The notes beneath the pieces are model-generated. The model was not told where the DNA came from. It saw only the letters and a list, made by a program, of their open reading frames with translations, and made no database searches. Position numbers and translations under genes: made by a program. A DNA stretch of 64,000 nt from an uncultured bacterium (GTDB lineage Bacteria > Bacillota > Clostridia > Lachnospirales > Lachnospiraceae), in the NCBI GenBank assembly GCA_947243845.1, contig CAMXIF010000007.1, positions 62,001-126,000 of the forward strand. Reading direction: 5' to 3'. Below, one piece after another: positions 1-64,000 of this stretch (the first letter of the stretch is position 1; the number at the start of each line of letters is the position of its first letter).

Positions 1-1
1 A

Positions 2-310
2 AATTTTTGTATTGAAAACGGAATCCTTTCAGATTTTCTATTAAAGAATCGTGCGGAGGCGATAGCGGTGAGTATTTTTGAATATGATGAAGAGAAACAT
101 ATGAAGAGTGAACGAAAAGAATGGCGGGAAATCGGTTATCGGGAAGGACATGAAGCGGGGATTGAAACAGGCTTTGATAATCTTGCCCAGCTGCTCCAGT
201 CTTTGATAGATGCCGGAAAAACCGAGGAAGTAAATCGTGTCCTCAATGACAGTGACTACCGTAAAAAGCTATATAAAGAATATTTTCATGTAGAAAACAG
301 CCATGTTTAA
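2..310 (+). CDS. C-terminal end of an Rpn/PD-(D/E)XK nuclease-family protein (partial)
   Basis: The reading frame is open to the left edge of the window: codons from base 2 read FCIENGILSDFLLKNRAEAI before the first possible internal start (GTG at 68), so the gene begins outside. The run 'giLsdfLlknraEai..siFEYDEEKHMKSER', followed by an amphipathic G-x-x-x-G stretch (REGHEAGIETG), is typical of the C-terminus of recombination-promoting nuclease (Rpn, 'PD-(D/E)XK transposase-like') proteins common in Clostridia. The catalytic N-terminal domain is not visible, so activity cannot be judged. The TAA stop is followed directly by a strong hairpin terminator. The family call rests on C-terminal sequence only. 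Confidence 0.7.
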   Translation, partial: NFCIENGILSDFLLKNRAEAIAVSIFEYDEEKHMKSERKEWREIGYREGHEAGIETGFDNLAQLLQSLIDAGKTEEVNRVLNDSDYRKKLYKEYFHVENSHV

Positions 311-322
311 AAGAGCACTGAC

Positions 323-368
323 AAAAAGCCCCCCGGAACCTGTTCCATACGGTCCCAGGGGCTTTTTT
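323..368. terminator. Bidirectional rho-independent terminator
   Basis: AAAAAGCCCC (323-332) pairs with GGGGCTTTTTT (358-368), with additional CGG/CCG-type pairing inside. Each arm ends in an A or T run, so it can terminate both the rightward nuclease-family gene and the leftward permease gene, whose stop codon touches it. Confidence 0.85.
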
Positions 369-2374
369 CACCTCTTCACAATCCGATAATAAGTCTTTGC
401 TGTCAACAGATAACTGCCCGCATACAAAAGCGCCACAGCCGCCGCCACACTTACACAACAGCGAATCAATAGGCCGGTATCAAAGAACCGCAGAGCCGCC
501 AGCAGGCCGTTGACCATCACCAGTCCGGCAGAAGTGTGCAAAAAAGCACCTGCAAGGGGCAGGAAGAACACCAGCAGAATCTGTCTGTGTATAGTCCTTC
601 TGATCTCGCCGTCACTCATGCCCACCTTCCGCATGATCTCAAAACTGTTCTGATCCTCATATCCCTCTGACACCTGTTTAAAGTACATGATGAGCAGCAG
701 GCACATAAAGAACAGGATACCGAAGACCAGACCGATGAAGAGCAGCCCGCCGTTCATGGCACAGTCCTTGTCTCTGCCCTCCATACCGTTTTCTATCTGC
801 AGAAATTCCTGCTGTCCCTGGCACCACACTGACCATTCTTCTATGAAGTCTTTTCTTTCCGCCTCTTTTCCGTCCAATATAATACCAAGATGACGCACGC
901 CCCGGTGTAAAAAATCGTCAAAATCCGTGACGCCGTTTACTTCGCCCCAGGCCCGTGAGAACCTGTTCAGGGCTTCCTCATCCTTCACCACCATCACATA
1001 CTGGGAAGTAAAATTGAATATACGGTTTTTCGCCTGCGGATATGGATAAATCCGTGCCGGTTCCTCTTTGACGGCCGCTGCCGCGCCCATGAAATTGACG
1101 CTTTCAAATTCAAAAGGCATTCCGGTGGAATACAGAAGCACTTCTCCCTCTTCCAGACTCAGTTCCTGCCCTTCCAGTCGATTATAATCATCCAGTGTAA
1201 GCAAGGTAACGCCATATTGATCTGCAAAGGGCACATCTGCCGCAGATATGAAAGCATTGCTTCCCTGCATCCTGCCGCAGGTAAGTTTCATGGTATTGTA
1301 GTAATCCAGCCTTTGTATGCTCTGCCCGTACTTTAACGAAAGTTCCTCCGCCTTTTCTTTGGCCTTTTCGATCACATCGCTGTGCTCTGAATAGTCCGCC
1401 AGCAAGTCGTAAGGATAGTCATAATAAGCAATTTGATCCATTCCCATCCATAAAGTGACTGTACAAGTCAATGTAATCAAAAGCATGGTAGAAAAGATAC
1501 AGATATTGGACAATCCCGCCGCATTCTTTTTCATACGGTAGAGCATACCGGAAATCGTCACCTGGTTGGCCGGCCTGTAGTAAATGCTTTTTCTTGCTTT
1601 TAAAATGCTTAAGAAAGCCACGCTTCCCGAAGTGAACAGGAAATAGGTTCCCAGTATCACCAGAAATACCGCCAGGAAAAAGTCCGTAAAGATCATGCTG
1701 TCCAGTTTGCTGGTAACAGAAATAGCATAACCGCACACCAGTGTGAACATTCCAATCACAGCCCACAGCCAAATGTGCTTTACTTCCTTTTCTCCCTTCT
1801 TACTCTCCGACATCAGTTCGGTGGGTTTCAGCCGATAAAATCCCCAGAGACTTTTGATATAAATACACACAAACACCAGCGCAAAATACCGAAGCGTCTC
1901 CATGACCGCTTCTATAGAAAAGTAAAATGCCACCTCCACATCAAGCCGCGACATGCGCAGCAACAACAGAAACATCAGCTTATTTAATACAAATCCCAGT
2001 ACGATGCCCGCAAAGACACTGACCAGATACATGCCGGCATTTTCCCAGAAAAGCATGATGCCGATATGCTTTCTCTCCAATCCCAGCAGGCTGTAGAGTC
2101 CCAGTTCCCGTTTCCGTCTCTTCTGTAAGAAACTGCCTGAGTAGAGCAGAAACAACAGCAGAATGATGGACAGCAGGCCTTTGCCGATACTTAGCATCAT
2201 CCACGCATAGGCCGCCTTAGGCAGTCTCTCCATCAGGTCGTTGTGCAGAAGGGAGGAAAACAGATAATAACTAAATACGGAAAAGAAACAAGTCATCAGG
2301 TAAGGCCGATAGAGCTGCTTATTCTGTTTTACCCCTCTGTAAGCCATTACAGGCAGTAATTTTATTTTATTCAT
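368..2374 (-). CDS. BceB-like ABC transporter permease (FtsX family)
   Basis: About 668 aa. The N-terminus has several hydrophobic segments (starting near residues 25-45 and 60-85 of the mature start), a long extracellular region in the middle (about residues 310-520, acidic and mostly hydrophilic) and a C-terminal membrane block ending TAKTYYRIVKR. This is the 10-segment layout of BceB/VraG permeases that sense and remove cell-wall-active peptides such as bacitracin. The start is placed at 2374 (MNKIKLLP) because GGAGAG lies 6-7 nt upstream; an upstream in-frame ATG at 2404 has no ribosome-binding site. It follows its ATPase gene after 71 nt and is the last gene of a regulator-kinase-ATPase-permease module. 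The substrate cannot be read from sequence. Confidence 0.9.
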   Translation of the reverse strand: MNKIKLLPVMAYRGVKQNKQLYRPYLMTCFFSVFSYYLFSSLLHNDLMERLPKAAYAWMMLSIGKGLLSIILLLFLLYSGSFLQKRRKRELGLYSLLGLERKHIGIMLFWENAGMYLVSVFAGIVLGFVLNKLMFLLLLRMSRLDVEVAFYFSIEAVMETLRYFALVFVCIYIKSLWGFYRLKPTELMSESKKGEKEVKHIWLWAVIGMFTLVCGYAISVTSKLDSMIFTDFFLAVFLVILGTYFLFTSGSVAFLSILKARKSIYYRPANQVTISGMLYRMKKNAAGLSNICIFSTMLLITLTCTVTLWMGMDQIAYYDYPYDLLADYSEHSDVIEKAKEKAEELSLKYGQSIQRLDYYNTMKLTCGRMQGSNAFISAADVPFADQYGVTLLTLDDYNRLEGQELSLEEGEVLLYSTGMPFEFESVNFMGAAAAVKEEPARIYPYPQAKNRIFNFTSQYVMVVKDEEALNRFSRAWGEVNGVTDFDDFLHRGVRHLGIILDGKEAERKDFIEEWSVWCQGQQEFLQIENGMEGRDKDCAMNGGLLFIGLVFGILFFMCLLLIMYFKQVSEGYEDQNSFEIMRKVGMSDGEIRRTIHRQILLVFFLPLAGAFLHTSAGLVMVNGLLAALRFFDTGLLIRCCVSVAAAVALLYAGSYLLTAKTYYRIVKR

Positions 2375-2445
2375 GATTATCTCTCCATTCCGAAATGTCT
2401 GCATTATAAGCAGACGCTTCTCCTTTTCTATCTGTCCTGCCGATT

Positions 2446-3249
2446 TTATATCTTCCCTTCACGGCTCATCTCATTTTCTGCCTCATCTTCCCGACTATAT
2501 CGTTCCTGCATCACAGTCAGCGCATCCGATATCATACGATACATCTCATCCCGGTCATGACTACCCCTGTAAATCTGATGGAATACACAGCCGTCTTTAA
2601 TAAAAAGCACCCGTCCCGCATGGGCCGCCGCCTGAATGCTGTGAGTCACCATCAGGATAGTCTGACCCTCCCCATTGATTTCTCCAAAGAGATGAAGCAG
2701 CTTCCCGGATGCCCTGGAGTCCAGCGCTCCTGTAGGCTCGTCCGCCAGCACAATATCCGGCCTCGTGATCAGGGCCCGGCACACCGCCGCCCGCTGCTTC
2801 TGTCCGCCTGACACCTCGTAAGGATATTTGTCCAAAAGGTCGTTAATCGCTAATCTACGGGAAAGCGGCGTAAGCCGCTCCTCCATCTCCCGATAAGGCA
2901 CGCCGGCCAGCACCAGAGGCAGGAAAATGTTATCCCGCAGGGACATGGTATCCAACAGATTAAAGTCTTGAAAGACAAATCCCAGGTGGTCTCGCCGAAA
3001 TGCACATAAATCCTTCTGATTGACTTTGGAGAGTTCCTGTCCGTTGAGCAGCACCTGCCCGCTGGTGGCCGTGTCCAGGGATGCCAGGATATTTAAGAGC
3101 GTGGTCTTGCCGGAACCGGACTCGCCCATAATAGCCACATACTCCCCTTCTTCCACAGAAAAGTTCACATCATTTAAAGCCTGCACCTTGACGGAACCAA
3201 ACCGGGTGGTATATATTTTCTTTACATTTTTGACTGTTAGCAGTGACAT
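2446..3249 (-). CDS. BceA-like ABC transporter ATP-binding protein
   Basis: 267 aa cytoplasmic ATPase. Walker A GESGSGKTT lies near residues 42-50, the Q-loop in FVFQDFNLLD, signature SGGQKQR, Walker B IVLADEPTGALD and a switch histidine in VTHS. All catalytic residues are present. It pairs with the large permease immediately downstream and with the two-component genes upstream, which is the Bce/Psd/Vra-type antimicrobial-peptide detoxification arrangement. The ATG at 3249 has AAGGAGG about 7 nt upstream. Expression is probably induced by the adjacent response regulator, because a BceR-type operator lies 130 bp upstream of the start. Confidence 0.93.
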   Translation of the reverse strand: MSLLTVKNVKKIYTTRFGSVKVQALNDVNFSVEEGEYVAIMGESGSGKTTLLNILASLDTATSGQVLLNGQELSKVNQKDLCAFRRDHLGFVFQDFNLLDTMSLRDNIFLPLVLAGVPYREMEERLTPLSRRLAINDLLDKYPYEVSGGQKQRAAVCRALITRPDIVLADEPTGALDSRASGKLLHLFGEINGEGQTILMVTHSIQAAAHAGRVLFIKDGCVFHQIYRGSHDRDEMYRMISDALTVMQERYSREDEAENEMSREGKI

Positions 3250-3314
3250 AGAATCCTCCTTCTGATCAAATCAGTAAATTATCTGGCAGACATGTTCCCT
3301 CTGCCTTATCTTTA

Positions 3315-3328
3315 TTTATCATGATAAA
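3315..3328. promoter_or_regulatory. Perfect 14-bp palindrome in the ABC operon leader
   Basis: TTTATCATGATAAA is fully self-complementary. It lies between the BceR-type box (3379-3394) and the ATPase gene start (3249), in the AT-rich stretch where the promoter should be. It could be a repressor or regulator site, or only a chance AT-rich palindrome. Confidence 0.4.
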
Positions 3329-3378
3329 CAAAAAGGAAATGCCCTGCCATGTATCCGGCTTACATTTCCTCATCGTAA

Positions 3379-3394
3379 CTTACATTTTTGTAAG
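3379..3394. promoter_or_regulatory. BceR-type operator (TTACA-N4-TGTAA)
   Basis: CTTACATTTTTGTAAG is an inverted repeat matching the published BceR-like consensus TNACA-N4-TGTAA exactly (TTACA-TTTT-TGTAA at 3380-3393). It overlaps the stop codon of the histidine-kinase gene and lies 130 bp upstream of the ATPase gene, as expected for transporter genes controlled by their linked regulator. A second half-site (TTACA at 3360-3364) lies 20 bp away, two helical turns, in direct orientation. Confidence 0.72.
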
Positions 3395-4438
3395 GATTTC
3401 CTCCTGAGCAATGCCCAGAAACACCTTCGTGCCCTCATTCCGCTTGGACTCTACGCGGATGGATAACCCCAGCCTGTCCATAATCTGTCTGCACAGATAC
3501 AAGCCAATACCTGTAGATTGATTCCCGATACGGCCATTATAACCGGTAAATCCCCGCTCAAAGACTCTGGGCAAATCTCCCTCTTCAATGCCAATCCCCG
3601 TATCTTCAATCACCAGGTAACGACACCCTTCTTTCACATGACTGCCGTTCTCATCCGCCCCGTAAATAGAGATGGCCCCTTCTTTCGTGTACTTGAGGGC
3701 ATTGGACAGTATCTGCTCTATTACAAAAGAAAACCACTTACCGTCCGTTACCACCTGAACATGACACTCTTCCAGATGCAGATTCAGTCCCGCCCCGCTA
3801 AAGAGAACCCAATATTTTTTCAATGCGCCTTTTACCAATTCTCCCACATCCTGCCTGGTAAAGGAAAGATCTGCGGAGATACTTTCCATTCTGGCGTAAT
3901 GGAGAGCCATATCCACATACTGGCCTGTCTTAAACACTTCCTCCCGAAGCTGTCTGACCGTCTGCAGATTTTCCGCTTCGCCCGCTCCTTTGCACCTGTT
4001 TTGTAAAAGCAGATCCATGGCAGAAAGCGGTATCTTAATCTGATGCGTCCACATGGTATAATAATCCGCCATGTCCTGCTGTCTCTCATCCAACTGTGTG
4101 ATCAGCGCCTTTTTCTCCGACTCCTGGGCTGTGATGATCTGCTGGTAGCCCTGCTCTATGGACGAAGAAGGCTGCGGCAGAATCCCGCTTCTCTCCTCCG
4201 CTGCCAGAAGCCGCTGTAATTCCTGGTGCCTGCCCCGATATCTGAGATAATCCCACACCAGATAACAGCCGCCCATAAAGATCGTCAGTCCCAGCGCATA
4301 TGTCATATTGGCGAGCATTCCCTCGTAACCATACAGCGCAGCTATCATCATAAAAATAAGCGCCTCCGCGACATATAAGAAAACCGGAACAATCCGTTCC
4401 CGCAGATATGCCGCCGGTATAGAAAAACTTTTGTTCAT
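3380..4438 (-). CDS. BceS-like intramembrane-sensing histidine kinase
   Basis: 352 aa. Two hydrophobic segments (about residues 15-35 and 42-62) are separated by only a few residues, so there is no extracellular sensor domain; this is the hallmark of kinases that sense through a partner BceAB transporter. The phosphoacceptor is in THQIKIPLSAMDLLL (H near residue 134). The ATP-binding boxes are EQILSNALKYT (N), DTGIGIEEGD (G1) and STGIGLYL (G2). The ATG overlaps the regulator's TGA stop (ATGA), so the two are translationally coupled. Neighbouring BceAB-like genes support a role in peptide-antibiotic sensing. Confidence 0.92.
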   Translation of the reverse strand: MNKSFSIPAAYLRERIVPVFLYVAEALIFMMIAALYGYEGMLANMTYALGLTIFMGGCYLVWDYLRYRGRHQELQRLLAAEERSGILPQPSSSIEQGYQQIITAQESEKKALITQLDERQQDMADYYTMWTHQIKIPLSAMDLLLQNRCKGAGEAENLQTVRQLREEVFKTGQYVDMALHYARMESISADLSFTRQDVGELVKGALKKYWVLFSGAGLNLHLEECHVQVVTDGKWFSFVIEQILSNALKYTKEGAISIYGADENGSHVKEGCRYLVIEDTGIGIEEGDLPRVFERGFTGYNGRIGNQSTGIGLYLCRQIMDRLGLSIRVESKRNEGTKVFLGIAQEEILTKM

Positions 4439-5136
4439 AATTCCCCTCCCAGAAAATACCCCACACCCTTCTTGGTCTGAATCAGCTGCGAAAGCCCTAT
4501 CTCCGCCAGCTTCCTGCGCAGGCGGTTCATATTCACCGTAAGGGTATTGTCATCCACAAAACATTCATTGTCCCACAGTCTTTTCATCAGCATATCGCGG
4601 CCGACCACGCCGCCCGCTGCCTCAAAGAGTGTCTGCAGGATGCGAAACTCATTTTTGGTCAGGTCTATCCGGAAATTTGTGTCTTCCTCCTTTTTCTTAT
4701 GATAAGAAAGCGACATATCTGTCATATTTAGCAAGACACCTCGATATTCCAGAACGGTTCCCGGCGCCGTGAAGGCATAAGACCGTCTCAGAAGCGCCTG
4801 TACCTTTGCCTGCAATATCTCCAAATCAAAAGGTTTTGTCACAAAGTCATCGCCGCCCATATTGACCGCCATCACCACGTTCATATTGTCTGACGCAGAC
4901 GAGATAAAGATGATCGGTACCTGGGATATCTTCCGGATCTCGCCGCACCAGTAATAACCGTTATAAAAGGGCAGACCGATATCCAGCAGCACAAGCTGAG
5001 GCTCATAGGCCGCAAACTGTCCTATCACATCCGCAAAATCCCTTACAGTCTCCACCTCGTAACCCCATTTTTCCAGATATTTGCGAATCTGTTCTGCAAT
5101 GACTGCATCATCCTCCACCACAAGTATTCTGTACAT
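4435..5136 (-). CDS. OmpR-family response regulator, BceR-like
   Basis: 233 aa, receiver plus winged-helix DNA-binding domain. The receiver has the acidic pair EDD, phosphoacceptor D in LLDIGLP and switch K in TKPF. The C-terminal half (FRIDLTKNEFRILQTLF to QTKKGVGYFL) is a standard OmpR/PhoB wing. The start is set at 5136 (MYRILVVEDD), with GGAG 8 nt upstream; an in-frame extension to 5277 has no ribosome-binding site and would run through the promoter. It presumably binds the TTACA-N4-TGTAA box near 3379 to switch on the ABC genes. Confidence 0.92.
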   Translation of the reverse strand: MYRILVVEDDAVIAEQIRKYLEKWGYEVETVRDFADVIGQFAAYEPQLVLLDIGLPFYNGYYWCGEIRKISQVPIIFISSASDNMNVVMAVNMGGDDFVTKPFDLEILQAKVQALLRRSYAFTAPGTVLEYRGVLLNMTDMSLSYHKKKEEDTNFRIDLTKNEFRILQTLFEAAGGVVGRDMLMKRLWDNECFVDDNTLTVNMNRLRRKLAEIGLSQLIQTKKGVGYFLGGEL

Positions 5137-5179
5137 TGCTTTCTCCATTCCGGCAAATTTATGTTTATCCATCCGTAAG

Positions 5180-5200
5180 CAGACAGCTTCCCGCTGTCTG
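5180..5200. promoter_or_regulatory. 8-bp-arm inverted repeat at the start of the response-regulator transcript
   Basis: CAGACAGC-TTCCC-GCTGTCTG is a perfect inverted repeat. It begins only a few bases downstream of the predicted transcription start (about 5204) of the regulator gene, so it may be an operator or a stabilising 5' leader hairpin. Confidence 0.5.
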
Positions 5201-5210
5201 ACCATAGTAC

Positions 5211-5239
5211 AATATACCGCAAACACGAGTGGATTGCAA
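5211..5239 (-). promoter_or_regulatory. SigA-type promoter of the response-regulator/kinase operon
   Basis: On the minus strand TTGCAA (5239-5234), exactly 17 bp, then TATATT (5216-5211). The -35 hexamer TTGCAA is its own reverse complement and is shared with the divergent beta-lactamase promoter. Confidence 0.65.
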
Positions 5240-5262
5240 TACTGGTACGGCTGTGGTAAAAT
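5234..5262 (+). promoter_or_regulatory. SigA-type promoter of the class D beta-lactamase gene
   Basis: TTGCAA (5234-5239), 17 bp, TAAAAT (5257-5262); predicted start of transcription is near 5269, leaving a 30-nt leader with ACGGAGG before the ATG at 5299. It shares its -35 hexamer with the oppositely oriented promoter at 5211-5239. Confidence 0.65.
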
Positions 5263-5298
5263 CCCTGTGAAATCCATAAATGTAATACGGAGGAACCC

Positions 5299-6297
5299 AT
5301 GCGCAAATTAGTAAGTCATAAAATTTATAACTGCATCTTAGTATTTTTGCTTTTGGGACTGACCGGCTGTTCAAAAGACAGCGACACATTGGTTGATGAT
5401 CAACAAATGAACTTGCCGCAGTCAGAGGAAATAGAGGAATCTTCCACTGCTGATACTTCGCAAATAAAACAAATACCGGCAGTTGAAATTGAAGAAGTAA
5501 CTGCTGAACCGATTATAGAACCAATTGTAGAAGATGTGGACTGGTCAAATTATTTTGACAAAATAAACGGTGCCGCTGTTCTTTATGATCCCATCGAGAA
5601 CTGCTGTCAAATATATAATCAGGAATTGGCGCTTACACAGCGTTCTCCATGCTCAACCTTCAAAATCATCTCTTCTTTGATCGCGTTGGAAAACGGGATC
5701 ATTGTACCGGATGATTCTATCCGTACATGGAACGGGGAAATATTTTGGAATGAGGAATGGAACCGGGATATTGATTTTTCTGATGCGTTTCATGCTTCTT
5801 GTGTTTGGTATTTCCGAGAGATTGTTGATGAAATCGGAACAGATATGATACAGGAAAACTTAAACGAACTTGCCTATGGGAATTGTGATATTTCTGATTG
5901 GGAGGGCCGATTAAATACAAATAATGACAATCCGCTCCTAACAGGCTTTTGGATCGAATCATCATTATTGATCTCACCCAAAGAGCAGGTGGAAGTAATG
6001 AACCGCATTTTTGGTGATGATACGGATTATTCAGAAGAAACCCTGAACCAATTGAAACAGGTTATGCTGCTATCAGAGCAAAATAGCGCAGACATTTCCA
6101 TTTATGGAAAAACAGGAATGGGAAAAGCGGGCGGTGTCGTTGTAGACTCCTGGTATACAGGTTTTGCGGATACCATTAATCAACGGATTTTCTTTTGTGT
6201 GTATTTAGGTGAAACCGATCACCAAAATGTATCCAGCGCTAAGGCAAGAGAAATCGCCGTAAAAATAGTGTCGGACTATTTACGGGTTTCGCCCTAG
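5299..6297 (+). CDS. Class D (OXA-type) beta-lactamase, predicted lipoprotein
   Basis: 332 aa. A type II signal peptide ends in the lipobox LLGLTGC (Cys24), followed by an acidic linker to about residue 80 and the penicilloyl-serine domain. Class D motifs are all present: S119-T-F-K122 (acyl serine and the lysine carbamylated in this family), S167-C-V169, Y193-G-N, K271-T-G and W285. It should hydrolyse beta-lactams at the outer face of the membrane. The ATG follows ACGGAGGA. Base composition is clearly more AT-rich than the flanking ABC genes (for example 20 G/C in the 60 bases 5461-5520), suggesting acquisition by transfer. The alternative, a sensor domain as in BlaR1, is unlikely because only a lipid anchor is present. 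Substrate range is unknown. Confidence 0.88.
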   Translation: MRKLVSHKIYNCILVFLLLGLTGCSKDSDTLVDDQQMNLPQSEEIEESSTADTSQIKQIPAVEIEEVTAEPIIEPIVEDVDWSNYFDKINGAAVLYDPIENCCQIYNQELALTQRSPCSTFKIISSLIALENGIIVPDDSIRTWNGEIFWNEEWNRDIDFSDAFHASCVWYFREIVDEIGTDMIQENLNELAYGNCDISDWEGRLNTNNDNPLLTGFWIESSLLISPKEQVEVMNRIFGDDTDYSEETLNQLKQVMLLSEQNSADISIYGKTGMGKAGGVVVDSWYTGFADTINQRIFFCVYLGETDHQNVSSAKAREIAVKIVSDYLRVSP

Positions 6298-6354
6298 CTC
6301 TATCTCTCAGCAGAAGATGCACCCGGCTGTTTTGTTTATCAAAAAGCTGCTCTG

Positions 6355-8196
6355 TCACTCCTCTCTCCCCGATAACATCTTCATCGGTTCCTTTCGCAGA
6401 TTCCCATAAATTCCCACAGCAGAAATCACAGCCCCTGCCGCCATGACCGCCAGTGCACACTCCACTGGCGCTTTCCATGAATCTGCCTGTTCATAGGACA
6501 CTTCTTCCATATTCTCCGCATCTGTCCCTGTACTGTTTCCAAAAGTTTTATCGTAATAGGCTTCCTTCTCAATCTTCCCTGCAATCTCTCCCGACAAACA
6601 GCTGCCCGCCGCCGCGCCGCATACACTTCCCACCAGGATCAGCAGAAAAATACCTGAAAACAGGGATACAAAACTGTGCCATTTCCGAAACCCCAGGCGG
6701 CGTTCCACGGCAGTCCTCTCTTTTTGTTTTAAGATAAAAAGCCAGGAAAAATAGCCGAGTACCATCAGCACCATGGATACCCCCATAACGATCAACAGTC
6801 TGGCAATATACTTCATATTATTGATATTTGCTTCCAGTTCCGAATATCCCCTGTCATAAAAGATAATCTCCACATTGGGGATCTGCAGCTTACTCCACTT
6901 CTCCATATATTCATCTATGGTACCGTTTTCAATGCGGAAAGAAGTGCTGCTCCCGGTTATGGGCCAGCTTTCCAGAATATTATCCGCATCGCTGTTCTTC
7001 ACGGAGCGGCTGGGAATAATAATCTCGTTATATCCCAGCCCGTAATCGTCCCGCATTCCCGACTGCCCTCCGTACATTCCTATGATCTTATAATCACCTT
7101 CCTCAAATACAGGATAAATCTCCCCTTCGGCGTTGACCATCGAAAACGCAGCGGCCGAATTCGTTCCAAATGCCCTTCCCGAAGACCTTCCGTAATTCGC
7201 ATACATGAGTGCAAGAGGTAGTTCATCTCCAATCTCAAGTCCCGCACGCCGGGCAAAAAGTTCTGACACAAGACAGACCCTGTCCCCGCGTGCATACTCC
7301 TCCTTTGTAAACTCCCTTCCCTGGCTGATATAGGCACTGCCATCGTAAAATGCCATCATCAGATCAATATCACTTGTGCCTGTTACGGGAAATATGTGCA
7401 GCATATAATCCCGCGAGGCAATCACATTTAACCACCGCTGTCCTCTGTCCGAATCATAAAACCCTTCCGTTACCTCATCACAGAAATGGCCATCCTCCAC
7501 CTCATCCGGCACTTCATTTCCATCTATATCAACCTGATCAGATTCCACCACGGGATACGGGTTGTACTCCGAAACATAATTCCCCTCAAATTCCTTCTGA
7601 TCTTCATGTCCCATAAAATACTGCAGGGACATGATATAAGTCTTATCCGCATACAATTTCTCCGGCTTCGGATTGCGGTGATCACAAAAGTCGATGACAT
7701 TGCCCTCCATAATCCCCTTTCCGGCGAGAACCCTGGTCACCTGAAACTTAATCGGATGATCAGGAACCGCATCCTCCACCGGCGAGCCTTCCACAATCTC
7801 ACCTAAATGTATCGCCATACCCGTACCATACATCTCATACTGGGGCATATAGGAGCCATAAAAACATCTCCGTTCCGGCCCGGACAGATAATCTGCGCCC
7901 TCAAAATCCAGCACAGATAACGGTTCATAGGAATTGTAAACAGAGGTAGTATAGATATGATATTTTTTGTCCTCTGCGTCCCATATCATCCGTTCCTTTA
8001 CGCTGTCCGCCTTCTGTTCTACCGTACCAATCGTCATAAAGGAATCCTCATAGGCTTCCATCTTTTCCTGATTCATGATAAGAAATCCCCTGCCGATACT
8101 GCAAAGCCCGGAAGCAAAAGTAAGCAGCAGCAAAAACAGGACTGCCCTGGCCTTCATACGCATAAGCTGACGGATACTATTTCTAAAAAGCAGCAT
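6355..8196 (-). CDS. ABC transporter permease, MacB/FtsX type
   Basis: About 613 aa. One N-terminal membrane segment (around residues 13-35) is followed by a large extracytoplasmic domain of about 420 residues and three C-terminal segments in the FtsX core (RLLIVMGVSMVLMVLGYF, SLFSGIFLLILVGSVCGAAA, ALAVMAAGAVISAVGIYG). The start is set at 8196 (MLLFRNSIRQL) because AGGAAGGAG lies about 6 nt upstream; a longer frame to 8289 would run back through the double-hairpin repeat. It is the third gene of an operon with the HTH-permease fusion and the ATPase upstream. The exported substrate is unknown. It converges with the beta-lactamase gene. Confidence 0.88.
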   Translation of the reverse strand: MLLFRNSIRQLMRMKARAVLFLLLLTFASGLCSIGRGFLIMNQEKMEAYEDSFMTIGTVEQKADSVKERMIWDAEDKKYHIYTTSVYNSYEPLSVLDFEGADYLSGPERRCFYGSYMPQYEMYGTGMAIHLGEIVEGSPVEDAVPDHPIKFQVTRVLAGKGIMEGNVIDFCDHRNPKPEKLYADKTYIMSLQYFMGHEDQKEFEGNYVSEYNPYPVVESDQVDIDGNEVPDEVEDGHFCDEVTEGFYDSDRGQRWLNVIASRDYMLHIFPVTGTSDIDLMMAFYDGSAYISQGREFTKEEYARGDRVCLVSELFARRAGLEIGDELPLALMYANYGRSSGRAFGTNSAAAFSMVNAEGEIYPVFEEGDYKIIGMYGGQSGMRDDYGLGYNEIIIPSRSVKNSDADNILESWPITGSSTSFRIENGTIDEYMEKWSKLQIPNVEIIFYDRGYSELEANINNMKYIARLLIVMGVSMVLMVLGYFSWLFILKQKERTAVERRLGFRKWHSFVSLFSGIFLLILVGSVCGAAAGSCLSGEIAGKIEKEAYYDKTFGNSTGTDAENMEEVSYEQADSWKAPVECALAVMAAGAVISAVGIYGNLRKEPMKMLSGREE

Positions 8197-8240
8197 ATAA
8201 AACTCCTTCCTCACCCAATATGCAGGTTGCAAATTCGTGC

Positions 8241-8292
8241 GGAGAATGCCGTATTTTAGGCATTCTCCAGTGTGAGAAGAACTTCTCACACT
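8241..8292. repeat. Double-hairpin repeat element, copy 1
   Basis: Two adjacent inverted repeats: GGAGAATGCC-N8-GGCATTCTCC (8241-8268), then AGTGTGAGAAG-AA-CTTCTCACACT (8269-8292). The second arm ends inside the TAG stop codon of the ATPase gene on the minus strand. A second copy lies at 52778-52844 with the same first stem and a second stem changed in a compensatory way. No U-run follows, so it is not an ordinary terminator. Confidence 0.85.
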
Positions 8293-8962
8293 AGCGTACC
8301 TGTTCCATACTTCCGTCCTTCATCCGGAATACATGGTCGGTCTCGTCCGCCACCCTCTGGTTATGGGTGATGACGATCACCGTGTACCCGTCCTCATGGG
8401 CCAGTTCCTTCAAAAGCGCCACCACATTTTCCTCATTCCCGGAATCCAAATTGCCGGTCGGTTCATCAGCCAGGATAATCTCGCCCCCTGCGGCGGCGGC
8501 CCGCGCGATAGCCACCCGCTGCTGCTCCCCGCCGCTCATCATCTTCGGGAACTGCCTGTATATCCTGGATTCCAGTCCCACCCGCTGCAAGAGCTTCTGG
8601 GCCTGCCTGGCCGCATCCTTTTTACGCATCTTCTTGAATTCCAGGGGCAGCATCACATTTTCCTGGGCTGTCAGAAGCGGAAACAAATGGAAAGCCTGAT
8701 ATATCACCGCCGCCCGGTTTAACCGGTAAGCGTCCCTATCCATACCGCTCAAGTCTTCCCCCTGCACATAGATCGTCCCCTCACAGGGCTGATCCAAGCC
8801 GGCCAGAAGAGAGATAAAAGTACTCTTACCGCTGCCTGATTCTCCCACGATTGCATAAAACTTTCCTTTTTCAAAAACGCAGCTGACATCCTTTACCGCT
8901 TCCACTTTCTGATATTTGCTCTGATAACTGTAAGATACATGTTCCGCACGCAATATTTCCAT
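8291..8962 (-). CDS. ABC transporter ATP-binding protein, MacB/LolD type
   Basis: 223 aa. Walker A GESGSGKST (near residues 40-48), Q-loop VIYQAFHLFP, signature MSGGEQQRVAIARA, Walker B IILADEPTGNLDS and switch histidine in VITHN are intact. It energises the two FtsX-type permeases flanking it: the HTH-permease fusion upstream (9004-10755) and the plain permease downstream (6355-8196), which together would form a heterodimeric transporter. Its TAG stop is embedded in the outer end of the repeat hairpin at 8269-8292. Confidence 0.92.
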   Translation of the reverse strand: MEILRAEHVSYSYQSKYQKVEAVKDVSCVFEKGKFYAIVGESGSGKSTFISLLAGLDQPCEGTIYVQGEDLSGMDRDAYRLNRAAVIYQAFHLFPLLTAQENVMLPLEFKKMRKKDAARQAQKLLQRVGLESRIYRQFPKMMSGGEQQRVAIARAAAAGGEIILADEPTGNLDSGNEENVVALLKELAHEDGYTVIVITHNQRVADETDHVFRMKDGSMEQVR

Positions 8963-9003
8963 TTTTCCTTGTCTCCTTTTCTGCTTAACTTACGCTTCAT
9001 GCG

Positions 9004-10755
9004 TTATCCTTCCACAAACAATGCTTCCATCACACTCACATCCATCAGTTTCCACAGGGCCAGACTGTTGCCCGCCATATAGCATATCCCCACCAGACCG
9101 CCGGCCAGCACAGAACTGCTTCCATAATTCCCCTGAATCAACACCGAAAGTACACTTCCCGCCACAACGCCTGTAATCACCAAAGTAAGCTGATCCACCC
9201 AAAAGATCCGGAAACACTTATGCCTGTTCAAACCGATGGAGCGCAGCAGCGCCATCTCATTTTTCCTGCTCTGCAACATCAGCAGCGTGATCAGGTATCC
9301 TACTCCCACAATCAATATGAGCAGAAAAGGGAAAAACGCCCTTACTGTGTCAATCACCTGCCGCAGATGCTCTGCCGTTCTGATAAAAGCCGCATCGTTG
9401 ACATTTAATGCCACACCATTCAAAGAATTGTCCTGATCAGTGGGCGACACACTCTGAAATCCCATGCCCTTCATTTCCTGCTTAAATTCATTCATATACA
9501 GAGCGTCTGCCAATACAAAGGAAGCCGAACTCGCAAAGAAGGGAATCCCCTCTTCGGCATAAGAATTCCTGACCGCATGAAAGGGAACAATCACATCAGG
9601 CGCCACCACAAACTGGTCGTTCCATTCACCCATCAGATCCACATACCCAGCAATCTCGTATTCCACCGTCTGCAAGGGGTTCATAAAAAGTTCGGCATTA
9701 CGCTCATTCTCCCGATAGTAGTACCATTGACAGAGTGTCACCTTATCCCCCAGTTTCCAGCCTTTCTTCTCAAAAAGCTGTTTGGACACAATACACTTCG
9801 CCGCCGTACCTTGCAGCATTGAGGCATTCTCCCCCGTGTTCCACACCACATCGCTCTCCTCGATACCGCCCAGAGCCTCGATGCAATTTACCCCTTCCAG
9901 AAACAAATTCAGCGTATGCCACTCACCAGGTATGACTTTATCAACGCCCGCTTTCAACCGCACATCCATTTGCAGTTTATCTACATAAGCAGAATCCAGG
10001 AGTCCCTGCACCAGTTGATCTTTGATAAAAATACCGGACTGCCTGCTGCCATCCGCTGTGGTAATATAGGCATTTACCGGAATCACTTTCGGCAGCATGG
10101 CAAGCTGCTGTTCATTATTTGCAATATTGGCCAGATACGTATGGAGCAAAAACACCACCAGCATATCCATGAGAATCGTCAAAAGGCTCTTCACCTTATG
10201 CCTGCCAATTTTCACTTCCTGTATGGTCTCGTTTTTCCACAAGAGATAGACCGCTCCGGCTCCGCATAAGATAATCAGAATCCCGGCCCACACATAGAAA
10301 AATACCGGGTTTTCATACCAGGCGCCGCCTTGGCTCTTCCAAAGGCCCTCCGAGACCACTCCGCTTTTTTGCCCGGCCAGATATCGGATGCCAACACAGA
10401 TCAGGTAGAAAATGCCGCAGGCACAGGCTCCTAAGAGCACCTTGACCTTCCACATCAGCCGCTTCCACTCCTCTTCCTGCCTGGACTGAGAGATAGTCTG
10501 CGACACAATCTCTTCCGCCTCCTGCCTGTCTATCTCAGGTTCCTCGGTTCTTTCACTCTGCATCAGCTCTAGGAGGCTCACTCCAAGACACTCCGCCAGC
10601 GGCTCCAATATTTTAATGTCCGGAAAACCGGCTCCGTTTTCCCATTTGGAAACGGCTTTGTCTGAAACATGAATCTGCTCCGCAAGCTGTTTCTGCGTCA
10701 GCCCTTTACCCTGCCTGGCCTCCCGTATGAATCTGCCGAATTTTATGTTGTCCAT
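9004..10755 (-). CDS. XRE helix-turn-helix domain fused to an FtsX-like ABC permease
   Basis: About 583 aa. Residues 5-62 form an XRE/Cro HTH (IREARQGKGLTQKQLAEQ, then VSDKAVSKWENG, the recognition-helix pattern). A charged linker follows, then three membrane segments (around residues 103-125, 143-167, 190-212), an extracytoplasmic domain of about 260 residues and a typical three-segment FtsX core at the C-terminus. The start at 10755 (MDNIKFGRF) has GGGGG 7 nt upstream; an in-frame ATG at 10767 lies in a palindrome. It is the first gene of the operon with the ATPase (8291-8962) and second permease. It would be a membrane-tethered DNA-binding transporter subunit, perhaps linking transport state to transcription; that is inference. 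Confidence 0.88.
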   Translation of the reverse strand: MDNIKFGRFIREARQGKGLTQKQLAEQIHVSDKAVSKWENGAGFPDIKILEPLAECLGVSLLELMQSERTEEPEIDRQEAEEIVSQTISQSRQEEEWKRLMWKVKVLLGACACGIFYLICVGIRYLAGQKSGVVSEGLWKSQGGAWYENPVFFYVWAGILIILCGAGAVYLLWKNETIQEVKIGRHKVKSLLTILMDMLVVFLLHTYLANIANNEQQLAMLPKVIPVNAYITTADGSRQSGIFIKDQLVQGLLDSAYVDKLQMDVRLKAGVDKVIPGEWHTLNLFLEGVNCIEALGGIEESDVVWNTGENASMLQGTAAKCIVSKQLFEKKGWKLGDKVTLCQWYYYRENERNAELFMNPLQTVEYEIAGYVDLMGEWNDQFVVAPDVIVPFHAVRNSYAEEGIPFFASSASFVLADALYMNEFKQEMKGMGFQSVSPTDQDNSLNGVALNVNDAAFIRTAEHLRQVIDTVRAFFPFLLILIVGVGYLITLLMLQSRKNEMALLRSIGLNRHKCFRIFWVDQLTLVITGVVAGSVLSVLIQGNYGSSSVLAGGLVGICYMAGNSLALWKLMDVSVMEALFVEG

Positions 10756-10767
10756 GCTAACCCCCAT

Positions 10768-10786
10768 GATTCCGCTTTGTGGAATC
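10768..10786. promoter_or_regulatory. Inverted repeat just upstream of the HTH-permease gene
   Basis: GATTCC-GCTTTGT-GGAATC has perfect 6-bp arms. It lies between the flavodoxin-like gene's stop and the HTH-permease start and touches the alternative ATG at 10767. Its size and place suit an autoregulatory XRE operator, but no consensus for this regulator is known. Confidence 0.4.
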
Positions 10787-11389
10787 TCAACGCCTCATAT
10801 CAAGGCAGCTTCTGCCTGTACTTTCTTTTATACGCCAATAATATAAAAAGAGCAATCTACGAATTGTAGACTGCCCTGAAACACCAGGGGGTATGCATTT
10901 TGCAAGCCCGATACTGCTAAGCCATTCCGATACGCCGTCTTGCGCACTGTCTGCCGAGGAATCGTTGATATAAAGACCGTCAAGCACCATGGCGCCCGCT
11001 TCCAGTTCGGCAATCGTTCCCGGCGTTCCCGACAGACCACTGCCGCCGCTGGTACAGAACGGTGCGATGGTCTTTCCTCCCAAATCATAAGTATCAAAAA
11101 ACGTATATAGAATCCGCGGCATATCGCCCCACCATATCGGATAGCCCACATAGACAACATCATACTGCTCAAAATCCGTTATACTGCCCTGTATGGCAGG
11201 ACGGGCATCCGGGTCATTCTGTTCCATCGTGGCACGTGTGTTGCGGTCATTATAGTTCAAATCCTCGTCCGTATAAGGCTGCTCCGGCTCAGTGCTGCGT
11301 GATGATCCTCCCACCTCCCTTCCGCTGCCACAGGCAGCAAGGCTCGATATGATTGCAAGCGTTATTAGAACCATTAATAATTTTTTCAT
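10787..11389 (-). CDS. Flavodoxin-like lipoprotein, degenerate at both ends
   Basis: 200 aa. The signal peptide has a lipobox (SSLAAC, Cys20). The body matches flavodoxin-family proteins from EQPYTDEDLNYND through VVYVGYPIWWGDMPR, PFCTSGGSGLSG and the C-terminal EWLSSIGL. The first beta strand and phosphate-binding loop expected before PYTDEDLNY (the 'LVVYFSxTGxT' block) are absent: only about 15 linker residues separate the lipobox cysteine from that point. The last 36 residues (after GLAK) run straight through the gene's own terminator hairpin, implying loss of the original stop. AAGGAG precedes the ATG. Probably a decaying copy; FMN binding is doubtful. Confidence 0.75.
   Translation of the reverse strand: MKKLLMVLITLAIISSLAACGSGREVGGSSRSTEPEQPYTDEDLNYNDRNTRATMEQNDPDARPAIQGSITDFEQYDVVYVGYPIWWGDMPRILYTFFDTYDLGGKTIAPFCTSGGSGLSGTPGTIAELEAGAMVLDGLYINDSSADSAQDGVSEWLSSIGLAKCIPPGVSGQSTIRRLLFLYYWRIKESTGRSCLDMRR
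10845..10874 (-). terminator. Rho-independent terminator inside the 3' end of the flavodoxin-like frame
   Basis: On the minus strand GCAGTCTAC-AATTC-GTAGATTGC (10874-10852) is followed by TCTTTTT. It lies upstream of the frame's TAG stop, within its last codons, supporting an original stop further upstream. Confidence 0.7.
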
Positions 11390-11494
11390 TATAATTCTCC
11401 TTCTTACTTTTATTTAACATATAGATGACCAGTGCTTTCTTCTAAATCCGAGTCCTCTTTCTTCTCTCGCAATATTCCAATCCGGTCATCCCTT

Positions 11495-11534
11495 CATAAA
11501 AAATATAGATGCTCCATACCGGAACATCTATATT
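11495..11534 (-). terminator. Rho-independent terminator after the BASS transporter gene
   Basis: AATATAGATG pairs with CATCTATATT (11502-11511 with 11525-11534), with TCC/GGA inside; on the minus strand it runs into TTTTTTATG. It lies 67 bp past the transporter's stop codon. Confidence 0.75.
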
Positions 11535-11601
11535 GTAAATCCACCTATTTATAATGTCTAATACCTATGTTGCATCACCTGAATTCCACCGATTGTCAGT
11601 T

Positions 11602-12555
11602 TCACGCTTCATCGCTCCACCTGTTATAAATGTTCGCCAAAATTGCTCCGGATATATTATGCCATACCGAGAAGATCGCACCGGGCACTGTTGCCATTGC
11701 CAGATCCGGAAATGCTGAGCCGGCAAGACTGGTAGCCAATCCGGAGTTCTGCATACCGATCTCCACCGACAATGCCTTTGTCTTTGCCACATTGAGTTTT
11801 AACAGTTTGCCCAGGCCGAATCCGCACGCATATCCAAGCAGGTTATGTAAGATAACAACTGCAAATACCACGATTCCTGTGGAGAATATCTTCTCTGCGT
11901 TATGGGATACCACAGATGCAACGATCATGCAGATTGCAATTACCGAAACTGTCGGCAGGATTGTAACCAGTTTTTCCGTAACTTTGCCAAACAGCTTATT
12001 GATGATAAATCCGAGTGCAATCGGAATGATTACGACTTTGATAATAGAAAGAAACATATTCATAGGATCAACCGTTACAGTCGTTCTCAGTAACAACCAG
12101 GTAATGGCCGGTGTAAGCAAAGGCGCCAAAATCGTATTGACACTGGTCATCCCCACAGACAACGCCACATCACCCTTGGACATATATGTAATCACGTTGC
12201 TGGATGTGCCGCCCGGGCAGGTTCCTACAAGAATCACGCCTGCAAGCAGCGCTGCATCCAGTCCAAAAACCTTTCCCAAAGCAAATGCCAGAAGCGGCAT
12301 GATCGTAAACTGTGCTAAACATCCAATGATAATATCTTTCGGTCTGGTAAATACGAGCTTAAAATCCTCTAGTTTTAGAGTAAGCCCCATACCGAACATA
12401 ACGATCATCAGCAGATAATTTACCCAGCCTGTCTGAATCCATGTACACGTAACCGGCGCAAATAATGCCAATGCTGCAATTACAAGCACAATAAGCGCCA
12501 TAAACTTTCCAAAAAAATTACTGATTGTTTCTAATACTTTCATCTCCTCATCCAT
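11602..12555 (-). CDS. Bile acid:sodium symporter (BASS) family transporter
   Basis: 317 aa with about nine or ten hydrophobic helices from residue 18 onward. Family signatures include LVGTCPGGTSSNVITY (around residues 108-123) and the sodium-site segment VEIGMQNSGLATSLA (around 262-276). BASS proteins import organic anions with sodium; bacterial members also carry pantoate or 2-oxoacids, so bile acid is not assured. GGAAAGGA directly precedes the ATG at 12555, and an alternative ATG is at 12540. It stands alone, with its own terminator. Confidence 0.9.
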   Translation of the reverse strand: MDEEMKVLETISNFFGKFMALIVLVIAALALFAPVTCTWIQTGWVNYLLMIVMFGMGLTLKLEDFKLVFTRPKDIIIGCLAQFTIMPLLAFALGKVFGLDAALLAGVILVGTCPGGTSSNVITYMSKGDVALSVGMTSVNTILAPLLTPAITWLLLRTTVTVDPMNMFLSIIKVVIIPIALGFIINKLFGKVTEKLVTILPTVSVIAICMIVASVVSHNAEKIFSTGIVVFAVVILHNLLGYACGFGLGKLLKLNVAKTKALSVEIGMQNSGLATSLAGSAFPDLAMATVPGAIFSVWHNISGAILANIYNRWSDEA

Positions 12556-12689
12556 TCCTTTCCTTTTCTCATCGTCCTATTACACAAAACATTACAGTGA
12601 TTACAGCACCTATCATCCCCCTTCTTTCGCATAGCATCATGCTCCCCTGGTCAAAGTTGTACCCTCAGTTCTATCCAGTCACCGTTTCT

Positions 12690-13133
12690 CTATCCATTAA
12701 ACGCCGTGATATTGGCTTCATTCAAAGTAAAGTCATAATAATTTAGATCCTCACGCTTCGTCCAGCCAATCTGCTTCCAGAACGCATTACCCACATCATT
12801 CTTCGTGAAGGCAATCAAGGATACCTTATTGATCTGCTCCGCCCTGAGCGCCTCCATGCAAAAGACCACCATCGCCTTGCCAATGCCACGCATACGGTAT
12901 TCTTCCGCCACACACACATGATACAGACATCCCCGCCTGCCATCATGTCCGCAAAGAATCGCTCCCACGATTCTGCCGTCTTCCACTGCCACCACGCTGG
13001 TATCGGGATTGCGCATAAGGAAACGCGACACCCCCTCTCTGGAATCATCCAAACTCCGGATGGCAAATCCCTTGATCGACATCCACAGCGCTTTCACTCC
13101 ATCATAATCTTCTATCGTCATCCTGCGTATCAT
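12690..13133 (-). CDS. GNAT-family N-acetyltransferase
   Basis: 147 aa single GNAT domain. Motif A is CLYHVCVAEEYRMRGIGKAMV, holding the acetyl-CoA pyrophosphate loop R-M-R-G-I-G-K; the C-terminal segment NDVGNAFWKQIGWTKREDL is typical of motif B. GGAAAGGTG precedes the ATG. The substrate is unknown. It stands between the BASS gene and the ProX-type gene on the same strand, with more than 100 bp on each side. Confidence 0.88.
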   Translation of the reverse strand: MIRRMTIEDYDGVKALWMSIKGFAIRSLDDSREGVSRFLMRNPDTSVVAVEDGRIVGAILCGHDGRRGCLYHVCVAEEYRMRGIGKAMVVFCMEALRAEQINKVSLIAFTKNDVGNAFWKQIGWTKREDLNYYDFTLNEANITAFNG

Positions 13134-13263
13134 ATGCTGTCACCTTTCCAATCTCTGTCCCTTTAGGCAATGGCAAACGAGGTAATTTGTGTACTTTCAA
13201 CAATCATGAAAGAATTACACAAACGCCTACTCTACGGGCCTCTTCGTTTCTTGGTATATCTTC

Positions 13264-13851
13264 TCACTCACCCAAAAGCGTTACTGCCGTATAATCATGC
13301 TTTACATAGGGAAGAAATTTCTCCAGAATATCTTTGGTACGAATCTTCAGACTGGAAGTATTCACACAAGGATGACATCCCACAAACTCATCTGCCAGGA
13401 TATCCCTGTCAATCAGAAGCCGCACCCGGTTATCCTGATCATTCATCAGACCCATCACACTCACAGAACCAGGTGTGATATCCAGAAACGCCTCCATATA
13501 CTCTGCGCCCGCAAAGGAAAGCCTCGCACTGCCAATCTGGCTGGAAAGCTCTTTGGTCTTAAACTTTTTCGTACCGGGCATCATCAGCATATAGAAGTCT
13601 GTCTTCTGGGAATTGCACAGGAAAAGATTCTTGCAGATATGGATGCCCAGCTTACTGTCTACATCATGACAGTCCTCCACAGTAGCCGTTACCCCATGAT
13701 CCAAGCGCAGATAAGGGATATCCAACTTCTCAAGCGTATCATAAACAGCTATCTCTTTCAAAAGTCTACCATTGGGTGAGGGTTTTATGTCAACTGGCAC
13801 AACTGCCATGTCCCGCTGCTCTGCATGTATGATATCTTCCTGTGTATCCAT
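13264..13851 (-). CDS. ProX/YbaK-type prolyl-tRNA deacylase
   Basis: About 195 aa, an aminoacyl-tRNA editing (YbaK/ProX) domain of full length. Visible family blocks: VYDTLEKLDIPYLRLDHG near the N-terminus, KNLFLCNSQKTDFYMLMMPG in the middle, and GSVSVMGLMNDQDNRVRLLID with GCHPCVNTSSLKIRTKDIL at the end. Proteins of this type remove alanine mischarged on tRNA-Pro. The start is placed at 13851 (MDTQEDII), with GAGGAG 7-8 nt upstream. It follows the dCMP deaminase by 29 nt on the same strand, so the two are probably co-transcribed. Confidence 0.85.
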   Translation of the reverse strand: MDTQEDIIHAEQRDMAVVPVDIKPSPNGRLLKEIAVYDTLEKLDIPYLRLDHGVTATVEDCHDVDSKLGIHICKNLFLCNSQKTDFYMLMMPGTKKFKTKELSSQIGSARLSFAGAEYMEAFLDITPGSVSVMGLMNDQDNRVRLLIDRDILADEFVGCHPCVNTSSLKIRTKDILEKFLPYVKHDYTAVTLLGE

Positions 13852-13880
13852 CTTTCTGCTCCTCATTTCCACGTATAAAT

Positions 13881-14369
13881 TTAATATCCAAAAGTCCCCT
13901 CCAGAGACTCATCCTCATCAATCCACTGCTGTACCGGAATCGCCCGATACTCCGTATCCGTATCCCTGACATACAAGGTCTCAATCCCCGCGTTGATAAT
14001 CTGGCGTTTGCACATGGAACAGCTGCAGGAGTTCTTCACATATTCCCCGGTATCCGCTTCCACACCTGTCAGGTACATAGCGCTGCCAATCATCTTATCC
14101 CGGGAAGCGCTGATGATCGCATTGGTCTCCGCATGAACACTGCGGCACAGTTCATATCGCTCACCTCTGGGAACGGCCAGCTTCGTGCGGATACACTCCC
14201 CCACATCAGTACAGTTCTTCCTTCCCCTGGGCGCTCCCACATACCCCGTGGCAATCACCTCGTCATTCTTCACGATAACCGCCCCGTAATGCCTGCGCAG
14301 ACAGGTAGAACGCTGCGCCACCATCTTAGCCAAATCCAGATAATAATTTACCTTATCTCTTCTTTCCAT
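13881..14369 (-). CDS. Deoxycytidylate (dCMP) deaminase family protein
   Basis: 162 aa zinc deaminase. The catalytic zinc site is H-A-E (VHAETNAII, around residues 79-86) with cysteines in CSCSMCKRQI (around 114-123). CLRRHYGAVIV and IATGYVGAPRG match the ComEB/dCMP deaminase subgroup, which makes dUMP for thymidylate synthesis. AAGGAAGGGAG precedes the ATG. Its upstream neighbour is argC (same strand) across a double-hairpin structure; downstream is the ProX-type gene. ComEB is a possible name, but no competence genes are nearby. Confidence 0.88.
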   Translation of the reverse strand: MERRDKVNYYLDLAKMVAQRSTCLRRHYGAVIVKNDEVIATGYVGAPRGRKNCTDVGECIRTKLAVPRGERYELCRSVHAETNAIISASRDKMIGSAMYLTGVEADTGEYVKNSCSCSMCKRQIINAGIETLYVRDTDTEYRAIPVQQWIDEDESLEGTFGY

Positions 14370-14408
14370 CCCTATCTCCCTTCCTTAAATAGCCCATCCC
14401 AACACCCC

Positions 14409-14499
14409 GGAAGAATTATGCCGCAGCCGGCATTCTTCCCGACATAACTCAGTGATATTTAGGGTATGTATTTCATACCTCTGGCATCACTTTATGTCG
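14409..14499. repeat. Double hairpin after argC, possible third copy of the repeat family
   Basis: Hairpin 1 is GGAAGAAT...ATTCTTCC with GCCG/CGGC inside (14409-14439). Hairpin 2 runs from CGACATAA (14440-14447) to TTATGTCG (14492-14499), with GTGAT/ATCAC and AGGTATG-type pairing inside. The order, stop codon then long variable hairpin then GAATGCC-type hairpin, matches the copies at 8241 and 52778. The sequence is more diverged and there is no clear U-run. Confidence 0.5.
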
Positions 14500-14502
14500 T
14501 TG

Positions 14503-15570
14503 TTACGGGAACATCGGCACCAAATCCAGACCCTCGCTCTCCTTCAGTCCAAACATCAGGTTCATGTTCTGTACTGCCTGCCCGGCCGCCCCTTTGACCA
14601 GATTGTCCAGAGCGCCCATCATGATCACCCTGCCTGTACGCTCATCGATCACAAAATTAATGTCCACGTAATTACTGCCTTCTACCCACTTTGTCTCCGG
14701 ACATACACCCTTTTCCAAAACACGGATGAATTTTTCCTTCCGATAATACTTCTCATACACGGCCTTTACTTCCTCATAGGAAGGCAGACCTGTCTGTCCA
14801 TCCGCATTCTTTACCGGCAGAAGTTTTGCGTAGGCCGTCACCAGGATGCCTCTGTTCATAGGTACCAGATGGGGTGTAAAATTCAGCATAATCTCTTTCC
14901 CTGCCGCATATCCAAGCTGTTCCTCAATCTCCGGCGTATGTCTGTGGTTCGTCACGCCATAAGCCTTGATATTCTCGTTCACCTCGCAGTAGAGATTCGG
15001 CACCTTTGCCCCGCGTCCTGCCCCGGATGTTCCGCTCTTGGCATCTATGATCAATGTCTCCGTGTCTATCAGCCCCTCTTTTACCAGCGGATAGGCTGTG
15101 AGAATGGAACAGGTAGTATAACAGCCCGGATTGGCCACCAGGCGGGCCTCTTTCACATCCTCCCTGTTGATCTCGCACAGCCCGTAGACTGCTTCTGCTA
15201 TGTACTGGGGCGACTTATGCTCAATGCCGTACCACTTTTCATAAGTAGAAACATCCTTGATACGGAAGTCGGCGCTCAAATCCACCACCTTTACCTTGGA
15301 GAGAATATCCTCATTCATCATGGAAGCGCAGAAGCCCTGGGGCGTAGCCGTAAAGATCACATCCACCTGCTTTGCCAGTTCTTCCATATTATCGTCCATG
15401 CACTTTGCATCCACAATCTGAAACATATTCTGATACACCTGCGCATACTTCTGGTCGATATAACTGCGCGATCCGTACCAGACTACCTCCACCTTGCTGT
15501 GGGCCGTTAGAATCCTCACCAGTTCGCCGCCCGCATATCCTGTTGCTCCTATGATTCCTGCTTTTATCAT
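14503..15570 (-). CDS. argC: N-acetyl-gamma-glutamyl-phosphate reductase
   Basis: 355 aa. NADP-binding GATGYAGGELVRIL at the N-terminus, catalytic cysteine in VANPGCYTT (near residue 149) and the conserved histidine region GVTNHRHTPEIEQ-like (YGVTNHRHTPEIEEQLG). It reduces N-acetylglutamyl phosphate to the semialdehyde, the third step of arginine synthesis. The start at 15570 (MIKAGIIGATG) has GGAGGA 5 nt upstream; a longer frame is not supported. An ARG-box-like palindrome lies about 90 bp upstream, and argG is divergent beyond a small gene, so joint ArgR control is likely. Confidence 0.96.
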   Translation of the reverse strand: MIKAGIIGATGYAGGELVRILTAHSKVEVVWYGSRSYIDQKYAQVYQNMFQIVDAKCMDDNMEELAKQVDVIFTATPQGFCASMMNEDILSKVKVVDLSADFRIKDVSTYEKWYGIEHKSPQYIAEAVYGLCEINREDVKEARLVANPGCYTTCSILTAYPLVKEGLIDTETLIIDAKSGTSGAGRGAKVPNLYCEVNENIKAYGVTNHRHTPEIEEQLGYAAGKEIMLNFTPHLVPMNRGILVTAYAKLLPVKNADGQTGLPSYEEVKAVYEKYYRKEKFIRVLEKGVCPETKWVEGSNYVDINFVIDERTGRVIMMGALDNLVKGAAGQAVQNMNLMFGLKESEGLDLVPMFP

Positions 15571-15655
15571 TTTTCCTCCATTCTGGCACTTCCTCTTTGC
15601 TCCATATTCGTTCAACAAATATCCTGCCTTGCAGGAACATTCCCAATCACTGGGG

Positions 15656-15671
15656 ATTGTATATTTACATC
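15656..15671. promoter_or_regulatory. ARG-box-like site upstream of argC
   Basis: ATTGTATATTTACATC (TGTA-N4-TACA core) closely resembles ATTGTATAACTATACATC at 16135-16152 upstream of argG. Both have the form of ArgR/AhrC half-site pairs. No argR gene is in the window. Confidence 0.5.
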
Positions 15672-15731
15672 CTGTCATGGTATCAAAATCACCTGTCTAA
15701 AAAAAGCAATGATTGGCAAAATATTAATTTA

Positions 15732-15983
15732 TCACAAAGTGTGATTCTGCTTTTCACATATTTCACACATCCCCAATTCATTGACTTTCATGGGTCTAAA
15801 ATATTTCCTGATATATCGAGCCGAGGCAGTCGTATATTCGCCCTGTCCCCAATTTGCGGTTAATTCTTTTGGGAGATCCGGATTGTATCCTGTACTGCCA
15901 CAACAAATACATGTATTCATCCATTTCTTCAACTTGGGAAACTGCCTGATATAATCCAGTCCCTCATTGTTACTGTATTTCAT
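15732..15983 (-). CDS. Small CxxC-type protein, function unknown
   Basis: 83 aa, not recognised as a named family. It carries two cysteine pairs, CICC (residues 25-28) and CEIC (around 74-77), that could bind one zinc or form a small ribbon; the middle is aromatic and basic (TASARYIRKYFRPMKV). AGGAG lies 6 nt before the ATG at 15983, and a consensus-like promoter (16051-16079) sits 60-90 bp upstream, so it is very probably expressed. It lies between argC and argG on argC's strand, and its promoter could also feed argC. Confidence 0.7.
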   Translation of the reverse strand: MKYSNNEGLDYIRQFPKLKKWMNTCICCGSTGYNPDLPKELTANWGQGEYTTASARYIRKYFRPMKVNELGMCEICEKQNHTL

Positions 15984-16050
15984 ATAATCTCCTGCTAATC
16001 CATTCCGAAATCAAATTTAAAATACCGTTCCATTTCTTTCACGCTACTTT

Positions 16051-16079
16051 AATATATCACGCCGGAAACCACTTGACAA
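16051..16079 (-). promoter_or_regulatory. SigA-type promoter for the CxxC protein gene (and perhaps argC)
   Basis: Minus strand TTGTCA (16079-16074), 17 bp, TATATT (16056-16051). Transcription would start near 16044. Confidence 0.65.
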
Positions 16080-16134
16080 TCACTACCGCTTTGCCTTCCC
16101 ACTTTCCTGTTCTTACCTGCCCTTTATGTCCTGC

Positions 16135-16233
16135 ATTGTATAACTATACATCATATATGCATAATATTCAACCTATTTTTGTTTTTATGCAGAAATATCA
16201 ATAATATTCATTTAAATATGCATAAATTTACAC
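16135..16233. promoter_or_regulatory. Cluster of ARG-box-like sites upstream of argG
   Basis: Three AT-rich palindrome-like sites are visible: ATTGTATAACTATACATC (16135-16152), TATGCATAATATTCAA (16156-16171) and AATATGCATAAATTTACAC (16215-16233), with half-sites TATGCAGAAATATCAA and AATATTCAT between them. The last one abuts the argG -35. This is how ArgR/AhrC repressors occupy biosynthetic promoters. The rest of the 15984-16350 intergenic region holds only the two promoters listed. Confidence 0.5.
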
Positions 16234-16262
16234 TTGCAATCTCTGTTATCTTGTTGTATATT
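16234..16262 (+). promoter_or_regulatory. SigA-type promoter of argG
   Basis: TTGCAA (16234-16239), 17 bp, TATATT (16257-16262). The leader is about 97 nt to the ATG at 16366. Confidence 0.65.
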
Positions 16263-16365
16263 GTTTTAAGGGCAAACGCGGCCGGTTGTTTTTCAGGCGG
16301 CGGTATGCATATGGCGAGTAACCAATATAACACTTTTATTACATATTTTAATGGAGGAAACTGAA

Positions 16366-17589
16366 ATGAAAGAAAAAGTAGTTCTTGCGTATTCCGGCGG
16401 ACTTGACACCACCGTTATCATTCCCTGGCTGAAAGAAAATTTCGACTATGAAGTTATCTGCGTATGCGGCAACTGCGGCCAGGCAGAGGAACTTGACGGC
16501 CTGGAGGAGCGTGCCCTTTCAAGCGGCGCTTCCAAACTTTATATCGAAGATTTGACAGACGAATTCTGTAATGACTTTATCATGCCCTGCGTACAGGCTC
16601 ATGCAGTCTATGAGAACAAATATCTGCTGGGTACTTCCATGGCAAGACCCGTCATCGCCAAGAAGCTGGTAGAGATTGCCCGTAAGGAAGGCGCTACCGC
16701 CATCTGCCACGGCGCTACCGGCAAAGGCAACGACCAGATCCGTTTTGAACTGGGCATCAAGGCACTGGCTCCTGACTTAAAGATCATCGCTGCTTGGCGT
16801 AATGAGAAATGGACCTTAAATTCCCGTGAAGAAGAGATTGAGTACTGCCGTCAGCACGGCATCCATCTTCCTTTCTCCGCAGATTCCAGTTACAGCCGCG
16901 ATCGTAACTTATGGCACATCAGCCACGAAGGATTGGAACTTGAGGATCCTGCCAACGAGCCTAACTATGAGCATCTGTTAGTACTTGGCACCACTCCTGA
17001 GAAGGCGCCGGAAGAAGGAGAATATGTGACCATGACCTTTGAAAAGGGCATCCCCACCTCTGTCAACGGCAAGGAGATGAAAGTAGCCGATATCATCACC
17101 ACTCTGAACGAATTGGGCGGCAAGCATGGCATCGGTATCGTAGATATTGTGGAAAACCGCGTGGTTGGCATGAAATCCCGCGGTGTTTACGAGACCCCCG
17201 GCGGCACCATCCTTTACGAGGCACACCAGCAGCTTGAGGAATTGATCCTCGACCGCGACACCTACGCCCTCAAACAGGATATGGGCAATAAATTTGCACA
17301 GATCGTCTATGAAGGCAAGTGGTTCACCCCTCTGCGCAAAGCGGTGCAGGCCTTCATCGAATCCACACAGGAATATGTGACTGGCGAGGTGAAATTCAAA
17401 CTCTATAAGGGTAATATCATTAAGGCCGGTACCACTTCACCGTACTCTCTCTACAACGAGAGCATCGCTTCCTTCACCACCGGCGATATGTACGACCATC
17501 ACGATGCGGAAGGTTTTATCAACCTGTTTGGTTTATCCAGCAAAGTACGTGCGCTGAAAATGCAGGAGAACGGCGTAAAATTGATTTAG
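16366..17589 (+). CDS. argG: Argininosuccinate synthase
   Basis: 407 aa, full length. ATP pyrophosphatase motif [10 protein letters not shown] at residues 8-17, [15 protein letters not shown] (citrulline/aspartate region) near residue 115, and [15 protein letters not shown] in the middle. It joins citrulline and aspartate in the penultimate step of arginine synthesis. The start is at 16366 ([12 protein letters not shown]) because the upstream in-frame ATG at 16351 overlaps the GGAGGA ribosome-binding site. Its codon use is that of a highly expressed gene compared with its neighbours. A hairpin terminator follows at 17639. Confidence 0.97.
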
Positions 17590-17638
17590 GACCGTTTCAT
17601 TTCATACGCAGTATATTTCCGAAATATATCATAATAAG

Positions 17639-17670
17639 GAAGAGCATCTGTCGTTGGATGGATGCTCTTC
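17639..17670 (+). terminator. Hairpin terminator after argG
   Basis: GAAGAGCATC (17639-17648) pairs with GATGCTCTTC (17661-17670), followed by TTATATTC. The U-run is weak but the 10-bp stem is perfect and lies 50 bp after the stop. Confidence 0.7.
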
Positions 17671-17806
17671 TTATATTCTATGCTGTATTTACCCGTTTCC
17701 TGTCAGTGCGGGGTTTTTTTTCATAAATGAATATGGTATGATATACGGAAAGAATCTATTTCACAAAAGACACATGTTATCCATCCAAAGGGACATACTG
17801 CTATAT

Positions 17807-18100
17807 ATGGACGTAATTACATTAATTATTATATATTTCGTGGTCGTAAACTTCATAAGTTTTGTTGTCATGGGAGTGGACAAATACAAGGCCAAAAAAC
17901 GCGCCTGGCGTATCCCTGAATCCACCCTTTTTGTGCTGGCTATCATCGGCGGAAGTATCGGGTCGATTGCGGGAATGCATCTGTTCCACCATAAGACACG
18001 GCACTGGTATTTTCTGTATGGAATGCCGGCGATTCTGGCCATACAGATTGTGCTGATTCTGGCGCTTGTTTTTTCGCCGATTGAGTTTTTAATCATGTAA
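17807..18100 (+). CDS. DUF1294 family small membrane protein
   Basis: 97 aa. A hydrophobic N-terminus, then the family block MGVDKYKAKKRAWRIPE with FVLAIIGGSIGSIAGMHLFHHKTRHWYFLYGMP, and a C-terminal membrane segment. DUF1294 proteins have two or three membrane helices and no known biochemical role. The start is set at 17807 because family members begin just before this first helix; the ribosome-binding site (AAAGGGA) is rather distant, and longer starts at 17654 or 17774 have even poorer support. It is followed by tandem palindromic repeats and a terminator. Confidence 0.8.
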   Translation: MDVITLIIIYFVVVNFISFVVMGVDKYKAKKRAWRIPESTLFVLAIIGGSIGSIAGMHLFHHKTRHWYFLYGMPAILAIQIVLILALVFSPIEFLIM

Positions 18101-18129
18101 AAAAGTAATTTGCTTCGCAAATAACTTTG

Positions 18130-18260
18130 CGAGTCCCGCTTCGCGGGCTCGGATTAGGGGTAGATTTTGTATTTTCCTGCGGAATTAACGTCTCGAGTCC
18201 CGCTTCGCGGGCTCGGATTAGGGGTAGATTTTTGTAATTTGCTTCGCGGGCTCGGATTGG
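18130..18260. repeat. Tandem palindromic repeats (CGAG-T-CCCGC-TTC-GCGGG-CTCG)
   Basis: Two full copies (18130-18168 and 18194-18232) share CGAGTCCCGCTTCGCGGG, CTCGGATTAGGGG and TAGATTTT and are 64 bp apart; a partial third copy starts at 18241. Diverged copies occur at 22551-22610 and 29176-29208. Each unit folds into a short GC hairpin. The gap 18101-18358 holds only these and the terminator. Confidence 0.85.
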
Positions 18261-18277
18261 CGTTCTGTGTGCGTTTT

Positions 18278-18312
18278 AAAGCCCTGAAATAATTTCAGGG
18301 CTTTTGTTTTTC
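18278..18312 (+). terminator. Strong rho-independent terminator after DUF1294 and repeats
   Basis: AAAGCCCTGAAAT (18278-18290), one base, ATTTCAGGGCTTT (18292-18304), then TGTTTTTC. Convergent with the DegV gene's end, it may serve both strands. Confidence 0.85.
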
Positions 18313-18358
18313 TTGTTATGTTCTCTCAGGATATAGAGCCACTGGAATCCGTGGGCAT

Positions 18359-19195
18359 TTATAGCGTCATGATCACGCCGCCGTCATTGGCATACATGCT
18401 GCTGATTCCGGCAGTATCCATGATAACCACATCTCGATAAGAAGCTCTCTTCTCCATCAGCCTGCGTAAGTACTGCGCGCGTTCCGGGCAGTTACAGTGT
18501 GTGATCATCAGTGTTCTCTCCTGGGGATTCTCCACATCGGCCACAATATTGTCTGCCATTTTGACCAGCGCCTTATTAATGCCGATTGCCTGGCCTTTTT
18601 GCTCGATGACACCCAGATTGCCTATCATTACAGGCTTTATGTTCAATGTAGATGCCACCAGCGCCTTGACACCGCTCAGGCGACCGTTTTTGCGCAGCGT
18701 CTCCAGATTATCCAGCACAAAGTAGGTGCGCATCTGTCTCTTAAAAATCTCCACCCTTTCCACCGTCTCCTCAAAAGAGAACCCTGCTTCCTTATATTCT
18801 ACTATCTTCATAGCCAGCTGTGTCTCTCCGCAGCTGGCAGATTCGGAATCTATGACATGAATCTTTTTCGCACCATATTTTTCCTCATAAAGGCTCTTTC
18901 CCAGTTCCGCGCTGTTATAGCTTCCACTTAAATGAGAAGAGAGCGTTACCACATAGATTTCCTCGGCTTCATCATGATAGGCCTCTCTATACTTTTCCGG
19001 GGAAGGACAGGACGACTTCGGACAGAGTGGATAGGCCGCCACCCGCTGTAAAAAATCCAGCTGATCGAAGGTCTCATCATCCGCTATCTCATAATCCCCG
19101 ATTTCCAGAGTCAGCGGCACTCTCTGGAAACGCGCATCTTCTTTATACTGCATCGGCAGTTCACAGCAACTGTCTACCACAATTTTATAACTCAT
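18359..19195 (-). CDS. DegV family fatty-acid-binding protein
   Basis: 278 aa. DegV/FakB fold: N-terminal IVVDSCCELP, ligand-loop region CPKSSCPSPEKYREAY, TLSSHLSGSYNSAELG, VIDSESASCGETQLA, LETLRKNGRLSG and the C-terminal TAGISSMYANDGGVIM. Such proteins present a bound fatty acid to the kinase FakA or carry it elsewhere; no fakA is in this window. The start at 19195 (MSYKIVVD) has GGAGG 6 nt upstream. A consensus promoter lies 78-106 bp upstream. A second DegV domain in this window is fused to a histidine kinase at 33196-35892. Confidence 0.9.
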   Translation of the reverse strand: MSYKIVVDSCCELPMQYKEDARFQRVPLTLEIGDYEIADDETFDQLDFLQRVAAYPLCPKSSCPSPEKYREAYHDEAEEIYVVTLSSHLSGSYNSAELGKSLYEEKYGAKKIHVIDSESASCGETQLAMKIVEYKEAGFSFEETVERVEIFKRQMRTYFVLDNLETLRKNGRLSGVKALVASTLNIKPVMIGNLGVIEQKGQAIGINKALVKMADNIVADVENPQERTLMITHCNCPERAQYLRRLMEKRASYRDVVIMDTAGISSMYANDGGVIMTL

Positions 19196-19272
19196 AAAGC
19201 CTCCACAACCATTCCACATAGTTTTCATTACCACTTATGATAACATGGATTGCTATTTGTTGTAAATAGGGT

Positions 19273-19301
19273 TTTATATTTTCCCCGCATCCATTTGTCA
19301 A
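19273..19301 (-). promoter_or_regulatory. Consensus SigA promoter of the degV-like gene
   Basis: Minus strand TTGACA (19301-19296), 17 bp, TATAAA (19278-19273). A small inverted repeat (CTATTT-GTTGT-AAATAG, 19253-19269) covers the expected start point and may be an operator. Confidence 0.75.
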
Positions 19302-19318
19302 TCTGTCTCAGATAAATG

Positions 19319-19347
19319 TTGGATTTTGTGGGGGATTATGTTATAAC
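19319..19347 (+). promoter_or_regulatory. Probable promoter of the DUF5721-like gene
   Basis: TTGGAT (19319-19324), 17 bp, TATAAC (19342-19347), 60 bp before the ATG at 19407. Two hexamer mismatches make it weaker than the divergent promoter. Confidence 0.45.
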
Positions 19348-19406
19348 AGATGTAACGTTAAAATACAATACAAATAGCAGACTCTCCTTAAAGAAAGGCG
19401 TCCCCG

Positions 19407-19910
19407 ATGATCGCATTAAAAATCACCAACGTAAAACAGTTTATGGCAAAGTTTCTCGGCAGTGAGGATTTTGATTCTTTCCTTTTGGAGGAAGCTTCCA
19501 TCAGCACCTACAACACTTTTATGATAGATGGTCACCAGCACCGGGATTTTTATTCTTCTGAAGAATGGGAAGATAAGGAACTGCGGCCCTATGAGTTCTC
19601 CACCTGGAAGAAACTGCGGCCAATCTGCTTTGATCTGATCAAGGGAAAGCACACACCCACGGCCTTCCGCTTCGTCCTGCATCTGATCCCAGACCATGTG
19701 GCCTCTATCTTACAAGGGGGCGATACTGCCGTGACGGCACAGCAAGTGAAAGCCTTTGTCCTCAATATAAAATATGACGGCACCACCCTCATGCTGGTTA
19801 CCGGCACATCTTTCCATACTTTCCTGATGGATAAAACGCCGGACACCCTCTGGGATAGCGCCGTCAAAAACTTCCTCGCAAAACGGGAAATCTCTTATGA
19901 ATTGCTATAG
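19407..19910 (+). CDS. Conserved protein, DUF5721-like
   Basis: 167 aa soluble protein without signal peptide or membrane helix. The opening MIALKITNVKQFMAKFL and the block STYNTFMIDGHQHRDFY resemble a Lachnospiraceae family I recall as DUF5721; function unknown. AAAGAAAGG precedes the ATG. It converges on the small membrane-protein gene at 19922 with only 11 bp between stops. The family label is from memory and could be wrong, but the frame is well supported by start, length and coding character. Confidence 0.75.
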   Translation: MIALKITNVKQFMAKFLGSEDFDSFLLEEASISTYNTFMIDGHQHRDFYSSEEWEDKELRPYEFSTWKKLRPICFDLIKGKHTPTAFRFVLHLIPDHVASILQGGDTAVTAQQVKAFVLNIKYDGTTLMLVTGTSFHTFLMDKTPDTLWDSAVKNFLAKREISYELL

Positions 19911-19921
19911 TGAATTGATGC

Positions 19922-20296
19922 TTATATCCAGATACATCCATGCATCATGGCGTAATCGACTGCTGCCAGCATCATGGCAAAGAACAGCATGAGTACCAGC
20001 ATGATCACTGCCGGAAAATCGTACACCAACTTATAACCCGCCTGGCCGCTTCTGTGATTTTCCACCAGAATCTCCAGCCCTAACAGAATAAAAACAATTG
20101 GCCAGAGACGGAATATAATGTCATAACGAAGTGCCGGTACTATAATATGTATCAGAAACATGATGCCGAAGCAGATCAGTGTCAGACCAAAAGTCACCGA
20201 CCCCACCCGTCTGGTTTGTACCACTCCATTTTCCTTTTCCCTCGCGCCCTGTTCTCCCCGCATCTCCATATCCATATGCTCTTTCCTCCCACACAA
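19922..20296 (-). CDS. Small membrane protein, LiaI/LiaF-like transmembrane region
   Basis: 124 aa. A hydrophilic N-terminus of about 33 residues precedes three hydrophobic stretches (about 33-52, 60-80, 95-117). GLTLICFGIMFLIH followed by RLWPIVFILLGLEILVE is the pattern of the DUF5668/LiaI-LiaF-type membrane hairpin found in cell-envelope stress proteins. It is the last gene of the ECF sigma operon (21480-22040 onward), so it may be part of the sigma factor's own regulon or its control. An alternative start is ATG 20275 (MDMEMRGEQ). Confidence 0.7.
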   Translation of the reverse strand: MCGRKEHMDMEMRGEQGAREKENGVVQTRRVGSVTFGLTLICFGIMFLIHIIVPALRYDIIFRLWPIVFILLGLEILVENHRSGQAGYKLVYDFPAVIMLVLMLFFAMMLAAVDYAMMHGCIWI

Positions 20297-20366
20297 GCGC
20301 CAACCTGTATTCCCGCAGGAAACATGTGTGCCTGTTTTTCCTATTTTCTATTTTCCAGGCAGCGCT

Positions 20367-20963
20367 CTATTTTGCGGAATCCTCATTGTCATCCTTCTGC
20401 CCAATCTGTATGACCTGCTGTGTCCCGTTTTCATCCACCGCCTCAATCTTATTCCTTTTACCGCGAAGCAGCGCCATACCAAACCAGATGATGGCGATAG
20501 CAAACACTGCTCTTGGCACATCGTCCCGCATTATATAATACACAGCTTTAAGAATCGGATTATCCCATCCAAAGAATCCGCGCAGCAAATCAAAGGCCAG
20601 ATTCCACAGCATATACAGACCGATAATGATAAGCGCCACTGCCACTATTTTTTTACTCTTTTGATCTACCTTTACCTGCCAATTTCCAACTCCATCAAGT
20701 CCGAAAAGATATACATCCTCTAAAGCCATGAAGCTCTCGTCATCCATCCCACCGATATTATTGGCATGGAAAAAGCTATAAATATATAATGTGATCGGCA
20801 GAACGGCAAAGGCCCCAATATTTGTAAAAGATACCAGCATGAGAAGCGCCAAAAAACCAAGCGTGAAACTAAGCCCCATTTTCATAAATCCCATGTACAT
20901 ATGTCCTGCTCCCGGCCAAAAGGATAAGATAAATAACCAAAATCTGTTTTTCTTTTTTTTCAT
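20367..20963 (-). CDS. Multi-pass membrane protein of the ECF sigma operon
   Basis: 198 aa. The N-terminal half has two to three membrane helices with an FWPGAGHMYMGFMKMGL motif resembling TM2-type membrane proteins; a second pair of helices lies around residues 107-125 and 148-165. The C-terminal tail is charged (KRNKIEAVDENG). Probably envelope-associated; no enzymatic motif is seen. It follows the anti-sigma-like gene after 28 nt and precedes the LiaI-like gene by 70 nt, on the same strand. Confidence 0.75.
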   Translation of the reverse strand: MKKKKNRFWLFILSFWPGAGHMYMGFMKMGLSFTLGFLALLMLVSFTNIGAFAVLPITLYIYSFFHANNIGGMDDESFMALEDVYLFGLDGVGNWQVKVDQKSKKIVAVALIIIGLYMLWNLAFDLLRGFFGWDNPILKAVYYIMRDDVPRAVFAIAIIWFGMALLRGKRNKIEAVDENGTQQVIQIGQKDDNEDSAK

Positions 20964-20991
20964 TGTTTATTCCTCCCATTTAATGATCCTG

Positions 20992-21483
20992 TTAAAAGAT
21001 ACGTTTTCCAAAATCTTTGATCTTGCTCTCAATACCATGAAAATAGGCCTCCCTGGCATTTTCCCTTTCCTTTTCTTCCTGATATTTCTGCCAGGCCTGG
21101 TCTATCTGTCTTTGTCTCTCCAATGCTCCCTGCTGTATTTCGTCTACATCTTCCTGTTCCTGCCAGAGTACCCGTTCAAAAATACCGTTTGACGATTGAT
21201 CCGTCTCCCTCTCTCCCACAGGCACCAGAAACAGCACCGTCAGGGCCGCTGCCATGCCTGCTAATACTTTGGCCCGATAGGAAAAAAGCTGTATTTTCTG
21301 TGTTCTTTGTCTCTGTTTTCTTACCTGCAGAAGCACATTTTCTTTCAGATGAACCGGAGCATGCAGCATCTCCCGTTCTTCCACCTGCTTTATCAGGCTG
21401 GCAAGTTCCTCCTCATTTAACATCCCGGCGGCAGGTGACTGACGTTCATACATTTTTTGCTTATCTTCTATATTATGTATCAT
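20992..21483 (-). CDS. Putative anti-sigma factor, single membrane span
   Basis: 163 aa. Residues 1-70 are cytoplasmic and charged, a single hydrophobic segment follows (about 73-90, VLAGMAAALTVLFLVPVG), and the outer part is a long charged helix rich in E, Q and K. Its ATG overlaps the sigma gene's TGA stop (ATGA), which is the usual coupling for an ECF sigma and its membrane anti-sigma. No HxxxCxxC zinc motif is present, so it is not a ZAS-type anti-sigma. The role is inferred from position and topology. Confidence 0.72.
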   Translation of the reverse strand: MIHNIEDKQKMYERQSPAAGMLNEEELASLIKQVEEREMLHAPVHLKENVLLQVRKQRQRTQKIQLFSYRAKVLAGMAAALTVLFLVPVGERETDQSSNGIFERVLWQEQEDVDEIQQGALERQRQIDQAWQKYQEEKERENAREAYFHGIESKIKDFGKRIF

Positions 21484-22040
21484 GCACCTCTCTCCTTTAT
21501 ATACATCTTGCGTAACATGTCTCTTGCCCGGTAAACCTGGGTCTGCACTGTTTTTAATTTAACGCCCCGCGATCTGGCGATCTCAGCCATATCCATTTCA
21601 TCGTAATAATATGCCTTGGATATCCCATCGTAGGGCGGTTTCAATGACAGGCATCTGGCAAGTAATGTCTCCCTTACCTCTTTTTCCAGACAAATGCTTT
21701 CCGGCGTCTGTCTCAGGCTCTGTTCCTCCTGGATGCTCTGTCCCATAACCCTGCTTCCACGATCCGGTCCCCGAACCTCTTCCATCCCCACATCCTCCAT
21801 GGGGATACTCCGTCTTCCTGCACTCTGCATATAATCCAGACATTTGTTGGTTGCAATCCTGCAGATCCAGGCTTTCTCATACTTTCCGTCAAAATCTGAA
21901 AGATGCTTATAGGCAGAAAGGAAGGTATCCTGCGTCAGGTCCTCGGAGGCAAAATAGTCCGATGTCATCTTATAACAAATAGAAAAAACAAGATGTTGAT
22001 AGGAATCAATCAGCGCTGATAATTGTTCTTCCCGTCCGAT
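21480..22040 (-). CDS. ECF-type RNA polymerase sigma factor with apparent non-AUG start
   Basis: The sigma2 core (DLTQDTFLSAYKHLSDF, then WICRIATNKCLDYMQSAGRR) and sigma4 HTH (MAEIARSRGVKLKTVQTQVYRAR) are intact. The first ATG (21968) would cut off the conserved first helix; the same frame continues upstream for 24 codons reading EEQLSALIDSYQHLVFSICY, exactly the missing sigma2 start. No ATG, GTG or TTG exists there before the in-frame stop. A perfect AAGGAGG sits 8 nt before ATC at 22040-22038, so translation most likely begins at that ATC (186 aa); the CTG at 22016 is less well placed. Upstream of a membrane anti-sigma-like gene and two membrane proteins; probably envelope-stress control. 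Confidence 0.8.
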   Translation of the reverse strand: MGREEQLSALIDSYQHLVFSICYKMTSDYFASEDLTQDTFLSAYKHLSDFDGKYEKAWICRIATNKCLDYMQSAGRRSIPMEDVGMEEVRGPDRGSRVMGQSIQEEQSLRQTPESICLEKEVRETLLARCLSLKPPYDGISKAYYYDEMDMAEIARSRGVKLKTVQTQVYRARDMLRKMYIKERGA

Positions 22041-22117
22041 ACTATCTACCTCCTTCCCTCACGTCTCTGTCTACTATAACGAACCTGTCTGGCGATTGTC
22101 TTCAATTTTTATAAAAA

Positions 22118-22477
22118 TTATTTTTTGGGCTTGGGCTTAAACACCAGACTTGCCAGATAACCAAACACAAGCGCCGCTGAACAGCCCACCGCACCGGTCT
22201 TGAAACCGCCCTGGAACAGCCCGATAAATCCGCTCTCACTCACGGCTTCCCTCACGCCCTTCATCAGAATATTCCCATAACCAAGCAAGGGCACACTGGC
22301 GCCCGCACCCGCAAATTCCATAAAAGGCTCGTACCAGCCGAAGAAACTGATCACAGCGCCCGTACAGACTAACAGCACCATAATGCGCCCCGGCAGAAGT
22401 TTAGTCTTCTCCATCAGAATCTGTACCAGCGCGCAGATTACGCCGCCCACCCAGAAAGCATTGAAATAGTCCATCAT
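22118..22477 (-). CDS. spoVAE: Stage V sporulation protein AE (SpoVAEb type)
   Basis: 119 aa with three to four membrane helices. ALVQILMEKTKLLPGRIMV, PFMEFAGAGASVPLLGYGN and AAVxFGYLASLVFKPKPK-like ending match SpoVAE, part of the inner-membrane dipicolinic-acid channel loaded during sporulation and opened at germination. GGAGG precedes the ATG at 22477 (the next codon is also ATG). Unlike most spore formers it is not adjacent to spoVAC and spoVAD, which lie 27 kb and 2.5 kb away in this window. Confidence 0.9.
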   Translation of the reverse strand: MMDYFNAFWVGGVICALVQILMEKTKLLPGRIMVLLVCTGAVISFFGWYEPFMEFAGAGASVPLLGYGNILMKGVREAVSESGFIGLFQGGFKTGAVGCSAALVFGYLASLVFKPKPKK

Positions 22478-22492
22478 ATCCCTCCTTTTTCT

Positions 22493-22526
22493 ATAACAAA
22501 GAATTTTTACTGTTAGTCTTTGTTAT
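22493..22526. promoter_or_regulatory. Inverted repeat in the spoVAE leader
   Basis: ATAACAAAG (22493-22501) and CTTTGTTAT (22518-22526) are perfect 9-bp arms around a 16-nt loop. It lies between a TATAAT sequence (22536-22541 on the minus strand) and the ribosome-binding site. Operator or leader hairpin; undecided. Confidence 0.45.
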
Positions 22527-22550
22527 TTTGGAGAGATTATACCAAAAGCG

Positions 22551-22610
22551 GTTGCTTCGCATACAACTTTGCGAGTCTCACTCTGCGGATCCGGATAATG
22601 GAGAAATTTT
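22551..22610. repeat. Diverged copy of the CGAG/CTCG palindromic repeat
   Basis: GCTTCGCATACAACTTTGCGAG, TCTCACTCTGCGGATCCGGATAATGGAG and AAATTTTT align throughout with 18112-18168 (GCTTCGCAAATAACTTTGCGAG, CCGCTTCGCGGG, CTCGGATTAGGGG). It lies upstream of spoVAE and downstream of the rubredoxin gene's terminator side. Confidence 0.7.
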
Positions 22611-22719
22611 TTACATAATAAAAGGAATGTATCTCCAGAACGACACACTCCTTTTTCATTCTTTTCAACACTATCCATAGATAGGTCTCTCATGCCGGCA
22701 GACCTGATAGAAGTTTATA

Positions 22720-23337
22720 CTACTGTGTCACTTTCTCAAAATCAGCGGCCGGATGCTTGCACAACGGACAGATAAAGTCTGCCGGCAGTTCCTCGCCCTC
22801 ATAGACATAACCACAGACCGTACAGCGCCATACCGTCTTTCCTGTCTGGGCATCCTTAGTTGGCTGAGGTTTGATGGAAGACTGATAATAGGTATAGGTC
22901 GCCGATGGTGTATCGGCAAGTACTTCCATGTCGTCTACAGAAGCGATAAACAGCGTATGGCTGCCCAGATCCACTTCCTGCTCCACCGTTGCACTGATAT
23001 AACTGTTGATTCCGGCTGTCACATAATACAGGCCGTTGGCACTGCGTTTGCAGGCCGCATAATCTGCGAATTTATCCACATCTCGCCCCGACTGGAATCC
23101 AAAATGCTGAAACAGTTCAAACTCTGCTGCTTCACTTATGATAGATATATTGAATTTACCGCTTTGTTTTACCAGATCATGGGTATAATTAGTTTTGTTC
23201 ACCGCGATACTGATCCTGTTGGGCTCAGAAGTTACCTGCTGTGCCGTATTGATGATACACCCGCTGTCTCTGCCATCCGCTGCGGATGTCAGTACAAACA
23301 GGCCGTATGATAACTTATACATGGCTTTTTTGTCCAT
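22720..23337 (-). CDS. hrb: High-molecular-weight rubredoxin (flavin reductase-rubredoxin)
   Basis: 205 aa, two domains. Residues 1-150 are a flavin-reductase-like FMN domain (MYKLSYGLFVLTSAADGRDSGC; NTAQQVTSEPNRISIAVNK). Residues about 165-205 are a rubredoxin: CTVCGYVYEGEELPADFICPLC supplies the four iron-binding cysteines. Such proteins pass electrons from NADH oxidoreductases to flavodiiron proteins or oxygen-detoxifying enzymes in anaerobes. The start at 23337 (MDKKAMYKLSYG) is preceded by GGAAGGAG; a longer start at 23367 lacks a site. Together with the anaerobe-type gene set it supports an oxygen-sensitive host. Confidence 0.92.
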   Translation of the reverse strand: MDKKAMYKLSYGLFVLTSAADGRDSGCIINTAQQVTSEPNRISIAVNKTNYTHDLVKQSGKFNISIISEAAEFELFQHFGFQSGRDVDKFADYAACKRSANGLYYVTAGINSYISATVEQEVDLGSHTLFIASVDDMEVLADTPSATYTYYQSSIKPQPTKDAQTGKTVWRCTVCGYVYEGEELPADFICPLCKHPAADFEKVTQ

Positions 23338-23421
23338 TTGATAACCTACTCCTTCCTGCATATACATTTACACCATTACTATTAACATCATAAGTTTATT
23401 TAACTACTGAACCTGTGTCCA

Positions 23422-23931
23422 CTATAGCGTTCCATCATTGCTGTAATCTCTGGCAATCTTCTCCACAATCTCCCGGATGGACAGATTCTCACAGTTCACC
23501 GTGATATCAGCATACTTTTCATAAAGCGGCACCCGTTCCGCGTAAAGGGCCGCCAAATCCTGCCCTTCCCGCAGCGTCACACCCCGCTCATCCAAATCGC
23601 CTAACCGTTCCCTGATATCTTTAAGCGGAAGCGACAGATACACGATCGTCCCGATCTGTTTATAATGTGTCATGGCCCGATCCCCATAGATTGCACTGCC
23701 GCCAGTGGCGATCACCGTCCGTTTTGTCCGAATGGATTCGTTCACTTCCTCCTCCACCCGCCAGAACCCCTCCACGCCCCGTTCAGCAATGATCTCATGC
23801 AGGAGTCTGCCCTCCCTGCCCTGAATCACCAAATCCGCATCCAGAAAGGAATATCCAAGCTTCTTAGCCAGCACAACACCTACAGTACTTTTCCCTGCTC
23901 CGGGCATTCCGATTAAAATTACATTTTGCAT
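23422..23931 (-). CDS. aroK: Shikimate kinase
   Basis: 169 aa P-loop kinase. Walker A GMPGAGKSTVG at residues 8-18, shikimate-binding DADLVIQ (D32-type and D34-type acids) and the glycine loop ATGGSAIY around residue 75; the lid R lies in RxxLY (YAERVPLYEKYAD). It phosphorylates shikimate in aromatic amino-acid synthesis. The ribosome-binding site before the ATG at 23931 is weak. It lies alone between hrb and ridA, separate from other aro genes. Confidence 0.92.
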   Translation of the reverse strand: MQNVILIGMPGAGKSTVGVVLAKKLGYSFLDADLVIQGREGRLLHEIIAERGVEGFWRVEEEVNESIRTKRTVIATGGSAIYGDRAMTHYKQIGTIVYLSLPLKDIRERLGDLDERGVTLREGQDLAALYAERVPLYEKYADITVNCENLSIREIVEKIARDYSNDGTL

Positions 23932-23956
23932 ATATTATGTAAACCAACAACCTTTC

Positions 23957-24334
23957 CTATTTCAGATAAGCTATCACTTCTACCTCGCAGAGCACATCTT
24001 TGGGAAGCTGCTTGACTGCCACGCAGCTGCGTGCCGGTTTCTCAGTAAAATATTTCTCATACACCGCATTAAAAGCCGCAAAATCCGCCATTTCTGCTAA
24101 GAAACAGGTGGTCTTAACTACCTTGGTATACTCTGTACCCGCCTCTGCCAGGATTGCGCCTACATTCTTCATGACCTGTTCTGCCTGCTCGGTCACATCT
24201 TTGCCGGTAATCTCTCCGGTCGCCGGATCGATCGGAATCTGTCCGGATGCAAAAAGAAAGTCCCCTGCAATGATTCCCTGGGAATAGGGGCCGATGGCCG
24301 CCGGCGCTTTATTTGTCGATATTTTAGTTAACAT
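23957..24334 (-). CDS. ridA: RidA family reactive-intermediate deaminase
   Basis: 125 aa, full length. Motifs GPYSQGIIAGDFLFASGQIPIDP (N-terminal), ILAEAG in the middle, and KPARSCVAVKQLPK, containing the arginine that binds the carboxylate of 2-iminoacids, followed by EVEVIAYL. It hydrolyses enamine/imine products of pyridoxal-phosphate dehydratases. GAGAGGAT precedes the ATG. Same strand as aroK with 25 bp between stop and start. Confidence 0.95.
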   Translation of the reverse strand: MLTKISTNKAPAAIGPYSQGIIAGDFLFASGQIPIDPATGEITGKDVTEQAEQVMKNVGAILAEAGTEYTKVVKTTCFLAEMADFAAFNAVYEKYFTEKPARSCVAVKQLPKDVLCEVEVIAYLK

Positions 24335-24430
24335 AATATTTATCCTCTCTTTCTTTGTTTTCCCTGCTTTTCCTTACATTTTAATTCTTAAATATTGCTC
24401 TTTGACTCACCATCTGCATAAGCAGCCCGT

Positions 24431-24664
24431 TTACACATCCCCGAATCTTACTTTCACATAAAACCCTCTGGCGTTCTCAATGATCTCTGTCACCACGCCC
24501 TCCCGCTCCAGTAATCTCTCCCGGAAGGGAAAATTGCCGGACATGGCAAGGGAGGGGTCTATCGTGTAATAATAGTTGCTGGGAAGAACCCCTTCTGTCA
24601 CCGTGACCTTGTCCCCTTCCTTTAAGAGACCGGGGCGCTCCATCTTAAACTCCATTTCCCGCAT
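24431..24664 (-). CDS. Small conserved-looking protein, function unknown
   Basis: 77 aa. Not recognised. It looks like a compact beta-rich protein: LLKEGDKVTVTEGVLPSN, then PFRERLLEREGVVTEIIEN and a final YVKVRFGDV, reminiscent of a KOW/SH3-like small barrel. GAGG lies 8 nt before the ATG at 24664; internal ATGs at 24655 and 24643 are possible. The 250 bp from 24665 to spoVAD's end at 24915 show no supported gene. Confidence 0.55.
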   Translation of the reverse strand: MREMEFKMERPGLLKEGDKVTVTEGVLPSNYYYTIDPSLAMSGNFPFRERLLEREGVVTEIIENARGFYVKVRFGDV

Positions 24665-24914
24665 CTGGCCTACCTCATTGTTTATAGGATCAGGGCGTCT
24701 CTCGCATCCCTGTATAAAAAGGAGAACATTGTTCTCATGGATAATATTTTATTCCAATCACAACATTTTTTCAAGGACAGGATACTATGTTAGCAATCCA
24801 GCCGCGTTTACTTACTGTCATCCTCGCTGTATTCGGTGATATAATCGCCATATCCATAAGCTGCCACGGATGGGCTGCACCGCCAGTTCCCAAAATCGGT
24901 AAGCTGTCTGCCTG

Positions 24915-25931
24915 TTACCCATCATAATGCTCCAAAACCAATCCGTGGGCAATACCGGGTATGGTCTGTCCCTCATTAAAACTGGTCTTACTCAAAAGCG
25001 CTCCTGTTGGCACAAAGAGCACTCTCTTCCAGACGCCTTCCTGCAATTTCTTTAAAATATAAGCCGACAGCACCACCGCGCTGCAGCCACAGCCGGAACC
25101 GCCCGCATCCGTATGCTGCTTCTCACTCTCAAATATTTCTATCCCGCAGTCCATATGCTGTTTGGTGATATCAATCTGCATTTCCGAAAGCAGATCAAAC
25201 AGTAGTTTCTGCCCCACCATTCCCAGATCTCCGGTGATGATCTTATCGTAATCCTTTGGCGCCCTGCCAAAATCCTCCAGATTCTGTCTGATCGTATCGG
25301 CGGCCGCCGGAGCCATGCACGCGCCCATATTCATAGAATCCTTAATCCCATAATCCACAATCTTACCGATGGTAGCGCCCTCCATGACCGCACACACCTG
25401 TTCTCCGGGCTGGGCCGACAGGATAAAGGCGCCGCTTCCCGTCACCGTCCAGGTCGCCGACTTGGGCCTCTGGTTGCCATACGCCAACGGAAACCGGAAT
25501 TCCTTCTCCGCACTGGCAAAATGGCTGGATGTAATACATGCCACCTTCTGGGCGAAAGCGCCCGCCACAGCCATCCCTCCCATGGTAAGGGACAGGCCGC
25601 AGGTAGAACACGCCCCATACAATCCCACGTGGGGCACCTGATAACCCGCTAGGCCAAAACTGCTGGCAATGGACTGTCCCAGAAGATCGCCCGCAAATAC
25701 CATCTGCAGATCATCCTTTACCAACTTCGCCTTGTTAAGGGCTATCTCAAGCGCCTCTTTCTGCAGGCTGCTCTCTGCATCCTCCCAGTTCTGTGCTCCA
25801 AACATATCGTCATACCCAGTCTTATCAAACAGTTTGCCCATCGGTCCCTGGGCTTCCTTACTACCCACGATGGATGCACTGCTGATGATATAGGGTTTAC
25901 ATGTAAACTGAACGCTCTGCTTTCCTAACAT
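24915..25931 (-). CDS. spoVAD: Stage V sporulation protein AD
   Basis: 338 aa, thiolase/KAS-III-like fold. Blocks include GPMGKLFDKTGYDDMFGAQNWEDAE at the N-terminus, FAGDLLGQSIASSFGL, YGACSTCGLSL (position of the thiolase cysteine) and SGCGCSAVVLSAYIL near the end. SpoVAD binds dipicolinic acid and forms part of the spore-core import channel. The start at 25931 (MLGKQSVQF) has AAGGAG 8 nt upstream and gives the usual family length. A SigG-type promoter at 25996-26026 fits forespore expression. It is detached from the other spoVA genes. Confidence 0.95.
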   Translation of the reverse strand: MLGKQSVQFTCKPYIISSASIVGSKEAQGPMGKLFDKTGYDDMFGAQNWEDAESSLQKEALEIALNKAKLVKDDLQMVFAGDLLGQSIASSFGLAGYQVPHVGLYGACSTCGLSLTMGGMAVAGAFAQKVACITSSHFASAEKEFRFPLAYGNQRPKSATWTVTGSGAFILSAQPGEQVCAVMEGATIGKIVDYGIKDSMNMGACMAPAAADTIRQNLEDFGRAPKDYDKIITGDLGMVGQKLLFDLLSEMQIDITKQHMDCGIEIFESEKQHTDAGGSGCGCSAVVLSAYILKKLQEGVWKRVLFVPTGALLSKTSFNEGQTIPGIAHGLVLEHYDG

Positions 25932-25995
25932 GCCGCTATCTCCTTTATTCATACCGGACAGCGTATGTAACCGCCGTCATCCCATTTTTTAATGA

Positions 25996-26026
25996 TAGTA
26001 TGCATGTTTTTTCTTATAATTATTCC
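25996..26026 (-). promoter_or_regulatory. SigG-type promoter of spoVAD
   Basis: Minus strand GGAATA (26026-26021), 18 bp, CATACTA (26002-25996). The -10 equals the SigG consensus CATACTA and the -35 differs from TGAATA at one base. The leader is about 58 nt. Confidence 0.65.
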
Positions 26027-26033
26027 GCTCGAT

Positions 26034-26711
26034 TCAAAATCGCGCCTCTACCGGAATCATATCATACGCGATGTCCTGATCCTCCTGGCTGCAGACCGCC
26101 ACACAATAGTTCCCAATCCCGTCATATTCCTTCATATGATAGTATTTTGCATCCACCTTATGCCGTACCCGAATCCTCTGACTCTCCTCATCCACATGGA
26201 CTGCAAATTCCGAAAGCGGCAATGACATGCCCCTGCCGGTGACCTTCAAAAAACTCTCTTTCATCGTCCAGATGCGGAACATCCTCCTCGTCCGCTCCTC
26301 TTCGTCCTCCACTGCATACAGCCAATCCTGCTCTTCTGCAGCGAAAAACCGGTCTGCCACCTTGAGTCGCCCCTGCCGGATATGCTCGATATCATTTCCA
26401 ACCGGATGATCTCCGATACTGCAGATGGCATAGTCTCCCGAATGGGAAAGGGAAAAATGAATCTCCGGATGATATTTTAAGACGGGTTTGCCCCATTTCC
26501 CGATCTCATACTCAACGCTGCGCTCCCGCAATCCGTAAACCGCCAGCGCATGATCCAGCAAGAGCCCTGCTCCCAGGCTCCTGTTCTTGTCCTTTTCATG
26601 TTTTAGGAGCGCCGCCTTCTGCTGTCTGTAGGGTGACAAAATCTTAATCTTCTCCTGAAACAATGCTTCATTGTCAAAACATCGCACATCCATATAGTAC
26701 GTATAAATCAT
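26034..26711 (-). CDS. 4'-phosphopantetheinyl transferase, Sfp type
   Basis: 225 aa two-lobed Sfp-class enzyme. KWGKPVLK, then HFSLSHSGDYAICSI, VGNDIEHIR (magnesium-binding D and E of the G-x-D-x-E motif) and FRIWTMKESFLKVTGRG (W-x-x-K-E-S) are all present. It transfers the phosphopantetheine arm of CoA onto carrier proteins of NRPS, PKS or fatty-acid systems. No carrier protein or synthase gene is in the window, so its client lies elsewhere. GGAGG is 7 nt before the ATG. It follows the SUV3-like helicase gene by 30 nt. Confidence 0.92.
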   Translation of the reverse strand: MIYTYYMDVRCFDNEALFQEKIKILSPYRQQKAALLKHEKDKNRSLGAGLLLDHALAVYGLRERSVEYEIGKWGKPVLKYHPEIHFSLSHSGDYAICSIGDHPVGNDIEHIRQGRLKVADRFFAAEEQDWLYAVEDEEERTRRMFRIWTMKESFLKVTGRGMSLPLSEFAVHVDEESQRIRVRHKVDAKYYHMKEYDGIGNYCVAVCSQEDQDIAYDMIPVEARF

Positions 26712-26741
26712 GTCTAACCTCCATAACGCCTCTATAGGATC

Positions 26742-28952
26742 TCAGACTCTCCTTCCTCCTATCCTGCCATAACAGCGTTCACAGACCGGATACGCATAAT
26801 CCCACATGAGAGGCCTGCCGCAGATACGGCATTTCTTCTCAAACTGTCCTTTGTCCTCTTTGAGCATCTCTCCAATCTCATGCTGGGCCCACTCTCTGTT
26901 CGCAGCCACTTCTTCCTTGTCGATCACCCAGGCCATCCTGGCGGAAAACTGGGTATAAAGATCAAGCTGTTTATAATAAGATTCCAATCCTTCCAGGGAA
27001 AAATCTCTGGGCAGCATCGGACACTCCCGCTGTTTCTCCGGTTTTTCACAATAGCGCAGCCACAATTGCAGCACATCCCTGTCTTTCACATCAAAGGGAC
27101 AAGTGATCAGCGTAAGTACCAGCCGTCTGTCATCCATATATGAAATTTTCTTTCTGTAATTCTTAAGATACTTATATTTATTGATGCTCTCCGCCATGGA
27201 TATTTTGTCATACATGGGCAGGTCACGTGTCTTTTCCCAGGCTGCTATGACCTCATCCAGTTCCAGATCAATATCCAGCAAAACCTCCGGGAAGCCAACT
27301 CTGGCCCGCTTAAGCGGGTAAAAAGGTTCCGCCAGTTTCTTTCCCACATATTCCATGTCCACGGCAGACTGCACATATCCTACATCGTAATAGCCATATC
27401 GGCCGGCCCTGCCCGCAATCTGCCTAATCTCTTCCGAGAGCAGTCTGCGCATACCCACGCCGTCAAACTTGGTAGTACTCATAAAGATTACCCGCCGAAT
27501 GGGCAGGTTGATACCCATGCCGATAGCATCTGTGGCCACCACCACCTGATTATAGCCTTCCGTAAAGAGGCGCACCTGCTCCTGCCTTGTCTGCGGCGGC
27601 AGATTCCCGTAAATAACACTGGCCTTGATTCCCCGGCTTTCCAGTTCCGCCGCAATGGCCAGTACGTTTTTCTTGGAAAATGCGATCAGGGCATCTCCCT
27701 GTTCCACGTCATGTTCTATGTCATAACGTTTCGGAATAAATTCCAACTTGGTATTGCGTTCATGCATGACAATCTCATACGTATCGCCGCACCGTTCAAT
27801 CATCTTCACCAGCAGATCCATAGCCGTGCCGGAGCTGCACACATGAATCTCCTCCGCCCGGATTCCAAGGATTGCTCTCGTCCAGTAACTGCCCCGGTTC
27901 TCATCCGCCATCATCTGTGCCTCATCAATCACAGCGATATCATAGACTTCCCGGATATTTAAAATCTCCACTGTGGACGCCTGCACAAAACTGCCCGGTG
28001 TAAGGATGGTCTCCTCACCGGTGATCATATTACAAGGAATGCCGGATGCCATCATACGGTCATAGACCTCCAGCGCCAAAAGGCGCAGCGGCCCCAGATA
28101 GATGCCCCGGTAGGCTTGTCTGAGCCTCTGCAGAGCCTGGTAAGTCTTCCCGCTGTTGGTGGGACCAATATGCAGGATGAAATGCCGTTTCATGCCACGC
28201 GCCTCCGGATACTGCTTCTCCGGCTCCGCCTCCATCAGTTCCTCAATCCTCTGCCCTACCAGATACTGCATATAATCTTCTTTGTAGATTTCATAGAGTG
28301 ACTTTTTCTGTAAAAGCGCCGCCGTCTTCTCCATGGCCGCAATATCATCCGGTACAGCGCCTGCCGCCATTTTTTTAAGGAAAGAAATATCCAGTCTGGC
28401 AAGCATCCTCACAATCCGCCGGTATCTTTTCAGCCATGATACGTCCCTGACTACCACCGTGTAGCCAATCGTGGCGGCCTTCTTGTGCAGTTCCTTCATA
28501 TCCGCCAGCACCTGATGGTTCTCCTGCTTCTTCTTGCGGGCGATACGGCGTTCCAGCTGCCCTAACTGTTTCTCCGTTCCCCGGGTCAGGCGGCGGTTTG
28601 AATCCGGCTCAAACTGCAGGAATGCCTTTTCGTAGACCTTCCACACCTGTTCTGACACCTCGTCCTGGACTTTTCCCTGTCCATCCCGTCTCTTTTCACT
28701 TCGCTCTGTGATACTATTTTCCGTGTTGTTCTGCCCTGTGCTTTTCTTTCCCGTGCTGTCCTGATCGGCAGACTGCTCCGCCTTTTGCGGGGTATCTGCG
28801 CCGCTCTTCTTTTTCCTGCGCCGCCTTCTTCTTTTTCGTACCATCTCCGGATTCTTTATCTGCGCATTCTTCTGACTGTCTTTGTCAGCTGCCTCAGTGT
28901 TTCCCTGTTCCCCGCCATTTTTTGTCTCGGTTGTCTTTATCTCGTCCTGCAT
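26742..28952 (-). CDS. SUV3-like DExH RNA helicase with basic N-terminus and zinc ribbon
   Basis: 736 aa. Residues 1-90 are low-complexity, with a very basic run of R and K near residues 38-49. A helical region follows, then the helicase: motif I GPTNSGKT (about 257-265), motif II DEAQ (about 341-344, the SUV3 signature rather than DEAD), motif III SSGTAMD, and motif VI QIAGRAGRYG (about 510). The C-terminus has CRICGRP and CERCYG, a four-cysteine zinc ribbon. Eukaryotic SUV3 unwinds RNA for the mitochondrial degradosome; a bacterial relative presumably works on RNA too, but its partner nuclease is unknown. It precedes the phosphopantetheinyl transferase on the same strand. Confidence 0.88.
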   Translation of the reverse strand: MQDEIKTTETKNGGEQGNTEAADKDSQKNAQIKNPEMVRKRRRRRRKKKSGADTPQKAEQSADQDSTGKKSTGQNNTENSITERSEKRRDGQGKVQDEVSEQVWKVYEKAFLQFEPDSNRRLTRGTEKQLGQLERRIARKKKQENHQVLADMKELHKKAATIGYTVVVRDVSWLKRYRRIVRMLARLDISFLKKMAAGAVPDDIAAMEKTAALLQKKSLYEIYKEDYMQYLVGQRIEELMEAEPEKQYPEARGMKRHFILHIGPTNSGKTYQALQRLRQAYRGIYLGPLRLLALEVYDRMMASGIPCNMITGEETILTPGSFVQASTVEILNIREVYDIAVIDEAQMMADENRGSYWTRAILGIRAEEIHVCSSGTAMDLLVKMIERCGDTYEIVMHERNTKLEFIPKRYDIEHDVEQGDALIAFSKKNVLAIAAELESRGIKASVIYGNLPPQTRQEQVRLFTEGYNQVVVATDAIGMGINLPIRRVIFMSTTKFDGVGMRRLLSEEIRQIAGRAGRYGYYDVGYVQSAVDMEYVGKKLAEPFYPLKRARVGFPEVLLDIDLELDEVIAAWEKTRDLPMYDKISMAESINKYKYLKNYRKKISYMDDRRLVLTLITCPFDVKDRDVLQLWLRYCEKPEKQRECPMLPRDFSLEGLESYYKQLDLYTQFSARMAWVIDKEEVAANREWAQHEIGEMLKEDKGQFEKKCRICGRPLMWDYAYPVCERCYGRIGGRRV

Positions 28953-29121
28953 AGTTGTTCTCTTTTCCTGATATAATCTCTCTTCATAATGGAATCCAGC
29001 AAATATCGGCTATAACAACGGATATTCTGGCATTTTCAATCTTTTTTAATCATAACATCATTTCAGCCCTGCCCGCAAGCTTAGTATATCCCTGTGTGAA
29101 AAAAAAGAGTACGAAATAAAA

Positions 29122-29150
29122 TTGATTTTATGTGAATATTGCTCTAAAAT
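29122..29150 (+). promoter_or_regulatory. SigA-type promoter of the HD-GYP/kinase cluster
   Basis: TTGATT (29122-29127), 17 bp, TAAAAT (29145-29150). The leader of about 79 nt carries the palindromic repeat at 29176-29208. Confidence 0.6.
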
Positions 29151-29175
29151 AAAAGTAAGTTCCATTGGCGTTAAC

Positions 29176-29208
29176 TTCACGAAATCCGCTTCGCGGACTC
29201 GGATAACA
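29176..29208. repeat. Copy of the CGAG/CTCG palindromic repeat in the HD-GYP gene leader
   Basis: TTCACGAAATCCGCTTCGCGGA with CTCGGATAAC; TCCGC-TTC-GCGGA (29185-29197) is the hairpin. Compared with 18130-18151 the closing pair has changed from C-G to T-A, keeping the stem. Confidence 0.65.
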
Positions 29209-29235
29209 ATTTCCTGGAATGAATCGAGGTGCCTT

Positions 29236-30309
29236 ATGAAAAATGTTATTTTGGTAGTGGATGATGATAAGACCAATCTGGCACTGGCGCAGAAGATTCT
29301 TGGCGCTCAATATCGTATTGCCGCCGCCATCTCCGGTGCGACCGCTCTAAGATATCTGGAAAACCACCATCCTGATCTGATATTGTTAGATATCAATATG
29401 CCGGGCATGGATGGTTTTGAAGTAATGGAAAAGCTGCGCGCCAATGTTGCCACCGAGTCGATTCCCGTAATCTTTCTGACGGCAGACAATCTTGCCGAGA
29501 CAGAGATCAAATGTTTTCAGATGGGGGCGCTTGATTTTGTGGGCAAACCATTTGTGCCCGATATCCTCTTAAGTCGTGTCAGCAAAACCATCGAACTTGA
29601 CCAGTACCGTCATAACCTGGAAAACATGGTGAACGCCCAGGCTGAAAAGATCACGGAAAACGCCAGACGTCTGGGAAGCATCCAGGAATCTGTCATCATC
29701 GGTATGGCCAATCTGATTGAAAGCCGTGATGGAAGTACCGGCAAACATGTAAAAAATACACAGACCTATGTCAAAATGATCGCCGATGAGCTGTACGCAA
29801 GAGGACTGTTCCCGGAAGAGCTGACTCCCGATTATATCCAGAACCTCTGCAAGGCTGCACCGCTCCACGATGTGGGTAAGATCAAGATCTCCGATGCCAT
29901 TTTGCAAAAACCCGGCAGACTGACGCCGGATGAGTTTGAGACCATGAAGTTACATACCACACACAGCCGCCAGATCATTAAGACGATCATCGGTGATATC
30001 GAAGATGAACACTATGTCCATATGGTGGAAGATATCGCCATGTATCACCATGAACGATATGACGGCACCGGATATCCCACCGGACTGACCGCAGAGAACA
30101 TACCGCTCTCCGCAAGAATCATGGCGGTTGCTGATGTGTTCGATGTGCTCTATGAGGAACGATGCTATAAGCCGCCGGTCCGCCCCATCGAACGTATCAT
30201 GCAGATTATGTCCGAGGGCAGGGGCTCACAGTTTGATCCTGTCATCCTCGATGTATTTATGGAACTGCTCCCGAAACTAAAAGAGCTGCTGCACATTTCC
30301 CAATCGTAG
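29236..30309 (+). CDS. Response regulator with HD-GYP c-di-GMP phosphodiesterase domain
   Basis: 357 aa. Receiver at residues 1-120 with acidic DDD, phosphoacceptor D in LLDINMP (about residue 53) and K in GKPF. A coiled linker leads to an HD-GYP domain: HDVGKIKI (about 210), HTTHSRQI, and HHERYDGTGYP (about 270), so metal ligands and the GYP triad are complete. It should cleave cyclic di-GMP when activated by phosphorylation. The start at 29236 has GAGGTG 7 nt upstream. The hybrid kinase 21 bp downstream is the obvious partner. No GGDEF protein is in this cluster. Confidence 0.93.
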   Translation: MKNVILVVDDDKTNLALAQKILGAQYRIAAAISGATALRYLENHHPDLILLDINMPGMDGFEVMEKLRANVATESIPVIFLTADNLAETEIKCFQMGALDFVGKPFVPDILLSRVSKTIELDQYRHNLENMVNAQAEKITENARRLGSIQESVIIGMANLIESRDGSTGKHVKNTQTYVKMIADELYARGLFPEELTPDYIQNLCKAAPLHDVGKIKISDAILQKPGRLTPDEFETMKLHTTHSRQIIKTIIGDIEDEHYVHMVEDIAMYHHERYDGTGYPTGLTAENIPLSARIMAVADVFDVLYEERCYKPPVRPIERIMQIMSEGRGSQFDPVILDVFMELLPKLKELLHISQS

Positions 30310-30330
30310 AAGAAAGGATGGTAATCGGTT

Positions 30331-33180
30331 GTGGATAATATTCCGTTAAAGACATCTCACTCACAAAAAAAACTGGAACGTACCGTACTCGCTGTACTGA
30401 CTCTGTATACATTAGCCATGTTTTTTACCAGCCTGCTTTACGGTTGGAGTATCTATGTCAAAGAATTTATCTTCCTTCCCATGACGGCAGGATGGTTCGT
30501 CTACTTTCAGGAAGCCTGGAATCACGGGCGCAGGGCCCGGTTCATAGCCGTAATGGTCTGGATCAATTTTATCCTTTTTGCCATAAATACGGACAGTTTT
30601 CCTTCCATGCTCATCACCATGGCAGGCGTTATCGTTCTGCTCAGTATTTTCTGCATCAGACAGATTGTCTATCTGGGCCTGGTCATCCCCATTTTTATCT
30701 TTCTCTATCACGGCCTGATTGCCAGGACTATCAGTTTTGCCAACATCCACGATATCCTCCGCTTTTGTATCCAGTTTATCTCTCTTTACACGGTATCCGC
30801 AGTCATGTGGATCATTATCAGGGATCGACAGGACACCAGCGAACAGCTGCTGGAGAACATCCAGGAACTGGAAATTGCCGAGCGGAGCAAAGACGACTTT
30901 CTGGTCAACGTCTCCCATGAAATCCGCACCCCCATCAATGCGGTCTGCGGTTTGAGCGAAGCAATTTTACAGGAAAACCTCCCCGCGTCTGTCCGGCGCG
31001 ATGTGATAGACATACAGACTGCAGGACGCAATCTTCTCTCCACCGTCAGCAATATCCTGGATTTCTCGGAGCTGGAAAGCGGCAGACTGGAACTGGCGGA
31101 AGAAAGTTATAATATTACCTCCACGATCACTGATATCATCAATACCGCAATGACCATGGACAACGGCCGGCATCTGGAACTGATTGTGGACTGCGATGCT
31201 AATCTGCCCAGTAATCTGTTGGGGGATGAGCAGAAACTGCGCCGCATTATCCTGAACCTGATCGGAAATGCCGTCAAATTCACCAAGGAGGGCGGCATCA
31301 TCCTGCAAATCAGGAGCCGCAAAGAAGGATACGGCATCAATCTGACCGTCAGCGTAAAGGATTCCGGCATCGGCATCAAACGCGCTGATATGGAAAAAAT
31401 CTTTACCAGTTTCAGTCAAGTGGATGCCAAACGCAACCGCGAAGAAGGCGGTGTCGGTCTGGGGCTTGCCATCACGCAGGCGCTTGTGCGCAGTATGGGT
31501 GGCTTTATCACCGTGGACAGCGTTCCCGGCACCGGAAGCGAGTTTCTGTTTACAGTACCACAAAAAGTGCTGGACGAGACACCCATCGTGTCCATCAAAA
31601 ACAAGAAGAACCTCTTTGCCGCCTGCTACATCAACCTGGATAAATACAACTACTCTGTTATCCGTGAGGGATATGAAAACTGTATCAACCATATTGCCAG
31701 CCAGTTCGGCATCCTCTTCAGGGCCTGCCGGAATCTGCCGGAACTAAAGCGCCGGATGGAAAACGAGTCCTACTCCCACATTTTTATCGGTTGGGAAGAA
31801 TATAATGAAGACCGCAGTTTCTTTGAAAAGCTGGCCGAGGAATGTACCGTGGTGCTTTTCTTAGACTATGGTCAGGAGGTCTCCATTCGCGGAAATATGC
31901 TCCGCATCTATAAGCCCTTTACCGTGCTGTCTATCGCTGCCGTCTTTAACGGGCAGAAACTGATTCAAAACGAGGAACAGCATATCATGCTGCACAACAA
32001 ATTTGTCGCTCCCACAGCGAACATTCTGGTGGTAGACGACAATGCCATGAACCTTAAGGTGATGGCCCGGCTCCTTCTTCCCTATCAAATCAAAGTCACT
32101 ATGGCAGGCGGAGGTCAGGAAGCTCTGAACAAACTGAAAACACCGGAATTTGACTGTGTCTTCCTCGACCATATGATGCCGGAGATGGACGGTGTGGAGA
32201 CACTGCATAAGATCCGGCAAAACCCCAGCGCTTATTATCAGTCGCTTCCCGTCATCGCCTTTACGGCCAATGCCATCGGCGGTGCCAGGGAAATGTTTCT
32301 CTCCGAAGGCTTTAACGATTTTATCGCCAAACCGATTGAATTGAGTGTCTTGGAACGGCTGCTGCGCCGTTATATTCCAATCCAGAAACAGCAGATTGTC
32401 GAAGAAGAGACCGATTCTTTGTCTGTTTCTGCCGCTGCTTCTCCTGCCTCTCCTGAGCTGGCTGAAACTACAGGCAATACACAGGAAGAATCTGACTCCA
32501 AGGCGCTTGCCCTTTTGGCCAGATTCGGAATCAATATCGAGCAGGGTTATGCTTATTGCGGCGATAAGGAAGGGTTCCGTGAAATCATGGGAATCTTTCA
32601 TGCAGAAGGTGCAAAGCGTCAGGAACAGCTTGCCTTTTTGTTCCAGGAACAGGATTGGAAAAATTATGTGATCACAGTACACGCCTTAAAGGGAAATGCC
32701 AAAGGTATCGGCGCTGAAAATCTCTCAGAACTTGCCAGACAACTTGAGATGGCCGGCAAGGAAAACCGAATCGCCTATATCCTAACGCATCATGAAGAAC
32801 TGATGGAACATTACGGCCGCCTTCTGCGCGCCTTGCAAGACAGCGCTTTCCTCTATCCGGACGGTCCTCCAAGCCCCAAACAGACCGCAGCTGTCAGCAA
32901 AGACGGCTTTGAAAGCGCTGCCTCTACTTCCACAGCAACGGAGGTGGATGAACAATCGCTTACTGATCTGATCGTCCAGTTGGAGGAAAAATTGTCCTCT
33001 TTTGAAAATGAGGGCCTGAAAGAACTTTTAGACCGGCTTGCAGCCCTCAGATACTGCGGAACTCCACTCGCCGGGCTTTCGGAGAAGCTTCGTCAAATGA
33101 CAGCTGATTTCGACTTTCTAAGTGCTTCGGAGGCACTTAATGCCTGGAAAGAATCCCAGTCAGGCATCAGTGGCAAATAA
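30331..33180 (+). CDS. Hybrid sensor histidine kinase with pseudo-receiver, receiver and HPt
   Basis: 949 aa. Six or so membrane helices (about residues 17-165) are followed by a coiled linker, HisKA with H196 in VNVSHEIRTP, and HATPase with NLIGNAVKFT, DSGIGI and GVGLGLAI. Residues about 430-550 resemble a receiver but have FIGWEEY where the phospho-Asp should be, so it is a pseudo-receiver. A true receiver follows (VVDDN, D613 in FLDHMMPEMDG), then an HPt domain with H784 in VHALKGNAKGIG. It thus carries a complete internal phosphorelay. The start is GTG at 30331, behind AGAAAGGATG. It lies between the HD-GYP regulator and the kinase-DegV fusion in one probable operon. Confidence 0.9.
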   Translation: MDNIPLKTSHSQKKLERTVLAVLTLYTLAMFFTSLLYGWSIYVKEFIFLPMTAGWFVYFQEAWNHGRRARFIAVMVWINFILFAINTDSFPSMLITMAGVIVLLSIFCIRQIVYLGLVIPIFIFLYHGLIARTISFANIHDILRFCIQFISLYTVSAVMWIIIRDRQDTSEQLLENIQELEIAERSKDDFLVNVSHEIRTPINAVCGLSEAILQENLPASVRRDVIDIQTAGRNLLSTVSNILDFSELESGRLELAEESYNITSTITDIINTAMTMDNGRHLELIVDCDANLPSNLLGDEQKLRRIILNLIGNAVKFTKEGGIILQIRSRKEGYGINLTVSVKDSGIGIKRADMEKIFTSFSQVDAKRNREEGGVGLGLAITQALVRSMGGFITVDSVPGTGSEFLFTVPQKVLDETPIVSIKNKKNLFAACYINLDKYNYSVIREGYENCINHIASQFGILFRACRNLPELKRRMENESYSHIFIGWEEYNEDRSFFEKLAEECTVVLFLDYGQEVSIRGNMLRIYKPFTVLSIAAVFNGQKLIQNEEQHIMLHNKFVAPTANILVVDDNAMNLKVMARLLLPYQIKVTMAGGGQEALNKLKTPEFDCVFLDHMMPEMDGVETLHKIRQNPSAYYQSLPVIAFTANAIGGAREMFLSEGFNDFIAKPIELSVLERLLRRYIPIQKQQIVEEETDSLSVSAAASPASPELAETTGNTQEESDSKALALLARFGINIEQGYAYCGDKEGFREIMGIFHAEGAKRQEQLAFLFQEQDWKNYVITVHALKGNAKGIGAENLSELARQLEMAGKENRIAYILTHHEELMEHYGRLLRALQDSAFLYPDGPPSPKQTAAVSKDGFESAASTSTATEVDEQSLTDLIVQLEEKLSSFENEGLKELLDRLAALRYCGTPLAGLSEKLRQMTADFDFLSASEALNAWKESQSGISGK

Positions 33181-33195
33181 CAGAAAGGCCGGGTG

Positions 33196-35892
33196 ATGAT
33201 CATGTTGAAAAGAATCCATCGATTTATGAAAAAGCTATTTTCCCCACAACTGGAATTCCATGAGCGGCTTCTGCGCATGGTTTTATCCCTGGTATTTGCC
33301 GCTTCTGTGATCGGTACAGGGCGGGTCGCACTGGGCGCTGATTCCAGGATACTTCTGGCGTTGATTCCGATGTGTATACTCTCCGCCCTTTCTATCTGGA
33401 TTGTAGTGGACCGCCATAATGCCAAACTGGCATCCTGGCTGCTGATCATCGGTACGAATATGGTACTTTTCCCGTTTCTTTTTATCTCAAGCGGCGGGAT
33501 AGACAGCGGTACGCCCATGTGGTTTGTGTTGGGACTGATTTATATTTTCCTGCTCTTTGAGGGAAAATCCTTCTGGCTCGCCATGCTCCTATCCTCCGCC
33601 TCCTTTCTCATAACATACATTGTGGCTTACTTTTATCCTGATATCATACCGCCTGTGAAACGCTTTTACACTTTCACAGACTCCTATGTGACGCTGCTTT
33701 TTATCAGCTGCTTTATCGGTATTCTTTTAAAAATTCTATCAAGAACTTACGATCAGGAAAAAAGGCTGACGGAAAAACAGAAAGCGGAAGTGGAGCAGAT
33801 TGCCCGCTCCAAAGATACTTTCTTTACCAATATGAGTCATGAGATCCGTACCCCTATCAATACCATTATCGGTCTCAACGAAATGATTCTTCGGGAGGAC
33901 ATCTCCGATGAGATTGCGGAAAACGCTATCAATATCCAAAATGCCAGCAAAATGCTCCTTACCATTATCAACGACATCTTGGATCTGTCCAAATTGGAAT
34001 CCGGCAAAATGGAGATCATCCCCAACCAATATGAAATCAGCTCCATGTTCAGCGATCTGGTCAACCTGATCTGGGTACGGGCGCATCAAAAAGATTTGGA
34101 ATTTAAAGTGGACATTGATCCGGAGATTCCTTCCATGCTCTACGGTGATGAGGTCCGCATTAAGCAGGTCATCACCAATATGTTGACCAATGCAGTCAAA
34201 TACACAGACACCGGTTCTGTCACACTGCGTGCAAAAGGAGAGCGTGTCGCCGCAGACCAGATTCTGCTGCGTATCAGTGTGGAGGATACCGGTATGGGTA
34301 TCCGCAAAGAAAATCTGGATAATCTTTTCCGCTCTTTCAAGCGTGTGGACGAATCCGATACCCGCAGCATAGAAGGTACCGGTCTGGGACTCAACATATC
34401 CAAGCAGCTGATTGAGATGATGGGGGGCAAGATCACCGTGGACAGCGTGTATCATAAGGGATCTGTGTTTACCATAGAAATCCGGCAGCGTATCGTCAAT
34501 GTACGCCCCATCGGCGTCATCAATTTCGCCGCCCAGAAACAGTTAAGACACCGCTCCCGCTACAAGCAGAGTTTCACCGCACCGGATGCCAGAATCCTGG
34601 TAGTGGACGATAATACCATGAATCTGATGGTGGTTGTGAAACTGCTCCGAGATACAAAAGTCAGGGTAGATACCGTGGAGAGTGGCCGGGAATGCCTGAA
34701 AAAGACTGCCGAGAACGCATATCATGTTATCCTGATGGATCATATGATGCCGGAAATGGATGGAGAAGCTGCCCTGCATGCCGTCCGCAGCCAGACCAAG
34801 GGATTCTGTCAGAAAACACCTGTTATCGCCCTGACCGCCAATGTCATGACCGGTGCAGAACAGATTTACCGCAATATGGGCTTCGACAGTTATCTTGCCA
34901 AACCCATCAACACGGCTCTGTTAGAGGCCAGCCTGTTAAAATACCTGCCCCCGGAGTTGATCGAATATATGGCAGACGATACCGATTCGGATTCTGAAGA
35001 TACCAGCACTGTGAATCAGATACGCTCGGCCAGAAAACGTAAGATTGCCATCACCGCAGACTGCATCTGTGACCTGCCGGAAGACCTGCTGGAGCGTTAT
35101 CAGATCCGCCTCATGTACTGCTATGTCCACACAAAGGAAGGGAGGTTTTGCGATCTCTTTGAAATATCTTCCGACAGTCTGCTGCCCTATCTGCAACTAG
35201 AGGGCAACTATGCTCATTCTTCCACAGCGGATCCTGCGGAATACGAATATTTCTTTGCCGAGGCTCTGTCCGAGGCGGAACACGTAATCCACATCACCGC
35301 CACCGTCAGCCTGAGCGGCGCCTATCCCAACGCTGCCCAGGCCAGCCGAAGTTTTGATAATGTGACGGTAATAGACTCTACCCATATCAGCAGCGGCCAC
35401 GGCTTAATGGTACTTTATGCAGCCATGCTGGCAGAGGAAGGCAAGAGTGTTCCGGAAATCTGCGATGCCCTGGAAGAATACAGGACCCGCGTTTTCTCCA
35501 ACTTCCTGGTGCCCAGCACAGAAACCCTCTACCGCAATGGCAAAGTAAGCGGCATAGTTCACAAACTCTGCACTGGCCTGAACCTCCATCCCGTTCTCGC
35601 CATGTCCAAAAACAGGCTGAAACTCTGGAAGATCGAGACCGGCAGCATGCATCGGGCAAACAGTCAGTATGTCCGTAAACTTTTAAAACACAGCAAACAG
35701 ATCGACTCCCGCCTCCTTATCCTCACCTACGCAGGATGCAGCGTGCGTCAGATTGACGAGATTCTGGCCGAGGTAGAGAAATATATAACATTTGATAAGA
35801 TCATTCTGCAAAAAGCCTCCGCTACCGTGTCCAGCAACTGCGGTGTGGGCACCTTCGGGCTGATGTTTGCCAGGAAGCCGGTTGAACAGTAA
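33196..35892 (+). CDS. Hybrid histidine kinase-receiver fused to a C-terminal DegV domain
   Basis: About 898 aa. Membrane helices occupy residues 27-182. HisKA has H216 (TNMSHEIRTPINT); HATPase has MLTNAVKYT, EDTGMGI and GTGLGLNI. The receiver spans 465-585, with D516 in LMDHMMPEMDG and K570. After an acidic linker, residues 615-895 form a complete DegV fold: KIAITADCICDLPEDLLE, AHSSTADPAEYEYFF, ITATVSLSGAYPNAAQA, VIDSTHISSGHGL, TETLYRNGKVSG and SSNCGVGTFGLMF. DegV/FakB proteins bind a fatty acid, so this kinase may sense or present a lipid; that is inference. ATG 33196 is preceded by AAAGG; GTG 33193 is an alternative. Confidence 0.92.
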   Translation: MIMLKRIHRFMKKLFSPQLEFHERLLRMVLSLVFAASVIGTGRVALGADSRILLALIPMCILSALSIWIVVDRHNAKLASWLLIIGTNMVLFPFLFISSGGIDSGTPMWFVLGLIYIFLLFEGKSFWLAMLLSSASFLITYIVAYFYPDIIPPVKRFYTFTDSYVTLLFISCFIGILLKILSRTYDQEKRLTEKQKAEVEQIARSKDTFFTNMSHEIRTPINTIIGLNEMILREDISDEIAENAINIQNASKMLLTIINDILDLSKLESGKMEIIPNQYEISSMFSDLVNLIWVRAHQKDLEFKVDIDPEIPSMLYGDEVRIKQVITNMLTNAVKYTDTGSVTLRAKGERVAADQILLRISVEDTGMGIRKENLDNLFRSFKRVDESDTRSIEGTGLGLNISKQLIEMMGGKITVDSVYHKGSVFTIEIRQRIVNVRPIGVINFAAQKQLRHRSRYKQSFTAPDARILVVDDNTMNLMVVVKLLRDTKVRVDTVESGRECLKKTAENAYHVILMDHMMPEMDGEAALHAVRSQTKGFCQKTPVIALTANVMTGAEQIYRNMGFDSYLAKPINTALLEASLLKYLPPELIEYMADDTDSDSEDTSTVNQIRSARKRKIAITADCICDLPEDLLERYQIRLMYCYVHTKEGRFCDLFEISSDSLLPYLQLEGNYAHSSTADPAEYEYFFAEALSEAEHVIHITATVSLSGAYPNAAQASRSFDNVTVIDSTHISSGHGLMVLYAAMLAEEGKSVPEICDALEEYRTRVFSNFLVPSTETLYRNGKVSGIVHKLCTGLNLHPVLAMSKNRLKLWKIETGSMHRANSQYVRKLLKHSKQIDSRLLILTYAGCSVRQIDEILAEVEKYITFDKIILQKASATVSSNCGVGTFGLMFARKPVEQ

Positions 35893-35907
35893 TAACAAGT
35901 GTTACTT

Positions 35908-38550
35908 CTATTTTTCATCACCGCTTTCCTCCTCTGCCGGGAAAACCTCTGTTGCCAGGGAATCCGCCGTTTCCACTATAGGAAGGCTCTTCGCTTTCTG
36001 AAAGGACACTGTCACCGTAAACAGATCAGCGTCTGTCTCCACGGTCAGTTCGCCGCCGCAGGCCTGGGTGAAACTCTTGGCAATGGACAGACCCAGTCCG
36101 CTGCCGCCGTCCGTACGGCTCTCATCGCCGCGCACAAAGCGCTCAGTAAAGTCTTTGGCGCTTTTCAGTTCCACACTGGACGTATTCTTCATCCGGACTA
36201 CAATATATTCCATTTCCTCAGCGAGCGTCAAATAAATTCTGGAACCTTCCAGGGAATAATGTAAGGCATTCTGCAGCAGGTTCTGGAATACCCGGTAGAG
36301 TCTCTGCCCGTCCGCCAATACCGGCATGGGTGTCTCCGGGATTGTCAGCTTCATCGTGAAGCTGCTCTGCGCAATCTGCACATTCATATCCGCCAGCGTC
36401 TGCCGCAGCAGTTTCCCCATATCCAGGACTTCCATCTGTATAGGCAGCTGCCCAGATGTCGCCTTACTCACCTCAAACACATCCTGCACGATATTTCTCA
36501 AACGTTCTGACTTTTCCCCCAGAATCTGGGTAAATTCCTTCACATGTTCCGGCAGATCCTGCTCCTGCCTGAGCAGTTCCACGTAACTGATGATGGAAGT
36601 TAACGGCGTCTTGATATCATGGGACACATTGGTCACCAGATCCACTTTCATCCGCTCGCTTTTAACCTGTTCCCGCAGCGCTGTCTCCATGCCTTTTTGA
36701 ATCTCGTTCAGGTTCTTTGCGGCCTCCTGTAAATCCGTATCTGCGGCCAACTGCAGATTCTCAGTCAGATTTCCCTCCCGTACCGCCTGGATCTGATCGG
36801 AAAGAGCGCCGATATCTTCCGCCAGCCGGCGGTTTTTACGGAGCGTCACGATATCAAGAATCATAAATCCAAGAAGCACACATAAGAATACAATGCCCAT
36901 TATCACTACGGCTGCAACAAAGCTATCAACGCCACTGCCATACATCCATTCATAAAACCACTCACACCATGCGCCGCCATAACCATATTCATAAGCTTCC
37001 GTACAAACCGCTGTCGTCCCGCATACCAGGCACAGAACCGAGCAGACTGCCCCTACAAACATGCATATGACAATCTCAATCGCTACTCTGATACGCTGTC
37101 TGCGTACCAGCCGCTTTTGCAGTGGGTATTTTAGGTCTCTCATCTTAAGCATATCGAAAAGCGGTTTCTTCTGCTTCTTTCTGTTGCCTTTCCAGTCCAA
37201 AACTGCCAGATAAAAGAGCCAGAAGAAAGCAGCCAGATAAGCGCCGGCCTGGTACATCCGGAAAGTTTCATAGGAAATATCCCCGCCCCAGCAACAATAA
37301 GAAGAGAATCCATTCCGTATTTTCCAGCAGGCTTCCGACAGCACACCTATGCTATTACCCGCCAGCCCAAGCAGGATCAGCAGGAATAATAGGACTTTCA
37401 CTTCCAGATACACTTTACCTGACAAAGCTGCGATTTTCTGATCTGCCAGCCGTTTGCTTTTATGCAAAAGCAAAGGAAAGGAAAGCGCCAGTAATATAGC
37501 AGATGTTATTAAATAGCCGCAGATTTCCTGAAACTCCCTGTGCATGGCCGTCCTTGCCTGTTTCATATAGTAGAGTCTGCCGCCATACTGGTCCACGCCA
37601 TAACCGCCGTAATCCCCCACCAGATAAAGCTGCGGATTCTTCGCCACGGCGATAAATACTCTGGCATCTTTGGCTGAATCTCCCAACGTAAAATTCGCAT
37701 AGCCCGGCACATACCAGAGACTGTCATCTCCATAGACGCCGTCACCGTACACGTCCACTTCCTGGCCATCCTTCACGATCCTTACTTTGCCATCGTCTTC
37801 CCGATTATACCAAAGGGAGAAATTATACTCCTCCAGCGGAAGCGCCGCGCCAAAATCAGATCCGTCCCACTCCTTTCCGATTTGTTCTTCATAACCATCG
37901 ATGTTAGAATAGAGCAGTTTATCCTGATACATAACTGCATAACGGATGTTTTTATTATGTGCCATATCGGCCATGTAATCATTCAGCATCTTCTCTTCAT
38001 CGTAATTCTCTGCGTACCAATCTTCATAGGAACCGTCATAAAGATTCCCATAATAATCGTTATAATATAATTCCTCTGCATCAAGCCCATACTCGGAGGC
38101 AATCGCCGTATATTCTTCCGCCTGATGTCTCTGCCGGTCCTCCCATACTTGCTGATAGTCGTCCGCATATGCAGCATCCGCAGCCTGCTCTATCACTACT
38201 TCTTCCACCACATCCGTCATAGCAGACCCATTGAATGCCCGGTCAAGCCATCCCGTATACCCGCCAAAGCCGTTGTCATAATAACCATAGGTTTCCGAAA
38301 ATGTCACAGCTTCACCATTCGTCCAGCCTTTACCGCCGGTAGCCACACTGATCAGATCGGACAGCCGTCCACTGACCAGGCTCCTAAACTCCTCACTTTC
38401 CTGATAATCCACACTGCCGTGGAAAGCCTGATCACCCAATGCCAAATACAATGAAACTGCCGGAACCAGATTCACAAGCAACATGGTCACACCGACAAAA
38501 AACACCACAAAACTACATATTACCTTACCTTTTTTCCATCTTGTATCCAA
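35908..38550 (-). CDS. Large multi-pass sensor histidine kinase
   Basis: 880 aa. A membrane helix at 12-35 is followed by a tyrosine- and acid-rich extracellular domain (about 40-330) with many YG/DY repeats, then five or six further helices between 345 and 565, a HAMP-like linker, HisKA with H in NVSHDIKTP (about residue 641) and an HATPase domain ending in GSGLGLSIAKSF. The kinase end resembles VanS/EnvZ-type enzymes. The start is TTG at 38550, 9 nt after AAAGGTGG, and overlaps the regulator gene by 26 nt, implying coupling. It converges on the kinase-DegV gene with 15 bp between stops. Signal unknown. Confidence 0.9.
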   Translation of the reverse strand: MDTRWKKGKVICSFVVFFVGVTMLLVNLVPAVSLYLALGDQAFHGSVDYQESEEFRSLVSGRLSDLISVATGGKGWTNGEAVTFSETYGYYDNGFGGYTGWLDRAFNGSAMTDVVEEVVIEQAADAAYADDYQQVWEDRQRHQAEEYTAIASEYGLDAEELYYNDYYGNLYDGSYEDWYAENYDEEKMLNDYMADMAHNKNIRYAVMYQDKLLYSNIDGYEEQIGKEWDGSDFGAALPLEEYNFSLWYNREDDGKVRIVKDGQEVDVYGDGVYGDDSLWYVPGYANFTLGDSAKDARVFIAVAKNPQLYLVGDYGGYGVDQYGGRLYYMKQARTAMHREFQEICGYLITSAILLALSFPLLLHKSKRLADQKIAALSGKVYLEVKVLLFLLILLGLAGNSIGVLSEACWKIRNGFSSYCCWGGDISYETFRMYQAGAYLAAFFWLFYLAVLDWKGNRKKQKKPLFDMLKMRDLKYPLQKRLVRRQRIRVAIEIVICMFVGAVCSVLCLVCGTTAVCTEAYEYGYGGAWCEWFYEWMYGSGVDSFVAAVVIMGIVFLCVLLGFMILDIVTLRKNRRLAEDIGALSDQIQAVREGNLTENLQLAADTDLQEAAKNLNEIQKGMETALREQVKSERMKVDLVTNVSHDIKTPLTSIISYVELLRQEQDLPEHVKEFTQILGEKSERLRNIVQDVFEVSKATSGQLPIQMEVLDMGKLLRQTLADMNVQIAQSSFTMKLTIPETPMPVLADGQRLYRVFQNLLQNALHYSLEGSRIYLTLAEEMEYIVVRMKNTSSVELKSAKDFTERFVRGDESRTDGGSGLGLSIAKSFTQACGGELTVETDADLFTVTVSFQKAKSLPIVETADSLATEVFPAEEESGDEK

Positions 38551-39223
38551 TACCCCACACCACCTTTATATATTCTGGCTCTTTCGGATTCAGCTCGATC
38601 TTTTCCCTGATATGGCGAATGTGTACCATCACGGTGTTCTCCGGCGCGAAGGACGGTTCCTCCCAGACTCTCTCATAAATCTCCTCTGCCGGAAAGATTC
38701 TTCCCCTGTTTTTCATGAGAAGTTCTATGATCTTGGTCTCTGTGGCAGTCAGCTTCACCGGCTCTCCGTCCACATAGAGCGTGCGTTCCTGCAGCCGGTA
38801 GCAGAGCCTGCCGTTTGCAATCTCATCTTCCTCGTGCTGTGCATGGATGCCGCCAAGCATCGTATACCTGCGAAGCTGGCTTTTAACCCGGGCCGCCAGC
38901 TCCTGAGGATTGAAAGGTTTGGACACATAATCGTCCGCCCCCATGGAAAGTCCCAGAATCTTGTCCGTATCTTCCGTCTTAGCGCTCAAGACGATAATGG
39001 GCAGATTCTTCCGTTCCCGAATCTTCATCATGGCAGAAAGCCCGTCCAGCTTCGGCATCATCACATCCATGATGATCAGCTGCACCGATTGTTCTCCCAG
39101 AATCCGCAATGCCTCCATGCCGTCATACGCCTTAAGCACACGATAACCTTCCTTTTCCAGAAGAAGGGCTATGGCCCGCACAATCTCTCTGTCGTCATCC
39201 ACCACCAGCACACATTCGTTCAT
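38525..39223 (-). CDS. OmpR-family response regulator (VanR-like)
   Basis: 232 aa. Receiver with VVDDDREIV, phosphoacceptor D in IIMDVMMPKLDG and K in SKPFNPQELAARV; the winged helix spans about 130-230 (VKLTATETKIIELLMKN to EPEYIKVVWGIGYKM). The start at 39223 (MNECVLVVDDD) has GAGG 8 nt upstream. It pairs with the large kinase that overlaps its 3' end. Upstream lies a perfect palindrome (39280-39295) that could be its operator. Target genes are not evident. Confidence 0.93.
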   Translation of the reverse strand: MNECVLVVDDDREIVRAIALLLEKEGYRVLKAYDGMEALRILGEQSVQLIIMDVMMPKLDGLSAMMKIRERKNLPIIVLSAKTEDTDKILGLSMGADDYVSKPFNPQELAARVKSQLRRYTMLGGIHAQHEEDEIANGRLCYRLQERTLYVDGEPVKLTATETKIIELLMKNRGRIFPAEEIYERVWEEPSFAPENTVMVHIRHIREKIELNPKEPEYIKVVWGIGYKMEKR

Positions 39224-39263
39224 TGTTAAAACCTCACTTTTCCTTAAGCCTGTTGTCATCATA

Positions 39264-39295
39264 AAGGAAGTTCCTTACAAAATCCCATGGGATTT
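39264..39295. promoter_or_regulatory. Palindromes between the GTPase-NYN gene and the response regulator
   Basis: AAATCCCATGGGATTT (39280-39295) is a perfect 16-bp palindrome; AAGGAAGTTCCTT lies beside it. It may be an operator for the regulator gene, or a weak terminator for the upstream gene (stem of 6, loop CATG, few U). Confidence 0.45.
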
Positions 39296-39312
39296 CTTAT
39301 AAATATCTTAAC

Positions 39313-42162
39313 TTATTCCCTCTTCGCCTGCTCCAGAAACGCAGCCACATCCTCGGAAACGCCTTCCAGCAGATATTGCTTCCCCCCGGTCTTTCCCTCC
39401 GTCTTCTCTATATATTCCTGCCGCAGATCCTCCGCTGCCAGCATCACTTCTTCCCTCAATTCCCTGGCAGAGACCCTGACTGCCCCGGCTCCCATGATGA
39501 TCAGCTGTTCCAGTCCATCCGAAGTTGCCACCCGTACGCGGTACTTCCGATTCATCGCATGGGCTACTTTCTCAATATATTGGTCGGCCGTCTCCGCCTC
39601 CTTTGTATAGACCACATCAATATTGTGATACCGCACCACACTGCCGGGATTCCCCTTCACTTTATAAGCATCAAACACAAGGATCAGCCGCATCTTACGG
39701 TATGCCTGATAATTGCTCAATATATCCATCAGTCTGCCTCTGGCGCCATCCAGGCTGGTCCTGGCCAGTTCCTGCAGTTCTTCCCAGGCAAAGATGATAT
39801 TATAACCATCTACCAACAGATACTCTTCCCGTGGACTCGTCTGCCCCTTATACTTCGTATCGGCTTCGTCCAAAGAACGGATTGTCTTTGCCCACCCCTG
39901 CTTCTTCCTTTCCCTGGAACCATAGGTACGGTTAAAAATCTCCTCAATCTCCTCCTGCCCAATAAAATCCTCAGCAGTGCTGGATGTATTGGCGCCGCTT
40001 CTCCTGGCATATCTGACTGCAAAACTTCCTGTCTCTTCTTCTATGTTTTCTATCTCTTCACCATTTTCACGATAGTATTGACTACTTCGGTCATCCTCAT
40101 TGCCATAAACCGTCCCATCCCGCAGTTTCCATCCCTTAGTCAGGGCAGATTCCAGATGCATATACGATTCCACCTGGTCCCACTCCACCACGAAACCCGC
40201 ACCATGGGCGCAGAACACGGAACCGCAGGGATTGTCCATATCATGTTCTGCCTCATAACCTGCCTTTTCAATGACTTCCTCCGCATTATGACATGGCTCA
40301 TACCCCTTTAATACCGTGGTCAGATGCCCTTTTCCGCCGGAATAGGCCAGCAGCTTGGCCTGATAACCGCCCATCTCAGATACCGGTACCGTGCCTGTGA
40401 GAATTGCATACTCTCCCTCCGTCTCCGGGGTGCCAAAGTTCCCAGACCTGGCCTGCATATCCGTCATGGCACGTCCGATCAATGCCGCCGGGACTTCTAT
40501 CCGAAACGTATAGACCGGCTCAAGCAGCACGCTCCTGGACTTACAGAGTCCCTGTCTGAGCGCCCGGTAAGTGGCCTGCCTGAAATCCCCGCCCTCGGTA
40601 TGTTTCAAATGAGACTTTCCTGCCGCCAGGGTAATCTGCATATCCGTGATCGGTGAACCGGTCAGCACGCCCAGATGCTCCTTTTCCTCCAAATGCGTCA
40701 AAATCAGCCGCTGCCAGTTCTTATCCAGTTTATCTTCACTGCACCGGCTGTGAAACTGCAGCCCGCTGCCCCGCTCCCCCGGTTCTAAGATCAGATGCAC
40801 CTCCGCATAATGCCTGAGTGGTTCAAAGTGACCTACGCCCTCCACCACATCAGCGATGGTTTCCTTATAGACGATGCTTCCCTCGTCAAACTCCACCTCC
40901 ACACCGAACCGCTCCCGGATCAGATTCCGCAAAATCTCAATCTGCACCTCTCCCATAAGCTGTGCATGTATCTCACCAACCTGCTCTCTCCAGACAATAT
41001 GAAGCTGGGGTTCCTCCTCTTCTAGTTGACATAACATATTATACATGCGATGTACGTCACTTCCCGCTGGCAGGACAATGCGGTATGTCATGACAGGTTC
41101 CAGGAATGGTACTGTGTCCTCCTGCTCGGCACCAAGTCCCTGTCCGCAGAAAGTCCGCACCGGCCCCGCCAATGCGCAGATAGTCCCGGCTGATACTTCC
41201 TGCTCTATCGTGTATTTTTCGCCGCCATACAAACGTATCTGGTCGATTTTTTCCTCCACAACAGCATCCGCGCCTGCTACCGGCTCCAAACCGGCATCCA
41301 TGCCGGTCTCCGCCCCCGCACGTCTGTCCCGCCCAGAAACGCTGATCGTCTGCTTCACCTTCAGACTGCCGCCGGTCACTTTTACATGAGTCAGCCTGAC
41401 GCCCTGGGCATCCCGCGTTATCTTAAACACCCTCGCCCCAAAATCCGTGCCATAAGCAGGCATGCGGGTATAGCTGGAAAGCCCATCCAGAAGTTCTTCC
41501 ACCCCTTCCCCCTTAAGGGCGGAACCAAAGAAACAGGGAAACAGCTTCCGCCCGGCAATCAAACCCGCTATCTCACCCGCGCTTATGGGCTCCTGACAAT
41601 CTTCCTGTTCCAGATACTTCTCCAGCAATCGCTCATCACATACCGCCACATTTTCATAAAACGAAGCCATCTCCTCCGCATTCCGACAGACAAAAGATAC
41701 GCACCGCTCATCCAGACTTTTCTGAAGTTCTGCAAGCAGTGCGTCTGCCTCCGTTCCCGGCTGATCCATTTTATTGATAAAAAGAAACACTGGAACCTGA
41801 TAGCGTTCCAGCAGTTTCCAGAGAGTCAGTGTATGTCCCTGCACGCCATCTGCACCGCTTATGATTAAAACCGCATAGTCCAGCACCTGCAAAGTCCGCT
41901 CCATCTCCGCCGCAAAATCTACATGTCCGGGAGTATCCAATAACGTGACTTCTATATCCTTCCATTTGAATAACGCCTGTTTCGAAAAGATGGTAATGCC
42001 CCGCTCTCTTTCCTGCCTGTCCGTATCCAAAAAGGCATCCTTATGATCCACCCGCCCCAGTCTGCGTATCATACCGCTTAGATAGAGAACCTGTTCCGCC
42101 AATGTCGTCTTACCTGCATCCACATGGGCCAGGACACCCAACACCAATTTCTTATCACTCAT
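39313..42162 (-). CDS. Tet(M)-like translational GTPase fused to a C-terminal NYN (Rae1/YacP-like) domain
   Basis: 949 aa. Residues 1-655 follow elongation factor G/Tet(M): G1 AHVDAGKTT (12-20), RERGITI (switch I), DTPGHVDF (G3), NKMD (G4), then beta-barrel and domains III-V with GEVQIEILRN and GGKGHLTTVLKGYEPC. A linker of about 120 residues, variable in look, leads to a NYN domain (about 778-915): LLVDGYNIIFAWEEL, LILVFDAYKVKG, VVYTKEAETADQYIEKV, VATSDGLEQ, the acidic set used by YacP/Rae1-type ribonucleases. Rae1 cuts mRNA in the ribosomal A site, the site reached by Tet(M)-like GTPases, so this looks like a ribosome-targeted nuclease. It follows cobS by 7 nt on the same strand. I would not call it a tetracycline-resistance gene. 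Confidence 0.93.
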   Translation of the reverse strand: MSDKKLVLGVLAHVDAGKTTLAEQVLYLSGMIRRLGRVDHKDAFLDTDRQERERGITIFSKQALFKWKDIEVTLLDTPGHVDFAAEMERTLQVLDYAVLIISGADGVQGHTLTLWKLLERYQVPVFLFINKMDQPGTEADALLAELQKSLDERCVSFVCRNAEEMASFYENVAVCDERLLEKYLEQEDCQEPISAGEIAGLIAGRKLFPCFFGSALKGEGVEELLDGLSSYTRMPAYGTDFGARVFKITRDAQGVRLTHVKVTGGSLKVKQTISVSGRDRRAGAETGMDAGLEPVAGADAVVEEKIDQIRLYGGEKYTIEQEVSAGTICALAGPVRTFCGQGLGAEQEDTVPFLEPVMTYRIVLPAGSDVHRMYNMLCQLEEEEPQLHIVWREQVGEIHAQLMGEVQIEILRNLIRERFGVEVEFDEGSIVYKETIADVVEGVGHFEPLRHYAEVHLILEPGERGSGLQFHSRCSEDKLDKNWQRLILTHLEEKEHLGVLTGSPITDMQITLAAGKSHLKHTEGGDFRQATYRALRQGLCKSRSVLLEPVYTFRIEVPAALIGRAMTDMQARSGNFGTPETEGEYAILTGTVPVSEMGGYQAKLLAYSGGKGHLTTVLKGYEPCHNAEEVIEKAGYEAEHDMDNPCGSVFCAHGAGFVVEWDQVESYMHLESALTKGWKLRDGTVYGNEDDRSSQYYRENGEEIENIEEETGSFAVRYARRSGANTSSTAEDFIGQEEIEEIFNRTYGSRERKKQGWAKTIRSLDEADTKYKGQTSPREEYLLVDGYNIIFAWEELQELARTSLDGARGRLMDILSNYQAYRKMRLILVFDAYKVKGNPGSVVRYHNIDVVYTKEAETADQYIEKVAHAMNRKYRVRVATSDGLEQLIIMGAGAVRVSARELREEVMLAAEDLRQEYIEKTEGKTGGKQYLLEGVSEDVAAFLEQAKRE

Positions 42163-42169
42163 ACCCGAA

Positions 42170-42937
42170 TCACATCATCCTTCCCATCAAACCTATGATC
42201 AGCACACTGGACAGCTCGCACAGGCTTAAGAAATAGCCTGCCAGATTTCCTGTGATACCGCCAAACTGTTTCTTCGACATATAGAAATAGTATGTCCATA
42301 CCCACATGGATGCCAGTGCCATCACCGCACCAATCACAGGTGAGATCAGAATCAGACCAATAAAACAGCCTCCCAATAACAATACCAGCACCACCCGCAC
42401 CGTCTGTCTGTGTGCCGCAGCTGAAATCTGATAGGAAAGCCCTTCCTTCTTTGCTTCCCGAAACCATACAAGGGAAAGGCCGCTCAAACATCTGGAAATC
42501 ACGAAGCTATAAGTCAAAAGCAGCAGATGATCCGTCCGCCAGATCTGTGTCAGGCCTGCCGCGTATAAGAAACAATATCCCACCAGCGAAATCACGGCAA
42601 AGGCGCTCACATGAGCATCCTTCAGACTTGCCAGTTTCTTTTCCCTTGCCTCATATGCATAAAGTGCATTGGCCGTATCCATGAACCCGTCCAAATGGAT
42701 TCCCCCTGTTACGATCAATGGCAGTACCGTTCCTACCAACGCAAAGCATACCTGCCCAAAGCCACAGGCCATGCAGACCCTGCCCCAGGCATAGATAAGG
42801 CCCCCGATTACCACGCCGATCACCGGAAAAAAACATAATACATATTTCATATTCTTCTGGTTTCTATCAACCTGGGGCACAGGAAATCTGGAATACACGG
42901 AAACTGCAATGATAAAACTACTGAATAATCCTTTCAT
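42170..42937 (-). CDS. cobS: Adenosylcobinamide-GDP ribazoletransferase
   Basis: 255 aa multi-pass membrane enzyme joining alpha-ribazole to adenosylcobinamide-GDP, the last nucleotide-loop step of cobalamin synthesis. The substrate motif GGIHLDGFMDTANAL (about residues 79-93) is intact. The second motif reads GGITGNLAGYF where most CobS proteins have G-G-x-T-G-D, an Asp to Asn change. The start is set at 42937 (MKGLFSSF), behind AAGGGAAG; a longer start at 42967 is possible. No other intact cobalamin gene is in the window, only a cbiD fragment at 46794. Confidence 0.9.
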   Translation of the reverse strand: MKGLFSSFIIAVSVYSRFPVPQVDRNQKNMKYVLCFFPVIGVVIGGLIYAWGRVCMACGFGQVCFALVGTVLPLIVTGGIHLDGFMDTANALYAYEAREKKLASLKDAHVSAFAVISLVGYCFLYAAGLTQIWRTDHLLLLTYSFVISRCLSGLSLVWFREAKKEGLSYQISAAAHRQTVRVVLVLLLGGCFIGLILISPVIGAVMALASMWVWTYYFYMSKKQFGGITGNLAGYFLSLCELSSVLIIGLMGRMM

Positions 42938-42967
42938 ACGTATGCTCTTCCCTTCGTCAACCATCAC

Positions 42968-43555
42968 TTATTTCATAACAAGTGTTACTGAATTATTATA
43001 ATGTGATTCCTTAAACATGGTTCTGTATATGGCGTCTACCGCTTCCCATGTTGGCGGCACCTTTTTCTCCCCCAATTGCCGATATAGAATGCTGTACTCT
43101 ACACCGAACAATTTGGACTCTAATCTTGTCATCATACAATCACAGGATTGATAGAATGCAATCCTTCTTTCACGAATGATCTGCTCCTTCTCATTCTTCG
43201 CTCTGGCAACCTGCTCTGCTTCAATATAAATCCCGTTGATTTCCGGCAGACCTTCTTCAAAATACCTTATTAGAAGCCCAAACGTCTCATGCCCTGCACC
43301 CTGTCCCCTGCGCTCTTTCACAATAGCAAAATAGTCCAGCAGAGCGCATCCCGTCTCTTTGCAAACAATGAATACGGCATACCCGATCAGGTTCTCCCCC
43401 GCATAGAACCCCAAAGCAAAACCAAACCCCTTCTCCATGCTTCTTACGATATGACTAAGCGGCTTTAATTCTCCTGGTGGAAAATCCGGCACCATATAAG
43501 TCTTATATATATACCCCATTTCTTCCTGATTTAGTTTCTTAACGGTATAATCCAT
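42968..43555 (-). CDS. GNAT-family N-acetyltransferase
   Basis: 195 aa. MDYTVKKLNQEEMGYIYKTYMVPDFPPGELKPL leads into a GNAT core with LLDYFAIVKERRGQGAGHETF, the acetyl-CoA loop R-G-Q-G-A-G. The central and C-terminal part (ERRIAFYQSCDCM to YRTMF) fits family members acting on small molecules; no substrate can be named. The start at 43555 is preceded by GGGAG; a longer frame to 43603 is less likely. cobS follows 30 nt downstream on the same strand. Confidence 0.87.
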   Translation of the reverse strand: MDYTVKKLNQEEMGYIYKTYMVPDFPPGELKPLSHIVRSMEKGFGFALGFYAGENLIGYAVFIVCKETGCALLDYFAIVKERRGQGAGHETFGLLIRYFEEGLPEINGIYIEAEQVARAKNEKEQIIRERRIAFYQSCDCMMTRLESKLFGVEYSILYRQLGEKKVPPTWEAVDAIYRTMFKESHYNNSVTLVMK

Positions 43556-43685
43556 ACTTCTCACGCTCCCAGCCCTCTCCAAGAGGCAAACATACTCTCC
43601 CATCTGTCCTTCGTGTTGTAGACAGGCGCAATGGCCATATAATCATTCCCGTTCTGCGACTTTATGCCGTTTACTATGATCTGCC

Positions 43686-45098
43686 TTACTCCCTGCCATA
43701 TCCCTGTACATAAACAAACCGCCCGTTATCCCGGCTCATACAGTATCCCCGGTCAAGAAGCGCCTCCACCAAATCCTGGCCGCCGGATTCCACCGGTACC
43801 ACATGAATCCCCAGCGCTTCTTCCACATCTGATACTGTCACATCATCCAGAAAAACCTGCTCTCCGCTTCGCAGCATATTGACCGGTATCAAGAGCGCTT
43901 CTCCCAAGTCTTCTCCCGCTGACTGCCGCTCTTTCAGCTGCGCAATCAGATCCTGCCCTGTGACCAACCCGGAAACCGTAATAGTCTCTCCAAAGAAGTC
44001 ATTGCGGATGGCACAGACACGAATCTCAAGTCCCGGCCATGCTTCCATCATCTGTTTCGCCAATCCTTGTAATGTTGGACAGGCCAGTTGTCCCGTTGCC
44101 ACTGTTAACTTCCTCTTCAGTGCATTTCTGTCCTCATTGTAACACTTGTTATTTATTAACATCTCATACGCTGCCGCGAACTCCTCCATCAGCAAACGCA
44201 TCATTCCCACGCCGTTCTCCAACTGGATATAACCGTCATAGCGTTCTTCTTCCGGAAATTCCCTGTCTGCCAGAATATAGAATTCATCGCTGGCATGAAT
44301 GAAATGCAAACCATACGCATCATAACAGGCCTGTTGATACTGCTCGATCATATCCACAATCTGCCCCGCCTCTTCTTGGGTGAACAGAGCAATCGGATAT
44401 AATCCTTCCCGAAACCTGCTGATTCCCGCCGGCACCACCGACACACTGCGCATAAAGGGCAGATATGCCATCAAATCCGTGATACTGCGCCTGAGTTCCT
44501 CTCCGTCATTGACGCCCTTACAGCACACAATCTGCCCGTTCATCTCCACATGTCCCTCATAAAACTTTTGCAGGAACTGCAGTTTTTCCCCTGCGAACCG
44601 GTTGTGCAGCATCTTGCAGCGCAGTTCCGGGTTGGTCGTCTGCACGGAAATATTAATGGGCGCAAGCTGCATCTCAATGATCCGCTCCACATCTTTCTCG
44701 CTCATATTGGTCAGGGTAATGTAATTGCCCTGCAAAAAGGAAAGCCTGGAATCATCATCCTTAAAATACAAGGTTTCACGCATCCCCTGAGGCATCTGAT
44801 CGATAAAGCAAAAAATACACCTGTTATTGCAAGAGCGGTAATCACTCATCAGGCCATTCTCAAACTCAATTCCCAGATCGTCATCGTACTCCTTATCGAT
44901 CTCCAATAACCATTCCTCACCGTCCGGTTTGCGTACCAGTACCTCTATATACTCATCCTTCACCAAATAGCGGTAATCGAATACGTCCTCTATTTCTCTA
45001 TCATTAATTGCAAGTAAGACATCTCCCGGTGCAATCTCCATTTCCTGGGCAATAGAACCGGGCATGACTTCTTTCACGATATGTTCTGTTTTCTTCAA
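43686..45098 (-). CDS. PDZ-radical SAM protein, DUF512 family
   Basis: 470 aa. An N-terminal PDZ-like domain (about 1-70, PGSIAQEMEIAPGDVLLAIN), a radical-SAM iron-sulfur motif CNNRCIFCFIDQMP (about 91-104) and a C-terminal DUF512 region with KLTVATGQLACP and FFGETITVSGLVTGQDL, ending VEALLDRGYCMSRD. This combination is widespread in Clostridia; the reaction is unknown. The start is TTG at 45098, with AGGAG 7 nt upstream. It follows the FMN oxidase gene by 18 nt, so they are probably one operon. Confidence 0.9.
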   Translation of the reverse strand: MKKTEHIVKEVMPGSIAQEMEIAPGDVLLAINDREIEDVFDYRYLVKDEYIEVLVRKPDGEEWLLEIDKEYDDDLGIEFENGLMSDYRSCNNRCIFCFIDQMPQGMRETLYFKDDDSRLSFLQGNYITLTNMSEKDVERIIEMQLAPINISVQTTNPELRCKMLHNRFAGEKLQFLQKFYEGHVEMNGQIVCCKGVNDGEELRRSITDLMAYLPFMRSVSVVPAGISRFREGLYPIALFTQEEAGQIVDMIEQYQQACYDAYGLHFIHASDEFYILADREFPEEERYDGYIQLENGVGMMRLLMEEFAAAYEMLINNKCYNEDRNALKRKLTVATGQLACPTLQGLAKQMMEAWPGLEIRVCAIRNDFFGETITVSGLVTGQDLIAQLKERQSAGEDLGEALLIPVNMLRSGEQVFLDDVTVSDVEEALGIHVVPVESGGQDLVEALLDRGYCMSRDNGRFVYVQGYGRE

Positions 45099-45116
45099 TG
45101 TCTGCTCCTGTGATAT

Positions 45117-46133
45117 TTATTTCCAGATTTTCTCCCTGCTGATTTCCCCAATCGAATAAGCGCCGCACATTTCCATGGTATCCCGCAGTTCTCCGGCAAT
45201 CTTGTCCACATATGCCTGGACGCCTTCTGCGCCTGCTCCATACACTGCCGTCACAAAGGGTCTGGCAATCAGCACGCCGTCCGCACCCATGGCCAGGGCC
45301 TTGAACACATCCACTCCGGAGCGGATACCACCGTCCACCAAAACTCTCATGGAACTGCCCACCGCATCCACGATATCCTCCAGCACCTCCGCCGTGGCCG
45401 GACACTGATCCAGGACCCTGCCCCCATGATTGGATACAACAATCGCTGCAGCCCCCGCTTTTCTCGCCTTCACCGCGCCCTTGACTGTCATGATACCCTT
45501 AACGATAAAGGGAAGCCCCGCTTCCCGGATAATCTGGCTCATCTCCTCCACGGACTTTGCTCCTGCCGGCGGATTCATATTCTTCAAAAAGGGCAGACCC
45601 GCCGCATCTATATCCATCGCCACCGCATAGGCGCCTGCTTCTTTCACCAGGGCAAGTTTCTGCTGTATGGTCTCATAATTCCATGGTTTGATGGTAGGAA
45701 TCCCTGCGCCGCCCCTTTCTCTGATTGCCGCCGCTGCCGCCTCCATCACTTCCGGGCTCGTACCATCCCCCGTAAATGCCGCAATCCCGGCATCCGCACA
45801 AGCCGCCACGAGCACATCATTATAAGTCATATCATTATATTTATCCCCATAATGCAGCTTTACCGCACCCACCGGGCCGGCAAAAAACGGATATTGGAAA
45901 GTCTTTCCAAACAATCGTATGGAAGTATCCACCTCTTGTTTCTTGGTCAGTGTATCCATATTCACACGGATTTTCTGCCATGCCTCATAATTTCGTATCG
46001 CTACATCGCCCACGCCTTTCGCCCCCGGACCGGGGATCCTGTTGCCGCAGGCTCTGCCGTTACACACCGCACACGCCTTGCACACCTGTCCCATATTGGG
46101 TCTTGCCGCCTCTAATACTTCCTGATAATTCAT
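45117..46133 (-). CDS. FMN-dependent alpha-hydroxy-acid oxidizing protein
   Basis: 338 aa TIM barrel. FFAGPVGAVKLHYGD, AGIPTIKPWN, GLPFIVKGIMTVKGA (catalytic Lys region), IVVSNHGGRVLDQCPATAE (active-site histidine and arginine) and VDGGIRSGVDVFKALAMGAD are the lactate/glycolate-oxidase blocks. Unusual is the N-terminus CKACAVCNGRACGNRIPG (residues 18-35), with four cysteines that might hold a metal or iron-sulfur centre. The substrate is probably a 2-hydroxy acid. GGGAGCAGG precedes the ATG. It lies between a GNAT gene and the DUF512 gene. Confidence 0.9.
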   Translation of the reverse strand: MNYQEVLEAARPNMGQVCKACAVCNGRACGNRIPGPGAKGVGDVAIRNYEAWQKIRVNMDTLTKKQEVDTSIRLFGKTFQYPFFAGPVGAVKLHYGDKYNDMTYNDVLVAACADAGIAAFTGDGTSPEVMEAAAAAIRERGGAGIPTIKPWNYETIQQKLALVKEAGAYAVAMDIDAAGLPFLKNMNPPAGAKSVEEMSQIIREAGLPFIVKGIMTVKGAVKARKAGAAAIVVSNHGGRVLDQCPATAEVLEDIVDAVGSSMRVLVDGGIRSGVDVFKALAMGADGVLIARPFVTAVYGAGAEGVQAYVDKIAGELRDTMEMCGAYSIGEISREKIWK

Positions 46134-46160
46134 ACACCTGCTCCCTTCCTGTCATCCTTT

Positions 46161-46748
46161 TTACAGTTCCTGAAAAGGTATCATCGGCGGCATCTTTGCA
46201 AGATGCGGCCCAATCTGCTTCTCCATCCAGACCATATGATACCACCGCCCGAATTTATAGGCACATTCATGGAACTGCCCCACCAACCTGTAACCCTGTT
46301 TCTCATGAAAATGCACACTGTCCTTCGTCAGATATTCATCCTCGGTCTCCGGATATGCAATACAGGCCGCCACATTGACAATTTTCTGCCGAAGCAATAT
46401 CTTCTCCAATTCCCGATACAATGCGCTGCCAATTCCCCTGCCCTTCTGCTCCATACGCACATAGATGGAAGTCTCCACCGACCAGTCGTAGGCCGGCCTT
46501 ACATGAAGCGGCCCTGCATAGACATAGCCCAGAATTTCTTCGCCATCCACTGCCGCCAGATAGGGATATCTTGTAAGCGTACATGCAATCCGCTCCGCAA
46601 AATCTGCCGTTGAAGGCACTTCATACTCAAACGTAACAGCTGTTCTTTTAATATATGGCGCATAAATATCCAGAAGCGCCTGCGCATCCTTTGGTGTGAC
46701 TGTACGGATACGGATATCCGTCCTTTCAGAATCTATTATCTCTTCCAT
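46161..46748 (-). CDS. Phosphinothricin-acetyltransferase-like GNAT
   Basis: 195 aa. IYAPYIKRTAVTFEYEVPS is the N-terminal signature of the PAT/MddA subgroup. The acetyl-CoA loop is in IYVRMEQKGRGIGSALYREL (K-G-R-G-I-G), and HFHEKQGYRLVGQFHECAYKFGRWYHMVWMEK is the C-terminal block. Members acetylate phosphinothricin, methionine sulfone or similar amino acids; the true substrate is unknown. It sits 27 bp upstream of the FMN oxidase on the same strand. Confidence 0.9.
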   Translation of the reverse strand: MEEIIDSERTDIRIRTVTPKDAQALLDIYAPYIKRTAVTFEYEVPSTADFAERIACTLTRYPYLAAVDGEEILGYVYAGPLHVRPAYDWSVETSIYVRMEQKGRGIGSALYRELEKILLRQKIVNVAACIAYPETEDEYLTKDSVHFHEKQGYRLVGQFHECAYKFGRWYHMVWMEKQIGPHLAKMPPMIPFQEL

Positions 46749-46793
46749 CTGTACGGTTCGCCTTTCCTCTAACCCAATAGACGATATGGCCGT

Positions 46794-47390
46794 CTATAGC
46801 AGTTTACGATGCAGCATGATCAGTTGCTCCGCTCCCGGCGTCTTTCCCAACATTCCATAGCGGTTGGAAAACACCAGGGCCTCAATCTGTATCCTTGATT
46901 CCGCATACCCCTTAAGCATACGATCCACCCTGTGCATAAGCTGTACCATAGCAGGCTGCAAAAAAGCCGTCATCCACAATGCCTCTATCGCCTCGTCCAT
47001 GGTATTACAATACAATATTCTCTGGGACACTCCCGCATCTCCTCCCGCCAGCAGAACACAATCCGCCAACACCTCCATGCCGTCATCCTTCTGCCGTTCA
47101 TATTCATCCTGCAGCCCGCTTGCAATTTGGATCATCTTACCCAGATGCCCTGCCAGCAGCAGACTATTTATCCCAGACTCGGCAGCCATATCTATCGTCT
47201 CGCCGATAAAGCCGCCGCACTTCACCATATTTTCCAAGTTCAGATTCAGCTTGTCCGCAAGAACCCCTTCTCCGTAATTTCCCGGCGTGATGAGCAGATC
47301 TTTCTGTCCCCGGGCGCTGCATCGGAAAAGCTGTGCCTGAATCACATCCCGTTTTTCTTTCACTATTACTTTTGCCATACTCATGGTCAT
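46794..47390 (-). pseudogene. cbiD: CbiD C-terminal half only (truncated cobalt-precorrin methyltransferase)
   Basis: 198 aa. Alignable to the C-terminal half of CbiD: DLLITPGNYGEGVL, FIGETIDMAAESGINSLLLAGHLGKMIQIASG and an ending with the family's helix-rich part. The normal protein is about 360-370 aa; the N-terminal half, which contains the S-adenosylmethionine-dependent part of the fold, is missing. An in-frame TAG lies four codons upstream of the first ATG (47390), so no N-terminal remainder is joined. A free-standing role as a small protein cannot be excluded, but a pseudogene is more likely. Confidence 0.75.
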
Positions 47391-47634
47391 CCGCTTCTTC
47401 TATATTTATCTTGACTGATAGTGCCTCTAGAATATTATAGGAGAAAAACCTGAAAACAGCAACCTGCAAAAAGGGAGGCATTCACCATCCGCAGGAGAAA
47501 ATGTCATGGATGCGTTCCTGTCAGATTGAAACCGCCTTCAAGTCTTTCATTCATCTGCCCGAAAACACTTCAGGTCTGCCAAAGAACTGCCCGTCTTGGA
47601 ATCTCCTGCTTTTAAATATAAATGAAGTCCGGGT

Positions 47635-47663
47635 TTGACAATAGATTCCACCCGCTTTATATT
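47635..47663 (+). promoter_or_regulatory. Consensus SigA promoter of the NimA-like gene
   Basis: TTGACA (47635-47640), 17 bp, TATATT (47658-47663); the leader is about 45 nt. The rest of the stretch 47391-47714 shows no supported gene. Confidence 0.75.
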
Positions 47664-47714
47664 TATACTATATTCCAAAGTTCATACAAAACCTTCGGGA
47701 GAGCAAACACCATC

Positions 47715-48188
47715 ATGAGGCGAAAAGACAGAGAAGTATCCGATATCCTGACACTAACAAACATCTTAAACACATGCAAAACGGCCAGCATTGCCATGAT
47801 CGATGGCGATATGCCTTATGTTGTCCCCTTAAGCTATGGTTATGAGATAAAGGAAGGTTCCTTAATTCTCTATTTCCACTGTGCCAGGGAGGGCCGTAAA
47901 CTAAATATTCTGCAGGCAAACAACAAGGTATCTTTCACCATATTTGATGAAGGAGAACCTCTGCACGCAGATATACCGTGTAATGCCGGCTATTATTATT
48001 CCAGTATCATCGGCAATGGCACAGTGGAATTTATCGAAAACAAGGCAGAGAAACGCCATGGTTTAAGTCGAATGTATGCGCAGCAGTCAGGAAAAAATGT
48101 GGAATTTACAGATGCACAGGCAGATTCTGTATGTGTATTCAAGATTATTTCTAAAGACTATACCGGCAAACAAAAAGTAATGACGTAA
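47715..48188 (+). CDS. Pyridoxamine 5'-phosphate oxidase-like flavoprotein, NimA type
   Basis: 157 aa split-barrel flavin-binding protein. MRRKDREVSD at the N-terminus, then TASIAMIDGDMPYVVPLSYGYE and LYFHCAREGRKLNILQANNKVSF match the NimA/'5-nitroimidazole reductase-like' group of PNPOx-fold proteins. Whether it reduces nitroimidazoles is not predictable; many homologues have general flavin or heme roles. The start at 47715 follows GGGAGAG; a longer frame begins at 47622 inside the promoter. A GNAT gene follows 26 bp downstream. Confidence 0.87.
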   Translation: MRRKDREVSDILTLTNILNTCKTASIAMIDGDMPYVVPLSYGYEIKEGSLILYFHCAREGRKLNILQANNKVSFTIFDEGEPLHADIPCNAGYYYSSIIGNGTVEFIENKAEKRHGLSRMYAQQSGKNVEFTDAQADSVCVFKIISKDYTGKQKVMT

Positions 48189-48214
48189 CAATACCACCTA
48201 CAAGGAGAATCAGC

Positions 48215-48766
48215 ATGCAATATCAACCACAAACTTTCATCGGCAAAAACGGCACCCTTTATACATTAAGAAGTCCGCAGGCACAGGATGCATCAAAACT
48301 CTTATCCTATCTGAAGCAGTCTGCACTTGAGACGGAATACGGCATCAGCTATCCGGAAGAACTGAATTTCAGTTTGCAGGAGGAAGAAGATTTCATCCGC
48401 AAATTTGTCCAGGATAAGACCGGTATTATGATCTCCGTCTTTGAGGGTGATACACTGGTGGGCAATGCCAGCCTCTTTGCTGTTCTGGATAAAAAGAAAA
48501 CCCGGCACAGAGCCACCTTTGGCATTGCCATCCTTAAGACTGCGTGGGGGCAGGGTCTGGGATATCAGATTCTGTCTGCACTCATTGAATTTGCCGCAAA
48601 CGCAGGCTATGAACAGATTGAACTGGAAGTTGTTTCAGACAACCTGCCGGCCATCAGTCTCTATCGGAAACTGGGATTTACCGTTTACGGAGAGCGGCCT
48701 CGCTCCTTTAAGCTAAATAGCGGGAAATACAGCGATGAATTGTTGATGATATTAAAGCTGCGATGA
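48215..48766 (+). CDS. GNAT-family N-acetyltransferase
   Basis: 183 aa. YTLRSPQAQDASKLLSYLKQ at the start, acetyl-CoA loop AWGQGLGYQILSALIEFA (Q-G-L-G) and the C-terminal LEVVSDNLPAISLYRKLGFTVYGERP are standard GNAT motifs A and B. ACAAGGAGAATC precedes the ATG at 48215, which is a strong site. Probably co-transcribed with the NimA-like gene. Substrate unknown. Confidence 0.9.
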   Translation: MQYQPQTFIGKNGTLYTLRSPQAQDASKLLSYLKQSALETEYGISYPEELNFSLQEEEDFIRKFVQDKTGIMISVFEGDTLVGNASLFAVLDKKKTRHRATFGIAILKTAWGQGLGYQILSALIEFAANAGYEQIELEVVSDNLPAISLYRKLGFTVYGERPRSFKLNSGKYSDELLMILKLR

Positions 48767-48837
48767 TACAACCGCTGACACAATCCGACCGGTTGTTCTT
48801 TCTCATAGCCTAAGCAGATATCTGTCAAGTAAATACC

Positions 48838-48902
48838 AGATATATATTCAGATATATATTCAGATAAATATAAATATAAATATAGATAAATATAAATATA
48901 AA
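48838..48902. repeat. AT-rich tandem repeat
   Basis: AGATATATATTC occurs twice in tandem (48838-48861), followed by two imperfect units starting AGATAAATATAAATATAAA (48862 and 48884). It occupies the gene-poor stretch 48767-49187 together with the hairpin at 48934 and the spoVAA promoter. Possibly an UP-like or bent-DNA region; no coding signal. Confidence 0.8.
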
Positions 48903-48933
48903 GTAACTTTTGGGGCAAAAACCAGATTTTTTT

Positions 48934-48974
48934 CCTGCCATATTATAATATCTTTTGATATATAATATGGCAGG
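48934..48974. repeat. 41-bp perfect-armed inverted repeat
   Basis: CCTGCCATATTAT (48934-48946) pairs with ATAATATGGCAGG (48962-48974), with further AATATC/GATAT pairing inside. A T-run precedes it (GATTTTTTT) and ATATTTTTA follows, so it may be a two-way terminator after the GNAT gene, or a small mobile-element remnant. Confidence 0.6.
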
Positions 48975-48982
48975 ATATTTTT

Positions 48983-49084
48983 ATGACATTATGGACTGGC
49001 TTCTTCCAGCATGATGGATTCCAGTGCAATTTAAACACACTCTTAGAGAAATTACAACAAGAAACTTATGAGTTTACGCATTAG
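48983..49084 (+). CDS. Very short reading frame, 33 aa, uncertain
   Basis: ATG at 48983 to TAG at 49084 encodes a peptide starting MTLWTGFFQHDGFQCNLN and ending in THR-free ETYEFTH. The ribosome-binding site is weak (AGGAT 6 nt upstream). It may be the decayed tail of a lost gene or not translated at all. Confidence 0.2.
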   Translation: MTLWTGFFQHDGFQCNLNTLLEKLQQETYEFTH

Positions 49085-49114
49085 GAGACTTTCCATCCTT
49101 TGCCCTGATATAAA

Positions 49115-49144
49115 TGTATAAAATCCGCACATAACCGTATACTA
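49115..49144 (+). promoter_or_regulatory. SigG-type promoter of spoVAA-spoVAB-spoVAC
   Basis: TGTATA (49115-49120), 17 bp, TATACTA (49138-49144), each one base from the SigG consensus TGAATA/CATACTA. Start of transcription would be near 49150, 38 bp before the spoVAA ATG. Confidence 0.65.
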
Positions 49145-49187
49145 ACCCTAAAGTAATCAGGAAGGATTAATCAACACAAGGAAAATT

Positions 49188-49823
49188 ATGTCAACCAGCA
49201 GTGCAACCATATACCTAAAAGCAGAACAAAACGTAGAGCTTCAGTCTCCAGATGTGTATCTAAAAGATATTGGAAAACTCACCTGTTCCGATGCTCATAT
49301 CCTGGCCAAAGTCAAAGCCATTAAACTGCATCACTTCAAGAAAGATTCCGAAAAACGCCAGGTCATCAGCCTCCTGAAAGTCATTGAGGAGATTGAAAAG
49401 GTCTGCCCCGGTGTTTCAATAGAAAATCTGGGCGAACCGGATGTGCTGGTGGAATACATTAATGTAGACAAGCACAAAGGCTTTATACAATGGATCAAAC
49501 TGCTCTTCGTGGCCTGTGTCAGCTTCTTCGGCACGGCTTTTACCATCATGGCCTTCCATAACGATATTGGCATCAATGATGTCTTTAGCAAAATATATGA
49601 GATGGTGATGGGACAGCCTGGAGACGGCTATGGCATTTTAGAATTATCCTACTCTATCGGCCTGGCCGTGGGTATCATTGTATTCTTCAACCATATCGGC
49701 GGTAGAAGGATCACCAAGGATCCCACACCCATAGAAGTAGAAATGCGCGTTTACGAACAGGATGTAAACAAATCCCTGATCGAGACGGCAGACAGGGAGG
49801 GCAAGACAATTGATGTTTCTTAA
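49188..49823 (+). CDS. spoVAA: Stage V sporulation protein AA
   Basis: 211 aa. A soluble N-terminal domain (about 1-95: AEQNVELQSPDVYLKDIGKLTC is the family opening) is followed by two membrane helices (about 104-124 and 150-170) and a short tail. SpoVAA is part of the SpoVA dipicolinic-acid channel in the spore inner membrane. ACAAGGAAA precedes the ATG, and its stop overlaps the spoVAB start. First gene of a three-gene spoVA operon. Confidence 0.9.
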   Translation: MSTSSATIYLKAEQNVELQSPDVYLKDIGKLTCSDAHILAKVKAIKLHHFKKDSEKRQVISLLKVIEEIEKVCPGVSIENLGEPDVLVEYINVDKHKGFIQWIKLLFVACVSFFGTAFTIMAFHNDIGINDVFSKIYEMVMGQPGDGYGILELSYSIGLAVGIIVFFNHIGGRRITKDPTPIEVEMRVYEQDVNKSLIETADREGKTIDVS

Positions 49824-50313
49824 ACAGCTACTTTTGACAGTCATCGGCATCAGCGCCGGCCTGATCGTTTCCGCCGGTGTATTCACTGTCCTGATCTCGG
49901 TTGGACTGATCCCCCGCTTTGCCGGCAAAATGCACGTTGCCCGCAAGATATTCGTACTGGAAGAAATGGTGGTATTCGGCACATTGGCCGGCGGATTCTT
50001 CAGTATTTTCAGCGATTGGGGCATGATCGGAGAATTTGTGAAACAAAGACAGCTCTTCGGACAGGGTACTACCAATGGCATCTGGGATTTTATCGGAGTA
50101 TTCTTCTTACTCATTTTCGGCCTGTTTGCCGGTATTTTTGTAGGCTGCCTGGCGCTGGCTATCGCAGAAATGCTCAACACCATACCTATCTTTGCAAGAA
50201 GAATTGGATTTCGTCATGGTCTGGGCATTGCCATCCTGGCAGTGGCATTTGGAAAACTGGTGGGAAGTCTGATCTATTTTACACAGCGTGTTTTTTTATA
50301 TGGCAATCCATGA
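49813..50313 (+). CDS. spoVAB: Stage V sporulation protein AB
   Basis: 166 aa, four to five membrane helices, hydrophobic almost throughout. GLIVSAGVFTVLISVGLIPRFAGKM and GCLALAIAEMLNTIPIFARRIG are family-typical; SpoVAB is a membrane part of the spore dipicolinate channel complex. The ATG at 49813 overlaps the end of spoVAA by 11 nt, behind GGAGGG; the preceding TTG at 49810 is an alternative start with better spacing. spoVAC follows 104 bp later. Confidence 0.9.
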   Translation: MFLKQLLLTVIGISAGLIVSAGVFTVLISVGLIPRFAGKMHVARKIFVLEEMVVFGTLAGGFFSIFSDWGMIGEFVKQRQLFGQGTTNGIWDFIGVFFLLIFGLFAGIFVGCLALAIAEMLNTIPIFARRIGFRHGLGIAILAVAFGKLVGSLIYFTQRVFLYGNP

Positions 50314-50417
50314 TTGTTGACAGATCTTCGTGCGGGACAATACAAACACAAGAATCCTCAGAACCACAAAATCAACTATATTACATCTATATAAAATAAG
50401 AAGGGAAATATCAAAAC

Positions 50418-50903
50418 ATGACACAAAATCAGAAACCACAGACCATGCAGGAAAAAAAGGAAGCCGCCTACAGGCAGCACGTGAAGCAGACCACCCCCAA
50501 ATACAGCCTGCCGCTTCGCATGTGCAAGGCATTTCTCATTGGCGGTCTGATCTGTCTGGTCGGACAGATTATCTTAAACTACGCAACGAACTCCCTGGGG
50601 CTTGACAAAGAAACCGCCGGCTCCTGGTGCTCCATGCTCTTAGTGCTTATGAGTGTACTTCTCACCGGATGCAATATTTATCCCAAACTGGTAGAGTGGG
50701 GCGGCGCCGGTGCACTGGTACCCATCACAGGCTTTGCCAACTCCATCGCTTCGGCTGCAATCGAGTACCAGAAGGAAGGACAGGTTTTTGGTATCGGCTG
50801 TAAAATCTTTACCATTGCCGGCCCTGTCATCCTCTATGGCATCTTCACCAGCTGGCTCCTGGGCGTACTATACTGGATCGGGCACCTTCTGGGCATCGTA
50901 TAG
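50418..50903 (+). CDS. spoVAC: Stage V sporulation protein AC
   Basis: 161 aa. A basic N-terminal tail (QEKKEAAYRQHVKQTTPKYS) then four membrane helices; LLTGCNIYPKLVEWGGAGALVPITGFANSIASAAIEYQKEG is the conserved SpoVAC core. SpoVAC acts as a mechanosensitive channel component releasing dipicolinate at germination. AAGGGAAA precedes the ATG. Here spoVAC is not followed by spoVAD and spoVAE, as is usual; the next gene converges from the other strand. Confidence 0.93.
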   Translation: MTQNQKPQTMQEKKEAAYRQHVKQTTPKYSLPLRMCKAFLIGGLICLVGQIILNYATNSLGLDKETAGSWCSMLLVLMSVLLTGCNIYPKLVEWGGAGALVPITGFANSIASAAIEYQKEGQVFGIGCKIFTIAGPVILYGIFTSWLLGVLYWIGHLLGIV

Positions 50904-50971
50904 TGCATAAAGAAACTGCCCGGCTGCTCCCTCTCACACCGGATTTGAAATCCGGCAATGCAGAATATCTC

Positions 50972-51157
50972 TCACGCGAGAATCCGATATTCCAGCATCT
51001 CATACAAAAGCTTCGATCCCTCTGTAATCTCAGGGGGCAGAAGCGCCCTGGCCACCAGTTTCAGTTCATCACTCTCCACATCGATTCTTTTCAGGTTTGC
51101 ATAGTCTCCATCGATGCTGACTACCTGATATTGAAATGTGTTCATCTCATGCACCAT
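50972..51157 (-). CDS. Small protein downstream of sigF, function unknown
   Basis: 61 aa from ATG 51157 (MVHEMNTFQYQVVS); GGGAAAGG precedes it closely, and a TTG at 51184 or ATG at 51145 are other options. The sequence VVSIDGDYANLKRIDVESDEL followed by VARALLPPEITEG and LLYEMLEYRI looks like a small all-beta domain of the type seen in DUF3006-like proteins (inference, low certainty). It may be the fourth gene of the spoIIA operon, 84 bp after sigF, and converges on spoVAC. Confidence 0.6.
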   Translation of the reverse strand: MVHEMNTFQYQVVSIDGDYANLKRIDVESDELKLVARALLPPEITEGSKLLYEMLEYRILA

Positions 51158-51241
51158 ACCTTTCCCGCTTCGCTTAAGCCACAATTATGTCCTTAATCAT
51201 GACCGTGTTTCCGCCTTATAGCAGCTCATTCTGCTTTCAGT

Positions 51242-52018
51242 CTAACACACTTCCTCCCGCAAATGCAACAGAATCCGCTTCTCCATACGGCTCACCTGTA
51301 CCTGGCTGATTCCCAGACATTGAGCCACTTCCACTTGTGTCTTATCCTGAAAGTAACGCATGGCGATCAACTGTCTCTCCGTGTCCCCCAGCTTCCCTAA
51401 TAGTTCCTCCAGCAGCATATGATTTAGGATTTTTTCCTTCTCCACATCCTCACAAGCCCCATTCCCATTCAGACTGTTCAAGCCGGCGGCACAGCCCACA
51501 CCTGCATGGCCGCCCACTACCTGATCCACCAGATATATCTCATTCCCATCAGACTGATAGACAGACTTATAAATAGACTCTACTTCCACATTGGCATCCA
51601 GAGCCATCACAATATCCTCCACACTTAAGGAAGTTGCTTCCGACAATTCCTGTAAAGTCGCCTCCCTCCCGTAAGTCTGGGAAAGCCTTTCCGCCGCCTG
51701 CTTGACCTTCCATCCATTCTCCTTTAATGTACGGCTGACCTTGACCATCCCGTCATCCCGCAGGAACCGTTTAATCTCTCCCTGTATCATGGGCACTGCA
51801 TAGGTGGAAAAGCGCACCTCAAACTGCAGATCAAACTTATCGATCGCCTTCATCAGTCCGATGCACCCAATCTGAAACAAATCCTCCGCATCGTATCCTC
51901 TCCCCACAAAACGCTTCACAATATGGCGCACCAGCCCCAGGTTTTCCTCAATCAGTATCTCTCTTGCCTCTTTATCTCCTGCCTGTGATCGTTCGATTAA
52001 TGCGGCAGTCTCTTCCAT
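51242..52018 (-). CDS. sigF: Forespore sigma factor SigF
   Basis: 258 aa SigB/F/G-type sigma. Region 2: LVRHIVKRFVGRGYDAEDLFQIGCIGLMKAIDKFD and FSTYAVPMIQGEIKRFLRDDG; region 4: QLIAMRYFQDKTQVEVAQCLGISQVQVSRMEKRIL. A glycine/asparagine-rich insert (about residues 165-190) lies between regions 3 and 4. Placed directly after SpoIIAB (3 bp gap), it is SigF rather than SigG. It starts the forespore programme and is inhibited by SpoIIAB until SpoIIAA is dephosphorylated. Confidence 0.95.
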   Translation of the reverse strand: MEETAALIERSQAGDKEAREILIEENLGLVRHIVKRFVGRGYDAEDLFQIGCIGLMKAIDKFDLQFEVRFSTYAVPMIQGEIKRFLRDDGMVKVSRTLKENGWKVKQAAERLSQTYGREATLQELSEATSLSVEDIVMALDANVEVESIYKSVYQSDGNEIYLVDQVVGGHAGVGCAAGLNSLNGNGACEDVEKEKILNHMLLEELLGKLGDTERQLIAMRYFQDKTQVEVAQCLGISQVQVSRMEKRILLHLREEVC

Positions 52019-52021
52019 GGG

Positions 52022-52510
52022 CTATTCCTCACTGCCAATCCAGGAACCCAGGCCAATCTTCTTACACATCCGCACCACAGTCCCCTGCCCTGGTTCTGAC
52101 TGCACTTCCAGATCATCCATAAATGCCTCCATGAAGGCAAATCCCATCCCGGACCGCTCCAATTCCGGTCTGGTCGTAAATAGAGGTTCCATGGCTCTTG
52201 CTATGTCCTCTATCCCCACACCCCGGTCTATGATCTCCACCTCCAGCATATCACTTTTTAATTCACAGTTCATGTAGATACGGTCTGTAACATTTCCCCT
52301 GTTTTCATAACCGTGGATGATTGCATTGGTCACCGCCTCTGAAATGGCAGTTTTCACATCAGATACCTCCTCCAGCGTTGGATTCAAAGGGGTGATAAAA
52401 GCCGACACCGCCATCCGCGCAAAGGACTCATTATCCGACACCGCCGCAAATTCCAGATGTATCTCATTCGTGATCTGCCTGTAATCTTTCTTCTCCAAAA
52501 TCTCTATCAT
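52022..52510 (-). CDS. spoIIAB: Anti-sigma F factor / serine kinase SpoIIAB
   Basis: 162 aa GHKL kinase. N-box EVSDVKTAISEAVTNAIIHGYEN, G1 EIIDRGVGIEDIARAMEP, G2 ERSGMGFAFMEAFMD. It phosphorylates SpoIIAA and binds SigF. The start at 52510 (MIEILEKKDY) is preceded by AGGAAACAGCT; the frame reaches 52558 but without support. Upstream, about 330 nt of repeat and RNA-like DNA separate it from spoIIAA, where most spore formers have a few bases. Confidence 0.95.
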   Translation of the reverse strand: MIEILEKKDYRQITNEIHLEFAAVSDNESFARMAVSAFITPLNPTLEEVSDVKTAISEAVTNAIIHGYENRGNVTDRIYMNCELKSDMLEVEIIDRGVGIEDIARAMEPLFTTRPELERSGMGFAFMEAFMDDLEVQSEPGQGTVVRMCKKIGLGSWIGSEE

Positions 52511-52579
52511 AGCTGTTTCCTGCTCCTTTCTCTCAATACCGATTCTAAGTAATTGCAAAACTCATCTCAATGCTGTAAT

Positions 52580-52714
52580 AATTGTGCAAATAGTATAACC
52601 ATAAGCAGACCCTAGAGAAACGCCAGTACTTGGCGAGGTATTCTCGAGCCTAGTACTGCTGCGTTTGGAATGGAGCGAAAGCGCGTCTGTGTTGGTTATG
52701 CTATTTGTACAATT
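52580..52714 (+). ncRNA. Candidate structured RNA inside the spoIIA operon (orientation inferred +)
   Basis: A 22-nt arm (52580-52601) and its partner (52693-52714) pair along their whole length; the only two non-Watson-Crick positions are U-G and G-U in plus-strand RNA but A-C in minus-strand RNA. A second stem, GCAGAC/GTCTGT (52605-52610 with 52685-52690), again needs one G-U in the plus sense. Inside are GAGAA/TTCTC (52615-52619, 52641-52645), CGCCA-GTACT-TGGCG (52621-52635) and GC-GAAA-GC, a GNRA tetraloop (52675-52682). AGTACT at 52625 and again at 52652 could form a loop-loop contact. It is antisense to spoIIA. It matches no RNA class I can name and could instead be a mobile-element remnant. 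Confidence 0.55.
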
Positions 52715-52777
52715 CCAACCATCATGATAAGGTTTCGTAATTATCAAATACCACTTCGCACAATCTCAGATTCATGC

Positions 52778-52844
52778 GGAGAATGCCGCTTTTCAGGCAT
52801 TCTCCAGGGTAAGAAGAAGTTGCTCTGCAACTTCTTCTTACCCT
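52778..52844. repeat. Double-hairpin repeat element, copy 2
   Basis: GGAGAATGCC-N8-GGCATTCTCC (52778-52805), then AGGGTAAGAAGAAGTTGC-TCT and its 18-nt perfect complement (52806-52844). The first stem equals that of copy 1 (8241-8268); upstream flanks also match (ATTC.TGC). As in copy 1, the outer two bases of the second stem are part of the TAG stop of the minus-strand gene, here spoIIAA. Confidence 0.85.
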
Positions 52845-53151
52845 ATTCCATAATCTCCACAATATTCTCCACTCCCGCCAAAAGCAGAATTCTCCTAATC
52901 CGGCTGTCGGTATGCACAGCATACACCTTCCCCCCAAAGCAGGAGATCTTTTTATATCGTCCCACAAGTATCCCTATTCCCGAACTGTCCATAAAGGTTG
53001 TCTGGGAAAAATCAAAGACAACATTTTGCACTGCCTTGGAAAGGATAAATCTGTCCGCTTTTGAACTTATGTTAACCGATTTATGATGATCTATTTCTGT
53101 CGGCATTCTTATCATAAGGTAATTGTCTATCACTCTGAAGTCTTCTTCCAT
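52843..53151 (-). CDS. spoIIAA: Anti-anti-sigma F factor SpoIIAA
   Basis: 102 aa STAS-domain protein. NVVFDFSQTTFMDSSGIGILVGRYKKI contains the phosphorylatable serine in D-S-S-G-I-G; the flanking KADRFILSKAVQ and KVYAVHTDSRIRRILLLAGV match SpoIIAA. When dephosphorylated it releases SigF from SpoIIAB. The start at 53151 (MEEDFRVIDNY) has AAAGGAG about 9 nt upstream. Its stop codon lies in a repeat hairpin, and the operon is interrupted before spoIIAB. Confidence 0.93.
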   Translation of the reverse strand: MEEDFRVIDNYLMIRMPTEIDHHKSVNISSKADRFILSKAVQNVVFDFSQTTFMDSSGIGILVGRYKKISCFGGKVYAVHTDSRIRRILLLAGVENIVEIME

Positions 53152-53186
53152 ATTATGTAAACTCCTTTCTGCTTCATATACAAACA

Positions 53187-53223
53187 AAAGAGAACGTAAT
53201 GTGTATTCCACTACGTTCTCTTT
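53187..53223. terminator. Hairpin between the TPR gene and spoIIAA
   Basis: AAAGAGAACGTA (53187-53198) and TACGTTCTCTTT (53212-53223) are perfect 12-bp arms; on the minus strand TTTTGTTTG follows. It should end transcripts from the TPR gene just before spoIIAA, leaving little room for a spoIIAA promoter downstream of it. Confidence 0.7.
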
Positions 53224-53297
53224 CGTGTTTTTTGATATCCTTTTATCTTATGATTCTCTTCTAAACGCCTGTCCGCCGTCATCCGGCGCTTCCGCTC

Positions 53298-54722
53298 TTA
53301 ATCCTGTATCTCATCCTCCATCTCCTGCAGGAAATCCTCGGACTTACTGGCCTTCTCCGTGCCTGGGAAAAGCTGGATAACCTGAAGATAAGCGGCTTTC
53401 GCTTCCTCCATCTTTCCTAAGCGGTAATAGGCATTGGCCAGATTATAAAGGGCCTCACCATTGGTAGCATCATACTGGAAAGCCTTCTCCAGATTCGGCA
53501 CCGCATCCGCATAATTCTCCTGCCGGTATGCCTCATAGCCATCATTGTAATAGGACTCCGCGATACCCGGCCCCACCAATGCCAGCAGCGTATTATAGAG
53601 ATTTTCAAAGGCCTCCGAATTATCGCTTTCACCCTCGACCGTTTCCGCCTCGATTTCCTCCAGATAATCCGCCACCACCGTGACCTCCTCCGGCTTCGTC
53701 AGGTATGCGTCAGCAGCTTTCATCAGGCTGTCCACAGACCGCAATGTGCCGTCTGTTCCCAGATACGCTGCCAGATCCTGCTCCAGATCTGCCTTCTCTT
53801 CCTGCAGCACACCGAGCTGCTGCTGCAGTTCATCTATGGTAGCTGTCTTGGCATCTAACTGTTCACTGACCTTACGCAGGTCCTCATCAATATTTGCCTT
53901 GGCTGACTGTATTCTGGCCGGCAGGATCAGGAAAAAGGCGATAGCAATACCGATTGCAAGCCCAATCCCCAGATTCAGAAGCGAGGTGACTCCCTTGCCC
54001 TCTTTCATATTGACGGGCTGTATAATCGTCTCATTTCCGCTCTGGTATTTGACAATCTCTTCCGACTTCTTTGGTTTCTTTGCAGTATTCTTGACCCCTT
54101 CTTCGGGCATCAGCATCTCATTTACTTCTTTGAGATAACGGAGGGTAGCTGTATTGTTGGCGTCAATCTCCAGACATTTGGTCAATTCCCGCTTAGCCCG
54201 TTCCCATTCTTCACTGTTAATATACAAAAGGGCCAGAAGCTGATGTGCCCTGATAAATTTCGGATTTAAAGAAAGCACTTTTTTCAGCTGGATCACCGCC
54301 AGATCCAGACTGTCCTGATTACAGTAGGTAAGCGCCTGATTGTATTTTTTAATCGTCTGATTGATCGTGTCCAGCCGGTTCTGATTGGTCTGGATCATAT
54401 CGATATAATCATCCGCAATATTCTTCTTCGGGCGCAGGTTCTTGCTGATAACCCACTCGCTTAAGGCTGCTACCACCTCACCCGTCTCAAAATATACAAG
54501 GCCTAGCAGATTGCGGGCCTCCACATTATTCTTGTCAAACTTCAAACTCTGTCTCAAACTTGCAATAGCGCCTGTCAGATCCCTGACACTCGCTCTTTCT
54601 AATCCGTCATTATAAAAACGGTTCGATATATATATAATCCTTTTATAAAGGGTTACATCGGCACCACAGTTCGTACAGAAATTGTGTTCTGACAAAGTAC
54701 ATCCACACCGATAACAGATCAT
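53298..54722 (-). CDS. Zinc-ribbon and TPR-repeat membrane protein
   Basis: 474 aa. N-terminal zinc ribbon CYRCGCTLSEHNFCTNCG (residues 3-20). TPR helices run from about residue 40 to 205 (LRQSLKFDKNNVEARNLLGL; KKVLSLNPKFIRAHQLLAL). A membrane helix lies at about 247-268, then a coiled coil (about 275-325), and a second TPR pair near the C-terminus (ADAVPNLEKAFQYDATNG; YYRLGKMEEAKAAYLQVIQLFP). The ribbon is cytoplasmic and the second TPR block outside. Likely a scaffold or assembly factor; no catalytic motif. It follows the 49-aa gene by 13 nt. Confidence 0.85.
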   Translation of the reverse strand: MICYRCGCTLSEHNFCTNCGADVTLYKRIIYISNRFYNDGLERASVRDLTGAIASLRQSLKFDKNNVEARNLLGLVYFETGEVVAALSEWVISKNLRPKKNIADDYIDMIQTNQNRLDTINQTIKKYNQALTYCNQDSLDLAVIQLKKVLSLNPKFIRAHQLLALLYINSEEWERAKRELTKCLEIDANNTATLRYLKEVNEMLMPEEGVKNTAKKPKKSEEIVKYQSGNETIIQPVNMKEGKGVTSLLNLGIGLAIGIAIAFFLILPARIQSAKANIDEDLRKVSEQLDAKTATIDELQQQLGVLQEEKADLEQDLAAYLGTDGTLRSVDSLMKAADAYLTKPEEVTVVADYLEEIEAETVEGESDNSEAFENLYNTLLALVGPGIAESYYNDGYEAYRQENYADAVPNLEKAFQYDATNGEALYNLANAYYRLGKMEEAKAAYLQVIQLFPGTEKASKSEDFLQEMEDEIQD

Positions 54723-54735
54723 CTATGCCAATCCC

Positions 54736-54885
54736 CTATTCTTCTTCCACTTTCTTAGCATCCTTGACTATTTTCACCATCAAATCAGCCATATCCGTCA
54801 GATCCTGATTATAAATTGCTTCCTCCGCATCCTCCACTTCCAGACTGGGATGGAATTTCTTCAACTCTTCTTCAAAATTGATCAT
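54736..54885 (-). CDS. 49-aa acidic small protein between folC and the TPR gene
   Basis: ATG at 54885, TAG at 54738-54736. The peptide starts MINFEEELKKFHPSLEVEDA and continues with EEAIYNQDLTDMADLM, ending in a lysine/glutamate helix. It has a strong ribosome-binding site (AAGGAG, 8-9 nt before the ATG) and overlaps the 3' end of folC by 14 nt, which points to translational coupling. It is predicted helical and acidic. It would be missed by annotation with a length cutoff of 60 codons. Function unknown. Confidence 0.75.
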   Translation of the reverse strand: MINFEEELKKFHPSLEVEDAEEAIYNQDLTDMADLMVKIVKDAKKVEEE

Positions 54886-56200
54886 GCCCTGATCTCCTTA
54901 TAAGGGCTTTGACTTCGCCCGCCAAATATAATGAACCGACAATATACACCCTGTCCCCTTCAGCCCTGTGTGATATCAGCCCCTTAAGGGCAGTCTCTAA
55001 CGTATCATAGGCCCTGATTTTGACACCTGTACACTGTTCAAACGACTCTTCCAATATCTGAAGCGGCAGTGCCCTTTCCCCTGAAAGAGCGGCAACGCCG
55101 ATCTCATCAAACAATCCCGACCCTGCGAGTGCCTTCGCTGCTTCTTCGTACTGCTTGTCCCGCACGCTGGAAAAGAGTAATTTCCTTTTGCCGCCGCAGG
55201 GATGTGCCTTCACCGTCTCCAAAAAGGCCTTCATGCCATCTATATTATGGGCGCCGTCCAGATACACGCCTGGAAAAATTTCCTCCATCCTGCCTTCCCA
55301 AAATGTTTCCCTGATACCGTCCTGCAGAACTTTTACCGTAATACGGGAATCCTGAAGAACTCCCAGTGCCGTTGCCGCCAAAGAAACATTCTCAATCTGA
55401 TAGAGCGCAGATGTAGACACAGTAAAACCAATATAATCATAATAGTTTAAATGGAGAGAAAAATCAATTGTTTTATCCAGAATCTTTATTTCTTTTATCG
55501 CCGTCTTTTCTACCGGAAAGGTTTTCGCGCCGATTTTTGCCGCATAATTTTCTATTACCTGCACCACATCCGACTGTCCGACCGGATAGACCACCGGCAC
55601 ACCCGGCCGCAGAATCCCCGCTTTCTCTCCTGCGATCTCGATAAGCGTATCCCCCAGATACTCCATATGGTCATAACCAATGGAAGTCAGGATACAAAGT
55701 TCCTTATTCGCCACAGCATTGGTGGCATCCAATCTGCCTCCCAGACCGGTCTCTAAAACTGCAAATTCCACGCCGCTTTTCTCAAAAAGCACCATCGCCA
55801 TAAAAAAGAGAAATTCAAAAAAAGTGGGATGATAAGCTATCTCCTGCAGATCCTGCGGCAAATTGTCCAAATGCCTCTTCACCATCTGAAAGGCATCTAC
55901 AAATTCCTCCTCACTCACCATTTCCCCATCGACCACAAACCGCTCCCGCATGGTCACAAGGTGCGGTGAAACAAACATTCCACACCGGATGCCTGCCTTC
56001 TTTAAAACAGTTGCTAAATAGGCACAAACAGAGCCTTTTCCGTTTGTGCCCGCTACGTGAAGTATCTTACAGTTCTGTGCCGGATTTCCCAGATGCGCCA
56101 GGAATTTCCCGGTGTTTTCCATACTGTTTTTCTTCGTAAATTTCGGGGTAGCGCTGATATACTCCTGCGCTGCCCCGTATAAATCACTCGTCTGTGTCAT
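54872..56200 (-). CDS. folC: Folylpolyglutamate synthase / dihydrofolate synthase
   Basis: 442 aa Mur-ligase fold. ATP loop HVAGTNGKGSVCAYL (about 48-62), SPHLVTMRERF, FEFLFFMAMVLFE, LETGLGGRLDATNAV (lysine/metal region), YDHMEYLGDTLIEIAGEKAGI and the C-terminal DGAHNIDGMKAF are all present. It adds glutamate to dihydropteroate and folates. The ORF starts 19 bp after fapA's end on the minus strand; its 3' end overlaps a 49-aa gene. Ribosome-binding site GCAGGAGAATG just upstream. Confidence 0.95.
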   Translation of the reverse strand: MTQTSDLYGAAQEYISATPKFTKKNSMENTGKFLAHLGNPAQNCKILHVAGTNGKGSVCAYLATVLKKAGIRCGMFVSPHLVTMRERFVVDGEMVSEEEFVDAFQMVKRHLDNLPQDLQEIAYHPTFFEFLFFMAMVLFEKSGVEFAVLETGLGGRLDATNAVANKELCILTSIGYDHMEYLGDTLIEIAGEKAGILRPGVPVVYPVGQSDVVQVIENYAAKIGAKTFPVEKTAIKEIKILDKTIDFSLHLNYYDYIGFTVSTSALYQIENVSLAATALGVLQDSRITVKVLQDGIRETFWEGRMEEIFPGVYLDGAHNIDGMKAFLETVKAHPCGGKRKLLFSSVRDKQYEEAAKALAGSGLFDEIGVAALSGERALPLQILEESFEQCTGVKIRAYDTLETALKGLISHRAEGDRVYIVGSLYLAGEVKALIRRSGHDQF

Positions 56201-56219
56201 TCTCCTGCTGCTCCCGCCG

Positions 56220-57779
56220 CTAATTGTGTATGATTACCGTACCCTCGATGACACCCTTATCCGCGGTATATTTCATATAACAGGTATTTCTGTCCATGAT
56301 CATCCGCTCCGAATTGATACTGATGACCACATTCCTGTAAAGATTGCCGTCTACCTTAATATAGGATTCCCGGCCCTCTTCCATGGTCGTCTCCAGTTCT
56401 TCCCGCTCTTTGCCTATCTTATCCAGTTCCGCGAAATATTCATCCTTTAAGCGGTTCCACTCGGAAAGGTTTGCTTCCGTAGTCATCGCGGTATTGGCAC
56501 CCCGCCTGCGTTTCTCACGCAATGCCTCCGTCATGGAATCCACCAGTCTGGCAAGTTTTTCCTTAATCTCTGCTTCCTTACGCCTGTTTTCCAACAACAA
56601 ATCGAAAGACTCCGGCTGATAACCACAGTGCAAAATCGTCTTTACTTCCACATCGTTGCCGGCCGTCATGGCTTCAATGCTCTTGAGCGCATGCACCTGT
56701 CCGCCAATAATGGCGCCCTTCTTACCATTGGTGATCACCTTATCCTTTGCTGACACTTTGGAATTCAGGATAACGTTGGACTGTACGATACCGCCTGCCT
56801 CTACTGTGGTATTTTCTATAAATTCCGCAAACACATTGCCTCTGGCTGATATCTTGCCGCCGCCCTGTATCCCGCGGGACAAAAGCACATCACCGCCTGC
56901 AAAGAGCGAAGCGCCGCCTGTGGTACCATGTATCTCAATATTACGCCCGGCACGAATCGTGACACCGCCCTCCACATTACCATTGATGATGACATCGCCA
57001 AAAAACTCTATCTTTCCAATAATGGCATCCACATCCCCCATGATCTCATGTACATTCTGGATATCGATCTTGCCGTCTTTTACTTCTATTTTACCGTCAT
57101 TCTGCGCATAATATACACCATTCTCCCTGGTTATGCCTTTACCTCGCATAGGCGGAAGATCCCTGGCCGCTGCGGCCTTCAATACATTGTCCCGCACTGT
57201 ATAGCCATCCACACCAGGTACCGCGTAATGATAGATTGCTACCTTATCACCTTTGTGTACGTTTTGAAGCGCACTCATACTGGAATAATCTACGGTGCCG
57301 TCTTCCCGGATGGTAGGCCCCACATGCTCCTCCGGAGAAAAGAGATACTCAAAATAGCCATCACTCCCCGGTACAGACTCCTGCCCTTTCGCAACCAGGA
57401 TTTCCCTCTCATAGACTTTCTTCTTGACCATCGCAGAAAGATTGGAACTGTGATATCCCTTAACCACCCCTTGCTGTTCCAGATAACTTTCCAGTTCACG
57501 CTTGGAATACGTCTGACCCTCTGCCGGCGGCATCAGGTAGAGCCACGCTGTCATCTCGTCATCTTCTACGCGCAGATAAGTGCCTTCTGCCAGATTGGTC
57601 TCTATCAGAGGTTTCTTCTCTTCTTCCGATTGTTCTACAGCTGTTGACTGTGTTTCCTCTCCCTGTTTGAGCGCCGATACTGCAGACGCTGCCGGAGAAA
57701 GACCCTTAGCCTTGGCCATTGCCGCTTTCAGTTTCTCCAGCTGCTCTGACGAAAGATTTGATACGGCCACGTGACTCAC
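56220..57779 (-). CDS. FapA/DUF342 family polymer-forming protein
   Basis: 519 aa. After a linker rich in A, E and S (1-65), a FapA N-terminal domain precedes a right-handed beta-helix (about 255-375; repeating G-x-V/I turns such as GDVIINGNVEGGVTIRAGRNIEIHG) and a coiled coil (about 400-470). Bacillus FapA has been linked to flagellar or kinase control, while clostridial copies are uncharacterised. The start is GTG at 57779, behind GAGGAAAG. It lies between valS and folC on the same strand with 133 bp to valS. Confidence 0.85.
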   Translation of the reverse strand: MSHVAVSNLSSEQLEKLKAAMAKAKGLSPAASAVSALKQGEETQSTAVEQSEEEKKPLIETNLAEGTYLRVEDDEMTAWLYLMPPAEGQTYSKRELESYLEQQGVVKGYHSSNLSAMVKKKVYEREILVAKGQESVPGSDGYFEYLFSPEEHVGPTIREDGTVDYSSMSALQNVHKGDKVAIYHYAVPGVDGYTVRDNVLKAAAARDLPPMRGKGITRENGVYYAQNDGKIEVKDGKIDIQNVHEIMGDVDAIIGKIEFFGDVIINGNVEGGVTIRAGRNIEIHGTTGGASLFAGGDVLLSRGIQGGGKISARGNVFAEFIENTTVEAGGIVQSNVILNSKVSAKDKVITNGKKGAIIGGQVHALKSIEAMTAGNDVEVKTILHCGYQPESFDLLLENRRKEAEIKEKLARLVDSMTEALREKRRRGANTAMTTEANLSEWNRLKDEYFAELDKIGKEREELETTMEEGRESYIKVDGNLYRNVVISINSERMIMDRNTCYMKYTADKGVIEGTVIIHN

Positions 57780-57912
57780 CCCACTTTCCTCATGACACTT
57801 CTGTCACTTATTATATAATCCTAGATAAAAACCAAATTACCCTTATATATAACTTTACACCAAATCTTTGCACTTTTCCAGTCCCAAAAGAAATTTCCTG
57901 CAGAATTATCCT

Positions 57913-60615
57913 CTATATTTGTGCAAGCTGGGACAGGCGCTCTTCTACCTGTGCCTTCATCTGGGTGTATTTCTCAAGTTTCGCACGTTCCTCAGCCACC
58001 TTTTGCTCCGGCGCCTTGGACATGAACCTCTCATTGCCAAGCATCCCTTTCACTCTGGCCAGTTCGCCCTCCAGACGTTTTTCTTCCTTTTTAAGCCGCT
58101 CGATCTCCTGTGCGATATCCACCAACTCCTCAAAAGGAATATATACGGTTGCATTAGGAATCACCACCGATACAGCGCTGTCATCGATACCGCTCTTATC
58201 CGCCTGAATGGTCACCTCCGAAGCTGCTGCCAGTGCGGTAAAAAACTGTCTGCCCTCCGTAAAGATCTGCCGTACCTCATCCCTATCGCTGACCACATAC
58301 ACCGCCGCCTTCTTCCCCGGTGCCACATTCATCTGTGTCCTCACATTGCGGATGCCGCGTACAGCTTCCTTCATCAGTTCAATAGCCGTCTCTTCCTTCG
58401 TGTACTGCCTGTCATCGTTGAATACAGGCCATTGGGAAATCATAATAGACTCTTCTGTGCTCTGCAGTGTACAGAAGATTTCTTCTGTGATGAATGGCAG
58501 ATAAGGATGTAAAAGTTTCAAAGCATCGATCAACACATTCTGCAAAGTCCACAATGCCGCCCTCTTTCCGTCTTCCTCACCGGTCTCACTGCTGTAGAGC
58601 CTGGGTTTCACCATTTCAATATACCAGTCACAGAACTCATCCCAGATAAAATCATAGACTTTCTGCACTGCGATACCTAATTCAAAACTGTCCATGTTGT
58701 CCGTCACTTCTCTGACGAGAGTGTTCAGCTTTGAAAGAATCCATTTGTCCACCGGATACAGACTGTCCTTTATCTCATCATAGGATACCTCCCAGCCGCG
58801 CCTGCCTGTCTTTTCTTCCTCCTGATCCATATTCATCATAATAAAACGGGACGCATTCCAGACCTTGTTGGCAAAGTTCCGGCTGGCCTCCACTCTTTCA
58901 TAATAGAAACGCATGTCATTACCGGGCGCGTTGCCTGTGATCAGCGTCAGCCGCAGGGCATCTGCGCCATACTGGTCGATGATCTCCAGCGGATCAATGC
59001 CGTTCCCCAGTGATTTACTCATCTTACGTCCCTGAGAATCCCTCACCAGTCCATGGAACAACACTGTCTTAAAAGGTTTCTCCCCCATCTGCTCGTATCC
59101 GGAGAAAATCATCCGGATAACCCAGAAGAAAATGATATCATAACCGGTCACCAGCACATCTGTGGGATAGAAATAATCCAAATCTTCTGTATGCTCAGGC
59201 CATCCCAATGTGGAGAAAGGCCACAGTGCCGAAGAAAACCAGGTGTCCAGTGTGTCCGGATCCTGCGTAAAATGTTTCCCGCCGCACTTCGGGCACACCT
59301 CAGGCGCTTTAGCCGCAACTACGATCTCACCGCACTGATCACAATAATACGCCGGAATCCGGTGTCCCCACCAGAGCTGGCGGCTGATACACCAGTCGCG
59401 AATATTATCCGTCCAGTTGTAATAAATCTTCTCCATGCGCTCCGGAATCAGCTTAATCTCTCCCTTTTTCACTGCTTCCACCGCAGGCCTGATGAGTTCA
59501 TCCATCTTCACAAACCACTGTTTCTTGATCATTGGTTCGATTGTTGTCTTACAGCGGTCATGGGTACCCACATTATGGGAATAATCCTCGATGCGCACCA
59601 GAAGCCCTTCCTGCTCCAGTTCCTCTACGATCTTCTTTCTTGCCGCATAGCGATCCAATCCCTCGTACTTGCCGCCGTTTGCATTAATCGTTGCATCGTC
59701 ATTCATTATATTCACTTCCGGCAGGTTATGACGCTTGCCCACCTCAAAGTCGTTCGGATCATGGGCCGGCGTAATCTTTACCACACCCGTTCCAAACTCC
59801 ATGTCCACATAGTCATCTTCCACCACAGGAATCGCCTTGTTCACGATCGGCAGCCAGACCTGTCTTCCTTTTAAATAGGTATATCTCTCATCATTGGGGT
59901 TCACCGCCACAGCGGTATCGCCCAGCATGGTCTCCGGACGGGTGGTCGCAAACTCAAGAAACTCTGTCTTACTGGGCTGTCCGTTCTCATCCACCAGCGG
60001 ATACTTGATATGCCAGAAATGCCCAGCCTGCTCCTCATATTCTACCTCGGCGTCTGAAATGGAAGTATTACATACCGGACACCAGTTGATGATGCGGCTT
60101 CCTTTATAAATCCATCCCTTTTCATGCATCTTACAGAACACTTCCGTGACTGCCTTGTTGCAGCCCTCATCCATCGTAAAACGTTCTCTGTCCCAGTCAC
60201 AGGAAGAACCCAGTTTCTTAAGCTGGGAGACGATCCTGCCGCCGTACTCCCGCTTCCAGTCCCAGGCCCGTTCCAAAAAGCCCTCACGGCCAAGATCGTT
60301 CTTATCAACGCCCTCCTCTTTGAGCTTCTCAATGATCTTTACCTCCGTGGCAATGGAAGCGTGATCAGTGCCTGGCTGCCAAAGCGCATTGTACCCCTGC
60401 ATCCGCTTATAACGAATGAGAATATCCTGCATGGTATTATCCAGTGCATGTCCCATATGCAGCTGCCCCGTGATATTTGGCGGGGGAATCACGATGGTAA
60501 AGGGGGTCTTTGTCTTATCCACCTCAGCGTGAAAATATTTGTTGTCCATCCACTTCTGATACAATCTCTCTTCTATGCCTTTGGGGTCATAGGTTTTGGC
60601 CAGCTCTCTTTTCAT
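57913..60615 (-). CDS. valS: Valyl-tRNA synthetase
   Basis: 900 aa class I synthetase. PPPNITGQLHMGHAL (HIGH-type, about 46-60), the editing CP1 domain (TTRPETMLGDTAVAV, ITPAHDPNDFEVG), KMSKSLGNGIDP (KMSKS, about 540), anticodon-binding domain and the C-terminal coiled coil (ERLKKEEKRLEGELARVKG). AAAGGAGG is 6 nt before the ATG. It is preceded by a T-box leader, so it is induced when tRNA-Val is uncharged. Confidence 0.98.
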   Translation of the reverse strand: MKRELAKTYDPKGIEERLYQKWMDNKYFHAEVDKTKTPFTIVIPPPNITGQLHMGHALDNTMQDILIRYKRMQGYNALWQPGTDHASIATEVKIIEKLKEEGVDKNDLGREGFLERAWDWKREYGGRIVSQLKKLGSSCDWDRERFTMDEGCNKAVTEVFCKMHEKGWIYKGSRIINWCPVCNTSISDAEVEYEEQAGHFWHIKYPLVDENGQPSKTEFLEFATTRPETMLGDTAVAVNPNDERYTYLKGRQVWLPIVNKAIPVVEDDYVDMEFGTGVVKITPAHDPNDFEVGKRHNLPEVNIMNDDATINANGGKYEGLDRYAARKKIVEELEQEGLLVRIEDYSHNVGTHDRCKTTIEPMIKKQWFVKMDELIRPAVEAVKKGEIKLIPERMEKIYYNWTDNIRDWCISRQLWWGHRIPAYYCDQCGEIVVAAKAPEVCPKCGGKHFTQDPDTLDTWFSSALWPFSTLGWPEHTEDLDYFYPTDVLVTGYDIIFFWVIRMIFSGYEQMGEKPFKTVLFHGLVRDSQGRKMSKSLGNGIDPLEIIDQYGADALRLTLITGNAPGNDMRFYYERVEASRNFANKVWNASRFIMMNMDQEEEKTGRRGWEVSYDEIKDSLYPVDKWILSKLNTLVREVTDNMDSFELGIAVQKVYDFIWDEFCDWYIEMVKPRLYSSETGEEDGKRAALWTLQNVLIDALKLLHPYLPFITEEIFCTLQSTEESIMISQWPVFNDDRQYTKEETAIELMKEAVRGIRNVRTQMNVAPGKKAAVYVVSDRDEVRQIFTEGRQFFTALAAASEVTIQADKSGIDDSAVSVVIPNATVYIPFEELVDIAQEIERLKKEEKRLEGELARVKGMLGNERFMSKAPEQKVAEERAKLEKYTQMKAQVEERLSQLAQI

Positions 60616-60637
60616 GTTATGTCCTCCTTTTCTACAT

Positions 60638-60956
60638 TAAAACACCCTCTGCCATATTCTGGCAAAGGGCGCAGATACGCGGTACCACCTTCATTTATCA
60701 CTCATTGAATCACAGCCTGCAAACATCAAGCTGGGATTCTATCCGCTAACGGGGATAACGCGTGTGCGCTTACTATCATCCGTATCCATACAGACGCTTC
60801 TGCGCACCGGCTTCAGGGCCACGTTCCACAATCCCTCTCCGAAGAAATCTTCCAGCTTTCGATCTCTCTCTCTGTCGGCGGCACTTGTGTACTCTTCCCT
60901 ATCATTGCCTTTATATTCTTACAACCAAATCACAACTGCCTGTTCTCGCAGTAATT
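60638..60956 (-). promoter_or_regulatory. T-box riboswitch leader of valS
   Basis: The conserved T-box AAGGTGGTACCGCG is read on the minus strand at 60691-60678. Its UGGU would pair with the ACCA end of tRNA-Val. It is followed by a terminator, CCCTTTGCCA-GAATA-TGGCAGAGGG then TGTTTTAATG (60669-60638). The upstream part holds Stem-I-like AGAGAGAGATCGAAAG (60880s-60860s) and a possible GTG valine specifier in GGAACGTGGCCC; the specifier is tentative. Leader length is about 320-340 nt. It fills the gene-free stretch 60616-60956. Confidence 0.9.
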
Positions 60957-60962
60957 ATTAAT

Positions 60963-60991
60963 AATATAGACAATAACTCCCATTTTGTCAA
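60963..60991 (-). promoter_or_regulatory. Consensus SigA promoter of the valS leader
   Basis: Minus strand TTGACA (60991-60986), 17 bp, TATATT (60968-60963). Start would be near 60956, at the beginning of the T-box leader. Confidence 0.8.
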
Positions 60992-61019
60992 TTCCGTCTT
61001 TGTATTTTATTGATTCCTG

Positions 61020-63044
61020 TCACGACACCTTCTGCCCCTCCAGCACTTCCAGAAACACATCCACCAGATGGGGATCAAACTGTGCGCCGGAGCAGCGCCG
61101 TAATTCTTCCACTGCTGCCTCATGGCTCATGGCTTTATGGTACGGCCTGTCATGCACCATAACATCATGGGAATCCACCACCGTGATAATCCTCGAAAGA
61201 AGCGGTATCTCCTCCTTTGCAAGGCCGCCGGGATAACCGCCTCCATCCCATCTCTCATGATGATGCAGAATAAATTCCCCGATCGGCTGTAATTCTTTGG
61301 AGGCGCTGGCAATCCGATATCCCTTCTCCGTATGCGTCTTCATGACTTCCCATTCCGACTCTGTCAGCTTGCCCGGCTTGGCCAAAATGGCATGCGGAAT
61401 CGCGATCTTGCCAATATCATGGAGCACCGCCAGAAGCGCCAGCTTGCCAAGTTCCACATCCGAAAGATGCAGGGCCTGTCCCAGTCTGGTAGCCATTTCC
61501 TTCGTGCGCTCCACATGTTCTTCCGTCTCATAATCACTCTCTGTCAACGTCTGTGTCAGAGAATCCAACAGAGAACTCTTTCTGGAGGATTGACTCATCA
61601 GTTTCTTTGTACGCATACTCTGCGCCGCTTCCCTGATGGCCTCATCAAGACTCTTCGTCTGATCCCTGATCACAGCAATACCATACTCCAAATCCGTATT
61701 AATCCCGGTATTATTATCCCGCCGGTACTGTTCTCTGATGTTCTCAAAAAGCCGAACTGCATATTCCTGCTCTACTTCCATAAGGCCTGCCGCCATATCT
61801 CCGTCTTCCAGCCTGGCCAGGATTGCCTCCTTGGGCAGATTCTCCCGCATAAGGTCTGCCGCCTTCCTAAGGATCCTGTTTCCTTTCGCCCAGCCGTACA
61901 CATCATTGACCAGACCAATCCCATTGGTGTTGCAGACCACCACAGTCACTGGATACACCTCATTAGACAGCACATTTTCCATTCGGTTGTAGAAACTGTT
62001 TCTGGAGTACAGCTGCGTCAGCATATCCCGTTCCACTTCTTTGTTCCGCAAAATCAGAAGATGTCCAATGCCACGTCCATTCTCATCTTTCAAACATCTG
62101 AAATCGCCCTGATATACTCTGGCGCCGGCCTCGGACGGATTGTCCCACTCAAACTCCTGATCCGTGCTGGTGTTCTGCATCTGCCTGAATGCACCGATCT
62201 GAATAAAGTCCATCATGCTGATTCTGTGTTCCTGATTGCCCAATACCGGAAAAAGCTCCCGCATATCCTTATTGCTATCCGCCACATAACCCTCATAATC
62301 GAAAAGGACCATGGGTGCACCCATATATTCCAATATCATCTTCCGTGTCGTATTCAGCATCCCTTTGGAAGAATAGTCGAACGTATTCCTATAAATGAAA
62401 GGACAGCTGAAACCATAGATCAATAATGCTATGTCCACGGGCAAATCAATAATGTCCGTCAAATACACGACATTTAGTGCAATCATGGAAAACAGCCACA
62501 AAAGACTGTTTTCATATCTGGCCCGGTATATTTTGGGTACACTGGCCGATTTATAAATCAGGATAAAGACTGCCAGGAGAATCAGCAGACACACAAACCC
62601 CATATGCAGATAGAATGACGGTCTCATCTGATACATATACGAAATGACATATCCCTCATCCGGCTGATATTGATAGCGCATTAAGATTTCATGGAAGATA
62701 TTTATGAACAAACATGCGGCATCTATACATACTAATGCGCATACAGAAAGGCAGAACACCCTTTTATACTTGAATACAGATAATTTAGGCTGTGTAAATT
62801 CTATCAAATAACACACCATTGCCAAAATCAGAAAATCTAGACAAATAAAATAAATACTGGTTGACACTGACGCTTCAAAATAGGTATCGGCGCCTATCCT
62901 TGCCAGATAAGACAGATTGACCGCTGCCACCGCCACAAACATCGTACCTGTCAGCAATCCCATACGATTCCTGCGTCTGTACGTCAACACGGCGCAAACA
63001 AGCGCGCACAAAGCCGCCAAGCTATATCCTAGAAAATACCTCAT
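61020..63044 (-). CDS. Membrane HD-GYP protein (multi-helix sensor, PAS-like, degenerate GGDEF, HD-GYP)
   Basis: About 674 aa. Seven membrane helices fill residues 1-215. A PAS-like region follows (about 230-335, APMVLFDYEGYVADSNKDM), then a GGDEF-like domain (about 340-475) in which the catalytic GGDEF position reads LEDGD, so it cannot make c-di-GMP. The HD-GYP domain (about 510-670) has HDIGKIAIPH and HHERWDGGGYPGGL, the metal and GYP residues, so phosphodiesterase activity is likely. The start is ATG 63044 (GTG 63047 possible), behind AAAGGG. It converges on nothing; valS's leader lies downstream on the same strand. Confidence 0.9.
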   Translation of the reverse strand: MRYFLGYSLAALCALVCAVLTYRRRNRMGLLTGTMFVAVAAVNLSYLARIGADTYFEASVSTSIYFICLDFLILAMVCYLIEFTQPKLSVFKYKRVFCLSVCALVCIDAACLFINIFHEILMRYQYQPDEGYVISYMYQMRPSFYLHMGFVCLLILLAVFILIYKSASVPKIYRARYENSLLWLFSMIALNVVYLTDIIDLPVDIALLIYGFSCPFIYRNTFDYSSKGMLNTTRKMILEYMGAPMVLFDYEGYVADSNKDMRELFPVLGNQEHRISMMDFIQIGAFRQMQNTSTDQEFEWDNPSEAGARVYQGDFRCLKDENGRGIGHLLILRNKEVERDMLTQLYSRNSFYNRMENVLSNEVYPVTVVVCNTNGIGLVNDVYGWAKGNRILRKAADLMRENLPKEAILARLEDGDMAAGLMEVEQEYAVRLFENIREQYRRDNNTGINTDLEYGIAVIRDQTKSLDEAIREAAQSMRTKKLMSQSSRKSSLLDSLTQTLTESDYETEEHVERTKEMATRLGQALHLSDVELGKLALLAVLHDIGKIAIPHAILAKPGKLTESEWEVMKTHTEKGYRIASASKELQPIGEFILHHHERWDGGGYPGGLAKEEIPLLSRIITVVDSHDVMVHDRPYHKAMSHEAAVEELRRCSGAQFDPHLVDVFLEVLEGQKVS

Positions 63045-63213
63045 CACAAAAACCCTTTCTATTCATTAAATTATATCCCCAAAGTAACGGGCAGTTTGCA
63101 ATCATAACATGCCGTGCAGGTCCCTTCACCAAACACAGCATTTTGCATAACAGAGAATTTTCTGTCACATTTTGCCGATACTTAATGTAATGATACCATA
63201 CAATTTCTTCCAT
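63022..63213 (-). CDS. Possible small protein ahead of the HD-GYP gene (63 aa), uncertain
   Basis: ATG at 63213 has an excellent site (AGGAGAAGGATAGAA directly upstream), and the frame MEEIVWYHYIKYRQNVTE runs to 63022, overlapping the HD-GYP start by 23 nt. The composition is unremarkable, with four cysteines. A second overlapping frame (63148-63071) encodes a 25-aa Cys-rich peptide containing CTACYDCK. Only one, or neither, may be real; the ribosome-binding site favours the 63-aa frame. Confidence 0.35.
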   Translation of the reverse strand: MEEIVWYHYIKYRQNVTENSLLCKMLCLVKGPARHVMIANCPLLWGYNLMNRKGFCDEVFSRI

Positions 63214-63318
63214 TTCTATCCTTCTCCTAACTTTTCTTTATTGTGATAAGCTACAAACTTCTATGTGAAGTTTTGGCTATTTTAGACCATAACATAATCT
63301 TGCATGGTTCAATGCAGG

Positions 63319-63873
63319 TCAATGATACGTAACGCCCCTCCCTATGTGCGGCATAAGGGCGCTGAAAGCTGCATCTGCCACAAATATGACTAATATAGTC
63401 AATATTGGCCACACCCTGATTTTGGTTGGAATCCTACGGTAAAGTGAATGGAGAATAGGGGCCAGCACACATACGAGAACCGTCCCGCCAAGCCCAAACA
63501 GAATACTGCTGGCCATACAAATCCTGCCGTGCAGATTCCAGTTCATCTGACTGTAGTCCCACCATTTGACTCCCCAGGTCAATTCCAGATACCAGCCTGC
63601 CAGATACTCCAACAGCGTACACAGACCCATGGATGACAAAAATGTCAGGAAAGTTCGGTCCCGCCACCTATGAAACAGGATTTCCAGCATAACAGCACCC
63701 GCTCCATAGATTGGCAGCCATGGACCTGTCAGGAACCCTCGATTGACATAGGCGTCATCTTTAAAAAGATACAGACTGCCCTCCCATAGCCAGCCAAAGA
63801 CTGCAGCTATGAAAAACAAGTACAAATAGAATATGAAATCCCATTTTTCCGGGTATGATGCTGTCGCCTTCAT
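63319..63873 (-). CDS. CmpB-like putative ABC transporter membrane protein
   Basis: 184 aa, five membrane helices. FFIAAVFGWLWEGSLYLF, then NRGFLTGPWLPIYGAGAVML and LEYLAGWYLELTWGVKWWDYSQMNWNLHGRICMASSILFG are diagnostic of the ABC_trans_CmpB family of small membrane proteins, widespread in Clostridia and of unknown transport role. AAAGGAG is 7 nt before the ATG. No ATPase gene is next to it in the window. The last 100 bp to the right edge are AT-rich and hold no visible gene. Confidence 0.85.
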   Translation of the reverse strand: MKATASYPEKWDFIFYLYLFFIAAVFGWLWEGSLYLFKDDAYVNRGFLTGPWLPIYGAGAVMLEILFHRWRDRTFLTFLSSMGLCTLLEYLAGWYLELTWGVKWWDYSQMNWNLHGRICMASSILFGLGGTVLVCVLAPILHSLYRRIPTKIRVWPILTILVIFVADAAFSALMPHIGRGVTYH

Positions 63874-64000
63874 TCTATTGACTCCTTTGGTAAATATTAT
63901 AAGTATCTGCCAATTTCTGTATGGTTATACATTTAAGTATATTTATAGTCCAAACAATTGACTATATTATACTTATCATAGTATAGTGTTGTTGTAGGAG

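Follow-up and report, generated by a model that had tools for sequence, protein, structure and literature searches.

RpfC is a membrane hybrid kinase with an Hpt, and RpfG is a regulator of the REC-HD-GYP type. DhaQ, a relative of DhaK, works together with a transcription factor and not with a kinase; the PDB title of its structure presents it as an operon co-activator. To our knowledge, the SaeRS kinase has no FakB-like domain. According to the respective studies, RpfC of Xanthomonas binds the fatty acid DSF directly through its N-terminal 22 residues (PMC5391125), and free fatty acids inhibit SaeRS of Staphylococcus aureus (PMC5539427). In FakB1, the fatty-acid carboxylate is held by a network of Thr62, Ser95, Ser171 and His270, Arg173 is required for catalysis and Arg205 serves docking to FakA and the membrane, as given in two reports (PMC8892158, PMC9136124). 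In searches of open-access literature, none of the papers listed describes a hybrid kinase ending in a DegV domain in its title or the opening of its abstract; domain-architecture databases may list the combination. The excerpts of one study on the gene neighbours of hemolysin III (PMC3146951) and of another on FakB networks, in which DegV domains of many species were clustered (PMC12288450), do not describe this architecture, and the text obtained for the latter contains neither the words "histidine kinase" nor "fused".

Here we analyse such a protein, HK2, encoded in a stretch of 64,000 nucleotides from an uncultured Lachnospiraceae bacterium (the window). An earlier note on this DNA had read 33196..35892 (+) as a fusion of kinase, receiver and DegV domains. 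We could confirm this reading, as the gene is a single uninterrupted ORF of 898 aa in which Pfam places HisKA at residues 206-270, HATPase_c at 317-431, Response_reg at 467-578 and DegV at 616-893. Translation may start at a GTG at 33193 (ORF 33193-35892) or at the ATG at 33196, with a putative ribosome site (AGAAAGG, 33182-33188) ending 7 nt 5' of the latter; the stop codon of the upstream gene, HK1, occupies 33178-33180, 15 nt ahead of the same ATG. HK2 has the complete set of parts of a hybrid histidine kinase, namely the HisKA, HATPase and receiver domains together with the acceptor His and Asp. The note had picked out the right acceptors but numbered them H216 and D516 instead of H215 and D515, as counted from the ATG; these positions are H and D in 38/38 aligned proteins of the same layout, the window protein included. 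Among the 25 best NCBIfam matches of HK2, no kinase model reached its own cut-off, and a scan for sigma-70 promoters and terminators scored about the same as shuffled sequence. The full-length AlphaFold2 model has a pTM of 0.40, which counts against reading domain contacts from it. The features discussed below are collected in Table 1.

Table 1. Features of the HK1-HK2 locus and the stand-alone DegV gene, in window coordinates
Feature	Position	Strand	Basis or remark
Stand-alone DegV, no sign of relay membership	18359..19195	-	190 bits
REC-HD-GYP response regulator (c-di-GMP phosphodiesterase type), likely output	29122..30309	+	21 nt before HK1
HK1, HisKA-HATPase-pseudoreceiver-receiver-Hpt, 949 aa	30331..33180	+	Pfam
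HK1 degenerate receiver, without acceptor Asp, KP retained	31564..32016	+	
Hpt of HK1 (H784), only Hpt found in the window pair	32581..32769	+	Pfam 28 bits, cut-off 24.6
HK2 N-terminal membrane region, ~6 helices, residues 20-180	33253..33735	+	Predicted; helices in full-length AlphaFold2 model
HK2 HisKA, phospho-acceptor H215	33811..34005	+	Pfam 59.6 bits
HK2 HATPase_c	34144..34488	+	Pfam 92.2 bits
HK2 receiver, phospho-acceptor D515	34594..34929	+	Pfam 73.1 bits
HK2 flexible linker between receiver and DegV, residues 593-612	34972..35031	+	AlphaFold2 pLDDT <50
HK2 DegV (FakB-fold) domain, residues 616-893	35041..35874	+	Pfam, AlphaFold2, Foldseek
Lys783, position of FakB1 Arg173 (catalytic Arg)	35542..35544	+	
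Thr815, position of FakB1 Arg205 (FakA/membrane docking)	35638..35640	+	
Ser875 (domain position 263), clade-specific	35818..35820	+	
Asn881, position of FakB1 His270	35836..35838	+	

In a survey of 100 same-family genomes, its own included, the fusion was found at 27 places in 19 of them among the matches listed. This survey used the DegV part as query, required frames of at least 870 residues and listed matches to about E 3e-14. The layout was HisKA-HATPase-receiver-DegV in 26 of these places and HATPase-DegV in the remaining one (L064); two frames of ~600 residues turned out to be Dak2-DegV and HAD-DegV proteins and were not counted. Within the genus, 36/41 genomes gave a DegV match at E 1e-40, and 45/46 matches lay in frames of at least 626 residues. 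Among 245 genomes of the class, the pair was also found in two genomes of another family (f178). In the phylum (398 genomes), the long frames among the matches listed belonged to the own genome and two same-family genomes, setting aside a 580-residue frame in G168. Finally, the fusion is present in 22 (L116-L137) of the best 80 of 585 loci from named genomes; 16 of these 22 are Lachnospiraceae records and the others are labelled Oscillospiraceae, Clostridiales, Ruminiclostridium or uncultured bacterium.

An artefact from a frameshift or a neighbouring gene was ruled out by this survey, since one ORF with the same layout and no frameshift recurs in many genomes. Compared with eight same-genus copies, dN/dS is 0.05-0.11 for the DegV part of HK2 and 0.04-0.08 for the kinase part; these values are rough because dS exceeds 1 in 7/8 pairs (a ninth pair was saturated). 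We found no point supporting the idea that HK2 is an accidental fusion, one in decay, or an artefact of the assembly. Its intactness in many independent genomes, the purifying selection and the confinement of its DegV domains to one clade make this idea extremely improbable.

The DegV domain of HK2 covers positions 1-279 of 280 of the PF02645 profile with 150 bits (cut-off 27) and matches the NCBIfam DegV model TIGR00762 with 158.5 bits (cut-off 99.7). Structure prediction agrees with these matches: AlphaFold2, run on the isolated domain from 23 sequences, predicts a FakB fold with a pLDDT of 93.5 and a pTM of 0.90. In Foldseek, the first 20 ranks for this model are DegV/FakB structures, several of them with a fatty acid, at query TM 0.80-0.87, and the first 45 ranks span TM 0.76-0.87 with 2dt8 at rank one (E 2.6e-26). 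The model superposes on palmitate-loaded FakB1 (5uto) with a TM of 0.87 and on FakA_C (6w6b) with 0.42. A FakA_C-type domain was also considered and rejected, with a FakA-like_C Pfam score of 20 bits, below the cut-off of 23, and a fold TM of 0.42 against 0.80-0.87.

We placed the domain in a DegV tree of 112 rows, obtained by a quick search and containing some long branches, in which all 51 system-linked DegVs fall on one side of a single branch (SH-aLRT 100, branch length 1.07). Of these, 48 are in hybrid kinases, the L064 domain is in a kinase-like chain, and two (L052 and L060) are separate proteins adjoining HK1, with the Asn described below kept and no DegV kinase in the stretch read.

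We compared the 51 linked domains with 57 ordinary DegVs at the positions known from FakB1. The ordinary set was drawn by searches with PF02645 or with linked domains and leans towards likeness, and 6/63 loci were dropped before the count (five without a central match, and L087 with a 580-aa frame). At position 270, Asn is found in 49/51 linked domains (His in L042 and Thr in L058) against His in 56/57 ordinary ones; the stand-alone DegV of the window has a Tyr there. Arg205 is kept in a single linked domain (L039) against 53/57 ordinary DegVs, and Arg173 in 21/51, thus being lost in 30/51, against 57/57. Position 95 is Ser in 32/51 linked domains, the window one included, and in 54/57 ordinary DegVs. 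Domain position 263, in turn, is Ser in 48/51 of the linked and Gly in 52/57 of the ordinary domains. Therefore, as far as these residue changes can tell, the linked DegV is hardly a FakA substrate carrier. The window domain itself, with Lys and Thr, lacks both arginines of a FakA-coupled FakB, and it does not match the FakB1 carboxylate network, with Ser kept at position 95 and Asn at both 171 and 270; the Thr62 position is Ser in the residue count and Thr on another alignment reading. The loss of Ser171 says little, since Gly occupies this position in 56/57 ordinary DegVs and it is no family mark. The near-invariant Asn/Ser pair, together with the low dN/dS despite the loss of FakA residues, argues for a domain that is selected and not decayed.

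Of the earlier note, the complete DegV fold is supported, while the reading as a complete fatty-acid holder is weakened and not supported as worded, given the exchange of His270, Arg173 and Arg205 for Asn, Lys and Thr. The C-terminal block it described is present, reading SSNCGVGTFG, but with Asn in place of the usual His. The same residues bear on the reading of DegV as an output domain, in which receiver phosphorylation would free or load a kinase-controlled FakB that hands fatty acids to FakA. The place of DegV after the receiver, where output domains usually sit, and the presence of a FakA-type (Dak2) gene in the genome speak for such a function, but the scarcity of Arg205 and Arg173 in the clade as compared with ordinary DegVs speaks against it, and we consider it improbable. 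The genome holds one Dak2 gene, ~3.4 kb from one of five stand-alone DegV genes, so ordinary fatty-acid uptake presumably need not use HK2. The stand-alone DegV of the window, which the note had listed as well, was confirmed (Table 1).

Residues of the former head-group site (N269 and G271 in domain numbering) are among the most strongly conserved in the clade, the segments equivalent to FakB1 27-62 and to the lid 164-186 show no shortening, and positions 121, 158, 162 and 191 carry no charge in any of the 51 linked or 57 ordinary domains. On the other hand, two exposed sites of the lid helix that inserts into the membrane, positions 177 and 180, carry a charge in 28/51 and 26/51 linked domains, respectively, against 0/57 ordinary DegVs each (the window HK2 has Ile at 177 and Lys at 180), and the linked domains have more polar residues at tunnel position 158 and lid position 165 than ordinary DegVs do. 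Fit or exchange of a long-chain fatty acid may therefore be prevented. The charged lid and the more polar tunnel would also suit a protein-interaction adaptor, that is, a FakB fold without ligand that docks HK2 to HK1 (e.g. to its pseudoreceiver) or to the Hpt. An empty adaptor, however, need not keep the N269/G271 site, nor do the full-length segments and the four uncharged positions favour it.

The degenerate receiver, or pseudoreceiver, of HK1 sits between its HATPase and receiver domains. The pairing of HK2 with this upstream kinase was not mentioned in the earlier note. The DegV gene is immediately preceded by HK1 or a piece of it in 46/50 other loci (43 long kinases and 3 partial ORFs, in L049, L053 and L130), counting same-strand ORFs of at least 200 residues that end between -130 and +400 nt of the DegV gene. 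The four exceptions are L042 and L136, where the contig begins near there, L120, where a short ORF intervenes, and L064. In BLAST searches with the HK1 pseudoreceiver, an ORF was found in 43/50 system loci against 0/58 other kinase loci (L138-L195). Moreover, its profile matches at E <1e-20 in 19/100 family genomes, all 19 of which carry the linked DegV type. With DegV taken among the matches listed, the two markers agree in 99/100 genomes, 19 having both and 80 neither; five of these 80 show weaker pseudoreceiver matches (6e-18 to 2e-7) without the linked DegV type. The sole mismatch, G011, has the DegV without a strong pseudoreceiver match, on a contig of 4551 bases that holds nothing of an HK1-like ORF but its end. 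HK1 itself varies in one locus (L122), where it has no receiver match and no acceptor His but keeps its Hpt and is preceded by a REC-Hpt gene.

This co-occurrence in the same genomes speaks for the adaptor reading, along with the DegVs that stand beside HK1 even where a DegV kinase was not found (L052 and L060) and the L064 chain, in which DegV follows an HK1-like pseudoreceiver. FakB and FakA_C also bind each other (PMC9136124). Considering these points together with the conserved head-group site, we regard the adaptor as possible but rather unlikely. As the most economical account of the DegV domain, a sensor is the most likely reading, with the adaptor as its main rival.

The two kinases appear to be linked through their Hpt. 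In 42 whole pairs, with partial HK1 ORFs excluded, the Hpt belongs to HK1 in 32, to the C-terminal tail of the DegV kinase in 8 and to the ORF directly after it in 2; it is never in both kinases. Among the shorter DegV kinases (most of ~890 aa), it is found in 32/34 adjoining HK1 and 0/38 HK2, the two HK1 without it (L057 and L137) being followed by an Hpt-bearing ORF directly after HK2. Long DegV kinases (1123-1154 aa) show the opposite arrangement, with 0/8 in the adjoining HK1 and 10/10 in HK2, after DegV. In L222, which is outside these counts, BLAST places the Hpt in a neighbouring ORF. We take this shifting of the Hpt, never present in both kinases, as the best sign of one shared relay. 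The ten long proteins further argue against DegV as an output domain, since an Hpt after DegV would mean that the relay runs on past it.

An Hpt is thus available to the pair in the window, and an Hpt-bearing ORF occurs in the fetched stretch of 48/50 other loci: one in 40, two or three in 8 (L041, L061, L122, L126, L129, L132, L133 and L137) and none in 2 (L042 and L064). The idea of exactly one Hpt per locus is weakened by the 8/50 loci with two or three and the 2/50 with none; in particular, the former leave room for further Hpt partners beyond the one in the pair.

The output of the window relay is probably a c-di-GMP phosphodiesterase, the REC-HD-GYP regulator, in whose translation the HD and GYP motifs are readable. 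In the 50 other loci, on the same strand and within 7 kb, we counted HD-GYP in 12, GGDEF in 11, MCP in 7, CheA in 5 and CheW in 5; the gene order in L046 is CheA, CheW, MCP, HK1, HK2. The 58 control kinase loci, counted on any strand, gave HD-GYP in 11, GGDEF in 15, MCP in 3 and neither CheA nor CheW (0 each). The case for c-di-GMP enzymes beside the pair is weakened by control loci that hold about as many (HD-GYP 12/50 against 11/58; GGDEF 11/50 against 15/58, without clear enrichment). A c-di-GMP output fits the window, yet it is no special mark of the system.

Based on these findings, we propose that HK2 and HK1 form one phosphorelay in which DegV acts as a FakB-fold ligand sensor gating the flow of phosphate, a proposal that we judge to be about evenly balanced between right and wrong. 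Both membrane hybrid kinases would autophosphorylate and pass phosphate to their own receivers, and the pair would then use a single Hpt, which in the window would be the tail of HK1. From the Hpt, phosphate would reach a response regulator, presumably the upstream REC-HD-GYP protein in the window and, elsewhere, the adjoining GGDEF regulators or CheA-CheW-MCP set. The DegV domain of HK2 would be a FakB-fold module detached from the fatty-acid kinase and now serving as a cytoplasmic sensor. A ligand at the rebuilt head-group site (Asn881 and Ser875) may alter the engagement of HK2 with HK1 and thereby gate the phosphate flow. The putative ligand is possibly a fatty acid or else some other small amphipathic compound. 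Of the earlier suggestion, a kinase with an integral, conserved and full-length FakB/DegV-type domain, best taken as a signalling part, is supported, but not its wording as a fatty-acid holder. More tentatively still, the fold of a fatty-acid carrier might have been captured once and become the ligand-binding subunit of a two-kinase relay; it would read an intracellular lipid or lipid-like metabolite and address the partner kinase via the pseudoreceiver that accompanies it, tying lipid state to c-di-GMP or chemotaxis output in gut and rumen Lachnospiraceae. This fuller account is rather doubtful.

The locus would thus represent a hybrid kinase phosphorelay in which a protein of the DegV fold has been repurposed. 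Should the domain bind a lipid or a related metabolite, it would define a receptor class for the intracellular lipid state in phosphorelays of gut and rumen bacteria, a cytoplasmic sensor class unlike the kinase inputs known to us. The clade-specific Asn/Ser site makes the question of the ligand testable with one purified domain. Even without a ligand, this remains a two-kinase system whose Hpt is now in one kinase, now in the other. Furthermore, this DegV clade no longer seems to belong to the fatty-acid kinase pathway, which would make an annotation as "fatty-acid carrier" misleading.

Among the known systems, DhaQ of L. lactis (2iu4, 2iu6) offers a precedent for an EDD-fold ligand binder reused in regulation, although the match is weak (TM 0.54-0.58). 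SaeRS resembles our proposal as a kinase whose signalling is reported to be tuned by the intracellular fatty-acid pool. RpfC-RpfG comes close in layout, with a hybrid kinase carrying an Hpt next to a REC-HD-GYP protein and possibly a fatty-acid-like cue; here, however, a second kinase bears the cytoplasmic FakB-fold domain. The FakB/DegV proteins (S. aureus FakB1, 2dt8 and 1mgp) share with HK2 the modelled fold, the full-length stretches missing from FakA_C or forming the lid and, in the window, Ser95, whereas the HK2 domain is fused to a kinase, has Asn, Lys and Thr at the His270, Arg173 and Arg205 positions and belongs to a separate clade. With the hybrid kinases BarA, TorS and RcsC, the locus has in common the HisKA-HATPase-receiver core, the conserved H and D and an Hpt. 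What sets it apart from them is that two hybrid kinases lie side by side with one Hpt between them, and that one of the two ends in a DegV domain.

In the surveyed loci L039, L045, L048 and L051, BLAST identified same-strand CheA, CheW and MCP ORFs close to the pair formed by the DegV kinase (HK2) and its upstream partner kinase (HK1), and Pfam did so in L046. The proximity and shared orientation of these ORFs suggest that the HK1-HK2 pair is tied to chemotaxis-like signalling.

L064 encodes a protein that joins a HATPase, an HK1-type pseudoreceiver and a DegV domain in a single chain, in which neither HisKA nor a receiver was detected. In L122, the acceptor histidine of HK1 is replaced by arginine, the protein has no receiver match, and a separate REC-Hpt gene adjoins it; this is a predicted, naturally occurring pseudokinase form of HK1.

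Features described in this part
Feature	Location	Strand	Remarks
Stand-alone DegV	window 18359-19195	-	
Membrane histidine kinase and response regulator with DNA-binding-type tail	window 35908-39262	-	translation read by eye
Translational GTPase, ribosome-protection/EF-G type	window 39313-42162	-	translation read by eye
HATPase, HK1-type pseudoreceiver, DegV	L064:7951-10560		870 residues
HK1 variant	L122:2946-6010		
Dak2-FakA middle domain-DegV	L065:6117-7898		
HAD hydrolase-DegV	L066:6160-7827		

Downstream, the membrane kinase and response regulator genes are convergent to the DegV kinase, an arrangement also found in L037. Judging by its motifs, the GTPase appears to end in a YacP-like NYN domain.

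Two further DegV fusion types were observed in the family to which the window belongs (table), the Dak2 type being FakA and FakB in one chain. As for the window's stand-alone DegV, its closest solved relative is 3jr7 from Ruminococcus gnavus; by residue comparison in FakB1 numbering, tyrosine occupies the position of the carboxylate-network His270, and Arg205, the FakA/membrane-docking residue, is absent.
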